The position numbers and the translations under genes were made by a program. Positions 1 through 64,000 of a stretch of DNA of 64,000 bases are shown here, one piece after another. The notes under the pieces were generated by a model. The model was given only the letters and a program-made list of their open reading frames with translations, did no database searches and was not told where the DNA came from. The DNA comes from Streptomyces sp. adm13(2018) (GTDB lineage: Bacteria; Actinomycetota; Actinomycetes; Streptomycetales; Streptomycetaceae), in NCBI RefSeq assembly GCF_008042145.1, contig NZ_RDBH01000080.1:33615-97614 (forward strand), in the 5' to 3' direction. Every line of letters begins with the position of its first letter. The stretch's first letter is position 1.

Positions 1-83
1 CGCGCCCACCTGCCCGCCCGCGTCCGTCCGGAGCGGTCGCACGGTACTTGACCTCCCGTCGGGTGCGCGCGGAGGATCGCGCC

Positions 84-1601
84 ATGGATCGACTCCTCAG
101 CCGCGCCGTCGACGGTGTCCTGCGCATGAGCGCCCAGCGCGTCCCCGACCGGATCGCCGTCCGCTACGCCGACCGGACCTGGACGTACGCCGAGCTGGAC
201 GCGGCCGTCTCCACGGCCGCGGCGGTCCTGCGCGAGCCGCACCACGGCCTCCGTCTGCCGGAGGCGGCCCGGGTCGCGACCTACGGCCACAACTCGGACG
301 CCTACCTGATCGCGTTCCTCGCCTGCTCCCGGGCCGGGCTGATCCACGTGCCCGTCAACCACCATCTGACGGGCGGGGACCTCGCGTACCTCCTGGAGCA
401 GTCCGAGGCCTCCCTGGTCCTCGCCGACCCCGCCCTCGCGGAGCGCGTACCTGACGGGTTCGCGGTCAAGGCGCTGCGGGACGGGCCCGGTTCGCTCCTC
501 GACGCGCTCGCGGAGCCGGAGGAGTACGACGCCGACCGCGACGCCCGGGACTGCGTCCAGCTGCTCTACACCTCGGGCACCACGGCCCTGCCCAAGGGTG
601 CGACGATGTCGCACCGCGCCCTCGTCCACGCGTACGCGAGCGCGATCGAGGCGCTCGACCTGCACGAGGACGACCGGCCGGTGCACGCGCTGCCGCTCTA
701 CCACTCGGCCCAGATGCACGTCTTCCTGCTGCCCTACCTCGCGGTCGGCGCCGAGAACACCCTCGTCGACGGCCCCGACCCGGCCGTGCTCCTCGACCTG
801 GTCGAGGCGGGCCTCGCCGACAGCCTCTTCGCCCCTCCCACGGTGTGGATCGGCCTCACCCGCCACCCCGACTTCGCGCACCGCGACCTCTCGGCCCTGC
901 GCAAGGCCTACTACGGGGCCTCGATCATGCCCGTACCCGTCCTCGAAGGGCTGCGCGCACGGCTGCCCGGACTCCGCTTCTACAACTGCTTCGGCCAGTC
1001 CGAGATCGGCCCCCTCGCCACCGTCCTCGGCCCCGACGAGCACGAGGGACGCATGGACTCCTGCGGCCGGCCGGTCCGGCACGTCCGGGCCAGGGTCGTC
1101 GACGAGAAGGGCGAGGACGTGCCCGACGGCACCCCCGGCGAGATCGTCTACCGTTCCCCGCAGCTCTGCGACGGCTACTGGCGCAAGCCCGAGGAGACGG
1201 CGGCGGCCTTCCGCGACGGCTGGTTCCGCTCCGGGGACCTCGCCGTCCGCGACGCCGAGGGCTACCTCACGATCGTCGACCGGGTGAAGGACGTCATCAA
1301 CTCCGGTGGCGTACTGGTCGCCTCGCGCCAGGTGGAGGACGCGCTCTACACCCACCCCGGCGTCGCCGAGGTCGCCGTGATCGGCCTCCCCGACGACCGC
1401 TGGATCGAGGCGGTCACCGCGGTGGTCGTCCCGCGCGGCGAGGTCACCGAGGCCGAACTCCTCGCCCACGCCCGCGCGCACCTCGCCGCCTTCAAGGCCC
1501 CCAAGCGGGTCCACTTCCTGCCGGAACTGCCCCGCAACGCCAGCGGCAAGATCCTCAAGCGCGACCTCCGCGACCGGTACGCGGAGGTCGGGCGGGCTTG
1601 A
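84..1601 (+). CDS. acyl-CoA synthetase (ANL superfamily)
   Basis: Predicted AMP-forming acyl-CoA synthetase of about 505 residues: it adenylates a carboxylic acid and transfers it to CoA in the cytoplasm. The P-loop motif YTSGTTALPKGA lies near residue 160, followed by the aromatic-rich YNCFGQSEIG segment, the hinge GWFRSGDLA, and the C-terminal catalytic-lysine motif NASGKILKRDL. The ATG at 84 is preceded by GGAGGA at 71-76 with good spacing, so it is preferred over the in-frame TTG at 48. It faces a convergent paaK gene about 120 bp away. With the enoyl-CoA hydratase, thiolases and second synthetase downstream, this suggests a fatty or aromatic acid degradation neighbourhood. The substrate cannot be read from the sequence; long- or medium-chain fatty acid and aryl acid are all possible. 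Confidence 0.88.
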   Translation: MDRLLSRAVDGVLRMSAQRVPDRIAVRYADRTWTYAELDAAVSTAAAVLREPHHGLRLPEAARVATYGHNSDAYLIAFLACSRAGLIHVPVNHHLTGGDLAYLLEQSEASLVLADPALAERVPDGFAVKALRDGPGSLLDALAEPEEYDADRDARDCVQLLYTSGTTALPKGATMSHRALVHAYASAIEALDLHEDDRPVHALPLYHSAQMHVFLLPYLAVGAENTLVDGPDPAVLLDLVEAGLADSLFAPPTVWIGLTRHPDFAHRDLSALRKAYYGASIMPVPVLEGLRARLPGLRFYNCFGQSEIGPLATVLGPDEHEGRMDSCGRPVRHVRARVVDEKGEDVPDGTPGEIVYRSPQLCDGYWRKPEETAAAFRDGWFRSGDLAVRDAEGYLTIVDRVKDVINSGGVLVASRQVEDALYTHPGVAEVAVIGLPDDRWIEAVTAVVVPRGEVTEAELLAHARAHLAAFKAPKRVHFLPELPRNASGKILKRDLRDRYAEVGRA

Positions 1602-1719
1602 GGCGGTGGTCGCCCCGGGCGTCTCGGTGTACGGAAGGCTGTCGCCGCCCGCGTTCCACCGGGGCCGCAGTCGGTGAACGCGTCCCGGGGTCCTGCCGTG
1701 GCCGGATGCCGGGGTCCGG

Positions 1720-3009
1720 CTACGACGCCTTCCGCAGGTCCACGATCCGCTTGATCTTGCCCACCGAACGCTCCAGGGTCTCCGGGTCGACCACCTCGAC
1801 CGAGACCGAGACCCCGATCCCGTCCTTGACCGCCGCCGCGATCGACCGGGCCGCCTCCGCGCGCTGCTCGGGCGTCGCGTCCGCGCGGGCCTCGGCGCGT
1901 ACGGTCAGGGCGTCGAGCCGGCCCTCGCGGGTCAGCCGCAGCTGGAAGTGCGGGGCCACCGCCGGGGTGCGCAGCACGATCTCCTCGATCTGGGTCGGGA
2001 AGAGGTTCACCCCGCGCAGGATGATCATGTCGTCGCTGCGCCCCGTGACCTTCTCCATCCGCCGGAACACCCGCGCCGTCCCCGGCAGCAGGCGGGTCAG
2101 GTCGCGCGTCCGGTAGCGGACGATCGGCATGGCCTCCTTGGTGAGCGAGGTGAAGACGAGCTCCCCCTCCTCGCCGTCCGGCAGCACCTCGCCCGTGAAC
2201 GGGTCGACGATCTCCGGATAGAAGTGGTCCTCCCAGATGTGCAGACCGTCCTTGGTCTCCACGCACTCCTGCGCCACACCCGGGCCGATCACCTCCGACA
2301 GGCCGTAGATGTCGACCGCGTCGATCGCGAAGGCCTCCTCGATCTCCTTGCGCATCGCCTCCGTCCACGGCTCGGCGCCGAAGACGCCGACCTTCAGGGA
2401 CGTCGACCGCGGGTCCACGCCCTGCCGCTCGAACTCGTCGAGCAGCGTCAGCATGTACGAGGGGGTCACCATGATGATCTCGGGTCGGAAGTCCTGGATG
2501 AGCTGGACCTGCCGGGCCGTCATGCCGCCCGAGGCGGGGATCACCGTGCACCCGAGCCGCTCCGCGCCGTAGTGCGCGCCGAGTCCGCCGGTGAACAGGC
2601 CGTAGCCGTACGCCACGTGCACCTTGTGCCCGGGGCGGGCCCCGGCGGCGCGCAGGGAGCGGGCGACCACGTCCGCCCACAGGTCCAGGTCGCCGTCCGT
2701 GTAGCCGACGACGGTCGGGCGGCCGGTGGTGCCGCTGGAGGCGTGGATCCGCCTGATCCGGGACTGGTCGACGGCGAACATCCCGAAGGGGTAGTGGTCG
2801 CGCAGGTCGGTCTTGGCGGTGAACGGGAAGCGCGCCAGGTCCGCGAGCGTACGGCAGTCCTCGGGGGTCACCCCGGCGGCGTCGAAGGAGCGCCGGTAGA
2901 AGTCCACGTTCTCGTACGCGTGCCGCAGGGTCGCCCGCAGCCGCTCCAGCTGGAGGGCCGCCAGCTCCTCGCGTCCGAGCCGCTCGCCGCTGTCCAGCAG
3001 TTCCGTCAT
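1720..3009 (-). CDS. paaK: phenylacetate-CoA ligase PaaK
   Basis: Phenylacetate-CoA ligase, which forms phenylacetyl-CoA at the entry of the aerobic phenylacetate pathway. The 429-residue length is the usual PaaK size. The PaaK-type phosphate loop SSGTTGRPT is near residue 90, preceded by the N-terminal pattern of PaaK proteins (YENVDFYRRSFD), with YGLSEVIGPG mid-protein and a C-terminal VGKIKRI segment. The ATG at 3009 follows a strong GGAGGAG ribosome site; the longer frame to 3162 runs through the promoter and is unlikely. It is a single gene: no paaABCDE ring-epoxidase genes are in the window, so the rest of the pathway must be elsewhere or the enzyme serves another aryl acid. An inverted repeat at 3040-3057 probably controls it. 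Confidence 0.88.
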   Translation of the reverse strand: MTELLDSGERLGREELAALQLERLRATLRHAYENVDFYRRSFDAAGVTPEDCRTLADLARFPFTAKTDLRDHYPFGMFAVDQSRIRRIHASSGTTGRPTVVGYTDGDLDLWADVVARSLRAAGARPGHKVHVAYGYGLFTGGLGAHYGAERLGCTVIPASGGMTARQVQLIQDFRPEIIMVTPSYMLTLLDEFERQGVDPRSTSLKVGVFGAEPWTEAMRKEIEEAFAIDAVDIYGLSEVIGPGVAQECVETKDGLHIWEDHFYPEIVDPFTGEVLPDGEEGELVFTSLTKEAMPIVRYRTRDLTRLLPGTARVFRRMEKVTGRSDDMIILRGVNLFPTQIEEIVLRTPAVAPHFQLRLTREGRLDALTVRAEARADATPEQRAEAARSIAAAVKDGIGVSVSVEVVDPETLERSVGKIKRIVDLRKAS

Positions 3010-3039
3010 CGCGCCACTCCTCCACGGTCGTAAAACGGA

Positions 3040-3057
3040 CGACCGATCATTCGGTCG
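3040..3057. promoter_or_regulatory. candidate TetR-type operator upstream of paaK
   Basis: Perfect 7-bp arms CGACCGA and TCGGTCG with a 4-bp spacer (TCAT), about 30 bp upstream of the paaK start and between paaK and the divergent P450 gene. The core ACCGA...TCGGT resembles operators of TetR-family CoA-ester regulators such as PaaR. That assignment is inference; no tetR gene lies next to it. Confidence 0.5.
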
Positions 3058-3203
3058 ATCCGTTCCCGGCCAGTAAAACCGGAGGCACCGGGGGGTTGGC
3101 AAGAGGCGCGGGCCAGGTTCCCCGCCCGCATCCCCGTCACACCTTGGGGCCTTTCGGCTCATTCCGTGCGGCGGGGGCGGCCGCTCCGGGGAAGGGTGCC
3201 CCC

Positions 3204-4421
3204 GTGACCACCACCAACGACGCCGACGCCCCGCAGGCCCACTTCTGGGCCGTCCCCGACCTCACCGGACTCGACTTCGACCCGCTGCTGGCCCGGCTGC
3301 TGCACGAGGACCCGGTCACCCGGGTCCGGCTGCCGCACGGCGAGGGCCACGCCTGGCTCGTCACCCGGTACGAGGACGTCAAGCTCGTCTCCGGCGACCC
3401 CCGCTTCAGCCGGCAGGCCGTCCACGGCCGGTCCGTCACCCGGGTGGCCCCCCACTTCGTCCCGATGGAGGGCGCCGTCGGCTTCGCCGACCCCCCGGAC
3501 CACACCCGGATGCGCGGGGTCGTCGCCCGTGCCTTCGGCCCCCGGCCGCTGAAGGCCCTGCGGGACCACGCCCAGGAGGTCATGGACCGGCTCCTCGACC
3601 GGGTCGAGGAACACGGCGCCCCCGCCGACCTGATGGCACTCGTCCACCGCCCCTTCCCGCTCGCCGTGGCCGGCGCCCTCATGGGCGTCCCGGAGGGCGA
3701 CCGACCGCTGCTGGCCCGCTGGTCCGACACCATCGGCTCCGCCGTCACCACCGGCCGCAAGGAGGGCGAGCGGGCCAAGGCCGACATGGGCCGCTACTTC
3801 ACCGAACTCATCGGCCGCAGCCACGGCACCGGCCGCGAGACCCTCGCCGCCGTCCTCGCGGACGCCGTCGACGACACCACCCTCACCGAACGCGAGGCCG
3901 TCGGACTCGCCGTCCTCGTCCAGATCGGCGGCGTCCACGCCGTCCGCGGGAACAGCGCCAGCATGGTCTACGCGCTGCTCACCCACCCCGAGCACCTGGC
4001 CCGGCTGCGCGCCGAGCCCGCGCTCGTCCCGCGGGCCGTCGACGAGCTGCTCCGCTACCTCCCGCACCGCAACGCCGTCGGCCTCTCCCGGATCGCCCTG
4101 GAGGACGTCGAGGTCGGCGGGGTCACCATCCCGGCCGGCGACCCCGTCTACGTCTCCTATCTGACGGCCAACCGCGACCCCGCCGTCTTCGCCGACCCCG
4201 AGCGCCTCGACTTCGACCGCCGCTACAACCCGCACGTCGCCTTCGGGCACGGTCCCCACCAGTGCCCCGGCGCCGCCCTGGCCCGCATCGAGGCGGAGGT
4301 CCTGGTCGACTCCCTGTGGACCCGCTTCCCGGACCTCCGGCTCGCCCTGCCCCCGGACCGGCTCCGCTGGCAGCGCGGAGCCCTCATCCGCGGCCCGGAG
4401 GCACTCCCGGTCACCTGGTGA
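3204..4421 (+). CDS. cytochrome P450, CYP158A-like
   Basis: Soluble bacterial cytochrome P450 of about 405 residues. The K-helix ExxR is in DELLRYLPHR and the heme loop is FGHGPHQCPG, with the axial Cys near residue 354. The I-helix reads QIGGVHAVRGNS near residue 240, so it lacks the usual acid-Thr pair. From memory the protein closely matches CYP158A2 of S. coelicolor, the flaviolin-coupling enzyme: it shares the stretch PHRNAVGLSRIALEDVE, the C-terminus GPEALPVTW and the missing I-helix threonine. Phenol coupling of flaviolin-like substrates is therefore the best guess. The type III synthase gene rppA that often accompanies such P450s is not in the window. The GTG at 3204 has a GGGGAAGGG site; the in-frame extension to 3096 is promoter. 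Confidence 0.88.
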   Translation: MTTTNDADAPQAHFWAVPDLTGLDFDPLLARLLHEDPVTRVRLPHGEGHAWLVTRYEDVKLVSGDPRFSRQAVHGRSVTRVAPHFVPMEGAVGFADPPDHTRMRGVVARAFGPRPLKALRDHAQEVMDRLLDRVEEHGAPADLMALVHRPFPLAVAGALMGVPEGDRPLLARWSDTIGSAVTTGRKEGERAKADMGRYFTELIGRSHGTGRETLAAVLADAVDDTTLTEREAVGLAVLVQIGGVHAVRGNSASMVYALLTHPEHLARLRAEPALVPRAVDELLRYLPHRNAVGLSRIALEDVEVGGVTIPAGDPVYVSYLTANRDPAVFADPERLDFDRRYNPHVAFGHGPHQCPGAALARIEAEVLVDSLWTRFPDLRLALPPDRLRWQRGALIRGPEALPVTW

Positions 4422-4529
4422 CGGGAGGCGGGGGACGGGAGCCGGGAGCCGGGCGTCCGGCGCCGCGGACCGCCCGGCCCGGCGGAATCCCTTTGCCCGC
4501 GCCCGACCCCGAGTGCTGGAGTGACCCGC

Positions 4530-5303
4530 ATGGAACCCCAGCACCTTCGCGACCTGTACGACCGCCAGCTCCGCCGCGAGGCCCGTCCCGACGGACCCGG
4601 CTGCCGGATCGAGCGCGTCGGCGACGTCGTCCGCCAGACCGGACCCGCGCACGCCTGGAACGGCGTCCTCTGGTCCCGTCTGACCACCCCCGACGCCGAC
4701 CGTGCCATCGCCGGACAGATCGAGTACTACGCCGCCGCCGGCCTGTCCTTCGAATGGAAGCTGTACGCCCACGACACCCCCGGCGACCTCGGCGCCCGGC
4801 TGACCGCCGCGGGATTCACCGCCGACCCTCCGGAGACCCTGATGGCGGCCGAGGCCGCCGCGCTGCCCGACGGCGTACCCCTGCCCGCCGGCGTCGAACT
4901 CCGCGCCGTCACCGACGCGTCCGGGGTACGGCAGGTCGCCGAGGTCCACCAGCGCGCCTTCGGCACGGACAGCGGCCACCTCGAACGACAGCTCCTGGAC
5001 CGGCTCGCGGCCGACCCCGACACCGTCACCGCCGTCGTCGCCCTCGCCGACGGCGAGCCGGTCAGCGCCGCCCGCCTCGAACTCTGCCCCGGCACCGACT
5101 TCGCGGGCCTCTGGGGCGGCGGCACCGTCGAGGCCTGGCGCGGCCGCGGCCTCTACCGCGCCCTCGTCGCCCACCGCGCCCGCATCGCCGCCGCACGCGG
5201 CCACCGTTACGTCCAGGTCGACGCGGCCGACACGAGCCGCCCCATCCTGGCCCGCCTGGGGTTCCGGGCGCTGTCCACCACGACTCCCTACCTGTACGGC
5301 TGA
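4530..5303 (+). CDS. GNAT family N-acetyltransferase
   Basis: Acetyl-CoA dependent N-acetyltransferase of about 257 residues. The catalytic fold is in the C-terminal half, with the acetyl-CoA pyrophosphate loop WRGRGLYRALVAH near residues 200-212 and the terminal beta-bulge segment LARLGFRALSTTTPY. The N-terminal half (about 110 residues) has no motif I recognise and may be a degenerate second GNAT fold. The ATG at 4530 is chosen over a GTG at 4521 because GGAG at 4518-4521 is correctly spaced for it. It lies 108 bp after the P450 in the same direction and could be co-transcribed. The substrate is unknown. Confidence 0.8.
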   Translation: MEPQHLRDLYDRQLRREARPDGPGCRIERVGDVVRQTGPAHAWNGVLWSRLTTPDADRAIAGQIEYYAAAGLSFEWKLYAHDTPGDLGARLTAAGFTADPPETLMAAEAAALPDGVPLPAGVELRAVTDASGVRQVAEVHQRAFGTDSGHLERQLLDRLAADPDTVTAVVALADGEPVSAARLELCPGTDFAGLWGGGTVEAWRGRGLYRALVAHRARIAAARGHRYVQVDAADTSRPILARLGFRALSTTTPYLYG

Positions 5304-5319
5304 CCGGCGGCCGCCCGGC

Positions 5320-6135
5320 TCAGGAGGTCCAGTGCGCGGGACGGTCGAACCCGTCGGGAAGGCGGGTCGCGGCGTTCCCGCGCGCCGCGTTCAGCTGGGG
5401 CTGCGTCAGGAACAGCGCGCCGGTCAGGTCCGCACCCGACAGATCGGCGTCCCGCAGGTCCGCGCCGATGAGATCCGCGAGCGACAGATCGGCTCCCGTC
5501 AGATCGGCGGCGATCAGCAGCGCCCCGCGCAGATCCGTACCGCGCAGCTTGGCCCCGCGCAACCGCTTGCCGATCAGGTCGGCCCCGCGTCGGCTCCTCG
5601 GCCTCCCGCCGGCGGTGGCGCGGACCAGCTCGCTCGTCCGCAGAAGCAGCCGGTTCACCTCGGCCCGCACCTCCGGAACCACCAGGGCCACCAGCTCGTC
5701 GGCCGAGCCTCCGGTGAGGCCCTCGACCCGGGCGAGCGCCGTCCGCAGCTCGCCGTGGACGGGGCGGGCCGCCGGGCGGTCCAGCGCCTCCGTGAGGTAG
5801 CGCAGCAGTTCGTGGAGCTGACGCATCACCTGGAACACGTCGTACATCCGGTCCGCGGTCTCCGGCGCCTCGCGCCAGGAGACCCCGCCGAAGGTCACCT
5901 GGGAGACCTGCTGCCCGGCGCCGAAGCAGTCGTACACCGTGCAGCCCTGGAAGCCGCTCGGCCGCAGCCGGGTGTGGATGCCGCAGCGGAAGTCCTCGCG
6001 GAGGTTACGGCAGGGCTCGCCGGGCGCCTTGTCCACGGCGAAGTCCGCGGACCGGGCGAAGGGCAGCGCCACACAGCACAGGCCGAAGCAGGAGGCGCAG
6101 TCGCCGCGCAGCGCGGATTCCCGGGTCTCGGGCAC
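5320..6135 (-). CDS. Cys-cluster and pentapeptide-repeat protein
   Basis: Predicted cytosolic protein of 271 residues with two parts. The N-terminal about 75 residues are cysteine-rich (CASCFGLCC, then CRNL, CGIH, GCTVYDC), resembling the YkgJ-type putative metal-chelating domain. Residues about 190-250 are pentapeptide repeats of the A(D/N)LxG type (for example GADLRDADLSGADL), which form a right-handed beta-helix. Between them is a helical linker. The GTG start at 6135 has an AAGGAA site. It converges on the GNAT gene with only 16 bp between stops. Function is unknown; pentapeptide folds can bind topoisomerases, but nothing here shows that. Confidence 0.8.
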   Translation of the reverse strand: MPETRESALRGDCASCFGLCCVALPFARSADFAVDKAPGEPCRNLREDFRCGIHTRLRPSGFQGCTVYDCFGAGQQVSQVTFGGVSWREAPETADRMYDVFQVMRQLHELLRYLTEALDRPAARPVHGELRTALARVEGLTGGSADELVALVVPEVRAEVNRLLLRTSELVRATAGGRPRSRRGADLIGKRLRGAKLRGTDLRGALLIAADLTGADLSLADLIGADLRDADLSGADLTGALFLTQPQLNAARGNAATRLPDGFDRPAHWTS

Positions 6136-6236
6136 GGTGGGTTGTTCCTTCGCTGGTCGGGGACGGTGCGACCACCGTACGCGACCGTCGCCGAACCGGT
6201 TGCGAAGATCGTCCGGGGGCGGTGAGGATCGGCGGC

Positions 6237-6820
6237 ATGCCGAAGTTCACCTCGTACGACGGAACCGAACTCGCCTACCGGACCGAGGGGAAGGGCGAAC
6301 CCCTGGTGTGCCTCGCGGGCGGGCCGATGCGCGACGCCGCCTACCTCGGGGACCTGGGGGGACTCACCGCGCACCGCACTCTGGTCCTGCTCGACGCCCG
6401 GGGGACCGGGGCGAGCGCCGCGCCGGCCGATCCCGGCACCCACCGCTGCGACCGGCAGGTCGGGGACGTCGAGGCGCTGCGCCGTCATCTCGGTCTGGAG
6501 CGGCTCGACCTGCTCGGTCACTCCGCCGGCCGCCGGCCGTACGCCCCGAGGGCCCGCTCGGCTTCGACTGGGAGGTCGTCCCGTCCACCGACGCCCAGCT
6601 GAACGCGCCCGACGCCGCCTGGAGTGAGGACGTCACCGCGATCACGGCCCCGACGCTCGTCGTGGCGGGCGACCCGGCCGGCCGTGCGAGCCAGGACCGG
6701 CTGCGCCGGCTGGCCGACCGCATCCCCGGCGCCCGGCTCGTCACCGTGGACGCGGGCCACCTCGTGCACACGGACGCGCCCGACGCGTTCCTCGCCGCGC
6801 TGCGGAGCTTCGGACTCTAG
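6237..6820 (+). pseudogene. alpha/beta hydrolase, internally deleted and frameshifted
   Basis: Remnant of a proline iminopeptidase-like alpha/beta hydrolase. The N-terminal part reads normally from the ATG at 6237 through LDARGTGAS to the nucleophile elbow GHSAG (about 6520-6534). After that the frame becomes meaningless, and a different frame resumes with GPLGFDWEVVPSTDAQ and the C-terminal strand ITAPTLVVAGDPAGRA, then the catalytic-His region DAGHLVHTDAPD, stopping at 6820. About 90-100 residues, essentially the cap domain, are missing and the two halves are out of frame. The junction lies in a GCCGGCC-rich short repeat near 6525-6540. No active hydrolase can be made. Confidence 0.8.
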
Positions 6821-6965
6821 GGTCCGTCGGGCGCCGGTGGCCCGATCGGGCCAGGCGCGCGGCGCGCCTCGGCCGATCGGGCGGGGGCCGGGGGAGGATC
6901 GCGGGGACGACGCCCCTCGGGCGGTGTCCGGCACCGCCCACGGCGCGACACGACAGGAGCCAGGT

Positions 6966-7379
6966 GTGACCACTCGTCTCAACCCCTACCTCAACTTCTC
7001 CGGCGAAGCGAAGCAGGCCATGGAGTTCTACCAGGAGGTGCTCGGGGGGACCCTCACCCTCAACACCTACGGCGAGGCCGGGGGCGAGGCGCCGCCCGGG
7101 TACGCCGACAAGATCATGCACGGCATGCTGGAGACGCCCAGCGGCTTCACGCTGATGGGCGCGGACAGCCCGCCCGGCATGGAGCAGACGCCGGGGAACG
7201 GCTTCGCGGTGAGCCTGAGCGGTGACGACGCCGGGGAACTGCGCGGCTACTGGGACGGGCTGGCCGCCGGCAGCACGGTGTCGGTCCCCCTGGAGAAGCA
7301 GATGTGGGGCGATGTCTTCGGCATGTGCACGGACCGGTACGGGGTCACGTGGATGGTCAACATCAGCGAAGAGGGCTGA
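6966..7379 (+). CDS. VOC superfamily protein (PhnB-like)
   Basis: Small 137-residue protein of the vicinal oxygen chelate fold, PhnB/DUF1428-like (glyoxalase and bleomycin-resistance superfamily). It has the typical opening NPYLNFSGEAKQAMEFYQ, the central MHGMLETPSGFTLMGAD and the closing WGDVFGMCTDRYGVTWMVN. The GTG at 6966 follows ACAGGAG. These proteins are common singletons in actinomycetes and their substrate is usually unknown; several PhnB-like members lack an obvious metal site. It sits alone between the hydrolase remnant and a convergent acyl-CoA synthetase. Confidence 0.85.
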   Translation: MTTRLNPYLNFSGEAKQAMEFYQEVLGGTLTLNTYGEAGGEAPPGYADKIMHGMLETPSGFTLMGADSPPGMEQTPGNGFAVSLSGDDAGELRGYWDGLAAGSTVSVPLEKQMWGDVFGMCTDRYGVTWMVNISEEG

Positions 7380-7421
7380 TCCGGCGCCCGGCCGGGGCGT
7401 ACGGACAGGTGCCCGGCCCGG

Positions 7422-7450
7422 CCCGCTCCGGGTCGGGGCACCGGAGCGGG
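7422..7450. terminator. bidirectional hairpin terminator
   Basis: Perfect 10-bp stem (CCCGCTCCGG / CCGGAGCGGG) with a 9-nt loop, placed between the convergent stops at 7379 and 7469. Position and symmetry suit a shared terminator; there is no T-run, as is usual in high-GC actinomycetes. Confidence 0.6.
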
Positions 7451-7468
7451 GGGCGGCCGAGGCCCCCC

Positions 7469-9106
7469 TCAGGCTGGTGACGCCCCCTCCTGGTCCGCCT
7501 CCACCGCCACGGTCCGGGCCCAGCGGTAGTCCGCCTTCCCGCTCGGGGAGCGCTGGATGCGGTCGGTGAGCACCAGCTGGCGCGGGACCTTGTACCCCGC
7601 CAGACGGGGACGGCAGTGGGCCTGGAGATCCTCCAGGCCGAGCGCGGGCGCGTCCGCGCGGAGCTGGACGACCGCGGCGACGTGGTTGCCCCAGCGGGCG
7701 TCCGGCACTCCGGCCACCAGGGCGTCGTACACGTCCGGGTGGGACTTGAGGGCCTGCTCCACCTCCTCCGGGTAGACCTTCTCGCCGCCCGTGTTGATGC
7801 ACTGGGACCCGCGGCCGAGGACCGTGACCACCCCGGTCTCGTCGACGGTCGCCATGTCGCCGAGGAGCACCCACCGGGCCCCGTCCGCCTCGAAGAAGGT
7901 CTCGGCGGTCTTGCCGGGGTCGTTGTAGTAGCCGAGCGGCACGTGGCCGCGCTGGGCCAGCCGGCCGATCTCGCCGGGGGCGACGGGGGTCCGGGTCGCC
8001 GGGTCCACGACCCGGGTGCGTTCGTTGACGTGCAGCCGGAAGCCCCGGGCGGGGCCCGAGTCGTCGGTGGCGCGGCCGTTGGAACCGGACTCGGTGGAGC
8101 CGAAGTTGTTGAGCAGCAGCACGTTCGGCATCAGCTCCTGGAGCTGGGCCCGTACGGTTTCGGACATGATCGCCCCGGACGAGGAGAGGCTGAACAGGGC
8201 GGAGAGGTCCGTGCCCTTCCGTGGTCCGCGCAGCGCGTCCACGAGCGGGCGCAGCATGGCGTCCCCGACCAGGGAGATGCTGGAGACCTTCTCCTTCTCC
8301 AGGGTGCGGAGGACTTCCTCCGGGACGTACTTGCGGTGCAGGACGACCCGTTGGCCGTAGTTGAAGGCGATGAACGCGGTCAGGGTGGAGGTGCCGTGCA
8401 TCAGCGGCGGCGCGGGGAAGAAGGTGATGCCGGCGCCGCCGGCCGCGACCCGCTCGGCCAGTTCCTCGGGGCGCTTCACGGCCTCGCCCGAGGGGTCCCC
8501 GCCGAACAGCCCCGCGAAGAACAGGTCCTCCTGGCGCCACAGGACGCCCTTGGGCATCCCGGTCGTCCCGCCGGTGTAGATGATGAAGAGGTCGTCGGCC
8601 GAGCGCGGCCCGAAGCCGCGCGCGGGCGAGCCCGCGGCCTCCGCCTCCGCGTACGGGACGCAGTCGAGCGGGGGCGCTTCCCCGGGCGGGGTCCCCACCC
8701 GCACGAGGTGCCGCAGCTTCTCCGTCTGCGGCAGCGCCGCCGCGACCCGGTCGGTGAACTCGGCGTCGAAGACGAGTGCGGCCAGGTCGGCGTCCCGGTA
8801 GAGGTAGACCAACTCCTCCTCCACATAACGGTAGTTCACGTTGACCGGCACGATCCGCGCCTTGAGGCAGGCGAGGACGGTCTGCAGGTACTCGACGCCG
8901 TTGTACAGGTGGAGGCCGAGGTGCTCGCCGGGCCGGATGCCCGCGTCGGTGAGGTGGTGCGCGATCCGGTTGGCGGCCTCGTCGAGTTCGGCGTAGGTGA
9001 GCCGACGCTCCTCACCGGTTCCGGGATGGTCGACGTACACCAGTGCCTCGCGGTCGGGGACCGCGTCGACGACCGATTCGAACAGGTCGGCAAGGTTGTA
9101 CTCCAC
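7469..9106 (-). CDS. acyl-CoA synthetase (FadD-like)
   Basis: AMP-forming acyl-CoA synthetase of 545 residues. The phosphate loop reads IYTGGTTGMPKG near residue 177 (Gly in place of the common Ser), then NNFGSTESGSNG, a C-terminal hinge around LLGDMATVDETG, and the lysine motif SPSGKADYRWA. It resembles the actinobacterial synthetases found next to lipid-transfer/thiolase and OB-fold genes in steroid or branched-acid degradation clusters. The GTG start at 9106 has an AGGAGG site. It is divergent from an enoyl-CoA hydratase, with a palindrome between them, so the two are probably co-regulated. An exact 83-bp piece of this gene (8335-8417) recurs inverted at 10160-10242. Confidence 0.88.
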   Translation of the reverse strand: MEYNLADLFESVVDAVPDREALVYVDHPGTGEERRLTYAELDEAANRIAHHLTDAGIRPGEHLGLHLYNGVEYLQTVLACLKARIVPVNVNYRYVEEELVYLYRDADLAALVFDAEFTDRVAAALPQTEKLRHLVRVGTPPGEAPPLDCVPYAEAEAAGSPARGFGPRSADDLFIIYTGGTTGMPKGVLWRQEDLFFAGLFGGDPSGEAVKRPEELAERVAAGGAGITFFPAPPLMHGTSTLTAFIAFNYGQRVVLHRKYVPEEVLRTLEKEKVSSISLVGDAMLRPLVDALRGPRKGTDLSALFSLSSSGAIMSETVRAQLQELMPNVLLLNNFGSTESGSNGRATDDSGPARGFRLHVNERTRVVDPATRTPVAPGEIGRLAQRGHVPLGYYNDPGKTAETFFEADGARWVLLGDMATVDETGVVTVLGRGSQCINTGGEKVYPEEVEQALKSHPDVYDALVAGVPDARWGNHVAAVVQLRADAPALGLEDLQAHCRPRLAGYKVPRQLVLTDRIQRSPSGKADYRWARTVAVEADQEGASPA

Positions 9107-9190
9107 CGTTCCTCCTGACCCCGGTTCGCACTGACTCGGCGGTCATTAGAGCGCCGACCGGCGAAGGGCGGAAGGGGGTGCGCAGAAGAA

Positions 9191-9207
9191 TCTGACTGGG
9201 TGTCAGA
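9191..9207. promoter_or_regulatory. palindromic operator between divergent CoA genes
   Basis: TCTGAC-TGGGT-GTCAGA, a perfect 6-bp inverted repeat with a 5-bp spacer. It sits 80 bp before the enoyl-CoA hydratase start and 85 bp before the divergent synthetase start. Its form suits a dimeric TetR-family repressor controlling both directions; no regulator gene is adjacent. Confidence 0.5.
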
Positions 9208-9270
9208 AAACTATTGAACTGGGCCCCGTGCTCCTGCAACCTGTTCCAGAACTGGAGACGGGAGACCCCC

Positions 9271-10080
9271 ATGAGTGGCACTGGCGGCACCGAACACCTC
9301 GGCATACGGCGCGAAGGCGCCACGCTCGTCCTCACCCTGAACCGGCCCGAGGCCAAGAACGCCCTCTCGCTGCCGATGCTCGTCGGCCTCTACGACGGCT
9401 GGCTGGAGGCCGACGCCGACGACGGCATCCGCTCCGTCGTCCTCACCGGCGCGGGCGGTTCCTTCTGCGCGGGCATGGACCTCAAGGCCCTGGCCGGCCA
9501 GGGTATGGCGGGCGAGCGGTTCCGGGACCGGCTCAAGGCCGACCCCGACCTCCACTGGAAGGCGATGCTGCGCCACCACCGCCCCCGCAAGCCCGTGATC
9601 GCCGCCGTGGAGGGCTACTGCGTCGCCGGCGGCACCGAGATCCTCCAGGGCACCGACATCAGGGTCGCGGCCGCCTCCGCGACCTTCGGCCTCTTCGAGG
9701 TCCGGCGCGGACTCTTCCCGATCGGCGGCTCCACGGTCCGGCTGCCCCGGCAGATCGCCCGCACCCACGCCCTCGAGATGCTGCTCACGGGCCGCCCCTA
9801 CTCCGCGGCCGAGGCCGCCGCGATCGGCCTCGTCGGGCGGGTCGTCCCCGACGGCACCGCGCTCGACGCGGCCCTCGACCTCGCCGAGCGGATCAACGCC
9901 TGCGGGCCGCTCGCCGTCGAGGCGGTCAAGGCCTCCGTGTACGAGACCGCCGAACTGACCGAGACGGAGGGACTGGCCGCCGAACTGAAGCGCGGCTGGC
10001 CGGTCTTCGACACGGCCGACGCGAAGGAGGGGGCGCGAGCCTTCGCGGAGAAGCGCCCGCCGGAGTTCCGGCGCGAGTGA
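9271..10080 (+). CDS. enoyl-CoA hydratase/isomerase (crotonase family)
   Basis: Crotonase-fold protein of 269 residues, expected to hydrate or isomerise an enoyl-CoA intermediate of beta-oxidation. The first oxyanion-hole segment is GAGGSFCAGMDLKAL and the second is AVEGYCVAGGTEILQGTD. The second has a Glu in the region expected to be catalytic, so hydratase activity is plausible. The ATG at 9271 is preceded by GAGACGGGAG; an upstream ATG at 9214 has no ribosome site. The stop lies inside the first of three imperfect 33-bp repeats, and a 39-bp piece (9929-9967) recurs inverted at 10242-10280. It heads a set with the truncated OB protein and two thiolases. Confidence 0.87.
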   Translation: MSGTGGTEHLGIRREGATLVLTLNRPEAKNALSLPMLVGLYDGWLEADADDGIRSVVLTGAGGSFCAGMDLKALAGQGMAGERFRDRLKADPDLHWKAMLRHHRPRKPVIAAVEGYCVAGGTEILQGTDIRVAAASATFGLFEVRRGLFPIGGSTVRLPRQIARTHALEMLLTGRPYSAAEAAAIGLVGRVVPDGTALDAALDLAERINACGPLAVEAVKASVYETAELTETEGLAAELKRGWPVFDTADAKEGARAFAEKRPPEFRRE

Positions 10081-10172
10081 ACGGCACACGGGCCCGCACC
10101 ACCGCCCGAGTGCACGGGACACGCGCCCCGCACTCCTCCCGCGTGACCGCGACACGGGCCCCCGCGCCGCCG
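10074..10172 (+). repeat. three imperfect 33-bp tandem repeats
   Basis: Units at 10074-10106, 10107-10139 and 10140-10172. Read in one frame they give an 11-residue pattern beginning RVNGTRA, RVHGTRA and RVTATRA. The first unit contains the stop codon of the enoyl-CoA hydratase. The last overlaps the start of an inverted duplication. No gene reads through them with a supported start. Confidence 0.7.
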
Positions 10173-10242
10173 CTGATGCACGGCACCTCCACCCTGACCG
10201 CGTTCATCGCCTTCAACTACGGCCAACGGGTCGTCCTGCACC
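10160..10242. repeat. 83-bp inverted copy of an acyl-CoA synthetase segment
   Basis: Exact reverse complement of 8335-8417 over all 83 bases by eye. The source encodes PLMHGTSTLTAFIAFNYG within the synthetase. The copy is out of context here and abuts, with one shared base, a second inverted copy at 10242-10280. Confidence 0.9.
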
Positions 10243-10280
10243 CGTCTCGGTCAGTTCGGCGGTCTCGTACACGGAGGCCT
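10242..10280. repeat. 39-bp inverted copy of an enoyl-CoA hydratase segment
   Basis: Exact reverse complement of 9929-9967, which encodes SVYETAELTET in the enoyl-CoA hydratase only about 280 bp upstream. Its right end joins directly to the interior of the OB-fold gene at 10281. Confidence 0.88.
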
Positions 10281-10941
10281 CGTCCGCCTCGACGGCGCCG
10301 ACACCGCACTCCTGCACGCCCTCGACGCCCCCGGCCCCGAAGCCGTCCGGACCGGCCTGCGGGTCCGCGTCCGCTGGGCCGCCGAACGGTCCGGCGCCAT
10401 CACGGACATCGCGTGCTTCGAGCCGTACGAGGGCGACCCGGCGACCGGACCCACGCCCCACGACGGCCGCTTCGACGACCCCGTCACCGGCATCGTCGCC
10501 GCCGCCCGCCTCGACTACACCTACAGCCCCGGCCGCGCCCAGACCCGCTATCTGCGCGCCCTCGCCGAACGCCGGACCGTCGGAGAGCGCTGCCCCTCCT
10601 GCGCCAAGGTGTACGTCCCGCCCCGTGGCGCCTGCCCCACCTGTGGAGTCGCCACCACCGACCAGGTCGAGGTCGGACCGCGCGGCACCGTCACCACGTA
10701 CTGCATCGTCAACATCAAGGCCGCGAATCTCGACATCGAGGTGCCGTACGTCTACGCCCACATCGCCCTCGACGGCGCCGGGCTCGCCCTCCACGGCCGG
10801 ATCGGCGGCATCCCCTACGACCAGGTCCGCATGGGCCTGCGCGTCGAACCCGTGTGGAGCGAGGACGGCCGCTACCCCGACCACTACCGGCCCACCGGCG
10901 AACCCGACGCCGACTACGACACGTACAAGGAGCTGCTGTGA
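10281..10941 (+). pseudogene. Zn-ribbon/OB-fold protein, 5' truncated
   Basis: C-terminal part of a two-domain DUF35-type protein (rubredoxin-like Zn-ribbon plus OB fold), the usual partner of SCP-x-type thiolases. Homologous sequence begins abruptly at VRLDGADTALLHAL (10282), and continues through the ribbon CPSCAKVYVPPRGACPTC and the OB strand GPRGTVTTYCIVNIKA to YDTYKELL. The frame upstream runs into TGA at 10195 with no ATG or GTG between, so the first roughly 120 residues and the start are gone. The only in-frame GTG (10609) would give 110 residues, splits the zinc site and has no ribosome site. Its stop overlaps the next gene's GTG, showing the original operon order. Confidence 0.72.
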
Positions 10942-12005
10942 CGCCGCACCGGCCGGACCGAGAGGTGGCGATCGTCGCCTTCGCCCAGAGCGACCACCGC
11001 CGCCGCACCGACGACCTCTCCGAGGTCGAGATGGTCATGCCCGTCCTCCACGACGTCCTGCGGCAGACCGGCCTCAAGACCTCCGACATCGGCTTCACCT
11101 GCTCGGGCTCCTCCGACTACCTGGCCGGCCGCGCCTTCTCCTTCACGATGGCCCTCGACGGCGTCGGCGCCTGGCCGCCGATCTCCGAGTCGCACGTCGA
11201 GACCGACGGCGCCTGGGCGCTCTACGAGGCCTGGGTGAAGCTCCTCACCGGCGAGGCCGACACCGCGCTCGTCTACTCCTACGGCAAGGCCTCGCCCGGC
11301 TCCGTCCGCGACGTCCTCACCCGCCAGCTCGACCCGTACTACCTGGCACCGCTCTGGCCGGACTCCGTCTCCCTCGCGGCCCTCCAGGCCCAGGCCCTCG
11401 TCGACGCCGGCGCCACCGACGAACCGGCCCTGGCCGCGATCGCCGCCCGCAGCCGCGAGGACGCCACCGCGAACCCGCACGCCCAACTGCCCGGCGCCCG
11501 CCCCCAGGGCGACTACCTCGTCCGGCCGCTGCGCACCGGCGACTGCCCGCCCATCGGCGACGGCGCCGCCGCCGTCATCCTCGCCGCCGGCGACCTGGCC
11601 CGTGGACTCTGCGCGCGCCCCGCCTGGATCCGGGGCATGGACCACCGCATCGAGGCCCACTCCCTCGGCGTCCGCGACCTCACCGACTCGCCCTCCACCC
11701 GCCTCGCCGCCGAACGCGCCGGAGCCTTCGACGCACCCGTCGACACCGCCGAACTCCACGCGCCCTTCACCTCCCAGGAGGTCGTCCTCCGTCGGGCCCT
11801 CGGCCTCGACGACGGCGTCCGGATCAACCCCTCCGGCGGAGCCCTCGCCGCCAACCCCGTCATGGCCGCCGGCCTCATCCGGCTCGGCGAGGCCGCCGCC
11901 CGCATCCACCGGGGCGACTCCGACCGCGCCCTCGCCCACGCCACCTCGGGCCCCTGCCTGCAACAGAACCTGGTCGCCGTCCTGGAAGGGGAGCACCGTG
12001 CCTAA
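10938..12005 (+). CDS. thiolase-fold acyl-CoA acetyltransferase / lipid-transfer protein
   Basis: Thiolase-superfamily protein of 355 residues of the SCP-x/lipid-transfer group. It has the N-terminal VAIVAFAQSDHRR strand and TCSGSSDYLAGRAFSF where thiolases carry the first catalytic region, then IGDGAAAVILA, ELHAPFTSQE and the NPSGGALAANPVMAAG loop. A GTG start overlaps the preceding stop by 4 bp (GTGA), implying translational coupling with the OB-fold gene, now damaged. In this family the OB-fold protein forms a complex with the thiolase-like subunit to cleave 3-keto side-chain CoA esters; loss of the partner may make this pair inactive. Confidence 0.82.
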   Translation: MTPHRPDREVAIVAFAQSDHRRRTDDLSEVEMVMPVLHDVLRQTGLKTSDIGFTCSGSSDYLAGRAFSFTMALDGVGAWPPISESHVETDGAWALYEAWVKLLTGEADTALVYSYGKASPGSVRDVLTRQLDPYYLAPLWPDSVSLAALQAQALVDAGATDEPALAAIAARSREDATANPHAQLPGARPQGDYLVRPLRTGDCPPIGDGAAAVILAAGDLARGLCARPAWIRGMDHRIEAHSLGVRDLTDSPSTRLAAERAGAFDAPVDTAELHAPFTSQEVVLRRALGLDDGVRINPSGGALAANPVMAAGLIRLGEAAARIHRGDSDRALAHATSGPCLQQNLVAVLEGEHRA

Positions 12006-13164
12006 GGAGCCCGTGGCCGTCGTCGGCATCGGCCAGACCAAACACGTCGCCGCCCGGCGGGACGTCTCCCTCGCCGGACTCGTCCGCGAGGCCGCCGTCC
12101 GCGCCCTGGAGGACGCGGAGCTGACCTGGGCGGACGTCGACGCCGTCGTGATCGGCAAGGCCCCCGACTTCTTCGAGGGCGTCATGATGCCGGAGCTGTA
12201 CCTCGCCGACGCGCTCGGCGCGGTCGGCAAACCCATGCTCCGGGTGCACACCGCGGGCTCCGTCGGCGGCTCCACCGCGCTTGTCGCCGCCAACCTGGTC
12301 GCCGCCCGCGTCCACCGCACGGTCCTCACCCTGGCGTTCGAGAAGCAGTCCGAGTCCAACGCCATGTGGGGCCTCTCCCTGCCCGTGCCCTTCCAGCAGC
12401 CCCTGCTCGCCGGCGCCGGAGGCTTCTTCGCCCCGCACGTGCGCGCGTACATGCGGCGGACCGGCGCCCCCGACGCCATCGGCTCCCTCGTCGCGTACAA
12501 GGACCGGCGCAACGCGCTCAGGAACCCGTACGCCCATCTCCACGAGCACGACCTCACCCTGGAGAAGGTGCGGGCCTCCCCGATGCTCTGGGACCCGATC
12601 CGCTACTCCGAGACCTGCCCCTCCTCCGACGGCGCCTGCGCGATGGTCCTCACCGACCGGGCGGGCGCGGCCCGTTCGCCCCGCCCGCCCGCCTGGCTGC
12701 ACGGCGGCGCGATGCGCAGCGAACCGACCCTCTTCGCCGGCAAGGACTTCGTCTCGCCGCAGGCGGGCCGCGACTGCGCGGCCGACGTCTACCGGCAGGC
12801 CGGCATCACCGACCCCCGGCGGGAGATCGACGCCGTCGAGATGTACGTCCCGTTCTCCTGGTACGAGCCCATGTGGCTGGAGAACCTGGGCTTCGCCGAG
12901 GAGGGCGGGGGCTGGAAGCTCACCGAGGCGGGCGTCACCGAGATCGACGGCGACCTCCCCGTGAACCCCTCCGGCGGGGTGCTCTCCACCAACCCCATCG
13001 GAGCGTCCGGGATGATCCGCTTCGCCGAGGCCGCCCTCCAGGTGCGCGGCGAGGCGGGCGAGCACCAGGTCGACGGTGCGCGCCGGGCCCTCGGCCACGC
13101 CTACGGCGGCGGAGCCCAGTTCTTCGCGATGTGGCTCGTAGGGGACACCCCGCCCACCGGCTGA
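11998..13164 (+). CDS. thiolase-fold acetyl-CoA acetyltransferase (second subunit)
   Basis: Second thiolase-superfamily protein, 388 residues. It opens with VAVVGIGQTKH and has HTAGSVGGSTALVAA at the site equivalent to the catalytic-Cys strand (no Cys visible there), CPSSDGACAMVLTD, the VEMYVPFSWYEP region, the NPSGGVLSTNPIGASG loop and a closing GHAYGGGAQFFAMW. The GTG at 11998 overlaps the previous gene by 8 bp. Pairs of thiolase-like genes next to an OB-fold protein, an enoyl-CoA hydratase and an acyl-CoA synthetase are typical of steroid or branched side-chain degradation in actinomycetes. The precise substrate is inference. Confidence 0.83.
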   Translation: MPKEPVAVVGIGQTKHVAARRDVSLAGLVREAAVRALEDAELTWADVDAVVIGKAPDFFEGVMMPELYLADALGAVGKPMLRVHTAGSVGGSTALVAANLVAARVHRTVLTLAFEKQSESNAMWGLSLPVPFQQPLLAGAGGFFAPHVRAYMRRTGAPDAIGSLVAYKDRRNALRNPYAHLHEHDLTLEKVRASPMLWDPIRYSETCPSSDGACAMVLTDRAGAARSPRPPAWLHGGAMRSEPTLFAGKDFVSPQAGRDCAADVYRQAGITDPRREIDAVEMYVPFSWYEPMWLENLGFAEEGGGWKLTEAGVTEIDGDLPVNPSGGVLSTNPIGASGMIRFAEAALQVRGEAGEHQVDGARRALGHAYGGGAQFFAMWLVGDTPPTG

Positions 13165-13200
13165 ACCCCGCCGGACCCCCGGCCGCCTACCCTGGCGGCC

Positions 13201-13626
13201 ATGAACGCGGAACGTGATCTGACCCGGCTGCTCGCCGGGATGCGGCCGGAGCTCGACCCCGCCCGCTACGTCTTCACCACGGTGGACGGCCCCGCCCCGG
13301 CCGGGGTCGCCCCCGTGGTCACCGTCGCCGAGGACGAGGGCCTCACCCTCGTGGTGCGCCAGGAGGAGGCGGACGCCGCCGCCCTCCCGTACGACTACGT
13401 GGCGGCCCGGATCACGCTGCGCGTGCACTCGGCGCTCGACGCCGTCGGGCTGACCGCCGCCGTCGCCGCGGCGCTCGCCGCGGAGGGACTCAGCTGCAAC
13501 GTCGTGGCGGGCTTCCACCACGACCACCTCTTCGTGGAACACGCCCGCGCGCGGGAGGCGTTGGCCGTCCTCCTCCGGCTCTCGGCGGACGGCCCCGGAC
13601 ACCCGGGGCGCTCTCCCCGGGGGTGA
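13201..13626 (+). CDS. ACT domain-containing protein
   Basis: Small protein of 141 residues of the ACT_7-type family, a ligand-binding fold. It shows VVTVAEDEGLTLVV, then TLRVHSALDAVGLTAAVAAALAAEGLSCNVVAGFHHDHLFV, the typical second ACT unit. An ATG start lies 36 bp after the thiolase stop, so it may be read with that operon. Such proteins are widespread singletons thought to bind small molecules such as amino acids; no partner is evident. Confidence 0.75.
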   Translation: MNAERDLTRLLAGMRPELDPARYVFTTVDGPAPAGVAPVVTVAEDEGLTLVVRQEEADAAALPYDYVAARITLRVHSALDAVGLTAAVAAALAAEGLSCNVVAGFHHDHLFVEHARAREALAVLLRLSADGPGHPGRSPRG

Positions 13627-14043
13627 GGGGGCGCACGGGCCGCCGCCTCCTGACCGCACCGACGCCCCTCCGGCCCCGACGGCCCCGAGGGACAGACGCG
13701 TTTCAGCCACCGGCGTATCCCGCGGGCGGGGCGCGGGCGCACCGGCCCGCGCGCCGGGTATCGGACGTTCCGTCCCGCCCCCGCCGACGGGGAGCGGCAG
13801 GTCACCCCGTCCGGCACCACCGCCCTGACCACGGCGGACGCGAGCGCCGCCACCGCGACGCGGGCGATCCGCGGCGCTCCCCGCCACGCCGAACGCGCCG
13901 ACGACGACACGCCGTGCCTCTGCTTGGCCGTTTGACCGTCCCCGCTCACTCCAACGGGCGTACGCTGGGACTTTCGCGGGGCTTCCCGCTTGGCGCACCC
14001 CTGACCGTGCGCCTGGCGCGCGCCCCCTGTGTGGGGGTGGAAC
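13627..14043. other. 417-bp intergenic region, no gene seen
   Basis: No supported coding frame or recognisable protein remnant. It presumably carries the promoter of the LAL regulator starting at 14044. No clear operator or RNA motif was seen. Confidence 0.5.
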
Positions 14044-17000
14044 GTGGCACGTCAGGACGGCAGGTCGACCCGGCAGGGAAGCGGCCTCATCGAGCGTGAG
14101 GCGGCGCTCACCGCGGCCGAGGAGGCGCTCGACCTCCTGACGGGTCTCGCGGACGAGCCGCCGTGGCCGGTCGCCGTACCCTCACCGCGCGAGACGAGTG
14201 GCCCGCACCTGGTCGCGGTCCCCGACCGCACGGCCGCCGAGGACCCCGATCCGGCGACCGGCCTCCGCACCGCGCACCCCGAATCCGCGCAGGCCCCCGC
14301 CGGCCGGGGCGGGCTCCGGCCCGTGCCCGACGGCGGCCTCCCGCCCGGACCCTCCGCCCCGACGACCGCCCGCCCCCAGGTCGTCCGCCGCGGCGGCATC
14401 CTCGCCTACGCCGCCCCCGCCGGCCTCGGCAAGACCACCCTGCTCACCGAGATCCGTCGCCGGGCCGGAGCCCGCGGCTGCACCGTGCTGTCCGCGCGTG
14501 GCGGCGACCAGGAACAGCGGGTCGCGTTCCACGTCGCCCGGCAACTCCTCCAGCCGCAGCTCGCCCACGCCTCCGACGCCGAACTGCGCGAACGCCTCGG
14601 CTCCTGGTACGACATCGTCGGACCCGCCCTCGGGCTCCGCGCCTCCGCCGAGGGCTCGCCGCCCGACCCGCAGGGCCTGCGCGACGGCCTCGACTGGGTC
14701 CTCACCCATCTCGCCGTACGCCGGGCACCCCTCGTGGTCGTCCTGGACGACGTCCACTGGGCCGACCCCGAGTCCCTCGGCTGGCTCGCCGCGTTCGCGC
14801 CGCGCGCCGAAGAGCTGCCCATGCTCCTCGTCGTCGCCTACCGCCCCGACGAACTCCCGGAGGAAGGTGTGGAGTTCACCGGGCGCCGGTCCGGGCAGCG
14901 CCCCCTCGACCTCGCCCCGCTGACCTCGTCCGCCGTGGCCCGACTGGTCCGCGACCGGGTCGGCGAGCACGCCGACGACCGCTTCTGCCGCGACTTCTGG
15001 TCCGTCACCGCGGGCAACCCCTTCGAGGCGGTCGAACTCGCCGCCAAGGTCCGCGACCGCGGCCTCGAACCCACCGCCGACGGCGCCCATGAACTCCGCG
15101 ACCTCTCCGCCGCCCTCAAGGGCGCCGGACTCGTCACCCGGCTCGAACGCCTCGGCCCCGCCACCGTCCGTCTCGCCTGGGCCTGCGCCGTCCTCGGCAC
15201 CGAGATCTCATCCGAGCTGGCGGGCTCCGTCGCCGGTCTCGGCGGCGAGGCGGTCGCCGACTGTGCCGCCCGCCTCCGCGAGGCACGCGTCCTCGCCGAG
15301 ACCGAAGGGGCCGACGAACCCCTCCAGTTCGTCCACCCCCTCATCGCGACCACCGTCTACCGCTCCATCCCCGACGCCACCCGCGTCGCCCTGCACGGCA
15401 AGGCCGCCTCGGCCGTCGTCGACGCCGGACTCGGTCCCACCGCGGCCGCCCGACACCTCCTGGAGACCCACCCGGAGGGCGACCCCTGGGTCGTCCACCA
15501 GCTGCGCGCCGCCGCCGGGGAGAACCTCCGGGCCGGCGCCCCCGACGCGGCCCGCCGCTTCCTCGCCCGCGCCCTGCAGGAACCGCCCGCCTACGACGAC
15601 CGGGCCGCCGTCCTCTACGAACTCGGCTGCTCCTCGCTGCTCACCGAGCCCGCCACCACCGTCAACCACCTGCGGGCCGCGCTGGAGGAGCCGGTCGCCG
15701 ACCCGGCCCTGCGCCACGGCATCGTCTACCGCCTCGCCCAGGTCCTCGCCCACAGCGACCGGCTCGTCGAGGCCTCCGAACTCCTCGGCGAGGAGGCCCG
15801 GAAGGCGACCGACGCCCGCAGCCGACTGCGGATGCAGGCCGAGAAGTTCATGTGGGACGCGCTGCGCGCCGACGAACCGGAGTCGCCCGCCCGGTCCCGG
15901 CGCCTCGCCGCCCTCGCGGACCGCCTCACCGGCCGGGACGTCACCGAGCGGTACATCATCGGACTCCGCGCCTGGGACGCCACCCTGCGCGCCGAACCGG
16001 CCTCCGTCGCCCTCAGGGAAGCGGAGCGCGCCCTCGAAGGCGGCCTCACCTGGGCCGACGAGAGCCGTGGCTTCGAGGTGCCGGTCCTCGTCGCCCTCCT
16101 CCACCTCTACGCCGACCGTCCCGGCCGCGCCGAGGAGCTGTTCGCCGCCGGAACCGCCGAGTTCGAGAAGCAGGGCTGGCGCGGCGCCCACCTCGCCTTC
16201 GCCTACACCCTCATCGGCTACATCCGCTTCCGCCGCGGCCGGCTGATGGAGGCCGAGGACTTCGCCCGCGCCGGACTCCGCCTCGCCGAGCGCGTCGGCG
16301 CCCGCACCCCGGCGCTCTGGTACGCGACCGGCGTCATGATCGAGGTGCTCATCGCCCGAGGCCGCACCGACGAGGCCGTGGAGGTCGCCCGCGAGCACGA
16401 CTTCGGCGAGCCGTTCCCCGCCGCGGTCACCATCCCCGACTGCGAGACCGTCCACGCCGAACTGCTGCTCGCCACGGGCCGCACCAAGGAGGCGGCCGAT
16501 GCGCTGGCCGCCGTCGGCCGACGCCTCGACCCGCGCGGCAAGCGCAACCCCTCCTGCTGCCCCTGGCAGCTCCACCTCGCGCTCGCCGAGGCCGCGACCT
16601 CCCCGGCGAAGGGCCTCGCCACCGCGCAGGAGGCCGTCGCCCGCGCCCGCCAGTACGGGGCGCCCTCCGCGATCGGCCAGGCGCTCCGCGTCACCGCCGA
16701 GGTGTCCGAGCCCGCCGATCGTGTGAAGCTCCTGGAGGAGTCCGTCGACTGGCTCGACCAGTCGCCCGCCGCCTACGAGCTGGCGCGCTCCCTGGTCGCC
16801 CTCGGCGCTGCCCTGCGGCGCACCGAACGCGCGGCGGAGGCCGCCGAGCACCTCTACCGGGGGCTGGAGGCCGCCCAGGACTGCGGGGCCGACGCCCTCG
16901 TCGAGACGGCCCGCGCCGAGCTCGCGGCCGCCGGACTGCGGCCCCGGGCCCTGCACCCCGCCGGCACCGACACGCTCACCGCCCGTGAGCGCGCCGCCGC

Positions 17001-17172
17001 CGACCTCACCGTCCGCGACCAGGACGCGGCGGCCATCCTCGGCGTCGACGGCACCGCCGTGGCCCGGCTCCTCTCGGCCGTCTACCGCAAGCTCGGCACC
17101 GACCGCACCGGCCTCGCGGAGGCCCTCAGGAACACCGGACGGGAGCCCCGGGACCCGGCGGGACAGGGCTGA
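14044..17172 (+). CDS. LAL-type ATP-binding transcriptional regulator
   Basis: Large protein of about 1042 residues of the LAL (large ATP-binding LuxR-like) class. It has an AAA-type ATPase with Walker A APAGLGKTT at residues 124-132 and Walker B VVVLDDVHWAD near 240, then long TPR-like helical repeats to about residue 950. The C-terminus has TLTARERAAADLTV, where LuxR HTH domains have LTxRExEV, followed by AVYRKLGTDRTGLAEAL. The HTH is recognisable but weak, so DNA binding is uncertain. An extra Pro/Gly-rich linker of about 70 residues separates the usual N-terminal LIEREAAL from Walker A. The GTG at 14044 is supported by GGGGGTGGA just upstream. It is a single gene; its targets cannot be inferred. 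Confidence 0.8.
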   Translation: MARQDGRSTRQGSGLIEREAALTAAEEALDLLTGLADEPPWPVAVPSPRETSGPHLVAVPDRTAAEDPDPATGLRTAHPESAQAPAGRGGLRPVPDGGLPPGPSAPTTARPQVVRRGGILAYAAPAGLGKTTLLTEIRRRAGARGCTVLSARGGDQEQRVAFHVARQLLQPQLAHASDAELRERLGSWYDIVGPALGLRASAEGSPPDPQGLRDGLDWVLTHLAVRRAPLVVVLDDVHWADPESLGWLAAFAPRAEELPMLLVVAYRPDELPEEGVEFTGRRSGQRPLDLAPLTSSAVARLVRDRVGEHADDRFCRDFWSVTAGNPFEAVELAAKVRDRGLEPTADGAHELRDLSAALKGAGLVTRLERLGPATVRLAWACAVLGTEISSELAGSVAGLGGEAVADCAARLREARVLAETEGADEPLQFVHPLIATTVYRSIPDATRVALHGKAASAVVDAGLGPTAAARHLLETHPEGDPWVVHQLRAAAGENLRAGAPDAARRFLARALQEPPAYDDRAAVLYELGCSSLLTEPATTVNHLRAALEEPVADPALRHGIVYRLAQVLAHSDRLVEASELLGEEARKATDARSRLRMQAEKFMWDALRADEPESPARSRRLAALADRLTGRDVTERYIIGLRAWDATLRAEPASVALREAERALEGGLTWADESRGFEVPVLVALLHLYADRPGRAEELFAAGTAEFEKQGWRGAHLAFAYTLIGYIRFRRGRLMEAEDFARAGLRLAERVGARTPALWYATGVMIEVLIARGRTDEAVEVAREHDFGEPFPAAVTIPDCETVHAELLLATGRTKEAADALAAVGRRLDPRGKRNPSCCPWQLHLALAEAATSPAKGLATAQEAVARARQYGAPSAIGQALRVTAEVSEPADRVKLLEESVDWLDQSPAAYELARSLVALGAALRRTERAAEAAEHLYRGLEAAQDCGADALVETARAELAAAGLRPRALHPAGTDTLTARERAAADLTVRDQDAAAILGVDGTAVARLLSAVYRKLGTDRTGLAEALRNTGREPRDPAGQG

Positions 17173-17228
17173 CCGCCCGGACCCGCCCGGCGCGTCGCAT
17201 CGTGCGCCGGGGCACGTACCATGGCCGT

Positions 17229-17729
17229 ATGTCCTTCCTCCGCCGCCGTAGCGCCGCCACTCCCGCGGGCCCGGACTTCGATGTCCTGGCCATGGACCCG
17301 GGGGACTGGCCCGGCAATCTCGGCGCCGGCCTGCTGCCCGCGCCCGACGGCTCCTGCCAGGGCGTGTTCCTCCGGTACGACCTGTTCGGCGGCCGCGGTC
17401 CCGCGATGATCATCGGCAACCTCCCCGAGGGCTCCCCGGCGCGCGAGCTCGCCGACGGCCAGATCCCCTTCGAGGTCGCCCAGCTCCTCGCCGCCCTCGA
17501 GAACGACGAGCCGGTCGAGGTCCTCGACGCCGAGGACGTCCCCGTGATGCAGGGCGACAACCTCCTGATCGTCCGGCGCCTCAAGCTCTCCGAGAGCCGC
17601 ATCTCCTGCGTCCAGTTCGACCGCAGCGACAACGTGCTCGTCACGATCGCCAGTTGGGACCGGCCGATCACCGACGACCTGTACGCGCTGCTCAAGCCGC
17701 TGCCCGCCGAGCTGTTCCAGCAGGGCTGA
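17229..17729 (+). CDS. conserved hypothetical protein
   Basis: Protein of 166 residues; I do not recognise a named domain. After a basic start (MSFLRRRSA) it is acidic and soluble, with FDVLAMDPGDWPGNLGAG, a central VEVLDAEDVPVMQGDNLL and a closing RPITDDLYALLKPLPAEL. There are no membrane segments. The ATG at 17229 lies 56 bp after the LAL gene and is followed 19 bp later by the S4-domain gene, so the two small genes may be co-transcribed. Confidence 0.7.
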   Translation: MSFLRRRSAATPAGPDFDVLAMDPGDWPGNLGAGLLPAPDGSCQGVFLRYDLFGGRGPAMIIGNLPEGSPARELADGQIPFEVAQLLAALENDEPVEVLDAEDVPVMQGDNLLIVRRLKLSESRISCVQFDRSDNVLVTIASWDRPITDDLYALLKPLPAELFQQG

Positions 17730-17748
17730 CGGGAAGGGCCGGGGGCCG

Positions 17749-18114
17749 ATGAGCGCACGCGTCGACAGCTGGATCTGGGCGGTCCGCCTCACCAAGACCC
17801 GCGCCCAGGCCGCGGCGGCCTGCCGGGCCGGCCACGTCAAGGTCAACGGCGAACGGGCCAAGCCCGCCCAGTCGGTGAAGCCCGGCGACGAGGTACGGGT
17901 CTTCCACGGCGGCCGGGAGCGGATCGTCGAGGTCAAGGAGCTCCACACCAAGCGGGTCGGCCCGCCGGTCGCCGTCGAGGCGTACGTCGACAACAGCCCG
18001 CCCCCGCCGCCCCGCGAGCACGTGGCCGTGGCCGCCGTGCGGGACCGGGGCGCCGGGCGCCCCACCAAGCGCGACCGCCGCGAGCTCGACGACCTGCGCG
18101 GCCGCCGCACCTGA
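17749..18114 (+). CDS. S4-domain RNA-binding protein (Hsp15/HslR-like)
   Basis: Protein of 121 residues with an N-terminal S4 RNA-binding domain: VDSWIWAVRLTKTRAQA, the AACRAGHVKVNGERAKP helix-loop, and VKPGDEVRV. The C-terminal tail is basic and low complexity, ending DDLRGRRT. Hsp15-type proteins bind stalled 50S subunits still carrying nascent chains and help recycle them; a similar housekeeping role is likely here. The ATG at 17749 is 19 bp after the hypothetical gene. It converges on geosmin synthase. Confidence 0.85.
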   Translation: MSARVDSWIWAVRLTKTRAQAAAACRAGHVKVNGERAKPAQSVKPGDEVRVFHGGRERIVEVKELHTKRVGPPVAVEAYVDNSPPPPPREHVAVAAVRDRGAGRPTKRDRRELDDLRGRRT

Positions 18115-18124
18115 CCGACCGGGC

Positions 18125-18151
18125 GCGGAGCCGCCCACCGGACCGCTCCGC
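18125..18151. terminator. weak hairpin between convergent genes
   Basis: GCGGAGC and GCTCCGC, a 7-bp stem with a 13-nt loop, in the 53-bp gap between the convergent stops of the S4 gene and geosmin synthase. Position suits a shared terminator but the stem is short. Confidence 0.35.
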
Positions 18152-18167
18152 ATCCCGCCCGCGCCGC

Positions 18168-20525
<2,358 letters not shown>

Positions 20526-22520
20526 TCAGGCCAGGGAGACCCGCACGTCAGCAGCCTTCACGAAGGCCACGCGATGGCCGAACTGGATCTGGTAGTACTC
20601 CTCCTGGCCTCGAACGACCGTATGCCCGCTGCTGTCGAACACCGGAGCGAAGTAGTACTCGCCGGGGGTCCGGTCGCCCACCACGTACCGCTGGCCGGCG
20701 AGCAGCGCGTACGGCAGCGGGGACACCGCCTGCACCGGCACACCCGCCGGATACGCCGAGGCCTCCGGGTACGCCCGCCCGTACACCGGCACCGACGCCA
20801 GGCCCGCGCGGGGCGTCAGCACGAGCCCCCGCGCGTTCACCGCGGTCGGCTCCTTCACCGGATTGCGGAACCAGGCCCTCTGCCCGAGGTACCAGACCGC
20901 CGTCCAGTCGCCCCTGCGCTCCGCCACCGCGAAGCTCTGCCCGGTCGAGGCGCGGGCACCCGTGTCGTTGACCCCGGTGGTCGAGTCCTGCCCGCCCGGA
21001 CGCAGTCCGATGTCCTTCACCAGCGGCGCGTCGGCGCTCGGCGCGGTGTGCAGGCGCACCGCCCCGCTGCCGTGCGGCGCGCACGCTTCGCCCGCCGTGA
21101 CGCAGCCCGTGTAGACCGGCCGGTGGTCGCCGTAGTCGGGCCGGATCGTCACCACACCGGCCCGGGGACCGGCGCTCGGGGCGATCGGCCGGCCCAGCAG
21201 CTCGAAGTAGTGGGCCCAGTCCCAGTACGGCCCCGGGTCCGTGTGCATGCCAGCGATCGTGGACGCCACCGTCCCCGGCACGTTGTCGTGCCCGAGGATG
21301 TGCTGCCGGTCGAGCGGGATGCGGTACCGGGCGGCGAGATGGCGCACGAGCCGCGCCGACGATCGGTACATCGCCTCCGTGTACCAGGAGTCCGGCGCGG
21401 TGAGGAACCCCTCGTGCTCCAGGCCCACGGACTTGGTGTTCACGAACCAGTTGCCCGCGTGCCAGCCGACGTCCTTGAGCGCCAGGTGCTGGGCGACGTG
21501 CCCGTCGGAGGAGCGCAGCGAGTACTGCCACGAGACGTACGTCGGATCCTGCACGAGCTGGAGGGTGACGTCCCAGGTGGCCTCGGTGTCATGGACGACG
21601 ATGTAGTCGATCGACTGCGAGGCGGGTCGGTTCGCCTTGTCGTGGTTGCCGTAGTCCCCGTCGCCGAACTCCTCGTACGGCGCCGGGATCCACTCGCAGG
21701 CCACCGTACGCGGGCACTCCACGGGACCGCCGGCGGGCCGCCTCAGGCCCAGGCCCGCGAGCTGCCCCGTGTCGGGCGCGACCGCCGGAGCGGCCGCGAG
21801 GGACACCACCTGCCCGCTGTCCGTCGTCCGCGACGCGCCGGACCGGATCACGTCGAACACGTCCCCGGCGTACGTGGCGGCGGTCGCCGAGTCGTCGGCA
21901 CCCGAGTACGCCGCCACCGCCCCGTACCAGTCGGCGGGATCCGTGCTCGCCGGCCGGCCCGACTCCCGCTGCGCGGCGGCGAGCAGCGCCGCCCCGCCCT
22001 CGATGTTGGCGGCCGTACGGGTCCGCAGCTCCCCGGCCGGGATCCCGGACAGCGCGGCCGCCCGCTCCAGCGTGCGCAGCCGCGCGGGCAGCGCCGAGGC
22101 CTGCGGCACGGCGGCGGGCCGGGCAGCCCCCGCGCCGGTCCGCGCGGCGCGCGAGGAGTCCCCGCGCGCGTCCTCCGTCCCCTCCGAGTGATGCGGGGGC
22201 GCCTCCGTCAGGGCCGTGACCGCGTCCGTCAGATGCATCGGCCCGTAGCCGCCGGTCACGCTCGGCGCGCCCCCGTGGGCGTCCCACCGCGACTGGAGGT
22301 ACGAGACGGCGAGCAGCACGCTCTCCGGTGCGCCGTGCCGCGCGGCCGCCCGCGCGAACTGGTCCTGGAGGGCGCCCGACGCGGCCGCCTCGGCACCCGC
22401 GGGCGGCGCGGCGGACAGCAGCGGGAGCAGCAGGGCGGCGCAGGCGAGGACACCAGCCGTCCTCGGCGGACGGCGCCGTGACGGGGATCCTGGCAGACCT
22501 GAGGACACGGAACGGGGCAA
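20526..22520 (-). CDS. secreted N-acetylmuramoyl-L-alanine amidase
   Basis: Exported cell-wall amidase of 664 residues. It has an n-region rich in Arg, a hydrophobic stretch AGVLACAALLLPLLSAA and a likely cut near AGAEAAA. An about 200-residue helical region precedes the amidase_2 (PGRP/AmpD-like zinc) domain at about residues 290-460, which contains YIVVHDTEAT (first zinc His), VGLEHEGF, HILGHDNVPGT and the DPGPYWDW end. The C-terminal third resembles SH3-like wall-binding repeats. It starts at TTG 22520 with GGAGG 5 nt upstream. It is expected to cleave the bond between MurNAc and L-Ala in peptidoglycan. It is a single leftward gene, 160 bp upstream of geoA. Confidence 0.85.
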   Translation of the reverse strand: MPRSVSSGLPGSPSRRRPPRTAGVLACAALLLPLLSAAPPAGAEAAASGALQDQFARAAARHGAPESVLLAVSYLQSRWDAHGGAPSVTGGYGPMHLTDAVTALTEAPPHHSEGTEDARGDSSRAARTGAGAARPAAVPQASALPARLRTLERAAALSGIPAGELRTRTAANIEGGAALLAAAQRESGRPASTDPADWYGAVAAYSGADDSATAATYAGDVFDVIRSGASRTTDSGQVVSLAAAPAVAPDTGQLAGLGLRRPAGGPVECPRTVACEWIPAPYEEFGDGDYGNHDKANRPASQSIDYIVVHDTEATWDVTLQLVQDPTYVSWQYSLRSSDGHVAQHLALKDVGWHAGNWFVNTKSVGLEHEGFLTAPDSWYTEAMYRSSARLVRHLAARYRIPLDRQHILGHDNVPGTVASTIAGMHTDPGPYWDWAHYFELLGRPIAPSAGPRAGVVTIRPDYGDHRPVYTGCVTAGEACAPHGSGAVRLHTAPSADAPLVKDIGLRPGGQDSTTGVNDTGARASTGQSFAVAERRGDWTAVWYLGQRAWFRNPVKEPTAVNARGLVLTPRAGLASVPVYGRAYPEASAYPAGVPVQAVSPLPYALLAGQRYVVGDRTPGEYYFAPVFDSSGHTVVRGQEEYYQIQFGHRVAFVKAADVRVSLA

Positions 22521-22831
22521 GGCAGCCTCCAGAGGCGGGGGGTGGCACCGGGGCGTGCGGGGACCGAACCCGTACAGGGGTATCGGCTCCCGGACGATCC
22601 GTCAATCACGCCTGCCGCAGCTCAAGTTCCCACGTCAGAGCGGGGATGGAGGCCATCCGGCGGAGTTTCGCGGAGACGGGTCCCGGGCCTGGGACGCGTC
22701 AGTGGAGTGGACCAATGCACCGGGCGTACCGGCGACGGCGTCCGGCCGCGGCGGGAACGCCGGTGCGCCGCGTCCCGGTGTGTCGGCACCGGGCCACGGC
22801 GCACCCCCCGTTGCGTCGGTGGGACCGCCCT
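22521..22831. other. 311-bp intergenic region
   Basis: Separates the amidase start from the stop of the phosphotransferase, both leftward. It presumably holds the amidase promoter. No coding remnant, operator palindrome or RNA was recognised. Confidence 0.4.
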
Positions 22832-23959
22832 TCAGCGTGTCCCGACCGCCGCGCGCACGGCCCGCCGTGCCATGGCGCAGTCGTCGTGCAGCCGCCTCAG
22901 CAGCAGCCGCTGTTCCTCGCCGGGCGCGAGCGCGCCCGTGGGCACCGGTACGGAACCGGCCGGCGGAGCCTCCTTCATGGTGCGCTGCACCGCCGTCTCG
23001 TAGGTCCGGATCTCCCGGGTCAGCACGATCATCAGGTTCACCAGGAAGGCGTCCCGGGAGGCCGCCCCCGCCTGCTGGGCGAGCTGGCTGATCTGACGCC
23101 GGGCGAGCGGGGCGTCACCGAGCACCGCCCAGAGGGTCGCCAGGTCGTAGCCCGGCAGATACCAGCCCGCGTGCTCCCAGTCGACCAGGACGGGTCCCGC
23201 GGGGGAGAGGAGGACGTTGGAGAGCAGGGCGTCACCGTGGCAGAACTGGCCCATGCCCTGGCGGCCGCCCGCGTGCGCCAGGCCGTGCAGCAGCTTCTGC
23301 AGGTCGTCCCGGTCCCGGTCGGTGAAGAGACCGAGCTCGTGGTAGCGGGCGATCCGGGCGGCGTAGTCCAGCGGCGCGTCGAACGTCCCGGCCGGCGGTC
23401 GCCAGGCGTTGAGCCGGGCGATCGCGCCGAGCGCGGCCCGCACGTCGGCCCGGGGCGGCGCCTCGACGGGGTGGCGCGAGAGCGCCGCCGCCCGTCCGGG
23501 CATCCGCTCGATCACCAGCGTGCAGTTCTCCGGATCGGCCGCGATCAGCCGCGGCGCCCGCACCGGCGGACGGTGGCGGACGAAGGAGCGGTAGGACGCT
23601 ATCTCGTGCTGGAACCGCTCGACCCACGCGGGGGAGTGGTCCAGTAAACACTTCGCGACCGCCGTGGTCCGCCCGGTCGTCCCGACGATCAGGACCGAAC
23701 GCCCGCTGCGCCGCAGCACCTGGACGGGGTTGAACTCGGGGCAGATGCGGTGGACGGAGGCGATCGCGATCTTCAGCTGCGCCCCCTGGGGGCCCGACAG
23801 ATCGATTCTTCCGCTGATCGGCTGGGTACCCGTGCCGGCCACCCAGCGCCGCGGCCGGACGGCCTGCGGGGCGGGAGCGAGGTAGGGCCCGCCGCCCGCC
23901 GGGACGATGCGGTGCTGCGGCCGGGGCGGGGCGGACACGGAGGACGATGCTGTGTACAT
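22832..23959 (-). CDS. aminoglycoside phosphotransferase-fold kinase
   Basis: Protein of about 375 residues with the APH/choline-kinase fold: [17 protein letters not shown] (ATP-binding lysine strand), the catalytic loop [16 protein letters not shown], and [19 protein letters not shown], with the metal-binding Asp. The N-terminal about 80 residues are low complexity. The start is placed at the ATG at 23959, with AAGGGA about 12 nt upstream; the frame extends to 24067 but without a better site. Such proteins phosphorylate small hydroxylated substrates. There is no resistance context here, so antibiotic modification should not be assumed. It is divergent from the NsdA-like regulator, with about 230 bp between starts. 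Confidence 0.75.
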
Positions 23960-24192
23960 GGAGGTGACAGATCCCTTCGTGTGCCGACGAGTTGCGTGCG
24001 TCGCCCCGCCCGCCCCCGGTCCGCACCCTGGGGAATGAGGGCCGGTCGGCGGGGCGGGGTGGCGCATTCCTACCTGACACCCGCCCGCGGGTGGCGGAAC
24101 ATCTCGCGCACCCTGGCGAAGCCTGGCGAATTGTCGCGGGGCCTATGACAGCGGGCTACTGTCAACTCAGCCGAGAACCTGGGGGCTTAGAC

Positions 24193-25686
24193 GTGACCGG
24201 ACACACCAACACCCGCCTGGCAGACCTGTTCGGCCTGGCCGGCTGGTCCAAGGGCGAACTCGCGAGACTCGTCAACCGGCAGGCGGCGGCCATGGGCCAC
24301 CCCCAGCTGGCGACCGACACCTCGCGGGTGCGGCGGTGGATCGACCGGGGCGAGACCCCGCGCGATCCCGTCCCCCGGGTGTTGGCAGCACTGTTCACCG
24401 AGCGACTCGGCCGTGTCGTGACCATCGAGGACCTCGGGTTCGTACGACACGGGCGCAGCGGAAAGCGGCAGGACGTCAGGAAGACGGAGAACCCTGACGG
24501 GCTGCCCTGGGCACCCGATCGTACGGCGGCGGTCCTCACCGAATTCACGGGAATGGACCTCATGCTCAACCGACGCGGCCTGGTGGGCGCGGGTGCCGCG
24601 CTTGCCGCCGGCTCCGTACTCAGCAACGCCATGCACGACTGGCTGCAGACCGACCCCACTCGCCAGGGTGCCCCCCAGCGGGCCACCGATCCCCTCCACG
24701 CCGACCCCGCCGGGTTCGACCGCTACGAGGCCGCCCCCATCGGGTCGGAGGAGATCGAGGCGCTGGAGCACTCGGTGGAGGTGTTCCGCGCCTGGGACGC
24801 CTCCCGGGGCGGCGGCCTCCAGCGCAAGGCGGTGGTGGGCCAGCTCAACGAGGTGGGGGGCATGCTCGCCTACCGCCACGCCGACCACCTCCAGCGGCGC
24901 CTCTGGGGCGTCGCGGCCAACCTGGCCGTCCTGGCGGGCTGGATGTCCCACGACGTGGGCCTGGAACCCACGGCACAGAAGTACTTCGTGATCGCCGCCC
25001 ACGCGGCCCGCGAGGGCGGCGACCGGCCGAGGGCCGGCGAGGCCCTGTCCCGCGCCGCCCGCCAGATGGTGCACCTGGGCCGGCCCGACGACGCCCTCGA
25101 CCTCATGAAGCTGGCCAAGGACGGCTCGGGCGAACGCGTCCTGCCCAGGACCCGGGCCATGTTCCACACGATCGAGGCGTGGGCGCAGGCCTCGATGGGC
25201 CGGGGCCAGGCCATGCGCCGCACCCTCGGCGAGGCCGAGGACCTCTTCGTGTCCGACCGGCACGACGAGGAGCACCCCAGCTGGATGCAGAACTTCGACG
25301 AGGCCGACATGCACGGCATGCAGGCGCTCGCCTACCGCACCCTGGCCGACCACGATCCCGCCGCGGCCGTCCCCGCGCAGCGCCACGCCAAGCTGGCGCT
25401 CGAACTCCGGCGCGGTGGTCACGACCGCTCGAAGCTCTTCGACCACATCTCGCTCGCGTCGGCCTGCTTCATCGCCGACGACCCCGAGCAGGCCGACCGG
25501 TACGCGCGGCTCGCCCTGATGTCCATGGGGGAGACCTCGTCCCACCGCACCTGGGACCGGCTCCGCGAGATGTACCGGCTGACCGGGCAGTACGCCGGGT
25601 ACGCGAGGATCGAGCACTTGCGCGAGGAGATCGAGCTGGCCCTGCCCCGGTCACCGGTCAACCGGCCGAGGACGGGACAGGCCTGA
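24193..25686 (+). CDS. NsdA-like developmental regulator
   Basis: Regulator of about 497 residues. The N-terminus is a helical DNA-binding-like region (TRLADLFGLAGWSKGELARL, then DTSRVRRWIDRGETP), followed by a linker with a hydrophobic segment LVGAGAALAAGSVLSNAM, and then TPR-type helical repeats to the end (for example HAAREGGDRPRAGEALSRAA). The arrangement matches the NsdA family of Streptomyces, in which nsdA represses antibiotic production and sporulation. Assignment to nsdA itself, rather than a paralogue, is from memory and not certain. The GTG at 24193 is preceded by a GGGGG stretch; an upstream ATG at 24145 would add 16 residues. Its 3' end lies in short tandem repeats. Confidence 0.72.
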   Translation: MTGHTNTRLADLFGLAGWSKGELARLVNRQAAAMGHPQLATDTSRVRRWIDRGETPRDPVPRVLAALFTERLGRVVTIEDLGFVRHGRSGKRQDVRKTENPDGLPWAPDRTAAVLTEFTGMDLMLNRRGLVGAGAALAAGSVLSNAMHDWLQTDPTRQGAPQRATDPLHADPAGFDRYEAAPIGSEEIEALEHSVEVFRAWDASRGGGLQRKAVVGQLNEVGGMLAYRHADHLQRRLWGVAANLAVLAGWMSHDVGLEPTAQKYFVIAAHAAREGGDRPRAGEALSRAARQMVHLGRPDDALDLMKLAKDGSGERVLPRTRAMFHTIEAWAQASMGRGQAMRRTLGEAEDLFVSDRHDEEHPSWMQNFDEADMHGMQALAYRTLADHDPAAAVPAQRHAKLALELRRGGHDRSKLFDHISLASACFIADDPEQADRYARLALMSMGETSSHRTWDRLREMYRLTGQYAGYARIEHLREEIELALPRSPVNRPRTGQA

Positions 25687-25760
25687 GGCGCGAGACCGGG
25701 ACGGTCCTGCGGAAGAACGGAACAGGCCTGCGGAACGAGAACGGGGCAGGCCCGAGGAGC
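25671..25760 (+). repeat. four degenerate about 22-bp tandem repeats
   Basis: Copies of a unit like GACGGGACAGGCCTGCGGAA run from the last codons of the regulator through its stop (25684-25686) into the intergenic region. Read through, they give repeated GTGLR-type peptides. They look like recent slippage products at the gene end. Confidence 0.5.
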
Positions 25761-25798
25761 CGGGCGCCGGGCCGCGTCATCCGGCTGGTCCGGACGGT

Positions 25799-27277
25799 TC
25801 AGTGGCCGACCCGGACCACCATCACGCAGGCGTCGTCCTCACGCTGCTCCTCGCCGAACTCCTCGACCACCGCGCGGACGCCGTCCTGGGCGTCCCGCGC
25901 TCCGACGAGCCGGGCGCCGAGGGCGAGCAGCCGTCGGGTGCCCGTGTCGTCGTCGGGGCGGCTGCCCCGGGTGAGCCCGTCGGTGTGCAGGACGAGCAGG
26001 TCGCCCGGGACCAGCGGAGTCTCGGCCTCGCCGTACGCCGTTCCCGCCGTCGCTCCGAGGAGGACGCCCTCGGGGCGGTGCAGGACGTGCCCCGTGCCGC
26101 CGCGGAACAGCAGCGGGGCGGGGTGGCCGGCCTGCGCCCAGGTCAGCTTCTGGGTGACCGGGTCGTAGCGGCAGCACATCGCGCTGCCGAGCGCGGGCTG
26201 GACGGAGGTCTCCAGGAGCTGGTTCAGATGACCCATCAGGGCGCCGGGCCTGATCCCGGCCACCGCCATCCCGCGCAGGGCGCCGAGGAGCATCGCCATC
26301 GAGGAGGTCGCGGCGACCCCGTGGCCCGTCAGGTCGCCGACGGTGAGCAGAGCGTCCCCGTCGGGCAGGGCCAGCGCGTCGTACCAGTCGCCGCCGATCA
26401 GCCCGGTGCTGGCGGCGGGGAGGTAGTGGGCGGCCACGTCGAGGGGGGCGGGGCCGTCGTGGGCGAAGCGGAGCGAGCCGCGCCACGGCGGGAGCACCGC
26501 CTCCTGCAGTTCGACGGCGACCCGGCGCTCGGTCTGCTCGATGTGGCGGCTGCGCTCCAGGTTGTCCCGGCTCTCGCGAACGGCCCGCTCGCTGCGCCGC
26601 AGTTCACTGACGTCGCGCAGCACGGCCCACATCGAGGCGGTGCAGCCGTCGGAGTCGAGGACGGGCTCGCCCGTCATGTGCACGGTGCGGACGGAGCCGT
26701 CGGTCCGCACGATCCGGAACTCGCCGGCGATCGGCTTTCCGTCGATCAGGCAGTCCGTCACCATGCCCTGGAGGACGGGCTGGTCCTCGGCGAAGACCAT
26801 CGTGGGCATCTCGTCCAGCGACAGGGGGCCGCTCTCGCGCGCGCGTCCGAAGATCTGGAACAGCTCTTCGGACCAACTGATCTCGTCCGTCAGCAGGTTC
26901 CACTCGGCGCTGCCGACCCGGGACAGCAGGGAGCCGGTGCGCTGCGGCGGAAGCTCGCCGTACGCGGTGCCGGGGTCGGTGGCGAGCGCGGTGTCGAGGG
27001 CACGCTCCGCGGGCGCCTCGGTGGCCGTGTTTCCGGTCTGTTCGGGAACGCCTGCCCGGAGCTGTCCCAAGTGGGCGCCGAGGTCGTCGAGTTGGTGGAC
27101 GGCCAGGTCGCACAGGGCGCGCTGCCAGCGCTGCTGGGGGTCGTCCTCGTTCTCCACGGCGTCCTGGCGTACGGCGACGAGCTCGCCGCGCAGGCGGCGG
27201 GTCTGCGAGATCAGCGCGTCCACCGCGCCCGGCTCCGGCTGCTGGGCGGGGTGATCCGCGAACAGTGGGGACGGCAT
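25799..27277 (-). CDS. PAS domain and PP2C/SpoIIE-type phosphatase
   Basis: Predicted cytosolic serine/threonine phosphatase of 492 residues. The N-terminal about 125 residues are helical. A PAS fold follows (about 125-240; EWNLLTDEISWSEELFQIFG, then EFRIVRTDGSVRTVHM), then a coiled helix, and the PPM/SpoIIE domain from about residue 270. That domain carries the metal motifs GGDWYDAL (near 297), VGDLTGHGVAA, AGHPAPLLF and VLHTDGLTRGS. Such proteins usually dephosphorylate anti-sigma-factor antagonists in response to a signal sensed by PAS. The ATG at 27277 has a GGAG site; the frame continues to 27406 through promoter sequence. It lies downstream of the NRPS operon in the same direction but 220 bp away, so it is probably independent. 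Confidence 0.85.
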   Translation of the reverse strand: MPSPLFADHPAQQPEPGAVDALISQTRRLRGELVAVRQDAVENEDDPQQRWQRALCDLAVHQLDDLGAHLGQLRAGVPEQTGNTATEAPAERALDTALATDPGTAYGELPPQRTGSLLSRVGSAEWNLLTDEISWSEELFQIFGRARESGPLSLDEMPTMVFAEDQPVLQGMVTDCLIDGKPIAGEFRIVRTDGSVRTVHMTGEPVLDSDGCTASMWAVLRDVSELRRSERAVRESRDNLERSRHIEQTERRVAVELQEAVLPPWRGSLRFAHDGPAPLDVAAHYLPAASTGLIGGDWYDALALPDGDALLTVGDLTGHGVAATSSMAMLLGALRGMAVAGIRPGALMGHLNQLLETSVQPALGSAMCCRYDPVTQKLTWAQAGHPAPLLFRGGTGHVLHRPEGVLLGATAGTAYGEAETPLVPGDLLVLHTDGLTRGSRPDDDTGTRRLLALGARLVGARDAQDGVRAVVEEFGEEQREDDACVMVVRVGH

Positions 27278-27497
27278 GTCGTACTCCGATACAGGCGCGG
27301 CGCGGCCGGGCCAGGTGGGGAAGTGAGGCCCGCACCCGACTGTCGCACAGCCCGGGACGGCCCGTAAGGGATTCGGCAACACTCGATCCGGTGGTGCTTC
27401 CGGCATATGTCAAAGGCCCGGCGAATTTCAGCCGTTGGACGACGGGTTACGGTGCGGGGGTGGTGAACGACGACGGAAACGGCACGGTGAGCACGCG

Positions 27498-29699
27498 TCA
27501 CACCCGTAACTGCCGTACCAGTCGCCCGGTCGCGGCCGTCAGCCGGGCGGCGAGCGGGGCGGGCAGTGCTTCGCCGCCGACGAGCGCCGTCACGACGGGA
27601 CCGGTGCGGTCGAGACCGGCTTCGAGGAGCAGCCGCCATCCGCTCGGTGTCGCCTGCACGTGGGTGACGCCCTCGTGGCGGATCAGCTCGAGCAGGGCGG
27701 GTCCGTCGCGGTGGACGCCCTCGGGAACGAGGACGACGCGTCCTCCCGTCGTGAGGGGCAGCAGCAGCTCGACGGCGGCGATGTCGAACGACAGCGAGGT
27801 CAGTGCCAGCCAGCGGTCCTGCGGGCTTGAGCCGAGCCGTTCGGCGAGGCTGCCGAGGACGTTGGCGAGGGCGGAGTGGGGCACCTCGACGCCCTTGGGC
27901 AGGCCGGTGGAGCCGGAGGTGTAGAGCACGTAGGCGGGCTGGGACGGTTCGGGGAGCGGGAGTGACGGGACGGGGGCGCCCGCCCTCGGGGCGAGGTCCG
28001 CCGGGGTGAGGTCGCCGGCGCCCTCCGGGGTGTGGGTGATGCGCAGGGCGAGGCCCGCGTCCTCGCGGACGAAGGCCAGCCGTTCCGCCGGATAGGCGGG
28101 GTCGAGCGGCAGGTGGGCGGCCCCGGCGGCCAGCGTGCCGAGGACGGCGACGAGTTGGTCGAGACCGCGTGGGAGTCCGATCCCGACGAGTGTGCCCGGT
28201 CCGGCGCCGTACCGGCGGAGTCCGGCCGCGGAGTGCGCGACCCGGTGGGCCAGCTCGGCGTAGGTGACCTGCTCGCCGTCCGCGACGACGGCGATCGCGT
28301 CCGGGGTCTCCTGTGCTCGGGCGGCCAGCAGCGCGGGGACGGTGCGTGCGGCGAGTTCCGGGCGCGGCGCGGGTGCGGCGAGCTGGTCGCGCAGCTCGTC
28401 CCCGTCGAGCAGGGGCAGGTCCCCGAGGAGCGTCGTGGGGTCGGCGAGGGCTCCGTCGAGCAGCCGTGTCCAGTGGTCCACGATCCGGTGGACGGCATCG
28501 GTGGTGAGGCATCCCGTGCCGTCCGCGTCCGGGTCGCCCTCCTCGGCGGCCTGCCCGAAGGGCGGCGCGGTCCGGAACTGAACACTGCCGTGGATCCCGT
28601 CGTCGTCGTCGACGAGTTGGAGGTGCAGGAGGTTGCGGACGGTGCCGGAGAAGCCGATCCAGCGCGTCTTGACGGTCACCGCCCCGAAGTCCGGCGGGGC
28701 CGCTGCGGGCCGGCGCCGGTAGCTGAGGGAGAGCGGGGCCAGCGCGGTCCGGGGAGAGAGGCCCCGTACCACCTGCCCGAGGGGGACGGACCGGTGCGGG
28801 TACAGGGCGCGCAGCTCGTCCCGGACCGTTCGCACCCAGTCCTCGAACGGCAGCCGGAGCGGCCGCCCCGGACCGGTGGCCTCGATGCGCAGGGGCAGTT
28901 CGTTGACGGCGAGTCCGATGCCCACCGGCGTGCCCGGAGGCCTGAGGGACAGCTCCACCGCCGTGGTCGGGGCGGGGTTTCCGTAGCGGAGGAGCAGCGC
29001 GTGCCAGGCGGCGAGGAGGAGTTCGAAGCGGGTGACGCCGAGTTTGAGGGCGGCCTCCGCGAGGGCGGCGCGACGCCCGCCGTCGAGCCGGAAGGGCACC
29101 TCCGCGCCGGGGGCGGCCACCATGCCGCCGTCCGGGGGCGGGACGAAGCCCGGCAGGACGGGCGGGCACGGGGTGTAGCCGCGCTCCTCCCAATAGGCAC
29201 GGGCGGCGACGAGAGCCTCCGGCCCGGCCGTCTGCGGCCGGATCTCGGGAGCGGGCGGCAGAGGATCGCCCCGGTAGGCGGCGGCGAGGTCTGCGACGAG
29301 CCGGTCCTTGGACTGGCCGTCGAGGACGAGGTGATGGGCGGAGACCAGGAGCACGTGGTGTTCGGGGCCGGCGCGGAAGAGAGTGAAGCGGCAGAGGGGA
29401 CCGGTCTCGGTGTCGAACGGCGCCGCGCGCTCCTCGGCCAGGGCGGCGTCGAGTTCCCCCGGCGCGCAGTCCACGTGCCGGGGGTCCGGCACCTCGCACG
29501 GGCGGACGGAGGCGTCGGGCCCCGGCGTGCTCGACAAGGCCGGATGGTGCGCGGCCACCGTCCGGCAGGCGAGGTCGAGGGCCTCGGTGTCGAGCGGCCC
29601 GGTGAGATCGACGGTGAGGGACAGCTGGTAGGCGCCACCGGTGTCGAGCATGCGCTCGGTGAGCCAGATGCCGTGCTGGGCCGGGCTGAGCTGGGTCAT
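27498..29699 (-). CDS. NRPS condensation-adenylation protein, truncated in the A domain
   Basis: Fourth gene of the NRPS operon, 733 residues. A condensation domain (about residues 5-430) has the active-site motif HHLVLDG near 121. The adenylation domain begins near 455 and has YVLYTSGSTGLPKG and FDIAAVELLLPL, then stops after GGEALPAPLAARLTAATG. The NxYGPTE (A5) motif, A6-A10, the catalytic lysine and any carrier domain are absent. As written it cannot adenylate or tether an amino acid, although the C domain could be intact. The partial specificity residues D-I-V-Q-L-G are Gly-like. The ATG overlaps the stop of the upstream ligase (ATGA). It is kept as a CDS because the frame is open; functionally it is a broken third module. 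Confidence 0.75.
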   Translation of the reverse strand: MTQLSPAQHGIWLTERMLDTGGAYQLSLTVDLTGPLDTEALDLACRTVAAHHPALSSTPGPDASVRPCEVPDPRHVDCAPGELDAALAEERAAPFDTETGPLCRFTLFRAGPEHHVLLVSAHHLVLDGQSKDRLVADLAAAYRGDPLPPAPEIRPQTAGPEALVAARAYWEERGYTPCPPVLPGFVPPPDGGMVAAPGAEVPFRLDGGRRAALAEAALKLGVTRFELLLAAWHALLLRYGNPAPTTAVELSLRPPGTPVGIGLAVNELPLRIEATGPGRPLRLPFEDWVRTVRDELRALYPHRSVPLGQVVRGLSPRTALAPLSLSYRRRPAAAPPDFGAVTVKTRWIGFSGTVRNLLHLQLVDDDDGIHGSVQFRTAPPFGQAAEEGDPDADGTGCLTTDAVHRIVDHWTRLLDGALADPTTLLGDLPLLDGDELRDQLAAPAPRPELAARTVPALLAARAQETPDAIAVVADGEQVTYAELAHRVAHSAAGLRRYGAGPGTLVGIGLPRGLDQLVAVLGTLAAGAAHLPLDPAYPAERLAFVREDAGLALRITHTPEGAGDLTPADLAPRAGAPVPSLPLPEPSQPAYVLYTSGSTGLPKGVEVPHSALANVLGSLAERLGSSPQDRWLALTSLSFDIAAVELLLPLTTGGRVVLVPEGVHRDGPALLELIRHEGVTHVQATPSGWRLLLEAGLDRTGPVVTALVGGEALPAPLAARLTAATGRLVRQLRV

Positions 29700-31267
29700 G
29701 GGGTGGCCTCGCGGTGGTCGTGGGTGAGGGTCCGGCGCAGCTCCCGCTTGAGGACCTTTCCGCCCTCGTTGCGCGGGAGCCGGTCGAGGAAGGTGACGGT
29801 TGCGGGGAGTTCGTGGACGGCGAGCAGATCGAGCAGGAAGGTCCGCAGGGCGGTCGCGGTCAGGCCGTCGCGGTCTCCGCCACTGCCCACCGGGTCCGTG
29901 CCGCGCGGGACGACGGCGGCGGCGACGACGCTCCCGAGGACGGGGTGCGGGACGCCGATCACGGCGGCGTCGACGACGTCGGGGTGGGTGAACAGGGCGT
30001 TCTCGACCTGGAGCGTGGACACCTTGTGGGCACCGGACTTGACCACGTCGCGCTCGCGGTCGAGCAGGTGGAGGAAGCCGTCCTCGTCGACCCGGCCCAG
30101 GTCGCCCATCCGGGTCCAGCCGCCCTGGAACACGCCGTCGTCGTCCCCCAGGTAGGTGCGCGGAGATGCGGGAGAGCGCAGCCAGAGCTCGCCGGGCTCG
30201 CCAGGGGGCAGCGGGCGTCCCGTGTCGTCGGTGACGCGGAGGTCGGCCAGTGACGCGGGGCGGCCCGGTGACTCCGGCCGGTTCGCGTCGAACAGCAGCG
30301 TGATCTGGGCGGGGGCCGCCTCCGTCGACGTGTAGTAGTTGACGATCTGAGCCGGGGCGAAGGCGCGGCTCAGCCCGAGTGCCACCGGCTGCGGCAGGGC
30401 CGCGGCCGTCGACCCGACGAGGCGGACGGTGTCGAGACCTCCGGAGTCGGCGGCGGCCGCCAGGGCCGGCGAACCGAGGAGTTCGATCGCCGTGGCGGGG
30501 ACCACGAAGACGCTGCCGACATGGTGCTCTGCGACCGCCCGCAGGAACCGGGCCGGGGTGAAGTGCGGGGCGGTGACGCAGCTCGCGTGCGCGTTCAGCG
30601 CGTTGACGAGCATGGTTTGGCCTGCGTTGCTGCCGACGGGAAAGGCGTGCAGGAAGGTACGGGAGTGACGCAGTGGACGGCGCCGCTCATCGCGGGTGCA
30701 GCCGTGCACCAGGTTCGCGTGCGTCGCCACGACACCCTTGGGCGCTCCGGTCGTGCCCGAGGTGGACAGGATCTGAGCCGGCGCCGCCGGGTCGGGCAGG
30801 GGCAGGTCCGGGGCCGTGGGGTGCCCGGCCGCGTCCTCCTCCGTGAGCCCCCGCACGCCCGGAGGAGTCCCCGGTGGCAGCCCGGGGCCCGCGTGCACCA
30901 GGAGGCGGACCCCCGCGCTCGTCAGGACGTGCCCCAGGGCGACGGGCGGCGTCCGGTCGGAGAGCGGTACGGCGACTCCACCGCCCCGAAGGACGGCGAG
31001 GAAGGCCACGGCGTACTCCGTCCACCGGTCCGCTCCGAACCACAGACCGACCCGGTCCCCGGTGGCGAGGCCGGCCGCGCGCAGAGCGGAGGCCAGAGCG
31101 CCACTGCGGTCCTGCCATGCGGCGAAGTCCAGTCGTGCCGGTCCGTTGATGATCGCGGTGCGGTCCCCGTGCGCGGCGGCCCGGTGGGCGAGCAGCTCCG
31201 GCAGAGTGGCGGGCGGGGCCGGGACGGGCCCCGCGGGAGCGCGTCCGGACCCGGGTCGGCGTATCAC
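29696..31267 (-). CDS. free-standing AMP-dependent ligase in NRPS operon
   Basis: ANL-superfamily acyl-AMP ligase of 523 residues. It has ILSTSGTTGAPKGV (phosphate loop), NYYTSTEAAPAQIT in place of the usual NxYGxTE, GWTRMGDLGRVDEDG hinge, and NEGGKVLKREL with the catalytic lysine. It has no carrier domain. The GTG start overlaps the stop of the C-A-T-TE-MFS gene (GTGA), and its own stop overlaps the next ATG, so it is translated within the operon. It may load a starter acyl or aryl acid onto an NRPS carrier domain or CoA; which one cannot be read from sequence. The first C domain of the assembly line sits at the very N-terminus of the first NRPS, which fits an acylated starter. Confidence 0.83.
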   Translation of the reverse strand: MIRRPGSGRAPAGPVPAPPATLPELLAHRAAAHGDRTAIINGPARLDFAAWQDRSGALASALRAAGLATGDRVGLWFGADRWTEYAVAFLAVLRGGGVAVPLSDRTPPVALGHVLTSAGVRLLVHAGPGLPPGTPPGVRGLTEEDAAGHPTAPDLPLPDPAAPAQILSTSGTTGAPKGVVATHANLVHGCTRDERRRPLRHSRTFLHAFPVGSNAGQTMLVNALNAHASCVTAPHFTPARFLRAVAEHHVGSVFVVPATAIELLGSPALAAAADSGGLDTVRLVGSTAAALPQPVALGLSRAFAPAQIVNYYTSTEAAPAQITLLFDANRPESPGRPASLADLRVTDDTGRPLPPGEPGELWLRSPASPRTYLGDDDGVFQGGWTRMGDLGRVDEDGFLHLLDRERDVVKSGAHKVSTLQVENALFTHPDVVDAAVIGVPHPVLGSVVAAAVVPRGTDPVGSGGDRDGLTATALRTFLLDLLAVHELPATVTFLDRLPRNEGGKVLKRELRRTLTHDHREATP

Positions 31268-34200
31268 GCGGCGCCCGCCTTCGCCCGCCGGTCCGCGGCG
31301 GCCCGCGCCCGCTCCCGCAGGCCGACCAGGTCGTCCGGTTCCGCGTCCGGGACGTCGCGGTCGAAACGGGCCAGTGACGGCAGGCGCAGTCCGAGGGCGA
31401 CCAGCCCCGCCATCGCGAGCCCGAACAGCACGTACATCAGGGCGATGCCGCGCCCGGGCCCGGTGCCGACGAGCGGACCGAAGACCGGGGCGAGTGCGCC
31501 GCCCGGCTCCATCAGCGGTCCGAAGAACGCCGAGCCGAGCGGGGCGACGACGCCGTGCCCCAGCGGCAGCGTGGACCACGCGATCAGCGTGTTGAGGGCG
31601 AACACCCGACCGTGGAAGCGCTGCGCCACCTTCGTCTGCACGATCGTCGCGTAGATCCCGTTGACGAGGGCGAGGGAGAAGGACATCCCGAAGGCCCCGA
31701 GCGCGACGACCCACAGGTTCGCGCGCAGCCCGGTGACGGCGCCCGCCAGGGCGAGGAGCCCGGCGAGGGCGAGCATGCCGCGCAGCCGGTGCCGGCGGGG
31801 CCCGCCCCAGAAGCCCATGGCCACTCCGCCGAGGAGCGCCCCGGCGCCCCCCGCGACCGCCACCCGGGCCGCTCCCCCGAGGTCGTCGAAGGTGAGGACC
31901 AGCGGGGTGGTGAGGAGGAAGAGGGGCGAGAGGAAGACGTTGAGTCCGGCGAACCACAGCAGCATGGAGCGAAAGCCGCGGTGCCGCCACGCGTGGGCGA
32001 AGCCGTTGCGGATCTCCGCGACGAGGGACTCGCGCCTGGTCCAGGGCAGTGTGCGCGGGAAACGGACCGCGAGGAGGATGCCGATGGCTGTCGCGTAACT
32101 GATCACGTCGATGACGAGGATGCCCCGCAGCCCGATCGCCGCCATGAGTGCGACGGCGGCCAGTGGGACGACGAACTGCGCTGTTCCGAAGGCGAGTTGA
32201 ACGATGCCGTTCGCGTGTCCCAGATAGCGCTTGGGTACGAGTTGCGGTACGGCCGAGGCATAGGCGAGCCGCTGGAAGGTCAGGGCGACGGAGAGGACGC
32301 CGAGCAGGACGTACACCTCCCACGACCGCAACTGGCCGGTGAGGAGCAGGACCAGCAGACCGGCCTGGGTGGCGCCGGCCGCGACATCCCCCACCAGCAT
32401 GACCCTGCGCCGGTCCATCCGGTCCACGAGGGCCCCCGCGAGCGGTCCCACGAGGATTCCGGGGAGCATGGCGACGACCGCGTACAGCGCGTACCTGGCC
32501 ATCGACCCGGTCTCCAGCAGGATCCAGATCGGCAGGGCGAACTCGGTGAGCGCGGATCCGATGATGGACGCGAGCTGACCGCCCGCCACCAGCAGGAACC
32601 GTCCCATCGCGGGTTCGGGACCGCCGTCCGAGGCCGAAGCCACGGACGGGCCGTCTCCTGCTGGAACGGGCCCCGGTCCGGTGTCGGGTCCGGTGGCCGC
32701 GGGCGCGGCGGCGTCGGAACCGGTCTCGCCATGGAACCACCAGGAGCTCTCCGGGCTCGCCGTCGGCAGTGTGGTCGTCGTGCCGTCCAGGACCGCGCGG
32801 TGCACGGTCGTGACGGCCTCGGCGACCTCCGCGGCCCGGTAGGTGATGAAGAAGTGGCCTCCCTCGTCCAGTACGGCCACGGCGGAGCGCTCGGCCAGCA
32901 GCAGCCACTCGCGGTAGCGCTCCTGGTAGAAGTCGGCGGCCGGATCCCGGTCGCCCACCAGCGAGACGAGCGGAGCCCGCAGGCGGGGTCCGCCGTCGGC
33001 GACCTCCGCGATGGCCCGGGTGAACCAGTCCTCCGCGGCCCTCGTGTCCCGGCGCATGTTGCCGATCACGAACCGCACCTGTTCCTCGTCGAGCTCGGAC
33101 GTGTCGACGCCCATGCCGGTCAGCCAGTTGGCGTATGTCCGGTCACCGACCAGGGGTTCGAGCGAGGCGATCTTCCCCAGAGCGGTCAGGAGGCGGCTGC
33201 GCGGTTTCGCGAAGGGGTACTGGGCGCCGGCGTACACGCCCTCCAGCTCCCTCCCGGACGCCTCCAGGGAGCGTGCGACGGCAACGGCGAGGGCCGTGCC
33301 CACGGCGCAGTGGCCGTAGACGACGAGGGGTCCCTCCACCCGCTCTCGGACCTCCTGCGCGATGCCGGTCGCGAGGGCGTCGAAGGAGAGCCGCTCCTCG
33401 GTCACGCCGAGGTCGTGCCCGGGGATCGAGACGGCCCACAGCTCGGTGTCGGGGGGCAGCGCGTCGGCGACGGGCTGGTACACGACGGCGCTGCCGCCCC
33501 CGTACGGGACGCAGACCAGGGTGAGCCGGCGCCGCTCGGCGGGGACCGCCCGGGTGAGCCGGTGCAGGAGGGACCGGGGGCCGCGCTCCCGCTCGTCCCG
33601 GGCGGCGACCGCGGCGAGTTCGCGGACGGTGCGGTGGGTGAACAGGTCCATCACGCTGATCGGCTCGGCCCCGGCCTCCGTCAGCCGCTTGCGCGCCTTG
33701 GCCACGACCTGGGTCGCGAGGAGCGAATGCCCGCCGAGGTCGAAGAAGTCCTCGTCCGCCCCCACCCGGGGCAACCCCAGGACCTCGGCCCAGATCCCGG
33801 CGAGGAGGATCTCGGCCGGCGTCTCCGGTGCGGCGGCCCCTGCCGCGCGGTGGACGGCCGGCACCGGCAGCGCCCGCCGGTCCAGCTTGCCGTTCGGGGT
33901 GAGCGGCAGCTCGGGCACCACGGTGAACGCGGTCGGCACCTGGTGGTCGGGCAGGCTCCGCCGCAGTGTGGCGCGCAGCGCCGCCGGATCGGGCTCGTCG
34001 GCTCCCTCGGCGGTCACGACATAGCCCACCAGACGCCTGTCCCCGGGCCGGTCCTCGCGCAGCACGACCGCCGCGTCGGCGACACCCGGCTGCGCGCGCA
34101 GCGCCGCCTCGGTCTCGCCGGGCTCGATGCGCAGCCCGCGGAGCTTGACCTGCTGGTCGATCCGGCCGAGGTGTTCGAGCGTCCCGTCCGGACGCCGCCG

Positions 34201-36930
34201 CGCCAGGTCCCCGGTGCGGTACAGCCGCGCCCCGGGAGGGCCGTAGGGGTCGGGGACGAAGCGCGTGGCGGTCAGGCCCGGTCTCCTGTGGTAGCCCAGG
34301 GCGACGGCCGTCCCACCGATGTGGAGCTCCCCGGGGGCACCGGGCGGCACGGGACGCAGCAGCTCGTCGAGCACGTACAGGCGCGTGTTGTCGATGGGCA
34401 GGCCGATCGGTACGGTCTCCATCGCTCCCGCGCACTCCCAGGCGGAGACGTCCACCGCGGCCTCGGTCGGCCCGTACAGGTTGGCCAGGCGCAGGCCGGG
34501 CAGCCGTGAGGTCAGCTCACGGGCCGTGTCGGGGGGCAGTGCCTCGCCGCTGCACACCACCCGCCGAAGCCCCGTACAGCGCTCCACGCCCTCCTCGGTC
34601 AGGAACGTGGTGAGCATGGCCGGTACGAAGTGGGCGACGGTCACGCCCGCGGACACGACGAGGTCGCGCAGGTAGCCGCTGTCCTTCTGCCCGCCGGGCC
34701 TGGCCAGCACGATCCGCGCACCGGTGGTGAGCGGCCAGAAGAACTCCCAGACCGAGACGTCGAATCCGATCGGAGTCTTCTGGAGGACCGCGTCGTCGGG
34801 CCCGATGGGGTACGCGGCCTGCATCCACTGGATCCGGTTGGCGATGGCCCCGTGGGTGTTGGGCACGCCCTTGGGCCGCCCGGTCGAGCCGGACGTGTGG
34901 ATGAGGTACGCGGTGTCCTCCGGCCGGGGACCGTGGGGCACCTCGCGGGCGCGCGGCCACTCGGCGGGGTCGTCGAGCAGCAGGACGCGGGCGGCGCAGC
35001 CGTCGGGCGTGGCGAGCCCGCGCTGAGTGAGCAGGACCGGGGCCTCGCTGTCGGCGAGCAGGAAGGCCAGACGCTCGGCGGGATAGTCCGGTTCCAGAGG
35101 GGTGTACGCGGCTCCGGTGCGCAGCACTCCGAGGAGTCCTGCGACGAGTTCCGGAGAGCGCTCGGCGCTCACGGCCACCAGGTCGCCGGGGCCGACGCCC
35201 TCGGCGGCCAGTCGGGCGGCGACACGGCCGGCCAGGGCGTCCAGGGCGCGGTACGTCAGGGCGGGCCGGTCCTCGACGGCGACCGCGACGGCGTCCGGGG
35301 TGCGGGCGGCCTGCTCGGCGAAGAGGGCGGTCAGGGTGGTGGCGGGCCGGTCGACGGCGGTGTGGTTGAACCGCTCCGTCTCGAACGCCCGCTCCTCGTC
35401 GGTGAGCGTCTCGAGGCCGGAGAGTCGCGTGTCCGGCGCGTCGACCACCGCGTCGAGCAGCCGTCCGAGATGGGCCGCGACAGCGGCTACGTCCTCCTCG
35501 GCGAACAGGTCGGTGTTGTAGTTGAAGGAGCCGTACAGCCCTTCCGGCCACTCCTGGAGGAACAACTCGATGTCGAAGCGCGTGCCACTCGCCCGCACGC
35601 CGAACGGCTCCACCCGCAGGGGGAGCGCCGGACCGGTGTCGTCGCGCTGGACGGCGTAGTTCTGCACGGCGAGGACTGCCTGGAAGACCGGGGGCCGCGA
35701 GACGTCCCGTGGGGCGTTGAGCTCGCTGACCAGTTGGGCGAACGGCAGTTCCTGGTGGGCGTACGCGTCGAGGCAGGTCTCGCGGGTCCGGCGGATCAGC
35801 TCGGCGAACGTCGGATCGCCTTCGAGTCGCGCGGGGAGCGCGAGGACGTTCACGAACATGCCGACCAGTGGCTCCAGCTCGGGTTCTGGCCGGCCGGCGA
35901 CCGGTGAGCCGACGGCGAAGTCACGCTGCCCGGAGTACCGGGACAGCAGCAGCTGGAACGCGGCCAGGAGCACCATGTGCAGCGTGGCGTCGTGCCGGTC
36001 GCCGAGGGCCGCCAGCCGGTCGAGCAGGGCCCGGTCCACGGCGAAGGCGTACCCGGCACCCTCGAAGGTCTGGCGGGAGGGCCGCGGCAGCGAGAACGAC
36101 AGTTCGAGCGGCTCGACCCCGGCGAGCTCCCGGCTCCAGTGCGCGAGCTCGCCCGCCAGCCGCTCCCCGCTCAGACGATCGCGCTGCCACAGGGCGAAGT
36201 CGCCGTACTGTACGGCGAGTTCCGGCAGCGGGTCCGGCGCACCGGCCACCCGGGCCGCGTAGCTCCGCAGGATCTCCCCCAGGAGCACCTCGCTCGACCA
36301 GCCGTCGCTCACGCTGTGGTGGACGAGGAGCAGGAGCACATGGTCATCGTCGGCGAGCCGCACCAGCAGCGACCGGAACAGGGGCCCCTTCTCGAGGTCG
36401 AACGGAACCGCTGCCGCCGCGTCCACGATCCGCTCGGCGGAAGCCTCGTCCGCGGCCTCCGTCAGGGAGAACGCCGCCGGTCCCGGCGGGTCGACGACGA
36501 GCAGCGGCCGCCCGTCCTCGGTCGCCGGGTAGCGCGAGCGCAGCGTCTCGTGGCGGGCCGTGCTCGTGTCGAGCGCGGCCCGGAAGGCGTCCGCGTCCAG
36601 CGTGCCGCGCAGTCGCCGCACGACGGGGATGTTGTACGCGGAGGTCCCGGGCGCGAACTGCTCCATGAACCAGAGGCGTTCCTGCGCGAAGGAGAGCGGC
36701 ACGGGGGTTCCGGGGACCCGGCGCGGGACGACGGCCTGGTGTCTGGCCCGCGATGCGATTCGGCGCCGGAGCAACTCGCGCTTGGCGTCGGAGAGGGCGG
36801 GCCTCGGAGCATCCGTGCTGCTGGGGGACGGGGCACGGGACGGTCCGGGAACCGCGGCGCCGGTGTGCCCGGGTGCGGGCCCGTGCTCCGGGGACGGTGT
36901 GGCCGGAGTCGTGGTGTCGGCGGTGCTCAT
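31264..36930 (-). CDS. NRPS C-A-T-TE fused to an MFS exporter
   Basis: Single chain of 1888 residues. A Pro-rich lead comes first. The condensation domain (about 75-510) has HHSVSDG at 204-210. The adenylation domain (about 540-1035) has HTSGSTGRPKG near 678 and NLYGPTEAAVD near 817. The carrier domain has GGHSLLA, Ser near 1068. The thioesterase (about 1125-1370) has YGHCAVG, Cys near 1208, and distal GDRD and GGHFF. From about residue 1442 an MFS transporter of 10-12 helices follows, opening MGRFLLVAGGQLAS and with the loop DRMDRRRVM. The A-domain pocket reads D-V-W-H-V-S-L-V, which is the serine code. The nucleophile is Cys rather than Ser. The ATG overlaps the first NRPS stop (ATGA). This suggests assembly, release and export of a Ser-containing peptide by one protein at the membrane. 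Confidence 0.9.
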   Translation of the reverse strand: MSTADTTTPATPSPEHGPAPGHTGAAVPGPSRAPSPSSTDAPRPALSDAKRELLRRRIASRARHQAVVPRRVPGTPVPLSFAQERLWFMEQFAPGTSAYNIPVVRRLRGTLDADAFRAALDTSTARHETLRSRYPATEDGRPLLVVDPPGPAAFSLTEAADEASAERIVDAAAAVPFDLEKGPLFRSLLVRLADDDHVLLLLVHHSVSDGWSSEVLLGEILRSYAARVAGAPDPLPELAVQYGDFALWQRDRLSGERLAGELAHWSRELAGVEPLELSFSLPRPSRQTFEGAGYAFAVDRALLDRLAALGDRHDATLHMVLLAAFQLLLSRYSGQRDFAVGSPVAGRPEPELEPLVGMFVNVLALPARLEGDPTFAELIRRTRETCLDAYAHQELPFAQLVSELNAPRDVSRPPVFQAVLAVQNYAVQRDDTGPALPLRVEPFGVRASGTRFDIELFLQEWPEGLYGSFNYNTDLFAEEDVAAVAAHLGRLLDAVVDAPDTRLSGLETLTDEERAFETERFNHTAVDRPATTLTALFAEQAARTPDAVAVAVEDRPALTYRALDALAGRVAARLAAEGVGPGDLVAVSAERSPELVAGLLGVLRTGAAYTPLEPDYPAERLAFLLADSEAPVLLTQRGLATPDGCAARVLLLDDPAEWPRAREVPHGPRPEDTAYLIHTSGSTGRPKGVPNTHGAIANRIQWMQAAYPIGPDDAVLQKTPIGFDVSVWEFFWPLTTGARIVLARPGGQKDSGYLRDLVVSAGVTVAHFVPAMLTTFLTEEGVERCTGLRRVVCSGEALPPDTARELTSRLPGLRLANLYGPTEAAVDVSAWECAGAMETVPIGLPIDNTRLYVLDELLRPVPPGAPGELHIGGTAVALGYHRRPGLTATRFVPDPYGPPGARLYRTGDLARRRPDGTLEHLGRIDQQVKLRGLRIEPGETEAALRAQPGVADAAVVLREDRPGDRRLVGYVVTAEGADEPDPAALRATLRRSLPDHQVPTAFTVVPELPLTPNGKLDRRALPVPAVHRAAGAAAPETPAEILLAGIWAEVLGLPRVGADEDFFDLGGHSLLATQVVAKARKRLTEAGAEPISVMDLFTHRTVRELAAVAARDERERGPRSLLHRLTRAVPAERRRLTLVCVPYGGGSAVVYQPVADALPPDTELWAVSIPGHDLGVTEERLSFDALATGIAQEVRERVEGPLVVYGHCAVGTALAVAVARSLEASGRELEGVYAGAQYPFAKPRSRLLTALGKIASLEPLVGDRTYANWLTGMGVDTSELDEEQVRFVIGNMRRDTRAAEDWFTRAIAEVADGGPRLRAPLVSLVGDRDPAADFYQERYREWLLLAERSAVAVLDEGGHFFITYRAAEVAEAVTTVHRAVLDGTTTTLPTASPESSWWFHGETGSDAAAPAATGPDTGPGPVPAGDGPSVASASDGGPEPAMGRFLLVAGGQLASIIGSALTEFALPIWILLETGSMARYALYAVVAMLPGILVGPLAGALVDRMDRRRVMLVGDVAAGATQAGLLVLLLTGQLRSWEVYVLLGVLSVALTFQRLAYASAVPQLVPKRYLGHANGIVQLAFGTAQFVVPLAAVALMAAIGLRGILVIDVISYATAIGILLAVRFPRTLPWTRRESLVAEIRNGFAHAWRHRGFRSMLLWFAGLNVFLSPLFLLTTPLVLTFDDLGGAARVAVAGGAGALLGGVAMGFWGGPRRHRLRGMLALAGLLALAGAVTGLRANLWVVALGAFGMSFSLALVNGIYATIVQTKVAQRFHGRVFALNTLIAWSTLPLGHGVVAPLGSAFFGPLMEPGGALAPVFGPLVGTGPGRGIALMYVLFGLAMAGLVALGLRLPSLARFDRDVPDAEPDDLVGLRERARAAADRRAKAGAA

Positions 36931-39900
36931 GACGTCGGTCGGTTTCCTTCCAGGGCGTCCTGGGCGGCGAGGAGTTCGACTGCGGCGGCCTCGGACAGGC
37001 TGTCGATCTCGGCGACCAGAGCGGCTTCGACGGCCTGTGCGAAGACGGCCACCGTGCGGTGGGTGAAGAGCGTGCGCAGCGGTACGGCCAGGTCGATCGC
37101 GGCGCGCAGGCGTGCGACGACCCGGGTGGCGAGAAGCGAGTGCCCGCCCAGGGCGAAGAAGTCGTCGTGCGCGCCGATCCCGTCGACGCCGAGCACCTCG
37201 CGCCAGACGTCGGCGACCAGTTCCTCGACCTCCGTGCGGGGCGGCACGTGAGCGGCCCGCGGCGCGGCCGAGGCACGGGGGGCCGGCAGGGCGGCGCGGT
37301 CGAGCTTCCCGTTCGGGGCGAGCGGCAGTGCGTCCAGGAGCACGAAGGCGTGAGGGATCGCGTGCGAGGGCAGGACGGCGGCGAGCCCGTCTCCCAGCGA
37401 GCCGGGATCCGGCACGGGGCCGTCGGCTGCGGGGACCACATGCGCGACGAGGACGTCCCCGCGCACGGTCACCACCGCCCGCCCGACGCCCGGGAGCGCG
37501 TGGAGCGCGGTCTCCACCTCCCCGGGCTCCACCCGGTAGCCACGCACCTTGACCTGGTCGTCGATGCGCCCGAGGAACTCGAGCACCCCGTCGGCCCGCC
37601 GCCGCACGAGGTCGCCGGTCCGGTAGCGGCGGGCGCCCGGCGGCCCGTCGGGGTCGGGCACGAACGCGCGGGCGGTCGCCCCGGGGCGACCCAGGTAGCC
37701 GTCGGTCACGCCGGCACCGCCGACGACGAGTTCCCCCGGAGTGCCCGGGGGCACCGGACCGCCGTGCCGGTCGAGGACCGACACGGTGGTCGCGCCGACC
37801 GGACACCCGATCGGCGGACGCGTGATGCCGTCCTGATCGGAGAGGACCGCCGTGGTCGCGATGATCGTCGTCTCGGTGGGCCCGTACGAGTTGACCACCC
37901 GCACCCGGTCGCCGAACTCCTTCCGCCAGGCGGCCACGGCGTCCGGACGGACCTGGTCGCCGCCCAGCACGAGCAGGCGCAGCCGATCCGGCCAGGGAGT
38001 CTCGTCCAGGTCGGCCACGAGGTGGTGCCAGTACGGTGTGGACAGGTCGAGCACGGTGATACCGGCGGCGTACGGCTCGGCCAGCTGGTCGGGGAGCGTG
38101 ACACCGGGGCGTGCCGTGACGAGCACCGCGCCTGCGGCCAGTGCGGGGAAGATCTCCTCGGCGCTGGTGTCGAAGGAGAGCGTCGCGTATTGCAGCACCC
38201 GGTCCTCACCGGTGAGGCCGTAGCCCTCGCGCATCCACGCGACCCGCGCGGCGAGTGCCCGGTGCGGCACGAGCACCCCCTTGGGGCTGCCCGTCGACCC
38301 GGAGGTGTAGATGAGGTAGGCCGGGTCGTCGGGTACCGCCTCGGCGGGCGGTCCCGGCTGGGCCTCGGGTGCGGGCTCCGACGGGTCGGGGAACAGGGCG
38401 AGCGGTTCGAGTTCGGCGGCGAGGTCCCCGGGAAGGCCGGCGGGCAGGTCGCCGTCGGGGGTGACGAGCAGTGAAGTGCCGCTGTCCCGAAGCATGAAGG
38501 CGAGTCGGGAGGCGGGGTACGAAGGGTCGAGCGGGAGGTAGCCGGCACCGAGACGCCACACCGCGAGCATGGCGACCACGGCCCGCGGCCCCCGGGGCAG
38601 GCAGAGCGCGACCAGGTCTCCGCGGGTGACACCGCGCGCGGCCATCCTGGCGGCGAGCAGCCGGGAGGCACCGGCGAGCGCGCCGCGGGTGAGCGCCTCC
38701 TCGGGACCGATGACGGCCAGGGCGTCGGGCGCCTCGGCCGCGGCCAGGTCGACGCCACGCAGCACGGTCGAGGGCGCGGTGTCAGCGAGGTCGGGGCCGC
38801 GGGACCCGCCCGAGAGCAGCCGGAGCTCGCCCGCGTCGAGGAGCGGCAGTCGGTGGACCGGGGTGTCGGGGGCGGCGAGCGCGGCCCGCAGAAGGGTCTC
38901 GAAGCGGGACGCGAACGCGGCGACCGTGGGCGCGTACAGCAGGTCCGTCCGATAGCCGAAGACGACGTGCAGGTCGTCTCCGTCCGGCCGCACGTCCAGG
39001 CCGAGTTCGAACTTGACCGCGGTGTGCCCGCCGTCGACCTCGGCGCATCTCAGACCGGCGAAGCCGCGCTCGCCGAGCGCGCCGCCCTCATGGGTGTGGA
39101 CGGCCATCAGGGTCTGGAAGACGGGTGTGCGTCCCGCGTCCCGCTCCGGCCGCAGTTCCTCGCTGAGGCGCTCGAAGGGGATGCGCCTGTGGGTGAGTGC
39201 GCGCAGCCAGTCGGAGCGCGTCCTGCGCAACGCCTCGGTGAAGGTGGGCGCGTCGGCGAAGTCGGCCCGCAGGACGAGGGCGGAGGAGTAGTAGCCGATC
39301 GTCCGCTCGCTGTCCACGGTGTCCCGCGCGGCGACGGGGATGCCCACGCAGAAGTCGTCCTGTCCGGTGCTCCGGTGCAGCATGCTCAGGTAGGCGGTGG
39401 CCAGGACCATGAACGGCGTGACGCGGTGTGCGCGCGCGAAGGCGTCCAGCGTCGGCCCGATCCCGTCCAGCACCCTGGTGTGGTAGGCACCCGAACTGCT
39501 CGGCGCGGTCGGACGGGGCAGATCGAGCGGGAGCTCCAGGGCGGGTGCGCCGGTCAGGGCCTCGCGCCAGTACGCCAGCGCGGCGGCGGCCTCGGGACCG
39601 TCGAGCCATGCGCGTTCGGCTGCGGCGTGTGCCCTGTAGGAGGACACGGCCGGGAGGGCGGGGTCGCGCTTCTCGCCGTAGGCCGCGTAGTGGTCGGACA
39701 GTTCGGCCCCGAGCAGACCCAGCGACCAGCCGTCCGCGACGATGTGGTGGAGGACGAGGCAGAGCAGGTGCTCTTCGTCGCCGACCCGCAGCAGTGCGCC
39801 CCGTAGCAGCGGCCCGGTGGCGAGGTCGAACCCCGCGTTGGTGAGTGAGGCCAGCGCCTCGGCGGTCTCCTGCGCGTCGCCACCGCGCAGATCGCGCTGG

Positions 39901-40181
39901 TCGAGAAGGACGGGCGCCTCTGCCGCCACGACCGACGCCGGCTGCCCGTCCGTGGAGGGGAATCGCGTACGCAGTGCCTCGTGCCGAGCGACGACGCCGT
40001 CGAGCGCCTGCTGAAGCAGCACGGGGTCGAGCACGCCGCGCAGTCGCAGCACGTACGGGATGTTGTACGCGGGATCGCCCGGCTCCAACTGGTCGAGGAA
40101 CCACAGTCGTTCCTGTCCCACGGACAGGACCCCGGTGTTTCCGTCCACGACGTCGGCCGACGGCTCGGCCCCCGAGGTCAC
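36927..40181 (-). CDS. NRPS C-A-T module (first gene of operon)
   Basis: Monomodular NRPS of about 1084 residues. The condensation domain opens LSVGQERLWFLDQLEPGDPA and has HHIVADG near residue 145. The adenylation domain has YLIYTSGSTGSPKG near 625, FDTSAEEIFPAL, NSYGPTETTI near 760 and NGKLDRAALP. The carrier domain has FFALGGHSLLA near 1015. Pocket residues read approximately D-T-E-D-V-G-S-I, with an acidic residue at the third position; this may favour a basic side chain but I do not trust a name. Starting with a C domain implies an acyl donor, perhaps made by the operon ligase. The GTG at 40181 with GGAG 8 nt upstream is preferred; the GTG at 40184 is an alternative. Confidence 0.9.
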   Translation of the reverse strand: MTSGAEPSADVVDGNTGVLSVGQERLWFLDQLEPGDPAYNIPYVLRLRGVLDPVLLQQALDGVVARHEALRTRFPSTDGQPASVVAAEAPVLLDQRDLRGGDAQETAEALASLTNAGFDLATGPLLRGALLRVGDEEHLLCLVLHHIVADGWSLGLLGAELSDHYAAYGEKRDPALPAVSSYRAHAAAERAWLDGPEAAAALAYWREALTGAPALELPLDLPRPTAPSSSGAYHTRVLDGIGPTLDAFARAHRVTPFMVLATAYLSMLHRSTGQDDFCVGIPVAARDTVDSERTIGYYSSALVLRADFADAPTFTEALRRTRSDWLRALTHRRIPFERLSEELRPERDAGRTPVFQTLMAVHTHEGGALGERGFAGLRCAEVDGGHTAVKFELGLDVRPDGDDLHVVFGYRTDLLYAPTVAAFASRFETLLRAALAAPDTPVHRLPLLDAGELRLLSGGSRGPDLADTAPSTVLRGVDLAAAEAPDALAVIGPEEALTRGALAGASRLLAARMAARGVTRGDLVALCLPRGPRAVVAMLAVWRLGAGYLPLDPSYPASRLAFMLRDSGTSLLVTPDGDLPAGLPGDLAAELEPLALFPDPSEPAPEAQPGPPAEAVPDDPAYLIYTSGSTGSPKGVLVPHRALAARVAWMREGYGLTGEDRVLQYATLSFDTSAEEIFPALAAGAVLVTARPGVTLPDQLAEPYAAGITVLDLSTPYWHHLVADLDETPWPDRLRLLVLGGDQVRPDAVAAWRKEFGDRVRVVNSYGPTETTIIATTAVLSDQDGITRPPIGCPVGATTVSVLDRHGGPVPPGTPGELVVGGAGVTDGYLGRPGATARAFVPDPDGPPGARRYRTGDLVRRRADGVLEFLGRIDDQVKVRGYRVEPGEVETALHALPGVGRAVVTVRGDVLVAHVVPAADGPVPDPGSLGDGLAAVLPSHAIPHAFVLLDALPLAPNGKLDRAALPAPRASAAPRAAHVPPRTEVEELVADVWREVLGVDGIGAHDDFFALGGHSLLATRVVARLRAAIDLAVPLRTLFTHRTVAVFAQAVEAALVAEIDSLSEAAAVELLAAQDALEGNRPTS

Positions 40182-40363
40182 CACATGGACTCCTGTTCGG
40201 TGCGTGGGCACGCCGCCCCGGGGAGCACCGCGCGGAAGGGAGAGGGGCATGCCTGAAGGAAGGGTTCAGGAACGGGAAGGAAGGCGTCCTTGGGGGTGGG
40301 ATCCCCCGCAGGGGGTCGCCGCCATGACGTCACCGATGCTAGGGAGGGGCCCGACGCAAGGTC

Positions 40364-40379
40364 AATGGTCTGGACCATG
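40364..40379. promoter_or_regulatory. dre-like (DasR-type) palindrome upstream of NRPS operon
   Basis: AATGGTCTGGACCATG: arms ATGGTC and GACCAT are perfect around a TG centre. It is close to the DasR consensus AGTGGTCTAGACCACT. It lies about 185 bp upstream of the first NRPS start and about 350 bp from the chitinase start, so it is better placed for the NRPS operon. Confidence 0.6.
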
Positions 40380-40647
40380 CGATCCGGTGCGACTCGGCCA
40401 CGGCGAAGGGATCACCGCAGCTCAGAGCGCCGCATGAAGGAAAGGATTCAGCCATCGACCGTTCGAAACCACCGAACTACACCCCGAACGGACGGCCGAC
40501 ACGCGAGCTTCCGACCGGGACTCCCCGCGGTACGTTCTCGACCGCGGCCGCAGCGCGGCCGCCGCCGACAGAGGCCTCTCGCAGACGAGCCGCTCCGGCC
40601 CGGCGCCGGCGACGCGGTCGTACGGCGCGGGCAGAAATGTAACAGGG

Positions 40648-40689
40648 TTTGGTCTAGACCTTGACAGGTCCAGACCAGTGGACTTGAGT
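40648..40689 (+). promoter_or_regulatory. chitinase promoter with two dre-like sites
   Basis: Adjacent 16-bp dre-like sites at 40648-40663 (core GGTCTAGACC) and 40664-40679 (core GGTCCAGACC), offset by exactly 16 bp. A TTGACA -35 (40661-40666) and TTGAGT -10 (40684-40689), 17 bp apart, interleave with them. Such direct repeats are known in Streptomyces chitinase promoters and mediate chitin induction and glucose repression. Start codon is at 40728. Confidence 0.82.
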
Positions 40690-40727
40690 CTGGGCGACTT
40701 GACCACCCCCTTCGAAGGAGTGATCAC

Positions 40728-41804
40728 TTGTTCAGACAACGGATCTCGGCGTTCCTGGCTGCTCTGGCCGTAGCGGTGGGCGTCGCCGTCCTGGGGCCGA
40801 TGACGGGCACAGCGTCGGCCGCCTCCTGTACGGCGGGCTGGAACTCGTCGGCGGTCTACACCGGTGGGATGACAGCCTCGTACGGCGGGCGCAACTGGCA
40901 GGCCAAGTGGTGGACGCAGGGCGAGACCCCGTCCACCGCGGGGTCCGGGGTATGGGCGGACCAGGGCTCATGCACCGGCGGCTCCGGCGGCGGCGGAACG
41001 ACCGGCTGCGACCATCCCGCGTGGGTCGCCGGACGCGCCTACGTCACCGGTGACATCGTGAAGTACAGCAACGGCAACTACTACAAGGCATCGCACGACA
41101 ACCCGGGCTACGACCCGGTGATCAGCACCTGGTACTGGGACCCCTACACCTGCACCGGTGGCGGCGGAGGCAACCCCGACCCCTCCGGATTCGTTGTCTC
41201 CGAGGCCCAGTTCAACCAGATGTTCCCGAACCGGAACCCCTTCTACACGTACGCCGGCCTGGTCGCCGCCAGCAAGAAGTACCCGGCCTTCGCCGGTACC
41301 GGCAGCGACACGGTGAAGAAGCAGGAGGCCGCGGCCTTCCTCGCCAACGTCTCCCACGAGACCGGCGGTCTCGTCCACATCGTGGAGCAGAACACGGCGA
41401 ACTACCCGCACTACTGCGACACGAGCCAGTCCTACGGCTGCCCCGCCGGCCAGGCCGCCTACTACGGCCGCGGCCCGATCCAGCTCTCCTGGAACTTCAA
41501 CTACAAGGCCGCCGGTGACGCCCTCGGCATCGACCTGCTGAACAACCCCTGGCGCGTCGAGCAGGACCCGGCCGTCGCCATGATGACCGGCCTCTGGTAC
41601 TGGAACACCCAGAACGGCCCCGGCACGATGACCGCGCACAACGCCATGGTCAACGGCGCCGGCTTCGGCCAGACGATCTGGGCGATCAACGGCAGCCTGG
41701 AGTGCAACGGCCGCAACCCGGCCCAGGTCCAGAGCCGGGTCACCAAGTACCAGCAGTTCACCCAGATCCTCGGCGTCCCCGCGGGGTCGAACCTGTCCTG
41801 CTGA
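40728..41804 (+). CDS. secreted GH19 chitinase with two chitin-binding modules
   Basis: Extracellular endochitinase of 358 residues. The signal peptide MFRQRISAFLAALAVAVGVA ends near TASA-ASC. Two CBM5/12-type chitin-binding modules follow: about residues 33-83 (NWQAKWWTQGETP) and 93-140 (AYVTGDIVKYSNGNYYKASH), each ahead of a Gly-rich linker. The GH19 catalytic domain covers about 152-358, with SHETGGL (catalytic Glu near 211), YYGRGPIQLSWNFNY and TIWAINGSLECNG. It starts at TTG 40728, with GAAGGAG 7 nt upstream. The tandem dre-like promoter implies DasR control by N-acetylglucosamine signals. A hairpin follows the stop by about 25 nt. Two binding modules before a GH19 domain is less common than one. 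Confidence 0.95.
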   Translation: MFRQRISAFLAALAVAVGVAVLGPMTGTASAASCTAGWNSSAVYTGGMTASYGGRNWQAKWWTQGETPSTAGSGVWADQGSCTGGSGGGGTTGCDHPAWVAGRAYVTGDIVKYSNGNYYKASHDNPGYDPVISTWYWDPYTCTGGGGGNPDPSGFVVSEAQFNQMFPNRNPFYTYAGLVAASKKYPAFAGTGSDTVKKQEAAAFLANVSHETGGLVHIVEQNTANYPHYCDTSQSYGCPAGQAAYYGRGPIQLSWNFNYKAAGDALGIDLLNNPWRVEQDPAVAMMTGLWYWNTQNGPGTMTAHNAMVNGAGFGQTIWAINGSLECNGRNPAQVQSRVTKYQQFTQILGVPAGSNLSC

Positions 41805-41829
41805 CCACCTCCCTCCCCGGCCCGTACCC

Positions 41830-41869
41830 GGCTCGCGCGCGGCCCCACGAGACAGGCCGCGGGCGGGCC
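41830..41869 (+). terminator. hairpin after chitinase
   Basis: 15-bp stem with two mismatches (arms 41830-41844 and 41855-41869) and a 10-nt loop, 25 nt after the chitinase stop. Likely intrinsic-type terminator without a T-run. Confidence 0.55.
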
Positions 41870-41991
41870 GTCCTCCGTCAGCCGGTGTCCCGCTCGGCAT
41901 TCAGCCGAGACGAGCGCCACGCTGGACCACTTGCACGTCCGCGGCACCGACGACATGACTGTCCCCAGAAAGTGCTGGAGAATCCGGTGTC

Positions 41992-42507
41992 GTGACCATG
42001 GGCATCTCCGGCTTCGAGCCAACCTTCCTCGTCGGGCTCGAAGCCGTCCGCGAGCATCACCGACCACGGTGGGCAGAGCTGGGCGGGCGACGGCTGACCG
42101 GGTTCGCGCTCGTGCGCTTCGCCGAGGACGGGGAATGGTTCGCCGACTGCCCGGTGGTGTTGGACTTCGAGGGCGTGCGGGTCGAGATCTGTCACTGGAA
42201 GTTCGACGAGCTGTCGATCGGCTGGAACGCCATCGACACCACGGCGGCGATCACCGGCTGGGAGTGGTCAGAGTTCACGCCTGTGTGGTCCAGCGCCGAC
42301 GAACGGCTCGAGCCGTTCGTCGGCCAGAAACTCCGCGAAGCCTCCCTCCTTGAGTGGCGCCTGCCAGGGCGGGACCTCGCCGATGGCACCATCGCCGTGG
42401 AGTTCGCCTTCGCAGCGGGTCGCTTCCGCATCTGCAACGGCCTCGATGAGAACACCATCGAGGTAGGGGCGCCGCAGACAGACTTCGTGAGGCATCGGCT
42501 GGGCTGA
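41992..42507 (+). CDS. conserved hypothetical protein
   Basis: Soluble protein of 171 residues; no named domain recognised. It has a tidy alpha/beta character with many Trp and acidic residues (for example FDELSIGWNAIDTTAAITGW, then GTIAVEFAFAAGRFRICNGL), like small accessory proteins that occur near toxin/immunity genes in streptomycetes, but nothing here proves that. The GTG at 41992 with GGAG at 41977-41980 is chosen; an ATG at 41998 is an alternative. It stands alone after the chitinase. Confidence 0.65.
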   Translation: MTMGISGFEPTFLVGLEAVREHHRPRWAELGGRRLTGFALVRFAEDGEWFADCPVVLDFEGVRVEICHWKFDELSIGWNAIDTTAAITGWEWSEFTPVWSSADERLEPFVGQKLREASLLEWRLPGRDLADGTIAVEFAFAAGRFRICNGLDENTIEVGAPQTDFVRHRLG

Positions 42508-42631
42508 CGCGGAGCGGCCGATCACGCTGCCTTCATCTTGCAGTCGACGACCGGCAGTTCCCCTTCGGAATGCCCCAGGCGGGCCGCTTGTCCTTCTCCT
42601 CCTTGCGCCTCAGCATGTGACCGGCGGTGAA

Positions 42632-42853
42632 CTACTCGGTCCCGCCGGTGCCGGCATCCGGCGGGCGTTCGTCCACCACTCCCCCCGCGTCGTCCAGGGC
42701 CGCGGGCGGCGTCGGCCACAACGTCTCCTGGTCGTAGTCCGGGCAGACCCAGTCGAGGGCGATGTCGATCTGCCCGTCGAGCGGTTCCGGGGTCGGGGCT
42801 TCAAGCCGCTGCTCCAAGGCGCCGAGGCGGGCGCGGGTCTCAGGCGTCGTCAT
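42632..42853 (-). CDS. small acidic hypothetical protein
   Basis: Protein of 73 residues starting MTTPETRARLGALEQRLEAP, continuing with DIALDWVCPDYDQETLWPTP and ending in an acidic Pro/Gly tail. A consensus AGGAGG at 42860-42865 is 6 nt before the ATG at 42853, which is the main support for it being real; an ATG at 42859 is too close to the site. The opening reads as a short coiled helix. Function unknown. It overlaps nothing and is divergent from the ZIP remnant. Confidence 0.55.
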   Translation of the reverse strand: MTTPETRARLGALEQRLEAPTPEPLDGQIDIALDWVCPDYDQETLWPTPPAALDDAGGVVDERPPDAGTGGTE

Positions 42854-42967
42854 ACACATCCTCCTACCCGGCCGCGCAGTCGGCCTCGCCGCAGGACCGA
42901 TAATCTTCCCCACTCTGCCAGAGGACCTACATCGCGTTGCCATCGGCACCTGGCCGGTGCCGCCGGC

Positions 42968-43237
42968 ATGCGTAGCGCCGGGCGCAGCCGACGCTACGTC
43001 TTCACGCTGTGGGGCTGTATCGCGCTGATCAGCGGAGGGGCGGCGCTGGCCGGGTACGCGTTGCTCGGCGGAGCGTCCGGGACGGTGATGGCGCTGATCA
43101 CGGCCGTGGCGGGCGGGGCGATCCTCGCCATGATCGCCGACACGATGATCCCCGAGGCGTACAGCAAAGTGCACCTACTGACAGGACTGGTTACCGTGAC
43201 CGGGTTCCTCTCCGCGTTCGCACTGGCCCACCTGTAG
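42968..43237 (+). pseudogene. ZIP-family metal transporter, C-terminal fragment
   Basis: Open frame of 89 residues from the ATG at 42968 that matches only the last third of a ZIP (ZupT-like) transporter: RSRRYVFTLWGCIALISGGA, then AVAGGAILAMIADTMIPEA and a final helix LLTGLVTVTGFLSAFALAHL. The metal-binding transmembrane helices 4 and 5 that normally precede it are missing, so about 150 residues have been lost. The same frame runs upstream without recognisable sequence. No convincing ribosome site precedes it. Probably a relic. Confidence 0.65.
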
Positions 43238-43593
43238 TGCCGCCGGGGGACGCCGCACCTTCGCGCACCGGTCGGCCGACCTCACCCCCTTGCCTGCAGA
43301 CAAGCGAGCTTGCGCCGGGCGAGGTTCACCGCGTCCCTCCCCCTGACCGTGGGCTCGGGTGCAACACGAGATGCTGTGTGCGTCGCAGAGCTTCGGCCGG
43401 AACGGCGGTGCGTCACGATCGTGTCAGGGATGGCCCACCTCCTTCTCGGATGTCCTGCCGCAGGTAGGCGCCCCGAGCCTCGCGACCACCCGGCGTCGCG
43501 GCATGCGCCCTGGCTCCGCACCACGCGGACGGGTCACGTCATCAACTCGATGTGCGGATGCTCGGGCTCCGCCGGGCAGAGCGAACCGTTCGG
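43238..43593. other. 356-bp intergenic region, nothing recognised
   Basis: Lies between the ZIP relic and the stop of the SMI1-like gene. Open frames exist on both strands, but none has a ribosome site or familiar sequence. Confidence 0.4.
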
Positions 43594-44739
43594 TCAGCTC
43601 GGGTGTTCCGCGTGCTGGGCCGCGTACCAGCTGGAGTCGATGGCGGGGTTCCTCAAGGCTCCCCAGAATCGCTCATCAGGTAGCGGCGGCAGCGGCGGAT
43701 CACCCAGGTCGGCATGAAGATCCGCGCGCCAGTCGAGCGTGATGCGGCTGCGGAGTTCCGCGCTCTCACACACGGACCTGTAGGGGGACCCCCAGATCCC
43801 GAGGACCATTCGCTCCACGGCCCACCTGCGAGTGCTGTCCCCGGCGGCGTCGGCCTGCGCAAGCACGCTGCGCAGTCGCAGGGCGAGCGGGCTGGTCTGG
43901 GTGGGCTGCGGCGGGGCCGCACCCCGCTCCCACGCGTCCAGGGCTGCTTCGACCTCCCGGTAGTCGTCGAGACCTGTTTCGACCGCCAGTCTGCGCAGCT
44001 GCTTCCGCGCAGCTTCAGCCACCCGCTCGAACGGCAGGATCGCGATCAGCGCACCGAGCTCCTCGTGCCCCTCCAGATGGCTCACGTGAAGGAGGTCGCC
44101 GGGGCTGAGGGACAGGTCCAGCTCGGGCAGATGCTCGTCCGGGGCGGGCAGGGGCTCATCGGCCCTGTACTTCGGCCTGGCGGGCGGCGGCCCCTCCCAG
44201 AACAGCCGGCCGTTGAACGTGACGACCCCCGCGGCCTGGCCACGCTCGAGCTGGTCGGCCAGTTCAGCCAGGTAGTCGCCCAGCGACTCGGCCTTGCCGA
44301 AACGGGTACCGGTCTCGTCGAAGAACCGTCCGACCGCACCGAAGGATTTCCGCGCTGTCCGGCAGTCCGTCACCAGACCGTCCGACGTCACGTCGTAGGC
44401 GGCGAACTTCACATAGCCGGGCAGCCAGTAGTCCTCTGCCTCCCCGCCGGGCCCTTGGTCGATGCCACGCATGAACCCCGTAGCACCGGCGATCTCGCTC
44501 AGCCCGAGCAACCGGTCACCCGTGTCTAGGCGGAAGGCTTCACGGCCCTCCGTCACCCCGTTGTGGCGGAGAAGCGAGGCGACCAGGTCGGGAGGAAGAG
44601 TGACACCGAGCTCCGCCTGAGCTGCCGCGATCTCGTCCGCATCGGCGGGGGGCCGCAGCGTGGCGAAGGTACGGGGCGCATGCTCGTGCAGCCAGGCATC
44701 GATGCGCCCCCATGAGGCATGGACCAGTTCTGCTGTCAT
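43594..44739 (-). CDS. SMI1/KNR4 family protein
   Basis: Protein of about 381 residues. The N-terminal about 190 residues form an SMI1/KNR4 (SUKH) domain: AAQAELGVTLPPDLVASLLRHNG, then YWLPGYVKFAAYDVTSDGL and GDYLAELADQLERG. The C-terminal half is a separate helical region with no motif I know. SUKH proteins are often immunity proteins for contact-dependent or polymorphic toxins, but no toxin gene is adjacent. The ATG at 44739 is preceded by AGGG; a longer frame exists to 45210 but is not supported. It lies among small accessory genes and gene relics. Confidence 0.75.
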   Translation of the reverse strand: MTAELVHASWGRIDAWLHEHAPRTFATLRPPADADEIAAAQAELGVTLPPDLVASLLRHNGVTEGREAFRLDTGDRLLGLSEIAGATGFMRGIDQGPGGEAEDYWLPGYVKFAAYDVTSDGLVTDCRTARKSFGAVGRFFDETGTRFGKAESLGDYLAELADQLERGQAAGVVTFNGRLFWEGPPPARPKYRADEPLPAPDEHLPELDLSLSPGDLLHVSHLEGHEELGALIAILPFERVAEAARKQLRRLAVETGLDDYREVEAALDAWERGAAPPQPTQTSPLALRLRSVLAQADAAGDSTRRWAVERMVLGIWGSPYRSVCESAELRSRITLDWRADLHADLGDPPLPPLPDERFWGALRNPAIDSSWYAAQHAEHPS

Positions 44740-45238
44740 ATGACTGACCCTAGAGTCCGCCACCGACAGTGGGAGAAGCCGTAGTCGTTCCAGCACATGC
44801 TGCTGCAATTCCACGGACCGGACCGGACCGCATCGGATCCGCGGACGCGCCTCGTCGTGAGGAGTGCCGCGGACTGAGCCGCCTCCTCCTGTGCGCATGC
44901 GCATCGTCACCACTCCCCCGGCCGCCACGGTAGCCGCAGCCCTGTGATGACCAGTCCTCGCCTCGGCGCACACCGGCAACGCCGACCCCTTCGGCGAGCA
45001 GAAGCGTGTGGTGATCGTTCGCAGGGCCGGTAGCCGCGACCGGGCCCCGCAGGTCACGCCGGCCCCCGCACGCCGAAAGGAGCAGGCCGGCGGCCTGCTC
45101 CGGACGGCCGAAGAGGCGTCGCTCGTGCGAAGGCGAGGGAACGTTTCCGTTCTTCCGTCCCTCGCAGCCGACCCGGCACGCTCCATTCCGCCCCCGCCCT
45201 TCCCGGGCAATCCTCACTCTCCCCGGAGGTGGCCCCTC
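44740..45238. other. 499-bp intergenic region with a strong hairpin
   Basis: Between the divergent SMI1-like and DUF4239-like genes. It contains a perfect 10-bp stem with a 3-nt loop at 45079-45101 (arms GGAGCAGGCC and GGCCTGCTCC). It could terminate or attenuate rightward transcription before the start at 45239. No coding remnant recognised. Confidence 0.45.
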
Positions 45239-46039
45239 GTGGTCCTCGTCATCGTCGTCGCCGTGATCGCCCTGCTCGCGGGCCTGGCCGCGAACCGCTG
45301 GCTGCGGCCCCGACTCGTCAACGCCGACGACGACGAGGGCATGGCCGTCAAGGACCTCGTCGGCCCCCTGCTGACCATGACCGTCCTGCTGCTCTCCTTC
45401 GTCCTCGTCACCGCCAACGGCTCTTACGGAAAAGCCGAGGTCGCCGCCCGCGGCGAAGCCCGCGCCCTGGACCAGCTCGTCGAGACCGCCGAATACGCCC
45501 CCGCTCTGCAAAGGGGCAAGATCCAGGCCGATGCGGTCTGCTACGCCCGCGCGGTACGCGTGCAGGAGTGGCCCGCCATGTCGGACGGCGACGGCTCGCC
45601 GGCCCCGAGCGTCTGGTCCACGAGCTTCCGGGAGACCTTCGAGACGATGGAGGGCGAGTCGGCCTTCGGCATGCTGGTGGCTGCCGACAACAGGCGCTCC
45701 GACGAACGTGAGGAGCGCCTGACCCAGGCGACTTCCAGCATTCCCCCCACCATCTTCTGGTTCCTGCTCGCCACCCTGGTCATCACGGTCGCGGCCCTGG
45801 GCATCTGCCTGCCCCGCAGGAACAACCGGGGTCAGATCATCACTCTCGTCGTCATCACCGCCCTGTTGACCACGGCCCTGGTCATCATCCGCGACGTCGA
45901 CCGCCCCTTCGGCGGCATCATCGACATCCAGCCCACCGCCATCGCCGTGGTCGAGCGCCAGGCCCGACGCGACTTCACCGCCCACCACCCCGCCGCCGAA
46001 GTGCCCTGCGACGCCGACGGTAACCGCCGAACCGCCTGA
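45239..46039 (+). CDS. DUF4239 (bestrophin-like) membrane protein
   Basis: Membrane protein of about 266 residues. There is an N-terminal helix (VVLVIVVAVIALLAGLAA), a second helix LLTMTVLLLSFVLVTANGSY, a soluble central part with GEARALDQLVETAEYAP, and two C-terminal helices (IFWFLLATLVITVAALGICL, then IITLVVITALLTTALVII) followed by DRPFGGIIDI. The helix-soluble-helix layout and the DRPF motif are typical of DUF4239 proteins. Function is unproven; a channel role is only a structural analogy. The GTG at 45239 is chosen because GGAGG at 45225-45229 precedes it and the first helix starts there; longer in-frame starts would add a disordered lead. Confidence 0.72.
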   Translation: MVLVIVVAVIALLAGLAANRWLRPRLVNADDDEGMAVKDLVGPLLTMTVLLLSFVLVTANGSYGKAEVAARGEARALDQLVETAEYAPALQRGKIQADAVCYARAVRVQEWPAMSDGDGSPAPSVWSTSFRETFETMEGESAFGMLVAADNRRSDEREERLTQATSSIPPTIFWFLLATLVITVAALGICLPRRNNRGQIITLVVITALLTTALVIIRDVDRPFGGIIDIQPTAIAVVERQARRDFTAHHPAAEVPCDADGNRRTA

Positions 46040-46083
46040 ACGACCGCCCCGGCCACCAGGCCTCCACCATCTGTGGGCCGCGC

Positions 46084-46200
46084 ACCGGCCGTCTACGCGA
46101 GCCCTACGGGTTCCTGGGTGGACGCGCGACCCTCAACGGCACCTCGATGGTCGCTCCTGCCGTTGGGCCGGCGGCGGACAGGTCGGCGGGGGGAGCGAAA
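46084..46200 (+). pseudogene. subtilase (S8) fragment around the catalytic Ser
   Basis: Short frame reading GFLGGRATLNGTSMVAPAVG, the hallmark of the subtilisin catalytic-serine motif (GTSMxxP). No upstream Asp or His motifs and no sensible sequence after it. Likely a decayed piece of a secreted protease gene. Confidence 0.45.
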
Positions 46201-46302
46201 GCAGGGCTACCCCACCTGTTCCCACAGGCCGTCCAGCCCTGCCCCCACACCCACTACGCCGGATTCGGCAAGGCAAGGCGCGGTCCTGAGCGGGTTCTGC
46301 CG

Positions 46303-46363
46303 GCCAGTGCGCCCGGTCCCCTTATCGTGCGCACTGGCGCGACCGTCGGCGGCGCCAGTGCGC
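46303..46363. repeat. three copies of a 10-bp word, GCCAGTGCGC
   Basis: Direct at 46303-46312, inverted at 46329-46338 and direct again at 46354-46363, spaced 26 and 25 bp. The first two form a perfect inverted repeat with a 16-bp loop. They lie about 50-100 bp beyond the cyclophilin stop, between convergent genes, so a terminator or protein-binding cluster is possible. Confidence 0.5.
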
Positions 46364-46409
46364 GGGGGGCTGGGCCGGCCCGTCGATGCTGTCGCCACCG
46401 GGTGGTGCG

Positions 46410-47138
46410 TCAGTAGAGGCAGGACGGCCGGACACGGAGCAGTTCGGTGCGCAGTGCGGGGGTGCCGTCGACGGGCGCCGGGTCTTCAGCAGTCGGCACG
46501 ATGCCCCCGGCGGCGATCTTGTCGAGGGTTGTCAGGCCTTCGGGGCCGACCGTGCCGAACACCGTGTAGTTCGGCCGCAGTGCGGAATCGCCGTAGACGA
46601 CGAAGAACTGCGAGCCGTTCGTGTCCGGACCGGCGTTGGCCATGGCCAGCAGTCCGCGCTCGTACAGGCGGCGCGTGCCGGTCGGATCGGTCGGTGCAGG
46701 CGGCAGGTCCACCGGGAGTTCGTCCTTGTACTTGTAGCCGGGCCCGCCCTCCCCCGTGCCGGTCGGGTCACCGCACTGGAGGACCTTCAGGGTCGGATAC
46801 GCCGTCAGACGGTGGCACACCGTCCGGTCGTAGAACCGGTGCCGCGCCAGGTGCAGGAAACTCTGCACGGTGCACGGCGCCTTGGCGCGGTCCAGACGAA
46901 GAGGGAGCGGACCCTGACTGGTCGGCACGGCCACGGCGACCGTGCCTCGGCTGGGAGTACGCTTCGGGTCGGGCGGCAGTCCGATGCGCCGCGCGGCCGG
47001 CTCGTCCGGGGTCTGCGTGTACTGGCAGGGACCGTGCGTGGTACGCGGCGGAGCCACGTTCGAGGAAGCGGCGGCGACGCTCCCCCCGGAGACGACCAAC
47101 GCCACGGCCGTGAACACGCTGAGCAGTAGTCGGCTCAT
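46410..47138 (-). CDS. secreted cyclophilin-type peptidyl-prolyl isomerase
   Basis: Exported cyclophilin of 242 residues. The signal peptide is MSRLLLSVFTAVALVVSGGS with a cut near AAASS. The mature protein has the cyclophilin fold with FLHLARHRFYDRTVCHRL, GYKYKDELP, RGLLAMANAGPDTNGSQFFV and TVFGTVGPEGLTTLDKIA. The active-site Arg region (HRFYDRTVCHR) and the QFF segment are present, so activity is plausible. Several cysteines suggest disulphides outside the cell. The ATG at 47138 follows GGGAGGG. Monocistronic, leftward. Confidence 0.88.
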   Translation of the reverse strand: MSRLLLSVFTAVALVVSGGSVAAASSNVAPPRTTHGPCQYTQTPDEPAARRIGLPPDPKRTPSRGTVAVAVPTSQGPLPLRLDRAKAPCTVQSFLHLARHRFYDRTVCHRLTAYPTLKVLQCGDPTGTGEGGPGYKYKDELPVDLPPAPTDPTGTRRLYERGLLAMANAGPDTNGSQFFVVYGDSALRPNYTVFGTVGPEGLTTLDKIAAGGIVPTAEDPAPVDGTPALRTELLRVRPSCLY

Positions 47139-47447
47139 CTCGTACGCCCTCCCGAAGATCTCCCGGTTCTGAAACGGTCGCAGTCTAGGACGTCGGCGCC
47201 GGCCACCGGGAGCGTACGGGGAAAGAGCGACCGGTTGCCACCGTTTCTGCGGTGAGCGACGCTCTACGCCGCAGGGGCCACGAGCGCCGCGACCGTACGA
47301 CCGTTCGCCCTACGAGACGGTGGTCGGCACCGCGTCTTGAAGTCCGTGCAGGGGCGGCGTACGGCTCCACGCGGCGTTGAGGTCACGTCCTGCGCTGTCG
47401 GCCCATCAGAGCTCACGGAAGGCCGTCCCTCGAGGCGCCGGTCGGGT
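47139..47447. other. 309-bp intergenic region
   Basis: Upstream of the cyclophilin gene and downstream of the peptidase gene; presumably the cyclophilin promoter. Nothing else recognised. Confidence 0.4.
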
Positions 47448-48722
47448 TCATCGGCGGTTTTCGGGATCGGGGGACAGCCAGGTGAGGGCCGCGGTGGTCA
47501 TCGCCTCGACGCCGGTGGAGAGGGTGGGTTCCACGACGGGCGCGAAGTGCGGGGAGTGGTTGGAGGGAATGTCGCGGGCGGTCGTCCCGGCGGCCTCCGC
47601 CTTCGCGAAGGTGTCGGGGTCGATGCCGCCGAAGAACCAGTAGCAGATCGGGGCGCCCGAGGCGGTGGCGAAGGTGCCGCAGTCCTCGCTGCCGGTCGCC
47701 GGGCCCGGGTCGAAGACCCGCTCGGTGCCGAAGTGTTCGCGGAAGGCGGTGGCCGTGCGGTCCATGGCGTCGTCGTCGTTGACCAGGACGGCGAACGTCT
47801 CGATCGGTTCGATGTCCGGGGTTCGGGTGGCACCGGCCGCCGCGGCCTCGCCCTCGATGATGCGTCGTACGGCGGCGAGGACGGTCTTTCGGACCTCCTC
47901 GGTGTACGTGCGGATGTTGAGTTTCAGCTCGGCGGTGTCCGGGATGACGTTCTGCGTGGTCCCGGCGTTGAGGACCCCGACGGTGACGACGGCGGTGTCG
48001 CTGCCGGCGATCTCACGCGAGACGACGGTCTGCAGCCGCATGACGGTGGACGCGGCCATCACCACGGGGTCGATCGCCGCCTCGGGGCGCGAGCCGTGTG
48101 CCCCCTTGCCGTGCAGCGTGACCTTGAGCGCGTCGGTGGCGGCCAGTGCCGGGCCTGCGTGGCAGCCGAGCGAGCCGGCCGGGAAGGGGCCGACGTGCTG
48201 GCCGAGGACGACGTCCGGCTTGCCGGTCCGGTCGAAGAGACCGTCGTCGACCATGGCCCGGGCTCCGGCGCCGGTCTCCTCCGCGGGCTGGAACACGGCC
48301 GTGACGGTGCCCGTCCAGTACGCCCGGCCGCCTGCCAGCAGGTCCAGTGCGCCAAGGAGGCAGGCGACGTGCATGTCGTGTCCGCAGGCGTGCATGACGC
48401 CGTCGGTCCCGCTGGCGTAGGGCAGGCCGGTCTGTTCGGTGACGGGGAGGGCGTCGAAGTCGGCGCGCAGCAGGACGTGGGGGCCGTCGCCGTTGGCGAG
48501 GACGCCGACGACACCCGTGCGGCCCACGCCGGTGGTGACGTCCAGACCGAGCGCGCGCAGGCGCTCGGCGATGAGGCCGGCGGTACGGGTCTCGGCGAAG
48601 GACAGCTCCGGATGAGTGTGCAGGTCCCGGTAGAGGTCGGCGAGGCCCTCCCTCAGGTCGGGCAGTCTCGCGAAGACGGCAGAGCCCGGGGCCGTGCCAG
48701 GGGTGCTGCCCGCGTTGCTCAT
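47448..48722 (-). CDS. M20 family amidohydrolase
   Basis: Zinc-dependent amidohydrolase of 424 residues of the M20D group (hippurate hydrolase or N-acyl amino acid amidohydrolase-like). Motifs include LHTHPELSF, VLLRADFDALPVTEQTGLPY, the metal site MHACGHDMH near residue 107, QPAEETGAG near 145, and the dimerisation-domain GKGAHGSRPE. A late SEDCGTF and the closing NHSPHFAP supply further metal-binding positions. It should hydrolyse an N-acyl or peptide-like amide in the cytoplasm; the substrate is open. The start is the ATG at 48722; no strong ribosome site is visible. The C-terminus is intact and no partner genes are adjacent. Confidence 0.87.
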   Translation of the reverse strand: MSNAGSTPGTAPGSAVFARLPDLREGLADLYRDLHTHPELSFAETRTAGLIAERLRALGLDVTTGVGRTGVVGVLANGDGPHVLLRADFDALPVTEQTGLPYASGTDGVMHACGHDMHVACLLGALDLLAGGRAYWTGTVTAVFQPAEETGAGARAMVDDGLFDRTGKPDVVLGQHVGPFPAGSLGCHAGPALAATDALKVTLHGKGAHGSRPEAAIDPVVMAASTVMRLQTVVSREIAGSDTAVVTVGVLNAGTTQNVIPDTAELKLNIRTYTEEVRKTVLAAVRRIIEGEAAAAGATRTPDIEPIETFAVLVNDDDAMDRTATAFREHFGTERVFDPGPATGSEDCGTFATASGAPICYWFFGGIDPDTFAKAEAAGTTARDIPSNHSPHFAPVVEPTLSTGVEAMTTAALTWLSPDPENRR

Positions 48723-48806
48723 GTGCTCATGTTCCGTAGGTGGATCGGGGGTGGCCTGCGGACCGGGCCGTTCGAGTGACGGGGAAAGGAGACGGCGACG
48801 GCGAGC

Positions 48807-48905
48807 GTGCCGTTCAAGCGGCTCCGCACCCGCTACGAACGGCGCGCAGACCTGCCTCGGGGACTGCTCCACCTCGCCCGCAGCCTCGCCGGGAGGCCGC
48901 TGCGG
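48807..48905 (+). pseudogene. IS5-type transposase C-terminal remnant
   Basis: Frame reading FKRLRTRYERRADLPRGLLH, then LARSLAGRPL, matching the conserved tail of IS5-group transposases (FKRLRxRYERRADIH...). The catalytic DDE region and both ends of the element are absent. It lies in the 376-bp gap between the M20 and DUF1877 genes; the rest of that gap holds nothing recognisable. Confidence 0.6.
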
Positions 48906-49098
48906 CTGCCAGCGCCGCTTTCCCTCGGGTGTGTGTCGACGCGCCGGCCCACGTTGCAGCGACAGCAGTCCTCGCCATATGGCTTCTCCTGTGCCGGCAG
49001 GGGCCATCCTTCGGCCTGAAATGCCTGGCCCGCAGCACGACCAAGGTCGGCAGACTCCACTCCCCCTGGCCCCGCGGGAAAGGGGTGCCCGAGTCGGC

Positions 49099-49596
49099 TC
49101 AGGAGATCCAGAGGAGCATCGCGTCGCCCTCCTTGGCTGCTGCGCGCAGGTAGTTCCCGAGGTCGGCCCAGTGGGCGGCGACCCAGTCCGGTTCCTCGCC
49201 GCGCTCCCAGACGATCTGCGGGTAGACGTTCGCCTCGGCCAGATCGGCCGGGGTGACACCGTCGGTCAGACTGCCGGGAGCGTGGGCCTCCAATGCAGCC
49301 ACGGCGGCGCGCACCCGCTCCGCGGTCAGGAGCCGGGGCGGGCCGTACCCCCAGTCCTCGCCCTCCGGCCAGGGCAGGTCCGCTTCTCCGAAGACCACGT
49401 CCACCGGGAAGCCACGCCGGCTCAGCAGGAAGTCGAGGGCGTGCCATGCCTTGTCCGTCTCATGCACCCGCGCCGCGCCGGCCGCGTCGTCGCGGTCGTA
49501 CCGCGCGTGCGCCTGCGCGGCCGCCCACCCGGGGTCCTGCAACGCGCGGTCGAGTTCAGCCGGAGTGAGGCGGAGGTACTGCCCGATCATGCTCAT
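49099..49596 (-). CDS. DUF1877 family protein
   Basis: Small soluble protein of about 165 residues. It opens MSMIGQYLRLTPAELDRALQ and contains DKAWHALDFLLSR, the diagnostic core of DUF1877 (YfbM-like), followed by YGPPRLLTAERVRAAVAALE and a Trp-rich end. Biochemical role unknown. Start ATG 49596 or 49590; the family usually has a short lead before the aromatic strand, favouring 49596. It sits next to the transposase remnant in the accessory stretch. Confidence 0.75.
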   Translation of the reverse strand: MSMIGQYLRLTPAELDRALQDPGWAAAQAHARYDRDDAAGAARVHETDKAWHALDFLLSRRGFPVDVVFGEADLPWPEGEDWGYGPPRLLTAERVRAAVAALEAHAPGSLTDGVTPADLAEANVYPQIVWERGEEPDWVAAHWADLGNYLRAAAKEGDAMLLWIS

Positions 49597-49878
49597 GGAC
49601 CACACCCTAGGAGGCGACACTGACAGGACCGACGGGTCGTGCCGTGTCCGTGGATCTTGTCGTGTCCGTGGATGCGGAGGCCGACCAGATCCAGGTTGGC
49701 CTTGTCGTCGTCGGCGACATGGGGCGTCGACCTCACCACCCTCGGCCAGGGACCAGCTGACGGCGGGATCGCCGCGACCTGCCCGGCGGCGGCCGGCTCC
49801 AGGCTCTCCCCCTCCCCCGCCGCCGTGCGCTGTACGTCGAGAACGGTCGCCCTGCGACGTCCGCGAGAGTCCCCGGCC

Positions 49879-51393
49879 CTACTCGCTGGCCAGGAGTGGG
49901 TCGTAGGCGGAATGACTCTGCCGGCCCGTCATGAAGGCGAGGAAGTCCTTGATGAACGCCGCTCGAGAGTAGGTTCCGTTCGCGTCGAGGAGTTCGCGTC
50001 GGAAACCGGTGCGGAACAGCGCGCGGTACTCGTCGGCGTCGATGGTCTGGTCGCCGTCGGCGTCGGTCGCGTCGAACAGGACCTCGGCCACCCGGATCAA
50101 GGCCGGTCCGGCGAGGGAAGGCGCGGCCTGGGCGTACTCCTCGCGGCTGATCCGGCCGTCGCCGTTGGCGTCGAGTTCCGACTGGAGTTCCCGCCACCAG
50201 GCCGCGTACGCGTCGAAGAGCCGTGTCTCCTGCGGTTCGTCCAGGTCGAGGCGACCCGATAGTTCCCGGGCCATGGCCGCGAGGTCGGGCCAGTCCAGGT
50301 AGCCGTTGCCGGTCTGGTCCAGCACCTGGTCGAAGAACTCTCCGGCGGTGCGCCGGAGCGTCCCGTCAGCCGCCGCTGCCCGGGGCGGGCGCGCGGGCTC
50401 GTCCGGGAGCGGGGTCATCAGGCGTAGGAACGCGCCCAGGCGCTTGATTCCCTCGCCGGCCGAGGCCAGTGCCCTGATCCGGGGGTCGTCGCTGTCGGGG
50501 GACTGCGAGAGGAGCCCGATGAGCGTTTCGGCGGTGATCCATCCTTCGGGCAGGATCCGTGCCGTTGCGAGGGCCAGGTAGGCGGCCTGGGTCAGCGCCT
50601 GGGCCCCGGGGACCTCCGTCAGGCCGGCCCGCCTGCGGAACGCTTCGGGCAGTGAGGCGACTGTGATCATGCCGATCGTGGGTCCGGCCAGCGCCCGGGC
50701 TCCCGCCCACAGGGTGGGGACGCCCTCCAGCAGCGGTGGTGCCGGAAGGTGGTCGAAGAGGCGGTAGAGGATCGTTCGCAGCGCTTCGGTGTTCTCCAGC
50801 TCCTCCTCGACCACCCGGTCGTAGTACGGCCAGAAGTCCTTGAGGGACGCGGGGAGCGCGGTGGAGGTGGGATCCATCAGCCGCAGGAACGCCTGGAACT
50901 GTTCGTACAGCTCCTCCATCGCGTCCTGGTCGAGGGCCCGTCCGCTCCAGCGGAACATGGTGACCGTGCTCTCGAACATGGTGGCGACCACCCAGGCCCG
51001 GGCGGCCGGGTCCAGAGCGTCGTAGGGCCGGTTCGCCGAGTCGGTGCCGTTCAGTCGGGAGTGCAGCCGGTTGAGTCGTGCCGTCTCTCGTGCTCGCGCC
51101 ACCGGGTCCGGTCCGGTCATGATCCTGAAGCTGCGCAGGGTGTTGTTCAGCCGTCGCCAGGGCCGTGTCACGAAGGTGGAGCTGTCCGCCAACGCGGCGC
51201 CGATGGGAGGGTAGGCGGCTTCCAGGACGGTCGCCCTGATCATGGCCGCGGCCCAACAGGGATCGTCGAAGAGTCCGTTGAAACGTGTCTGCGGCCCGAA
51301 GATGTGCGCCGGGCCGGCACCGTCGCCGTCGTCGAGTCCCTCGGCCGCGGGGGGCTCCGGGGCCTGCTCCTCGCTCATGGTCGTCTGGCTCAC
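49879..51393 (-). CDS. MpaB/DUF2236-type protein fused to EF-hands
   Basis: Protein of 504 residues with two units. The N-terminal about 310 residues are a DUF2236 (oxygenase MpaB family, heme-protein fold also used by latex-clearing protein): VLEAAYPPIGAALADSSTF, LNRLHSRLNGTDSANRPYDA, and WVVATMFESTVTMFRWSG. The C-terminal about 170 residues are calerythrin-like EF-hands, with loops DQTGNGYLDWPD, DANGDGRISREE and DADGDQTIDADE; the third lacks the usual Gly. Calcium binding is therefore likely. The GTG at 51393 overlaps the stop of the upstream cis-prenyltransferase by 4 bp (GTGA), so the two are translationally coupled. It may act on a prenyl product, but this is inference. Confidence 0.82.
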   Translation of the reverse strand: MSQTTMSEEQAPEPPAAEGLDDGDGAGPAHIFGPQTRFNGLFDDPCWAAAMIRATVLEAAYPPIGAALADSSTFVTRPWRRLNNTLRSFRIMTGPDPVARARETARLNRLHSRLNGTDSANRPYDALDPAARAWVVATMFESTVTMFRWSGRALDQDAMEELYEQFQAFLRLMDPTSTALPASLKDFWPYYDRVVEEELENTEALRTILYRLFDHLPAPPLLEGVPTLWAGARALAGPTIGMITVASLPEAFRRRAGLTEVPGAQALTQAAYLALATARILPEGWITAETLIGLLSQSPDSDDPRIRALASAGEGIKRLGAFLRLMTPLPDEPARPPRAAAADGTLRRTAGEFFDQVLDQTGNGYLDWPDLAAMARELSGRLDLDEPQETRLFDAYAAWWRELQSELDANGDGRISREEYAQAAPSLAGPALIRVAEVLFDATDADGDQTIDADEYRALFRTGFRRELLDANGTYSRAAFIKDFLAFMTGRQSHSAYDPLLASE

Positions 51394-52175
51394 GGTTCCA
51401 GGTCTCCTTCCGGGACCGCCGACAGGCCGCCGAAACGGCGTTGCCGACGCTGATAGGTGTGCAGGCACTCCATGAAGTGCGTGGCGCGAAAGTCCGGCCA
51501 GAGCACGGGCGGGAAGACCCACTCGGCGTAAGCGACCTGCCACAGCATGAAGTTGGAGATGCGCTGCTCGCCCGAGGTGCGGATCACCAGATCCACATCG
51601 GGGGTGTCGGGGAACGGCAGGTGGGCGGCGAAGGACGCCTCGTCCACGGTCTCGGGCGGCGCTCCGCTGCGGATCAGCGAGCGTGCCGCCTCGACGATGT
51701 CCCGCCGTCCGCCGTGGTCGAACGCCACGGTCAACGTCATCCCCCGGTTGCCGCTGGTGAGCGTCGTGAGGTCGGCGAACTCGCCGGCCAGCCCCGACGG
51801 GATCCGTGGGTCGGTGTTTCCGAGGAAGCGGACGCGGATGCCGCGGGCGTGGATCAGCGGCGCGTGTTTGCGGACGACCCTGCGCACCAGGTGCAGAAGG
51901 TAGTCGACCTCGTCTTCGGGCCGGCTCCAGTTCTCGGTCGAGAACGCGTAGAGGCTCAGCCACCGCACCCCGGCCGACCTCGCGGCCTCGATGACGTCGA
52001 TCACCGTCGTCTCGGCCGCGCGATGGCCCGAGGTTCGCGGCAGATCACGCTGCGCCGCCCAGCGGCCGTTGCCGTCCATCACACACGCGACGTGACGCGG
52101 TACCGATGCCGTCGCCCCGGGTCGCCGGGGCGCGGCCACGGACGGGGTGGGACTTCCGACGATCCGCCTCACCAT
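51390..52175 (-). CDS. cis-prenyltransferase (UppS-like polyprenyl diphosphate synthase)
   Basis: Isoprenyl transferase of about 261 residues of the undecaprenyl diphosphate synthase family, which adds isopentenyl units in cis to an allylic diphosphate. Family motifs are intact: CVMDGNGRWAAQR, SLYAFSTENWSRP, VAFDHGGRRDIVEAA, and the substrate-binding IRTSGEQRISNFMLWQ with YAEWVFPPVLWP. The ATG at 52175 has AAGGAG 9 nt upstream. Chain length cannot be read from sequence. It is coupled to a DUF2236/EF-hand gene rather than to cell-wall genes, so it is probably an accessory synthase, not the housekeeping uppS. Confidence 0.88.
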   Translation of the reverse strand: MVRRIVGSPTPSVAAPRRPGATASVPRHVACVMDGNGRWAAQRDLPRTSGHRAAETTVIDVIEAARSAGVRWLSLYAFSTENWSRPEDEVDYLLHLVRRVVRKHAPLIHARGIRVRFLGNTDPRIPSGLAGEFADLTTLTSGNRGMTLTVAFDHGGRRDIVEAARSLIRSGAPPETVDEASFAAHLPFPDTPDVDLVIRTSGEQRISNFMLWQVAYAEWVFPPVLWPDFRATHFMECLHTYQRRQRRFGGLSAVPEGDLEP

Positions 52176-53027
52176 GATCGGGACTCCTTCGACGTGCCGG
52201 CCCGCCGTACGGACCACCGACGCCGATCCTGATCCATCCTCGCCCGGCTTTTCCCGAGAATCGAGATCTTTCACCCGATCCGGAAGCCAAGCCCGTTTCG
52301 CCCGGGCGCCCCCTGGGGCTCACCGCTCCAAGCAGCGGTCGGCGGCCTGCACCCGAGTCTCCTGTGTGTCCCGTCAACCGCGCGGCGGTCGCCGGCCATC
52401 GCGTACCGGCAGGCGACCATCCCCTGCTCCTGACCCTCGCCGGTCTCGTCGCACCACAGGGGCAGCACACCAGCCCCGGCCGTCCCAGGGGGCAGGCCGG
52501 CGCCACGTCGAGCAGCGGCTCACCCATCGCGATCGAACCGGCGGCGAGCGGAGCCGCAGCTCTGAAGGCATGGGCAGCCGCTCGTCGTGCAGGGCGGCGG
52601 TGTTGCGCACCGTCCACATGTGTGGGCCCTCGGACGTCCGAAGGCGGGTGTCAGGTGGGGGTGTTCCAGTGGGTGTGCATGTCGAGGGGGGTGGTGGGAC
52701 AGGCGGACGGATGACATCTCGGTGCGCCTCCCTCTGGTAACACCATCATCAGACTTCACCAAAGCAAGCCCAACAGTGAGTCAAGGAAGAGTAATACGCG
52801 CAAGTGAACGGCGTCCTGCAACACCCTGCCTGTGCGACGGTTTTCGAATGGAATCGGCCTGATGTTGACGCGAACGGCGGCATCGGGGCGGGGCGGCCAC
52901 CCGGTCGAGACCGCAGGCCTCCCACGACGCCGCCACCCTGCAGGTGTTCCGCTGCTGACGGACGGTGCCCACCCGCGCCGACCTGTCAGCCCGACGCGCC
53001 CCCACGGCACGCCAGGAGGAATCATTC
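52176..53027. other. 852-bp intergenic region
   Basis: Large gap between divergent units. Several open frames occur on both strands, none with a convincing ribosome site or familiar protein. A short AT-richer block near 52735-52860 is the best candidate for a rightward promoter for the carbonic anhydrase relic and SulP gene. Confidence 0.4.
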
Positions 53028-53216
53028 ATGCAGCCCCTCATCGTCACCGCCCGCCGATTCGGACAGCGCCCTGAGGAGTTCGCCGCACCCGTTGCGGGCC
53101 AGTCCCCGGCCGTCCCGTCCCCCACCTGCTCCGACTCCGGGGGCGTCCGCGGCCCCGTCCACCCCGCTGCCGTCCCGGAGCACCGCTCCGCGGCCGACCC
53201 CTTCGACGCGCTGTGA
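53028..53216 (+). pseudogene. beta-carbonic anhydrase, internally deleted
   Basis: Open frame of 62 residues with an excellent ribosome site (CCAGGAGGA). The first part matches a beta-carbonic anhydrase N-terminus, MQPLIVTARRFGQRPEEFAA followed by TCSDSGG, where TCSDSR carries a zinc Cys and the catalytic Asp-Arg pair. The Arg is lost, and the frame then runs into a short tail ending DPFDAL. The HxxC zinc ligands and about 130 residues are missing. Its place directly before a SulP transporter is the usual carbonic anhydrase-SulP order, supporting the identification. It cannot be an active enzyme. Confidence 0.62.
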
Positions 53217-53230
53217 GGAAGGACGTCCGG

Positions 53231-54754
53231 ATGCCCCGCTCCCTCCCCTTACCGCGGCACGACTTCCTGCGGCAGGACTTCGCGGCCTCGCTCGTCGTCT
53301 TCCTCGTCGCCCTCCCGCTCTGCATCGGCGTCGCCGTCGCCTCGGGCGTCCCCGCCGAACTCGGCCTCATCACCGGCATCGTCGGCGGCATCGTCACCGG
53401 CCTGATGCGCGGCAGCAGCCTCCAGGTGTCCGGTCCGGCCGCCGGCCTCACCGTCCTGGTCTACGAAGCCGTCAGCGCCTTCGGCCTCGCCGCGCTCGGC
53501 GTCATCGTGCTGGCGGCCGGCCTGCTCCAGATCGCCATGGGCCTCCTCCGGTGGGGCCGCTGGTTCCGTGCGATCTCCCTCTCCGTCGTCGAGGGCATGC
53601 TCGCCGGCATCGGCCTCGTCATCATCGCCGGGCAGCTCTACGCCGCGGCCGGCATCACCGCACCCGACTCCGGACTCGACAAGCTCACCGGCCTGCCGGG
53701 CGCCCTGTTCGGGGCCCTCGGCGACCGCACGGCCCTCGTGTCGCTCGCGGTCGGCGCCGGCACCGTCCTGCTCATCGTCGGCTGGCGCCGCATGCCGCGC
53801 AGGGCGCGGGCGGTCCCCGGCGCCCTGGTGGCGGTCCTCCTCGCCGCCCTCGCGACCGCCGTGCTGGACCTGCCGGTGGCCACCGTGAAGGTCGGCGGCG
53901 TCCTGGAGGCCGTCCACCTCCCCGGCACGGAAGCACTCTCCTCGCTCGCCGACCCGGCCCTCATCGGGACGATCCTCGCGTTCGCCCTGATCGCCTCCGC
54001 CGAGTCGCTCTTCAGCGCGGCGGCGGTCGACCGGCTCCACTCCGGACCGCGCACCGAGTACGACAGGGAACTGGTCGCCCAGGGCGCGGGCAACACGCTC
54101 TGCGGGCTGCTCGGGGCCCTGCCCCTCACGGCGGTCATCGTGCGCAGCTCGGCCAACGTCGAGGCCGGCGCCCGGACGAAGGCGTCCCGGGTGCTGCACG
54201 GGGTGTGGCTGCTGCTCTTCGTCGCCCTGCTGCCCAACGTGCTCGCGTACATCCCGCTGGCCGCGCTCGCCGGGATCCTCGTCCACGCCGGATGGAAGCT
54301 CATCCCGTTCAAGGGCGTGGTGACCCTGTGGGGCCGCCACCGGGGCGAGGCCCTCGTCCTGGTGGCCACGGCGGCGTCGATCGTCGCGGTCGGCATGTTC
54401 GAAGGCGTGCTGATCGGTCTCGTGCTGTCGGTGGCCAAGGCCGCCTGGGAGGCCTCCCACCTGCGGATCGAGCAGACCGACGACGGACGGGAGGCGGTCC
54501 GCGTACGGCTCCAGGGGACGGTCACCTTCCTCCGGCTGCCGCAGATACTCGACAGCCTGGAAGCCCTGCCCGGCGACCGGCGGGTGGTCCTGGACCTCTC
54601 CGGGGTCCACCACCTCGACCACGCCTGCCGCTCCGCCCTGGAGACCTGGGCGGAGCGGCACGGCGGGGCCGACGCCGAGGCGGTCCGGGCGGCCACGGCC
54701 CCGGAGCGGACCGAGGAGGAGGCGACCCCGGCCCGGGTGAGCAGCGCGGGCTGA
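53231..54754 (+). CDS. SulP family anion transporter with STAS domain
   Basis: Inner-membrane transporter of 507 residues with about 10-12 helices. It opens PRHDFLRQDFAASLVVFLVA and has the conserved GGIVTGLMRGSSLQVSGPAA, SLFSAAAVDRLH and a NTLCGLLGALPLTAVIVRSS segment. The C-terminal part (about 415-500) is a STAS-like domain (LQGTVTFLRLPQILDSLEAL, then VVLDLSGVHHLDHACRSAL). Next to a carbonic anhydrase, such proteins are thought to carry bicarbonate; here the partner is a relic. The ATG at 53231 with AGGAAGGA is preferred over a GTG at 53213 that overlaps the relic stop. Confidence 0.88.
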   Translation: MPRSLPLPRHDFLRQDFAASLVVFLVALPLCIGVAVASGVPAELGLITGIVGGIVTGLMRGSSLQVSGPAAGLTVLVYEAVSAFGLAALGVIVLAAGLLQIAMGLLRWGRWFRAISLSVVEGMLAGIGLVIIAGQLYAAAGITAPDSGLDKLTGLPGALFGALGDRTALVSLAVGAGTVLLIVGWRRMPRRARAVPGALVAVLLAALATAVLDLPVATVKVGGVLEAVHLPGTEALSSLADPALIGTILAFALIASAESLFSAAAVDRLHSGPRTEYDRELVAQGAGNTLCGLLGALPLTAVIVRSSANVEAGARTKASRVLHGVWLLLFVALLPNVLAYIPLAALAGILVHAGWKLIPFKGVVTLWGRHRGEALVLVATAASIVAVGMFEGVLIGLVLSVAKAAWEASHLRIEQTDDGREAVRVRLQGTVTFLRLPQILDSLEALPGDRRVVLDLSGVHHLDHACRSALETWAERHGGADAEAVRAATAPERTEEEATPARVSSAG

Positions 54755-54878
54755 GTCCCGGGACCTCCGGTGGGAGCGACGCACACCCGCCCCCACCGGA
54801 GGTTCCTCACGCCCACGCCACGCGCCCCGGCCGGGTCCGCGGAGTGCGTGGCGCACTCCGGCATAGGAGCCTGGTGGT

Positions 54879-56024
54879 GTGGTGAAGCCAAGGAAGCCGG
54901 CCGACGGCGCGGACCCGAGGAGCTGGCTGCGCGGGGCCCCACCGCCCCGCTGGGTCCGGGTCCTGCCCGTGCTGCTGCTCGTCGGCGTCGGGGCGGCCTC
55001 CCTCTCCGAGTCCGTCCCCCTCGACATCGGCTTCCTGCTCGGCGCGGTGCCGCCGCTGGCCGTCCTGGCCTACGGACCACTGGCCACGGCGCTGCTCGGC
55101 GCCTCCACGATCGTGCTCCTGACCGTCCCGTTCTTCCATCTGAACCGGCCCGGCAGCACCGACCTCTTCACCCTCGGCTTCGTCGCGACGCTCAGTATCT
55201 TCGTCTCCTTCGTCCGCGGGCGCCGCGACCAGCAGCTCGACCTGGAACGCGCCGTGGCCGAGACGGCGCAGCGGGCCATCGTCCCGGACGTGCAGCGCAC
55301 GGTCGGACCGGTGCGCTGCGCGAGCCTGTACCGCGCGGCCGAACGCGGCACGCTGGTCGGCGGCGACTTCTTCGACGTCCGGGCGGGCCCCCACGGGGTC
55401 CGGGCGGTCCTCGGTGACGTACAGGGACACGGCCTGTCGGCGGTCGCGACGGTCGCGTCCGTCATGGGCGCCTTCCGGGAGGCGGTGCTGGACGACGTGG
55501 ACGCGGAGTCCATCGCGGCGCGGCTGGACCGCAGGCTCGTGGTCGACTCCGCGGCCACGGAGCACGCGGAGCTCTTCGCCACGGCCGTGCTCCTGGACTT
55601 CGTGCCGCACGGGCGGGAGGTCCGCGTCCTGGCCTGCGGCCATCCCCCTCCGGTCCTGCTACGGGGCGACGCCGTGCGCACCCTGGAGCTCGACCCCGGG
55701 CCGCCGCTCGGCCTGGGCCTCGCCGACGTCCTGCCCGGCACCGCCGCCACGGTGTCGCTCAAGCCCGGGGACCGGCTGCTCCTGGCCTCGGACGGCGTCC
55801 TGGAGGCCCGGGACGCCTCCGGTGCCTTCTACCCCTTCGCCGAGCGGCTGGCCCGGATGACCGATGTCGACCCCGACCGGCTGCCCGATGCGATCTGGGC
55901 CGACCTCAGCGGCTTCGCCCCCAAGATCCAGGACGACGTCACCCTGCTGGTCCTGACCCTGGACGCGCCCCACCCGGACCGCGCTGACCTCCTGAACCGC
56001 ACGGACCGCGCTGACACCGGCTGA
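54879..56024 (+). CDS. membrane PP2C/SpoIIE-type phosphatase
   Basis: Protein of 381 residues. The N-terminus carries three to four membrane helices (VRVLPVLLLVGVGAASL, PLDIGFLLGAVPPLAVLAY, LLGASTIVLLTVPFFHL, LFTLGFVATLSIFVSFV). A coiled linker follows, then a PPM/SpoIIE phosphatase domain from about residue 130 with the metal motifs GGDFFDVR, LGDVQGHGLSA, ACGHPPPVLL and LLASDGVLEARD. It probably dephosphorylates an anti-sigma antagonist in response to a membrane signal. The GTG at 54879 has AGGAG 9 nt upstream. It is downstream of SulP by 124 bp and could be read with it. Confidence 0.87.
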   Translation: MVKPRKPADGADPRSWLRGAPPPRWVRVLPVLLLVGVGAASLSESVPLDIGFLLGAVPPLAVLAYGPLATALLGASTIVLLTVPFFHLNRPGSTDLFTLGFVATLSIFVSFVRGRRDQQLDLERAVAETAQRAIVPDVQRTVGPVRCASLYRAAERGTLVGGDFFDVRAGPHGVRAVLGDVQGHGLSAVATVASVMGAFREAVLDDVDAESIAARLDRRLVVDSAATEHAELFATAVLLDFVPHGREVRVLACGHPPPVLLRGDAVRTLELDPGPPLGLGLADVLPGTAATVSLKPGDRLLLASDGVLEARDASGAFYPFAERLARMTDVDPDRLPDAIWADLSGFAPKIQDDVTLLVLTLDAPHPDRADLLNRTDRADTG

Positions 56025-56085
56025 CCCACCGGCGCTCCCGACCCCAACCTCGGTGCGCGGGGGCAAGCCGTGCCCCGCCCCGCGC

Positions 56086-56619
56086 TCAGGCCACCGGCAG
56101 GACGGGCGGCAGCGGCTCGGGCAGCCCCGCGGGCAGGCGAGGGGCGCCGATCCAGATCCCGGTGACCGCGCTGACGTAGCGGGCGCCGCAGCGGTCCGAC
56201 GGCACGACGAGCTGCGTCCCCGCCGTGTCGAGGTCCACGTCGTCCATACGGGTCGCGAGCAGGACGGGGGCGTTGCCGAAGTCGGCGTCCAGCTCCGCCC
56301 ACGACAGGACCGTGTGATGGCCGTCGCCGCCGTTCACCGTCACCAGGAAGCGGGAGCGCTCCTTGCGGCGGGCCGAGTCGAAGCCGGGCCGCGCCGCGGC
56401 AAGCACCTCGCGCAGCAGCGGTCCCGCGAAGGTGTGGTGCTGCGGTCCCGCCGTCGCGCAGTCGAACATCACCTCGGCCCGGTGCTGCTCCCACCCCTCG
56501 CGCAGGTCGGCGACGGTGAGGAGGGCGGGGGCCGCCACGTCCCCCCGGACGGCGAAGGATCCGGGGGGCGCGGACGCGGTGACGGGCATGGCTGGGGATG
56601 CGGCGATCGGTCGGCTCAT
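56086..56619 (-). CDS. sulfite-oxidase-fold (molybdopterin-binding-like) protein
   Basis: Protein of about 177 residues resembling the Moco-binding fold of the sulfite oxidase family: LLTVADLREGWEQHRAEVMF, then TFAGPLLREVLAAA, LVTVNGGDGHHTVLSWAELD, APVLLATRMDD and LVVPSDRCGARYVSAVTGIW. The usual cofactor-ligating Cys of SUOX is not clearly placed: a Cys lies in MFDCATAG and another in SDRCGARY. Full-length SUOX domains are longer, so this is a small single-domain relative. It lies beside the xanthine dehydrogenase gene, also a molybdenum enzyme, in the same direction. The ATG at 56619 has GAAGGGG upstream. Confidence 0.7.
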   Translation of the reverse strand: MSRPIAASPAMPVTASAPPGSFAVRGDVAAPALLTVADLREGWEQHRAEVMFDCATAGPQHHTFAGPLLREVLAAARPGFDSARRKERSRFLVTVNGGDGHHTVLSWAELDADFGNAPVLLATRMDDVDLDTAGTQLVVPSDRCGARYVSAVTGIWIGAPRLPAGLPEPLPPVLPVA

Positions 56620-56766
56620 GGTCGGGCCCCTTCGTGCGGTCGTTGCGGCGGCTGCGCGCGGTGATGCCCGACCGCGGAACCCGAGAACCTCGTTTGCCAC
56701 GTCGACTCCGGCGGGTGCTCGGCATTTGTGAGCTTGATACGAGATTCGGGCTCCTATCCTCCCGGT

Positions 56767-59574
56767 CTATCGACCGACATCCCGCCCCTTCCGGTCGAGG
56801 GCCAGCCAGACGCGGTCGCGGGTCACCGGAAGCTCGGTGAAGCGGATGCCCGTGGCGTCCCTGAGGGCGTTGGCGAAGGCGGGGGCGACGGGGTTGAAGG
56901 GGCTCTCGCTCATCGACTTGGCGCCGAGCGGGCCGATGGCGTCGGAGGTCTCGGCGAAGTGGACCTCGGTGCGCGGGACGTCCGCGTACTGGGGGAGGCG
57001 GTAGCGGCGGAAGGCGGCGGTGGTGACCTCGCCGCGTTCGTCGATCCGGACGTTCTCGAAGAGGGTCGCGCCGAGGGCCTGGGCGACCCCGCCCTCGACC
57101 TGGCCCCGGCACTGCATGGGGTTCATGACCTTGCCCGCGTCGGCCGCGTGCACACTGCGCAGGATGCGGATCTCCCCCGAGTCGGGGTCGACGGCGATCC
57201 TGAACCACTGCGCGTTGAAGGCCACCGAGCGCGGCGCCCCGCCCCAGTGCCCGTCGGCCCCGAGTTCCTCCGCCGCGCCGAGCGCGTGCGCCGCCTCGTA
57301 CAGCTCCTTGAGGGTGACGGTCCGCCCGGCGCAGTCCACGGACTCGGCGCCGAGCGTGCAGAGGTGCCGGGCGACCCCGCTGTGCCGGGCGGCGAGGGTG
57401 CGCAGCCGTTCGGCGAGGGAGCCGGCGGCGAGGAGGACGGCCTTGCCGGCGACGACGGTGCCGGCGGAGCCGAACGCGCCGGTGTCGTGGCGGACGACGT
57501 CGGTGTCCGACTGGCGGACCGTCAGCCGGTCCTCGGTGGTGTTGAGGGTCCCCGCGGTGATCTGCTTGTGGACGGTGGTGGTGCCGTTGCCGAACTCGGC
57601 CGTGCCGACGGCGATGTCGTACGTGCCGTCCTCCAGCAGCGAGACCCGGGCGTCGGCGTAGTGCCCGCCGGGCGGCCCGGTGGCGATCATCGCCATGCCG
57701 GTGCCCTGCCCGACGAGCCACCCCTCGGGGGCCTCCTCGGCGCTGCGGCCGTCCGCGATCGCGTTCCGGACGACGGAGAGGCACTGGTCGAGCCCGTACG
57801 AGGCGATGAAGAGGTCCTCCTCCTCGCCGATCGGGCTGTGCATGCCCTCTCCGGGACCGATGATGTTCCGCTCCCGGAAGACGAGCGGGTCCATGCCGAG
57901 CCGGCGGGCGAGCTCGTCCATTGCGGACTCGACGGCGAAGGTGACCTGCCCGAGGCCGTAGCCGCGGAAGGCGCCCGCGGGGACGACGTTGGTGTAGACG
58001 GAGTAGGCGTCGACCTTCTTGTGCGGGACGCGGTACACGGCGAAGGACTCGCCGACGCTGTGGAACATCACCGCCGGGCCGTGGTTGCCGTACGCGCCGG
58101 TGTTCGACACCACCCGCATCTGCACGGCGGTGAGGATCCCGTCCGCCCGCGCGCCCACCTTGATGCCGATGGTGAACGGATGCCGGGTGGTCGCCCCGTA
58201 GAACTGCTCGGCCCGCGTGTACTCCAGCTTCACCGGCCGGCGCAGCTTCAGGGCGGCGAGGGTCACGATGTCCTCGGTGAGCATCTCCTGCTTGCCGCCG
58301 AAGCCGCCGCCGACGCGGCCCGCGACCACGCGGACCTCGTCCTCCGGGAGGCCGTACAGCGCGCAGAGCGCCCGCCGGGTCAGGAACGGCGTCTGGGTGG
58401 ACGAGCGGACGGTGAGCCGCTCGCCCGTGCCGGCCCCCTCGCCGTCCTTCGGCTCGAAGTACGCGACGCAGCCGTGCGTCTCCAGGCTGGCGTGCTGGAC
58501 GCGCTGGGTGCGGAAGGTCTCCTCGTACACGACGTCGGCCGCCGCGAAGCCCTCCTCGACGGAGCCGATCTCTCCGTGGACCTCGCCCGCGACGTTGTTC
58601 TCGACCCGGGCGATGCGCGCCTCCGGGCCCTTGCCCGCGTGGATCACGGGCGCGCCGGGGCGCATCGCCTCCTCGGGGTCGGTCACGTACGGCAGTTCCC
58701 CGTACGTGACCTCGATCCGGCGGCAGCCCTCCTCGGCCGCCTGCTCGCTGTCGGCGACGACGGCCGCGACCCGCTGCCCGACGTACCGCACCACGTCGTC
58801 CAGGACCCGGGTGTCGTCGGGGTCCTCCGTGGGGTGCTCGTGCCGGGCGGAGGAGTACAGCGTGGCCGGGGCGTCCTCGTGGGTCAGGACGGCGTGCACG
58901 CCGGGGACCCTGAGCGCGGCCGCCGTGTCGATCGCGAGGATCCGGGCGTGCGGGTGCGGCGAGCGCAGCAGCTTCATGTGCAGCAGGCCCGGCACCTCGA
59001 CGTCGAAGGTGTACCGGGCGGTGCCGGTGACGACCTGCGGACCGGCCGGCGCCGCGACGTTGCGGCCCACCGCCTGCCCGGCGCAGGGCCGTTCGACGTG
59101 CCGGACGCCCCGTACGGCGTCCTCGATCGCGCGGTAGCCGGTGCAGCGGCAGATGTTCCCCTTGAAGGCGCGCGGGAGGTCGTCGAGCTTGCCGTCGTCG
59201 TCCGGGGTGCCGCGCTCGGCCTCCAGGGCGGCCGTGGTCATCAGGAAGCCCGCGGTGCACATGCCGCACTGGTAGCCCTGCGCGTCGAGGAACCGCTGCT
59301 GGACCGGGTGGAGTTCGCCGCCCGGCGCGGCCAGGCCCTCCACCGTGGTGACGGCACGACCCTCCGCCCGCACGGCGGGGTAGAGACAGCTGTGCACGGG
59401 CTCCCCGTCGACGTGCACGGTGCACGCGCCGCAGTCGCCCGCGTCGCAGCCCTTCTTCACGCCGAACCAGCCCCGCTCCCGGAGGTAGGTCCGCAGGCAC
59501 TGGCCGGCGCGCGGCTCGTCCTGGTGGGACCGGCCGTTCACCTGGAGCTGGAATCCTTCGGTCCGCGGGCTCAT
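56767..59574 (-). CDS. xanthine dehydrogenase, fused [2Fe-2S] and molybdopterin subunits
   Basis: Molybdenum hydroxylase of 935 residues, probably oxidising hypoxanthine and xanthine. The N-terminal about 160 residues hold the two iron-sulphur clusters: KKGCDAGDCGACTVHVDG and, after YQCGMC, GNICRCTG. The Moco domain follows, with GRVGGGFGGKQ, AGAFRGYGLGQ, TAEFGNGTTTV and GAKSMSESPFNP, whose Glu should be the catalytic base. No FAD domain is present; that subunit is the adjacent gene, which is truncated. The ATG at 59574 overlaps the FAD gene stop (ATGA) and has AGGAG upstream. The divergent PucR regulator supports a purine-catabolism role. Confidence 0.92.
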   Translation of the reverse strand: MSPRTEGFQLQVNGRSHQDEPRAGQCLRTYLRERGWFGVKKGCDAGDCGACTVHVDGEPVHSCLYPAVRAEGRAVTTVEGLAAPGGELHPVQQRFLDAQGYQCGMCTAGFLMTTAALEAERGTPDDDGKLDDLPRAFKGNICRCTGYRAIEDAVRGVRHVERPCAGQAVGRNVAAPAGPQVVTGTARYTFDVEVPGLLHMKLLRSPHPHARILAIDTAAALRVPGVHAVLTHEDAPATLYSSARHEHPTEDPDDTRVLDDVVRYVGQRVAAVVADSEQAAEEGCRRIEVTYGELPYVTDPEEAMRPGAPVIHAGKGPEARIARVENNVAGEVHGEIGSVEEGFAAADVVYEETFRTQRVQHASLETHGCVAYFEPKDGEGAGTGERLTVRSSTQTPFLTRRALCALYGLPEDEVRVVAGRVGGGFGGKQEMLTEDIVTLAALKLRRPVKLEYTRAEQFYGATTRHPFTIGIKVGARADGILTAVQMRVVSNTGAYGNHGPAVMFHSVGESFAVYRVPHKKVDAYSVYTNVVPAGAFRGYGLGQVTFAVESAMDELARRLGMDPLVFRERNIIGPGEGMHSPIGEEEDLFIASYGLDQCLSVVRNAIADGRSAEEAPEGWLVGQGTGMAMIATGPPGGHYADARVSLLEDGTYDIAVGTAEFGNGTTTVHKQITAGTLNTTEDRLTVRQSDTDVVRHDTGAFGSAGTVVAGKAVLLAAGSLAERLRTLAARHSGVARHLCTLGAESVDCAGRTVTLKELYEAAHALGAAEELGADGHWGGAPRSVAFNAQWFRIAVDPDSGEIRILRSVHAADAGKVMNPMQCRGQVEGGVAQALGATLFENVRIDERGEVTTAAFRRYRLPQYADVPRTEVHFAETSDAIGPLGAKSMSESPFNPVAPAFANALRDATGIRFTELPVTRDRVWLALDRKGRDVGR

Positions 59575-60041
59575 CGGACTCCTTCTTCCGTCGGTGCGGT
59601 GAGTTCACGGCGGACTTCCTCGGCCAGGCGGAGGCCCATGTGCCGTCGCCACTCGGGAAGTCCGTGGATGTCGTCGAACCACGCGTCGGGCCCGACGGCC
59701 TCGTCGACGGCGGCGCGCAGCCGTTCGCGGTCCGGGGGCAGCGGGAACCAGAGCCGGAAGGGCCGTACGGTCGCGGCGCTGACCGTCACCGCCAGCGAGC
59801 CGTCCACCGGGTCCAGGGTCCCGATGACCAGGGCGCCCGACCGGCCGAGCCCGTACAACGACGCCTGACGGAAGGCCGTACGGCATCCCAGGGCGCGGGC
59901 GGGCAGGGTCACGGAGCGCAGCAGCTCGCCGTCCGCGAGGTCCTTCCGGCCCGCTCCGGTGATGAAGTCGACGACCTTCACCTCCCGCCGCCGCCTCCTG
60001 GAGGTTCGACCAAGAGCTGTTCTCCGCTCTCGCTTGGGCAT
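59571..60041 (-). pseudogene. xanthine dehydrogenase FAD subunit, 5' truncated
   Basis: Matches only the C-terminal half of the FAD-binding subunit: VVDFITGAGRKDLADGELLR, then ALGCRTAFRQASLYGLGRS, VSAATVRPFRLWF and HGLPEWRRHMGLRLAEE. The N-terminal half with the FAD-binding AGGTD and GNxxxASPAGD motifs is missing (about 150 residues). The frame opens at ATG 60041 with a basic, unrelated lead inside the PucR promoter region and no ribosome site. The junction with genuine FAD-subunit sequence is near 59980. Electron transfer from the dehydrogenase to NAD would be lost unless another copy exists. Confidence 0.72.
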
Positions 60042-60114
60042 CTACGATGACGTTTCTCGCATCCACCTCGTGAATGTGAGTCCGGGCCCGACCCGTGACC
60101 CCCTAGGAGTACAG

Positions 60115-61653
60115 ATGCACGTCGACCATCTCCTTCGTCTGGACCGCCTCGACCTGACCCTCGTATGGGCCGACGAGGCGCTGCTCGGCCAGGAGATCAG
60201 CGGCGTCACGGCGACCGACCTGGAGGACCCGGCGCGCTTCCTCCAGCCGGGAGAGGTCGTCCTCAGCGGCCTCGTGTGGTGGAGCCCGGACGGCGAGCCG
60301 GGCAAGACCGGCCGTTTCGTCTCCGCGCTGCGCGAGACCGGCGCGGTGGCGCTGCTCGCCGGGGAGGAGACCCACGGGGAGGTGCCGCGGGAGCTCGTCG
60401 AGGCCTGCCGGCTCCACCGCGTCCCGCTCATCGCCGTCCCGGCGCACACCACCTTCCGGGCGATCACCGAAGCGGTCTACCTGCGGCAGTGGGGCGAGCT
60501 CAGCCGCCGGCCCACCGACCACTTCGCCCTGCCGGAGAACGTACGCCTCGACCTCGACCGCGCCCTGGAGAACGGCGTCTCGATGGGCGAGCTGCTCGAC
60601 CGGGCCTTCGCGCACCTCGGGACCCCCGTCTGCCACCTGCTGACCAGCAGCGGCCGCACCGTCGCCCGCACGGGCGCCGCCCCGGCGCCGCTGCCCGCCG
60701 GGCTCGCCGCGGAACTCCTCCGCGGCGGCCACGGGACGACGGTCCGCGTCGAGAGCGAGGGCGCCACGGCCTACGACACCTGGCACCTGCACCTCCCGGA
60801 GGCGGGCCAGGTGCCCCCGCGGGTCCTCCAGGAGATAGCCGAACTCCTCGGCCGGCACCGCCGCCGGCAGGACCGGATGCGGGCCATGAGCGGCGTGGCC
60901 TCCGAAGAGCTCGTGGACGCGGTGGGCGCCCTGCGCCTCGACGGCCATCGCGTGCAGAGCCTGCTGGCCGCGTGCGGACTCGGCGGCCGCAGCGCGTACA
61001 CCGTGGTCGTCGCCTCCTCGGAACCGGCCGCGGAAGGCGGCGCCGACGGCGTCGCCGCGCTCACCGAGGCCCTGCACCACCTGCCGTCCGCCGCCGCTGT
61101 CGCCGCGGGCCACGACGGCGAGGCGATCGCCGTCGTGGCGCTGGAGGGGGAGACCGCGACCGGCCTGCGGGCACGGCTGGCCGAGGTGTGGCCGCTGATC
61201 CACGCCTGCGGCCCCGGCCGCGCCCCGCACGCCGGGGTGAGCACCTCCGCGAGCGGGCCCTCGGAGCTGCACACCGCCCTGGAGCAGGCGCGCTACGCCC
61301 TGGCGGCCGCCCGCGCCGCGGCACCCGACGCGCCCCGCGTCGCGGCGCTCGCGGATCTCGACGGACTGGGCGGGCTGCTGGCCGGGATCCCCCTCGACGT
61401 GCGCGACGTGTTCCGGACGACGGTCCTGGGGCCGCTCCTCGGCGGCGCCGGCCGGGGGTCGACGGCGATGCTCCTGGACACCCTGGAGGTGTTCCTCGCG
61501 CACGACTGCTCCTGGGCGAGGACCGCCGAAGCGCTCCACATCCACGTGAACACGGTCCACTACCGCGTCGAACGCATCGAGGCCCTCACCGGCCGGGACC
61601 TGTCCCGCCTCGACCACAAGGCGGACCTGCGCGCCGCGCTCCTGTGCCACTGA
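60115..61653 (+). CDS. PucR-family transcriptional regulator
   Basis: Regulator of 512 residues. The N-terminal PucR domain (about 1-125) has GVTATDLEDPARFLQPGEVV and an EACRLHRVPLIAVPAHTTF strand. The middle is a GGDEF-like degenerate domain, and the C-terminal HTH_30 reads SWARTAEALHIHVNTVHYRV followed by ERIEALTGRDLS. PucR proteins activate or repress purine degradation genes in response to purine metabolites. It is divergent from the xanthine dehydrogenase genes and is the likely regulator. The ATG at 60115 follows TAGGAG. The promoter space is short because the deletion brought the FAD fragment close. Confidence 0.9.
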   Translation: MHVDHLLRLDRLDLTLVWADEALLGQEISGVTATDLEDPARFLQPGEVVLSGLVWWSPDGEPGKTGRFVSALRETGAVALLAGEETHGEVPRELVEACRLHRVPLIAVPAHTTFRAITEAVYLRQWGELSRRPTDHFALPENVRLDLDRALENGVSMGELLDRAFAHLGTPVCHLLTSSGRTVARTGAAPAPLPAGLAAELLRGGHGTTVRVESEGATAYDTWHLHLPEAGQVPPRVLQEIAELLGRHRRRQDRMRAMSGVASEELVDAVGALRLDGHRVQSLLAACGLGGRSAYTVVVASSEPAAEGGADGVAALTEALHHLPSAAAVAAGHDGEAIAVVALEGETATGLRARLAEVWPLIHACGPGRAPHAGVSTSASGPSELHTALEQARYALAAARAAAPDAPRVAALADLDGLGGLLAGIPLDVRDVFRTTVLGPLLGGAGRGSTAMLLDTLEVFLAHDCSWARTAEALHIHVNTVHYRVERIEALTGRDLSRLDHKADLRAALLCH

Positions 61654-61737
61654 CGGCCCGCGGCCGCCGCACGCCGGCACGGGCCCCAGGCGCCCGGCTC
61701 GGCGCGCGAGGGGAACGGTCCGGGCCGGGGAACGCCC

Positions 61738-61774
61738 CGGGCCCGGCCGGTGGCGGAACCACCGGCCGGGCCCG
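61738..61774. terminator. bidirectional hairpin terminator
   Basis: Perfect 16-bp stem (CGGGCCCGGCCGGTGG and its complement) with loop CGGAA, between the pucR stop (61653) and the end of the lanthipeptide precursor (61791). It serves both convergent units. Confidence 0.82.
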
Positions 61775-61790
61775 CCCGGACACGGGCTCG

Positions 61791-61904
61791 CTACATCGGC
61801 TCGGGGAAGATGTCGCTGATGCTCCAGGCGACGCTGAAGCAGGGCGGGAGGGAGTAGGCCTCCGGCTCGGTCTCCAGGGACTGCAGCGCGAGGATCTCGC
61901 TCAT
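61791..61904 (-). CDS. class III lanthipeptide precursor (LanA)
   Basis: 37-residue peptide beginning MSEILALQSLETEPEAYSLP and ending with SDIFPEPM. The leader carries the class III recognition signature ILxLQxLE, which LanKC enzymes bind. The core region after about residue 11 has one Cys (22) and Ser 18, 24, 28 and 30. The Cys follows only Ser18, so the usual Ser-x2-Ser-x(2-5)-Cys labionin pattern is not available; a Ser18-Cys22 lanthionine is possible. GGAGAG lies 7 nt before the ATG at 61904. It is 106 bp downstream of the LanKC gene, same strand, and followed by a strong terminator. The identification rests on leader motif plus synthetase context. Confidence 0.82.
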   Translation of the reverse strand: MSEILALQSLETEPEAYSLPPCFSVAWSISDIFPEPM

Positions 61905-62010
61905 GGGTGCTCTCCGGTTCTCTCATCGGGGTGGTGCCGTTCGGTCACTGCCTGCCGGGGCACGGAGGCTCGCTCCCTGCCCGGGCGCTCTGGGGAGGCC
62001 GCCGGTGCCG

Positions 62011-64000
62011 TCATCCGACCGACGGCATCCGGGGCCGCGCGTGCTGCCGCTCCGTCAGGAGGGGTCCGGACAGCAGGCGGTGGAGTACCAGCAGGACTCC
62101 GGCGCCACCGCCCGACAGATCGGCGGTGAACCGCTGGGCGCCCGCGCCGAGGAAGCGGACACCGCGCCCGTGGGGGACGGCGTACTTCAGCAGACCGGTC
62201 GCGGCCCGCACGGCGTCCCTCCTGGCGTCGTCCGTGCCGGTGCGCTCGGCGTGCTCGGTGAGGGCCCAGGTCAGCCCGGCGAGGCCCCGGTACAGTCCCG
62301 CCTCCTTCACGGCGCGGGAGACCCGGATCCCGGCGACCAGCCGGGGCAGCGCCGCGGCGCAGCGCTCGTCCGGCGCGGTCGCCGCGTAGCGCGTGAGTAC
62401 CGCCACGACGCCGGCCGCGCCCGTGGCCAGATACGGCATGGCCCGGGTGAGGCGCGCGTCGTCGGAGAGGGACAGCGAGCCGTCGTCCAGGGGGAAGGTC
62501 CGCTCCAGCTCCTGGTGGAGCAGCACGAGGCCCGCCTCCCGGTAGCGGGGCTCCCCGGTCTCCCCGGCCAGCCGGTCGAGGAAGAGGGCGAGCCCCGTGC
62601 GGCCGTGCAGCAGCCCGCGGGCGTCGTGCGCGCCCAGGGCCGTCGGCAGGTCGGGCGTGCGCAGCAGCCGGTCTCCCGCGGTGGCGGCCCGCTCCAGATG
62701 GCGGCCCTCCCGCGTCGTCCGGTACAGGGCCAGCCAGCCCAGGCCGACGCCGGCCCGCCCGCCGGCCAGGGTCGCGCAGGAGGCGGTGAGCGGGTGGTCG
62801 TCGGCCGCCCGGAGCAGCTCGGCGGCCTCGTCCGGCAGGCCGAGGGCGGCCAGGACGCGGGCGATGCCGGCCGTGCCGACGAGCAGTCCGGGGGGCAGCG
62901 CGTCGCGCTGGGCAAGGGTGTCGCGACGCAGCCGTGCGCGGATCTCCCCGGGCACGGGGTGCCCGGCGCGGTGCAGGGCGTGCACCACTCCCGCGGTGCC
63001 GTAGGCCAGGCACACGTTGTTGGTGCGGAACGCCTCGGGCGGGGCCGGGAAGGCCCACTCGGGCCGGGCGGCGTCGGCCGACGCCAGCAGCCCCGCGGCC
63101 ACCTCCCCGGCCAGCCGGGCGAGTCGGCCGCGCGGATCGGTGCCGGGCTCGGCGGGGGAGGCCGGGCGGTCCTGGCCGGCCTGCTCCGGCAGGTTCCCCG
63201 CGGTGGGGTGGTAGGCGGTGGCCCGCTGCCACAGGTCGTGCGGGGGCGCGACGTCCGCCAGGTCGCGGCGGAGCAGGGCGAGGTTGGCGGGCGCGCGTTC
63301 GGCGACCTCGTGGAACGGCGCCAGGAAGGCCATCGTCACGGCCGACATGCCGTAACGGTCCGGCAGCAGGGGGTCGGTGTCCGCCCGCAGCAGACCGGGC
63401 GGCGGCGCGAACCCCGGTGTGCCGATCCCGGAAGGGGGCTCCGTCAGGGCGGAGGCGGTCTCGAAGTCGACCAGCCGGACCTCGCCCGAGGGCGTGATCA
63501 TGACGTTGCCCAGGCTGAGGTCGCCGAACCGGAAGCCGGCCGCGTGCAGCCGCTCCAGCGAGGCGTCGAGTGCCGCCAGCAGCCGCCGGCACTCCGCGTA
63601 GTACGCGGCGACGGAGTCGCCCGTCCGGTCGGCGCGGGCGAGCGGGGAGTTCCGGCTCAGCCAGCTCACCAGCGGCTGTCCGGCGATGTGCTCGGTGACG
63701 AGGAAGTCGTGCTCCCACTCCGTGAAGTGCTCCAGCGGCTCCGGGCCCACCCCGGGGGCGGCCGCGTGCAGGGCGCGCAGCACGCGGTCCTCGTGCCGCA
63801 GCCGCCGCTGCGCGTCGGTCCCGTCGAAGACCAGCCCGTTGTGGGCGCGGGCCTCCTTGAGGAAGACGGTGCGCCCGGTCCTCCGGTCCCTGGCCTCGTA
63901 CGTGCCGCCGGAGTTGCCCAGCCGCACCGCGCGGCTCACCTCGTACGCGCGGATCAGGATCGGCCCCGTGTGCGGCTCCTCCTCCTTCTCGACGAACGGG
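62011..64000 (-). CDS. class III lanthipeptide synthetase LanKC (partial)
   Basis: C-terminal about 663 residues of a LanKC; the gene continues beyond the right edge. Visible are the kinase domain (GNSGGTYEARDRRTGRTVFL, catalytic-loop GFRFGDLSLGNVMIT with the Asp, and VRLVDFETAS) and the cyclase domain (NNVCLAYGTAGVVHALHRAG, GLLVGTAGIARVLAALG, GLLHGRTGLALFL, DLSGGGAGVLLVLHRLL). The zinc ligands (Cys, Cys-His-Gly) of class I/II/IV cyclases are absent, which marks class III. The N-terminal lyase domain should lie past 64000. It phosphorylates and dehydrates Ser/Thr of the precursor and cyclises onto Cys. The frame is open through 64000. Confidence 0.9.
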   Translation of the reverse strand, partial: PFVEKEEEPHTGPILIRAYEVSRAVRLGNSGGTYEARDRRTGRTVFLKEARAHNGLVFDGTDAQRRLRHEDRVLRALHAAAPGVGPEPLEHFTEWEHDFLVTEHIAGQPLVSWLSRNSPLARADRTGDSVAAYYAECRRLLAALDASLERLHAAGFRFGDLSLGNVMITPSGEVRLVDFETASALTEPPSGIGTPGFAPPPGLLRADTDPLLPDRYGMSAVTMAFLAPFHEVAERAPANLALLRRDLADVAPPHDLWQRATAYHPTAGNLPEQAGQDRPASPAEPGTDPRGRLARLAGEVAAGLLASADAARPEWAFPAPPEAFRTNNVCLAYGTAGVVHALHRAGHPVPGEIRARLRRDTLAQRDALPPGLLVGTAGIARVLAALGLPDEAAELLRAADDHPLTASCATLAGGRAGVGLGWLALYRTTREGRHLERAATAGDRLLRTPDLPTALGAHDARGLLHGRTGLALFLDRLAGETGEPRYREAGLVLLHQELERTFPLDDGSLSLSDDARLTRAMPYLATGAAGVVAVLTRYAATAPDERCAAALPRLVAGIRVSRAVKEAGLYRGLAGLTWALTEHAERTGTDDARRDAVRAATGLLKYAVPHGRGVRFLGAGAQRFTADLSGGGAGVLLVLHRLLSGPLLTERQHARPRMPSVG

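Follow-up and report, generated by a model that had tools for sequence, protein, structure and literature searches.

Introduction

The described systems closest to the unit analysed here are the class III lanthipeptides SapB, AmfS and labyrinthopeptin, with which it has in common a LanKC synthetase (lyase, kinase and metal-free cyclase), an LQ motif in the leader and the use of one Cys and two Ser as the cross-linking unit. The established class III chemistry, as set out in the accessible text of PMC10604976, proceeds by phosphorylation, elimination and Michael addition, with labionin arising from a second addition by the enolate. The present family bears on how the metal-free cyclase of this class picks its dehydroalanine (Dha), and on whether the direction of ring closure is set by the enzyme or by the substrate. 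In contrast to SapB, AmfS and labyrinthopeptin, the triad described here is Cys-first, C-x-S-x3-S instead of S-x2-S-x2-5-C, in a peptide with one Cys and with no transporter seen beside its unit.

Ring closure in both directions has been described for the class II synthetases ProcM and SyncM (accessible part of PMC9872173), which accept a Cys N-terminal to the dehydrated residue, as is proposed here; these enzymes are class II and promiscuous, whereas the LanKCs here form a class III clade of their own, dedicated to substrates with one fixed motif. For class III, the available portion of PMC11251773 (2024) reports a Streptomyces "subfamily C" of six single-Cys peptides, four of them with CxSxxS, and considers these possible substrates for a reverse labionin; their clusters also contain a LanM and a Cys-less peptide. 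In the literature searched, mostly non-subscription papers, the term "reverse labionin" occurred in PMC11251773 only, no demonstration of a reverse ring in a class III peptide was found, and there was nothing relevant on the sequence or spacing motif of the present peptide. Here we describe a natural clade with reversed order and fixed spacing, together with a second lineage whose spacing is one residue shorter and a normal-order relative (L059) at 42% identity.

Results

The window, a 64,000-nucleotide stretch that is part of G000:C326 in a 7.9-Mb Streptomyces genome, contains the following features at its right-hand end:

61791..61904, minus strand: precursor peptide gene, 37 amino acids, ATG start (open reading frame, homologues and pN/pS by region)
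61910..61915, minus strand: probable ribosome-binding site GGAGAG ahead of the precursor ATG (by reading; ggaGa kept in 80% or more of the rows when the spacers of 19 loci are aligned)
61739..61773, minus strand: 15-bp perfect inverted repeat with a 5-nt loop, directly past the precursor stop (GgtgG..CacCgG region largely conserved in 19 loci)
62011..64000, minus strand: C-terminal part of LanKC, a class III synthetase (the gene extends to about 64611, outside the window, with a GTG start)

The precursor reading frame (61904-61791, minus strand) translates as MSEILALQSLETEPEAYSLPPCFSVAWSISDIFPEPM. It consists of a leader of about residues 1-15, which contains Ser2, Ser9 and Thr12, a variable linker (16-20) and a conserved core (21-37), P-C22-F-S24-V-A-W-S28-I-S-D-I-F-P-E-P-M. 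The leader motif reads ILALQSLE, in agreement with the canonical class III leader of the original prediction, and the atypical one-cysteine core proposed there is borne out: Cys22 is the sole Cys, with Ser18 before it and Ser24, Ser28 and Ser30 after it. The core contains no labionin pattern S-x2-S-x2-5-C, and its C-x-S-x3-S spacing does not match the C-x-S-x2-S of published subfamily C. An [IL]xLQ leader motif and a gene adjoining LanKC identify the peptide as a class III precursor; it scores below the cut-offs of the NCBIfam lanthi_III models (14.4 of 27 and 12.7 of 22 bits).

No other short reading frame with a class III-like leader was found on either strand of the 19,001 bases around the precursor, including any better canonical precursor beyond position 64000, which by the original prediction would have counted against it. 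Transporters and proteases were absent from the seven non-LanKC neighbour proteins of this stretch that were submitted to Pfam, as had been noted earlier for the window itself; the assignments were a PucR-type regulator, a DUF4232 protein, a STAS protein, a methyltransferase, an MmyB-like regulator, a flavodoxin-fold protein and a glyoxalase. A molybdenum hydroxylase (xanthine dehydrogenase-like) gene and the PucR-type regulator adjoin the lanthipeptide unit (window 56767-61653), the regulator being without counterpart at the other loci of the 17-locus comparison described below. Because the hairpin past the precursor (19 loci) is conserved, as is the start region of LanKC (GAGGAG..GTG; aligned in 18 of these loci, L029 being too near a contig end), the transcription unit most likely consists of LanKC (about 2.6 kb) and precursor (about 0.1 kb), with the inverted repeat, which has no T-run, as its probable terminator.

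Extension of the contig, as originally suggested, revealed an intact LanKC reaching to about 64611 (L006:2629-5226; 866 codons excluding the stop, GTG start). Searches with the protein lacking its first 6 residues (P0001) identified NCBIfam class III LanKC NF038151 (734 bits against a cut-off of 575) and the Pfam domains RamC_N, Pkinase and LANC_like, i.e., lyase, kinase and LanC-like domains as expected of a LanKC. The AlphaFold2 model (46-row alignment) gave a pLDDT of 90.2 and a pTM of 0.89, and its best Foldseek match was ThurKC (8sam_A; E 1.5e-43, TM 0.78). The three-domain fold is shared with ThurKC (8sam, 8sao, 8sap), SalKC (9ugq) and PneKC (8wgo), at about 23% identity. According to our reading of the alignment, the equivalents of the ThurKC lyase residues K65, H67, K94, K108, K117, D152, R163 and R191 are kept in all 60 LanKCs aligned, as are the kinase residues D364, N369 and D382; roles of these residues in ThurKC are given in the accessible part of PMC10604976.

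Homologues of the 37-residue peptide occur in 17 of 392 genus genomes, the window's own included. An eighteenth match (G370/L023) was discarded as spurious, since the surrounding 20 kb contain neither this reading frame nor a LanKC match. The family draw gave 13 of 249, after removal of G567 and G573, whose Cys-less peptides lie beside another LanKC, and the class draw 3 of 345, all in the same genus; the genus and family draws overlap in genomes, among them that of the window. A LanKC search with an alignment of 15 orthologues returned at least 79 named loci. Among the loci listed, identity to the window LanKC is 58-82% for L042-L057, 47% for L062 and 30-43% for the others.

Scanning L006-L062 and L121-L139 for peptides with an M..[ILV]LALQ.[LV] leader, a requirement by which precursors with other leaders would be missed, yielded 47 distinct sequences. 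C-x-S-x3-S is present in 43 of 43 distinct precursors of this ILALQ-leader type that adjoin a related LanKC (the window's own or 57-82% identical to it for 42, and 47% for L062), from Streptomyces, Kitasatospora, Streptacidiphilus, Actinospica and one Micromonosporaceae bin. These are homologous short reading frames beside LanKC genes, a search for which had been suggested originally; they also put the adjective "atypical" in perspective, since the core differs from known class III cores and yet follows the rule of its whole LanKC clade. The remaining four peptides are Cys-less and lie beside a different LanKC (36-37% identical). They are found at L131:1266-1680 and L134:1501-1644; each has an SH pair and three have a further His. 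They could represent class III peptides in which His is used, along the lines of the His-to-butyrine idea associated with PMC10206099.

Relative to the Cys, positions 0, +2 and +6 are each invariant (43/43), and no other position from -6 to +11 is. Pro precedes the Cys in 38 of the 43 precursors and Phe follows it in 37. Beyond the close group the motif takes forms such as CFSIYAS, CLSIFAS, CISSGWS, CFSVSGS, CPSAYSS and CFSNWAS, and in two precursors the motif Ser are the only Ser or Thr C-terminal to the Cys. The position of Ser30 is Gly or Thr in some relatives. The acidic, Pro-rich C-terminus, correctly described in the original prediction, is conserved only in the close Streptomyces group, where it reads DIFPEPM or a near variant, and the tails of the wider family differ. 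A second Cys occurs in 6 of the 43 (three share CSLPPC, with the Cys just before the linker Ser; the other three differ), and 3 of the 43 also fit, ahead of the Cys, the loose pattern [ST]xx[ST]x2-5C. As a yardstick, shuffling gave the motif in a mean of 1.1 and a maximum of 7 of 31 cores, the peptides having been preselected for it. Among 18 distinct Streptomyces sequences of 37 residues (3 of the 21 close Streptomyces precursors were omitted for unequal length), pN/pS was 0.605 for the leader, 1.05 for linker residues 16-20, which include Ser18, and 0.19 for the core. Judged from these alignments, the triad is under constraint, which does not in itself imply a bond topology.

We then placed 60 of 96 LanKCs in a quick tree, leaving out L039 (frames broken), L047 (contig end), L096 (1576-residue frame), the duplicates L042, L044, L049, L050 and L052 and, for size, 28 outgroup LanKCs. 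The 26 LanKCs that each have a C-x-S-x3-S precursor form one group (SH-aLRT 99). Outside this clade, L062, which has the same motif, and L058-L061 join the 26 in a group of 31 (SH-aLRT 100). The LanKCs of L059-L061 are close relatives of the 26-row clade (42-43% identity); the L059 precursor is of the S-x2-S-x3-C type and those of L060 and L061 have two Cys, and a scan of the L058 locus found no precursor. Because the precursors of L059-L061 are labionin-like or two-Cys, the change in direction would be recent or reversible.

None of the three zinc-ligand positions of the cyclase carries a ligand in the window LanKC, where 732/774/775 read A/Y/R. Across the 26 clade rows, position 732 is A or S and position 774 is Y, S or, in 2 rows, H; neither Cys nor His is among the residues printed for position 775. 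In the cyclase stretches inspected, all 26 clade LanKCs have R665, R671 and R819. The outgroup mostly has Ala at position 819 (25 of 29 rows) and Pro at position 821 (27 of 29), the latter being Leu in the clade (25 of 26 rows). Such clade-specific residues may have a role in ring direction or may be a mere mark of descent. By the same alignment reading, ThurKC Asp771, considered together with the zinc site as a possible determinant of ring direction, corresponds to Arg775 in the window LanKC and Arg610 to Ala616; the outgroup LanKCs do not commonly carry Asp at the Asp771 position either.

At the 17 loci compared (up to 10 kb per side; L006, L029 and L038 each have one shorter flank), LanKC is the shared neighbour of the precursor and other gene groups recur in at most 4; the LanKCs of L032 and L039, missed or broken by the simple gene caller, were recovered by tblastn. 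Precursor placement also varies: L048, L050 and L053, which are more distant members, have a precursor on both sides of LanKC, L062 has it upstream, and L129, L130 and L132 have two or three in tandem. The variable neighbours had raised the idea of a mobile cassette. Because a single 23-row part of the rpoB tree (SH-aLRT 91; 59 genomes with hand-picked non-carriers, G001 excluded for a partial rpoB) contains all carriers but one (16 of 17), descent within a clade amid changing surroundings fits better. The sole carrier elsewhere on this tree is G183. This genome has two LanKCs within 8 kb (L041:2601-5144 and L041:7327-9942) separated by a gene that looks like a regulator, by eye of the SARP kind; the contig also encodes, at a distance of about 12 kb, a CLSNISS peptide that fits both C-x-S-x2-S and C-x-S-x3-S.

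A reversed triad was also found on LanKCs that adjoin class II genes. At all ten loci L230-L239, the examined share of 24 genomes with a weaker LanM-peptide match, a LanM peptide of the ..DLPWTTMTAPW type accompanies a LanKC 34-36.5% identical to that of the window. A strict scan detected a C-x-S-x2-S precursor in five of the ten loci, and the precursor search matches all ten genomes. This precursor family (..HSVLDLQ..GNCVSTVS..) is present in 19 of 392 genomes once G183 (E 2e-5) is excluded, and all 19 have the LanM peptide; its 20 distinct peptides, one of them from the weak G183 match, all have C-x-S-x2-S and one Cys. The LanKCs of L076 and L109 are of this kind; L109 groups with L076, and both branch elsewhere on the LanKC tree.

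Subfamily C, as it appears in the accessible text of PMC11251773, resembles the window family in its single Cys before two Ser, its class III LanKC and its Streptomyces hosts, but its spacing is one residue shorter. We initially thought it likely that the two were the same, with LanM lying beside LanKC in G199 and G309, and later rejected this. The LanM-linked clusters carry another peptide (..HSVLDLQET..GNCVSTVSLVLG) that fits CxSxxS exactly, with a LanKC only 34-36.5% identical to that of the window, near a LanM and a Cys-less peptide. By motif and cluster content, the HSVLDLQ-type family is most likely the published subfamily C, and the window family most likely a second, distinct reversed-triad family. 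As far as sequences can tell, reversed triads are present on two LanKC lineages with different spacing.

The window genome also encodes a LanM (L003:1-2898, plus strand, G000:C290; PF13575 and LANC_like), followed by a 66-residue peptide (L003:3079-3276, plus strand) that ends in ASWDMPYTTGTITVS, lacks Cys and carries a conserved DMPYTTGTITVS-like tail; a few close relatives of this peptide (L144, L146, L148) do contain Cys. A LanM orthologue stands divergent beside the window-type LanKC in G199 (L035) and G309 (L038). Relatives of the LanM peptide occur in 36 of 392 genomes, comprising 10 window-type carriers, 19 C-x-S-x2-S genomes and 7 with neither. Close relatives are found in 12 genomes, 10 of them carriers (Fisher p 6e-14 over 392 genomes, kinship ignored). 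An obligate pairing of LanM with the window-type LanKC was nevertheless rejected and kept as a lead, as the signal is not significant once kinship is considered: the rpoB tree offers 5 independent pairs (1.8 agree, 0.0 oppose, 3.2 no difference), too few to reach 0.05.

Discussion

We consider it likely that the window family forms a cross-link in the reverse direction, with a reverse lanthionine or a "reverse labionin" as the candidate bond; ring direction, bond type and order of steps are what we infer from the sequences. In the proposed scheme, the leader helix ILALQ would bind LanKC, the kinase domain would phosphorylate Ser24 and Ser28, and the lyase would strip the phosphate to leave two Dha. 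In the metal-free cyclase, Cys22 would then add C-terminally onto Dha28 or Dha24. The product could be a reverse lanthionine with one remaining Dha, SapB-like but backwards, or the enolate could attack the second Dha to give a reverse labionin, which, if true, would be a new cross-linked amino acid arrangement. Ser30 would undergo at most an optional extra dehydration. The C-x-S-x3-S spacing is no mirror image of the labionin S-x2-S-x3-C.

Of the three outcomes originally offered, we thus favour the ring closed in reverse over a simple lanthionine from Ser18, a residue that is not conserved. It seems unlikely that Cys22 adds onto Dha18 in an ordinary N-to-C lanthionine (S-x3-C), with Ser24, Ser28 and Ser30 as Dha or unmodified: the position four residues before the Cys holds Ser or Thr in 15 of the 43 precursors (Ser in 13, the window peptide included) but neither in the other 28, and the linker around Ser18 has a pN/pS of about 1. 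That Ser18 lies at a usable distance in the window peptide, and that Ser before Cys is the usual class III order (accessible part of PMC7268733), would still leave the invariance of Ser at +2 and +6 unexplained. We regard as very improbable a decayed or silent unit with the core as a relic. A dedicated transporter or protease was not seen among the neighbour proteins scanned, and the LanKC of G224 is split over frames in an assembly that is 88% complete, which would agree with decay; however, the core pN/pS is 0.19, all 11 catalytic residues tested are kept, the start region and downstream hairpin are conserved, and a protease is usually missing from actinobacterial class III clusters according to the available part of PMC7268733.

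A further alternative, in our estimate quite improbable, is that Ser24 and Ser28 become Dha and Cys22 stays free for a disulfide or an intermolecular thioether with another molecule. The Cys-poor peptide of the class II LanM found in many of the same genomes is a possible partner: its relatives occur in 10 of 17 window-type and 19 of 19 C-x-S-x2-S genomes, the LanM lies within 1.5 kb of the partner peptide in 29 of 30 loci fetched, and LanM adjoins the window-type LanKC in G199 and G309. In the remaining eight of these ten window-type genomes, however, the partner peptide is on another contig or at least 71 kb away, and one of these (G041) has no LanM in the 19 kb around it. Seven of the 17 carrier genomes have no partner peptide, the joint presence is not significant on the rpoB tree, with too few pairs to reach 0.05, and a free Cys next to Dha would tend toward intrapeptide reaction. 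It is also conceivable, though doubtful, that both LanKC lineages make reverse labionin and that the product pairs, in a two-peptide system, with a Cys-poor dehydrated peptide from a class II LanM that is often not linked.

Two precursors beside distant LanKCs, L077:8553-8648 (AWPCFSYITTFDCP) and L105:5671-5766 (SNCVSWTSSNTAF), are possible intermediates, as they match labionin-like patterns as well as reversed ones once Thr or a shorter spacing is admitted.
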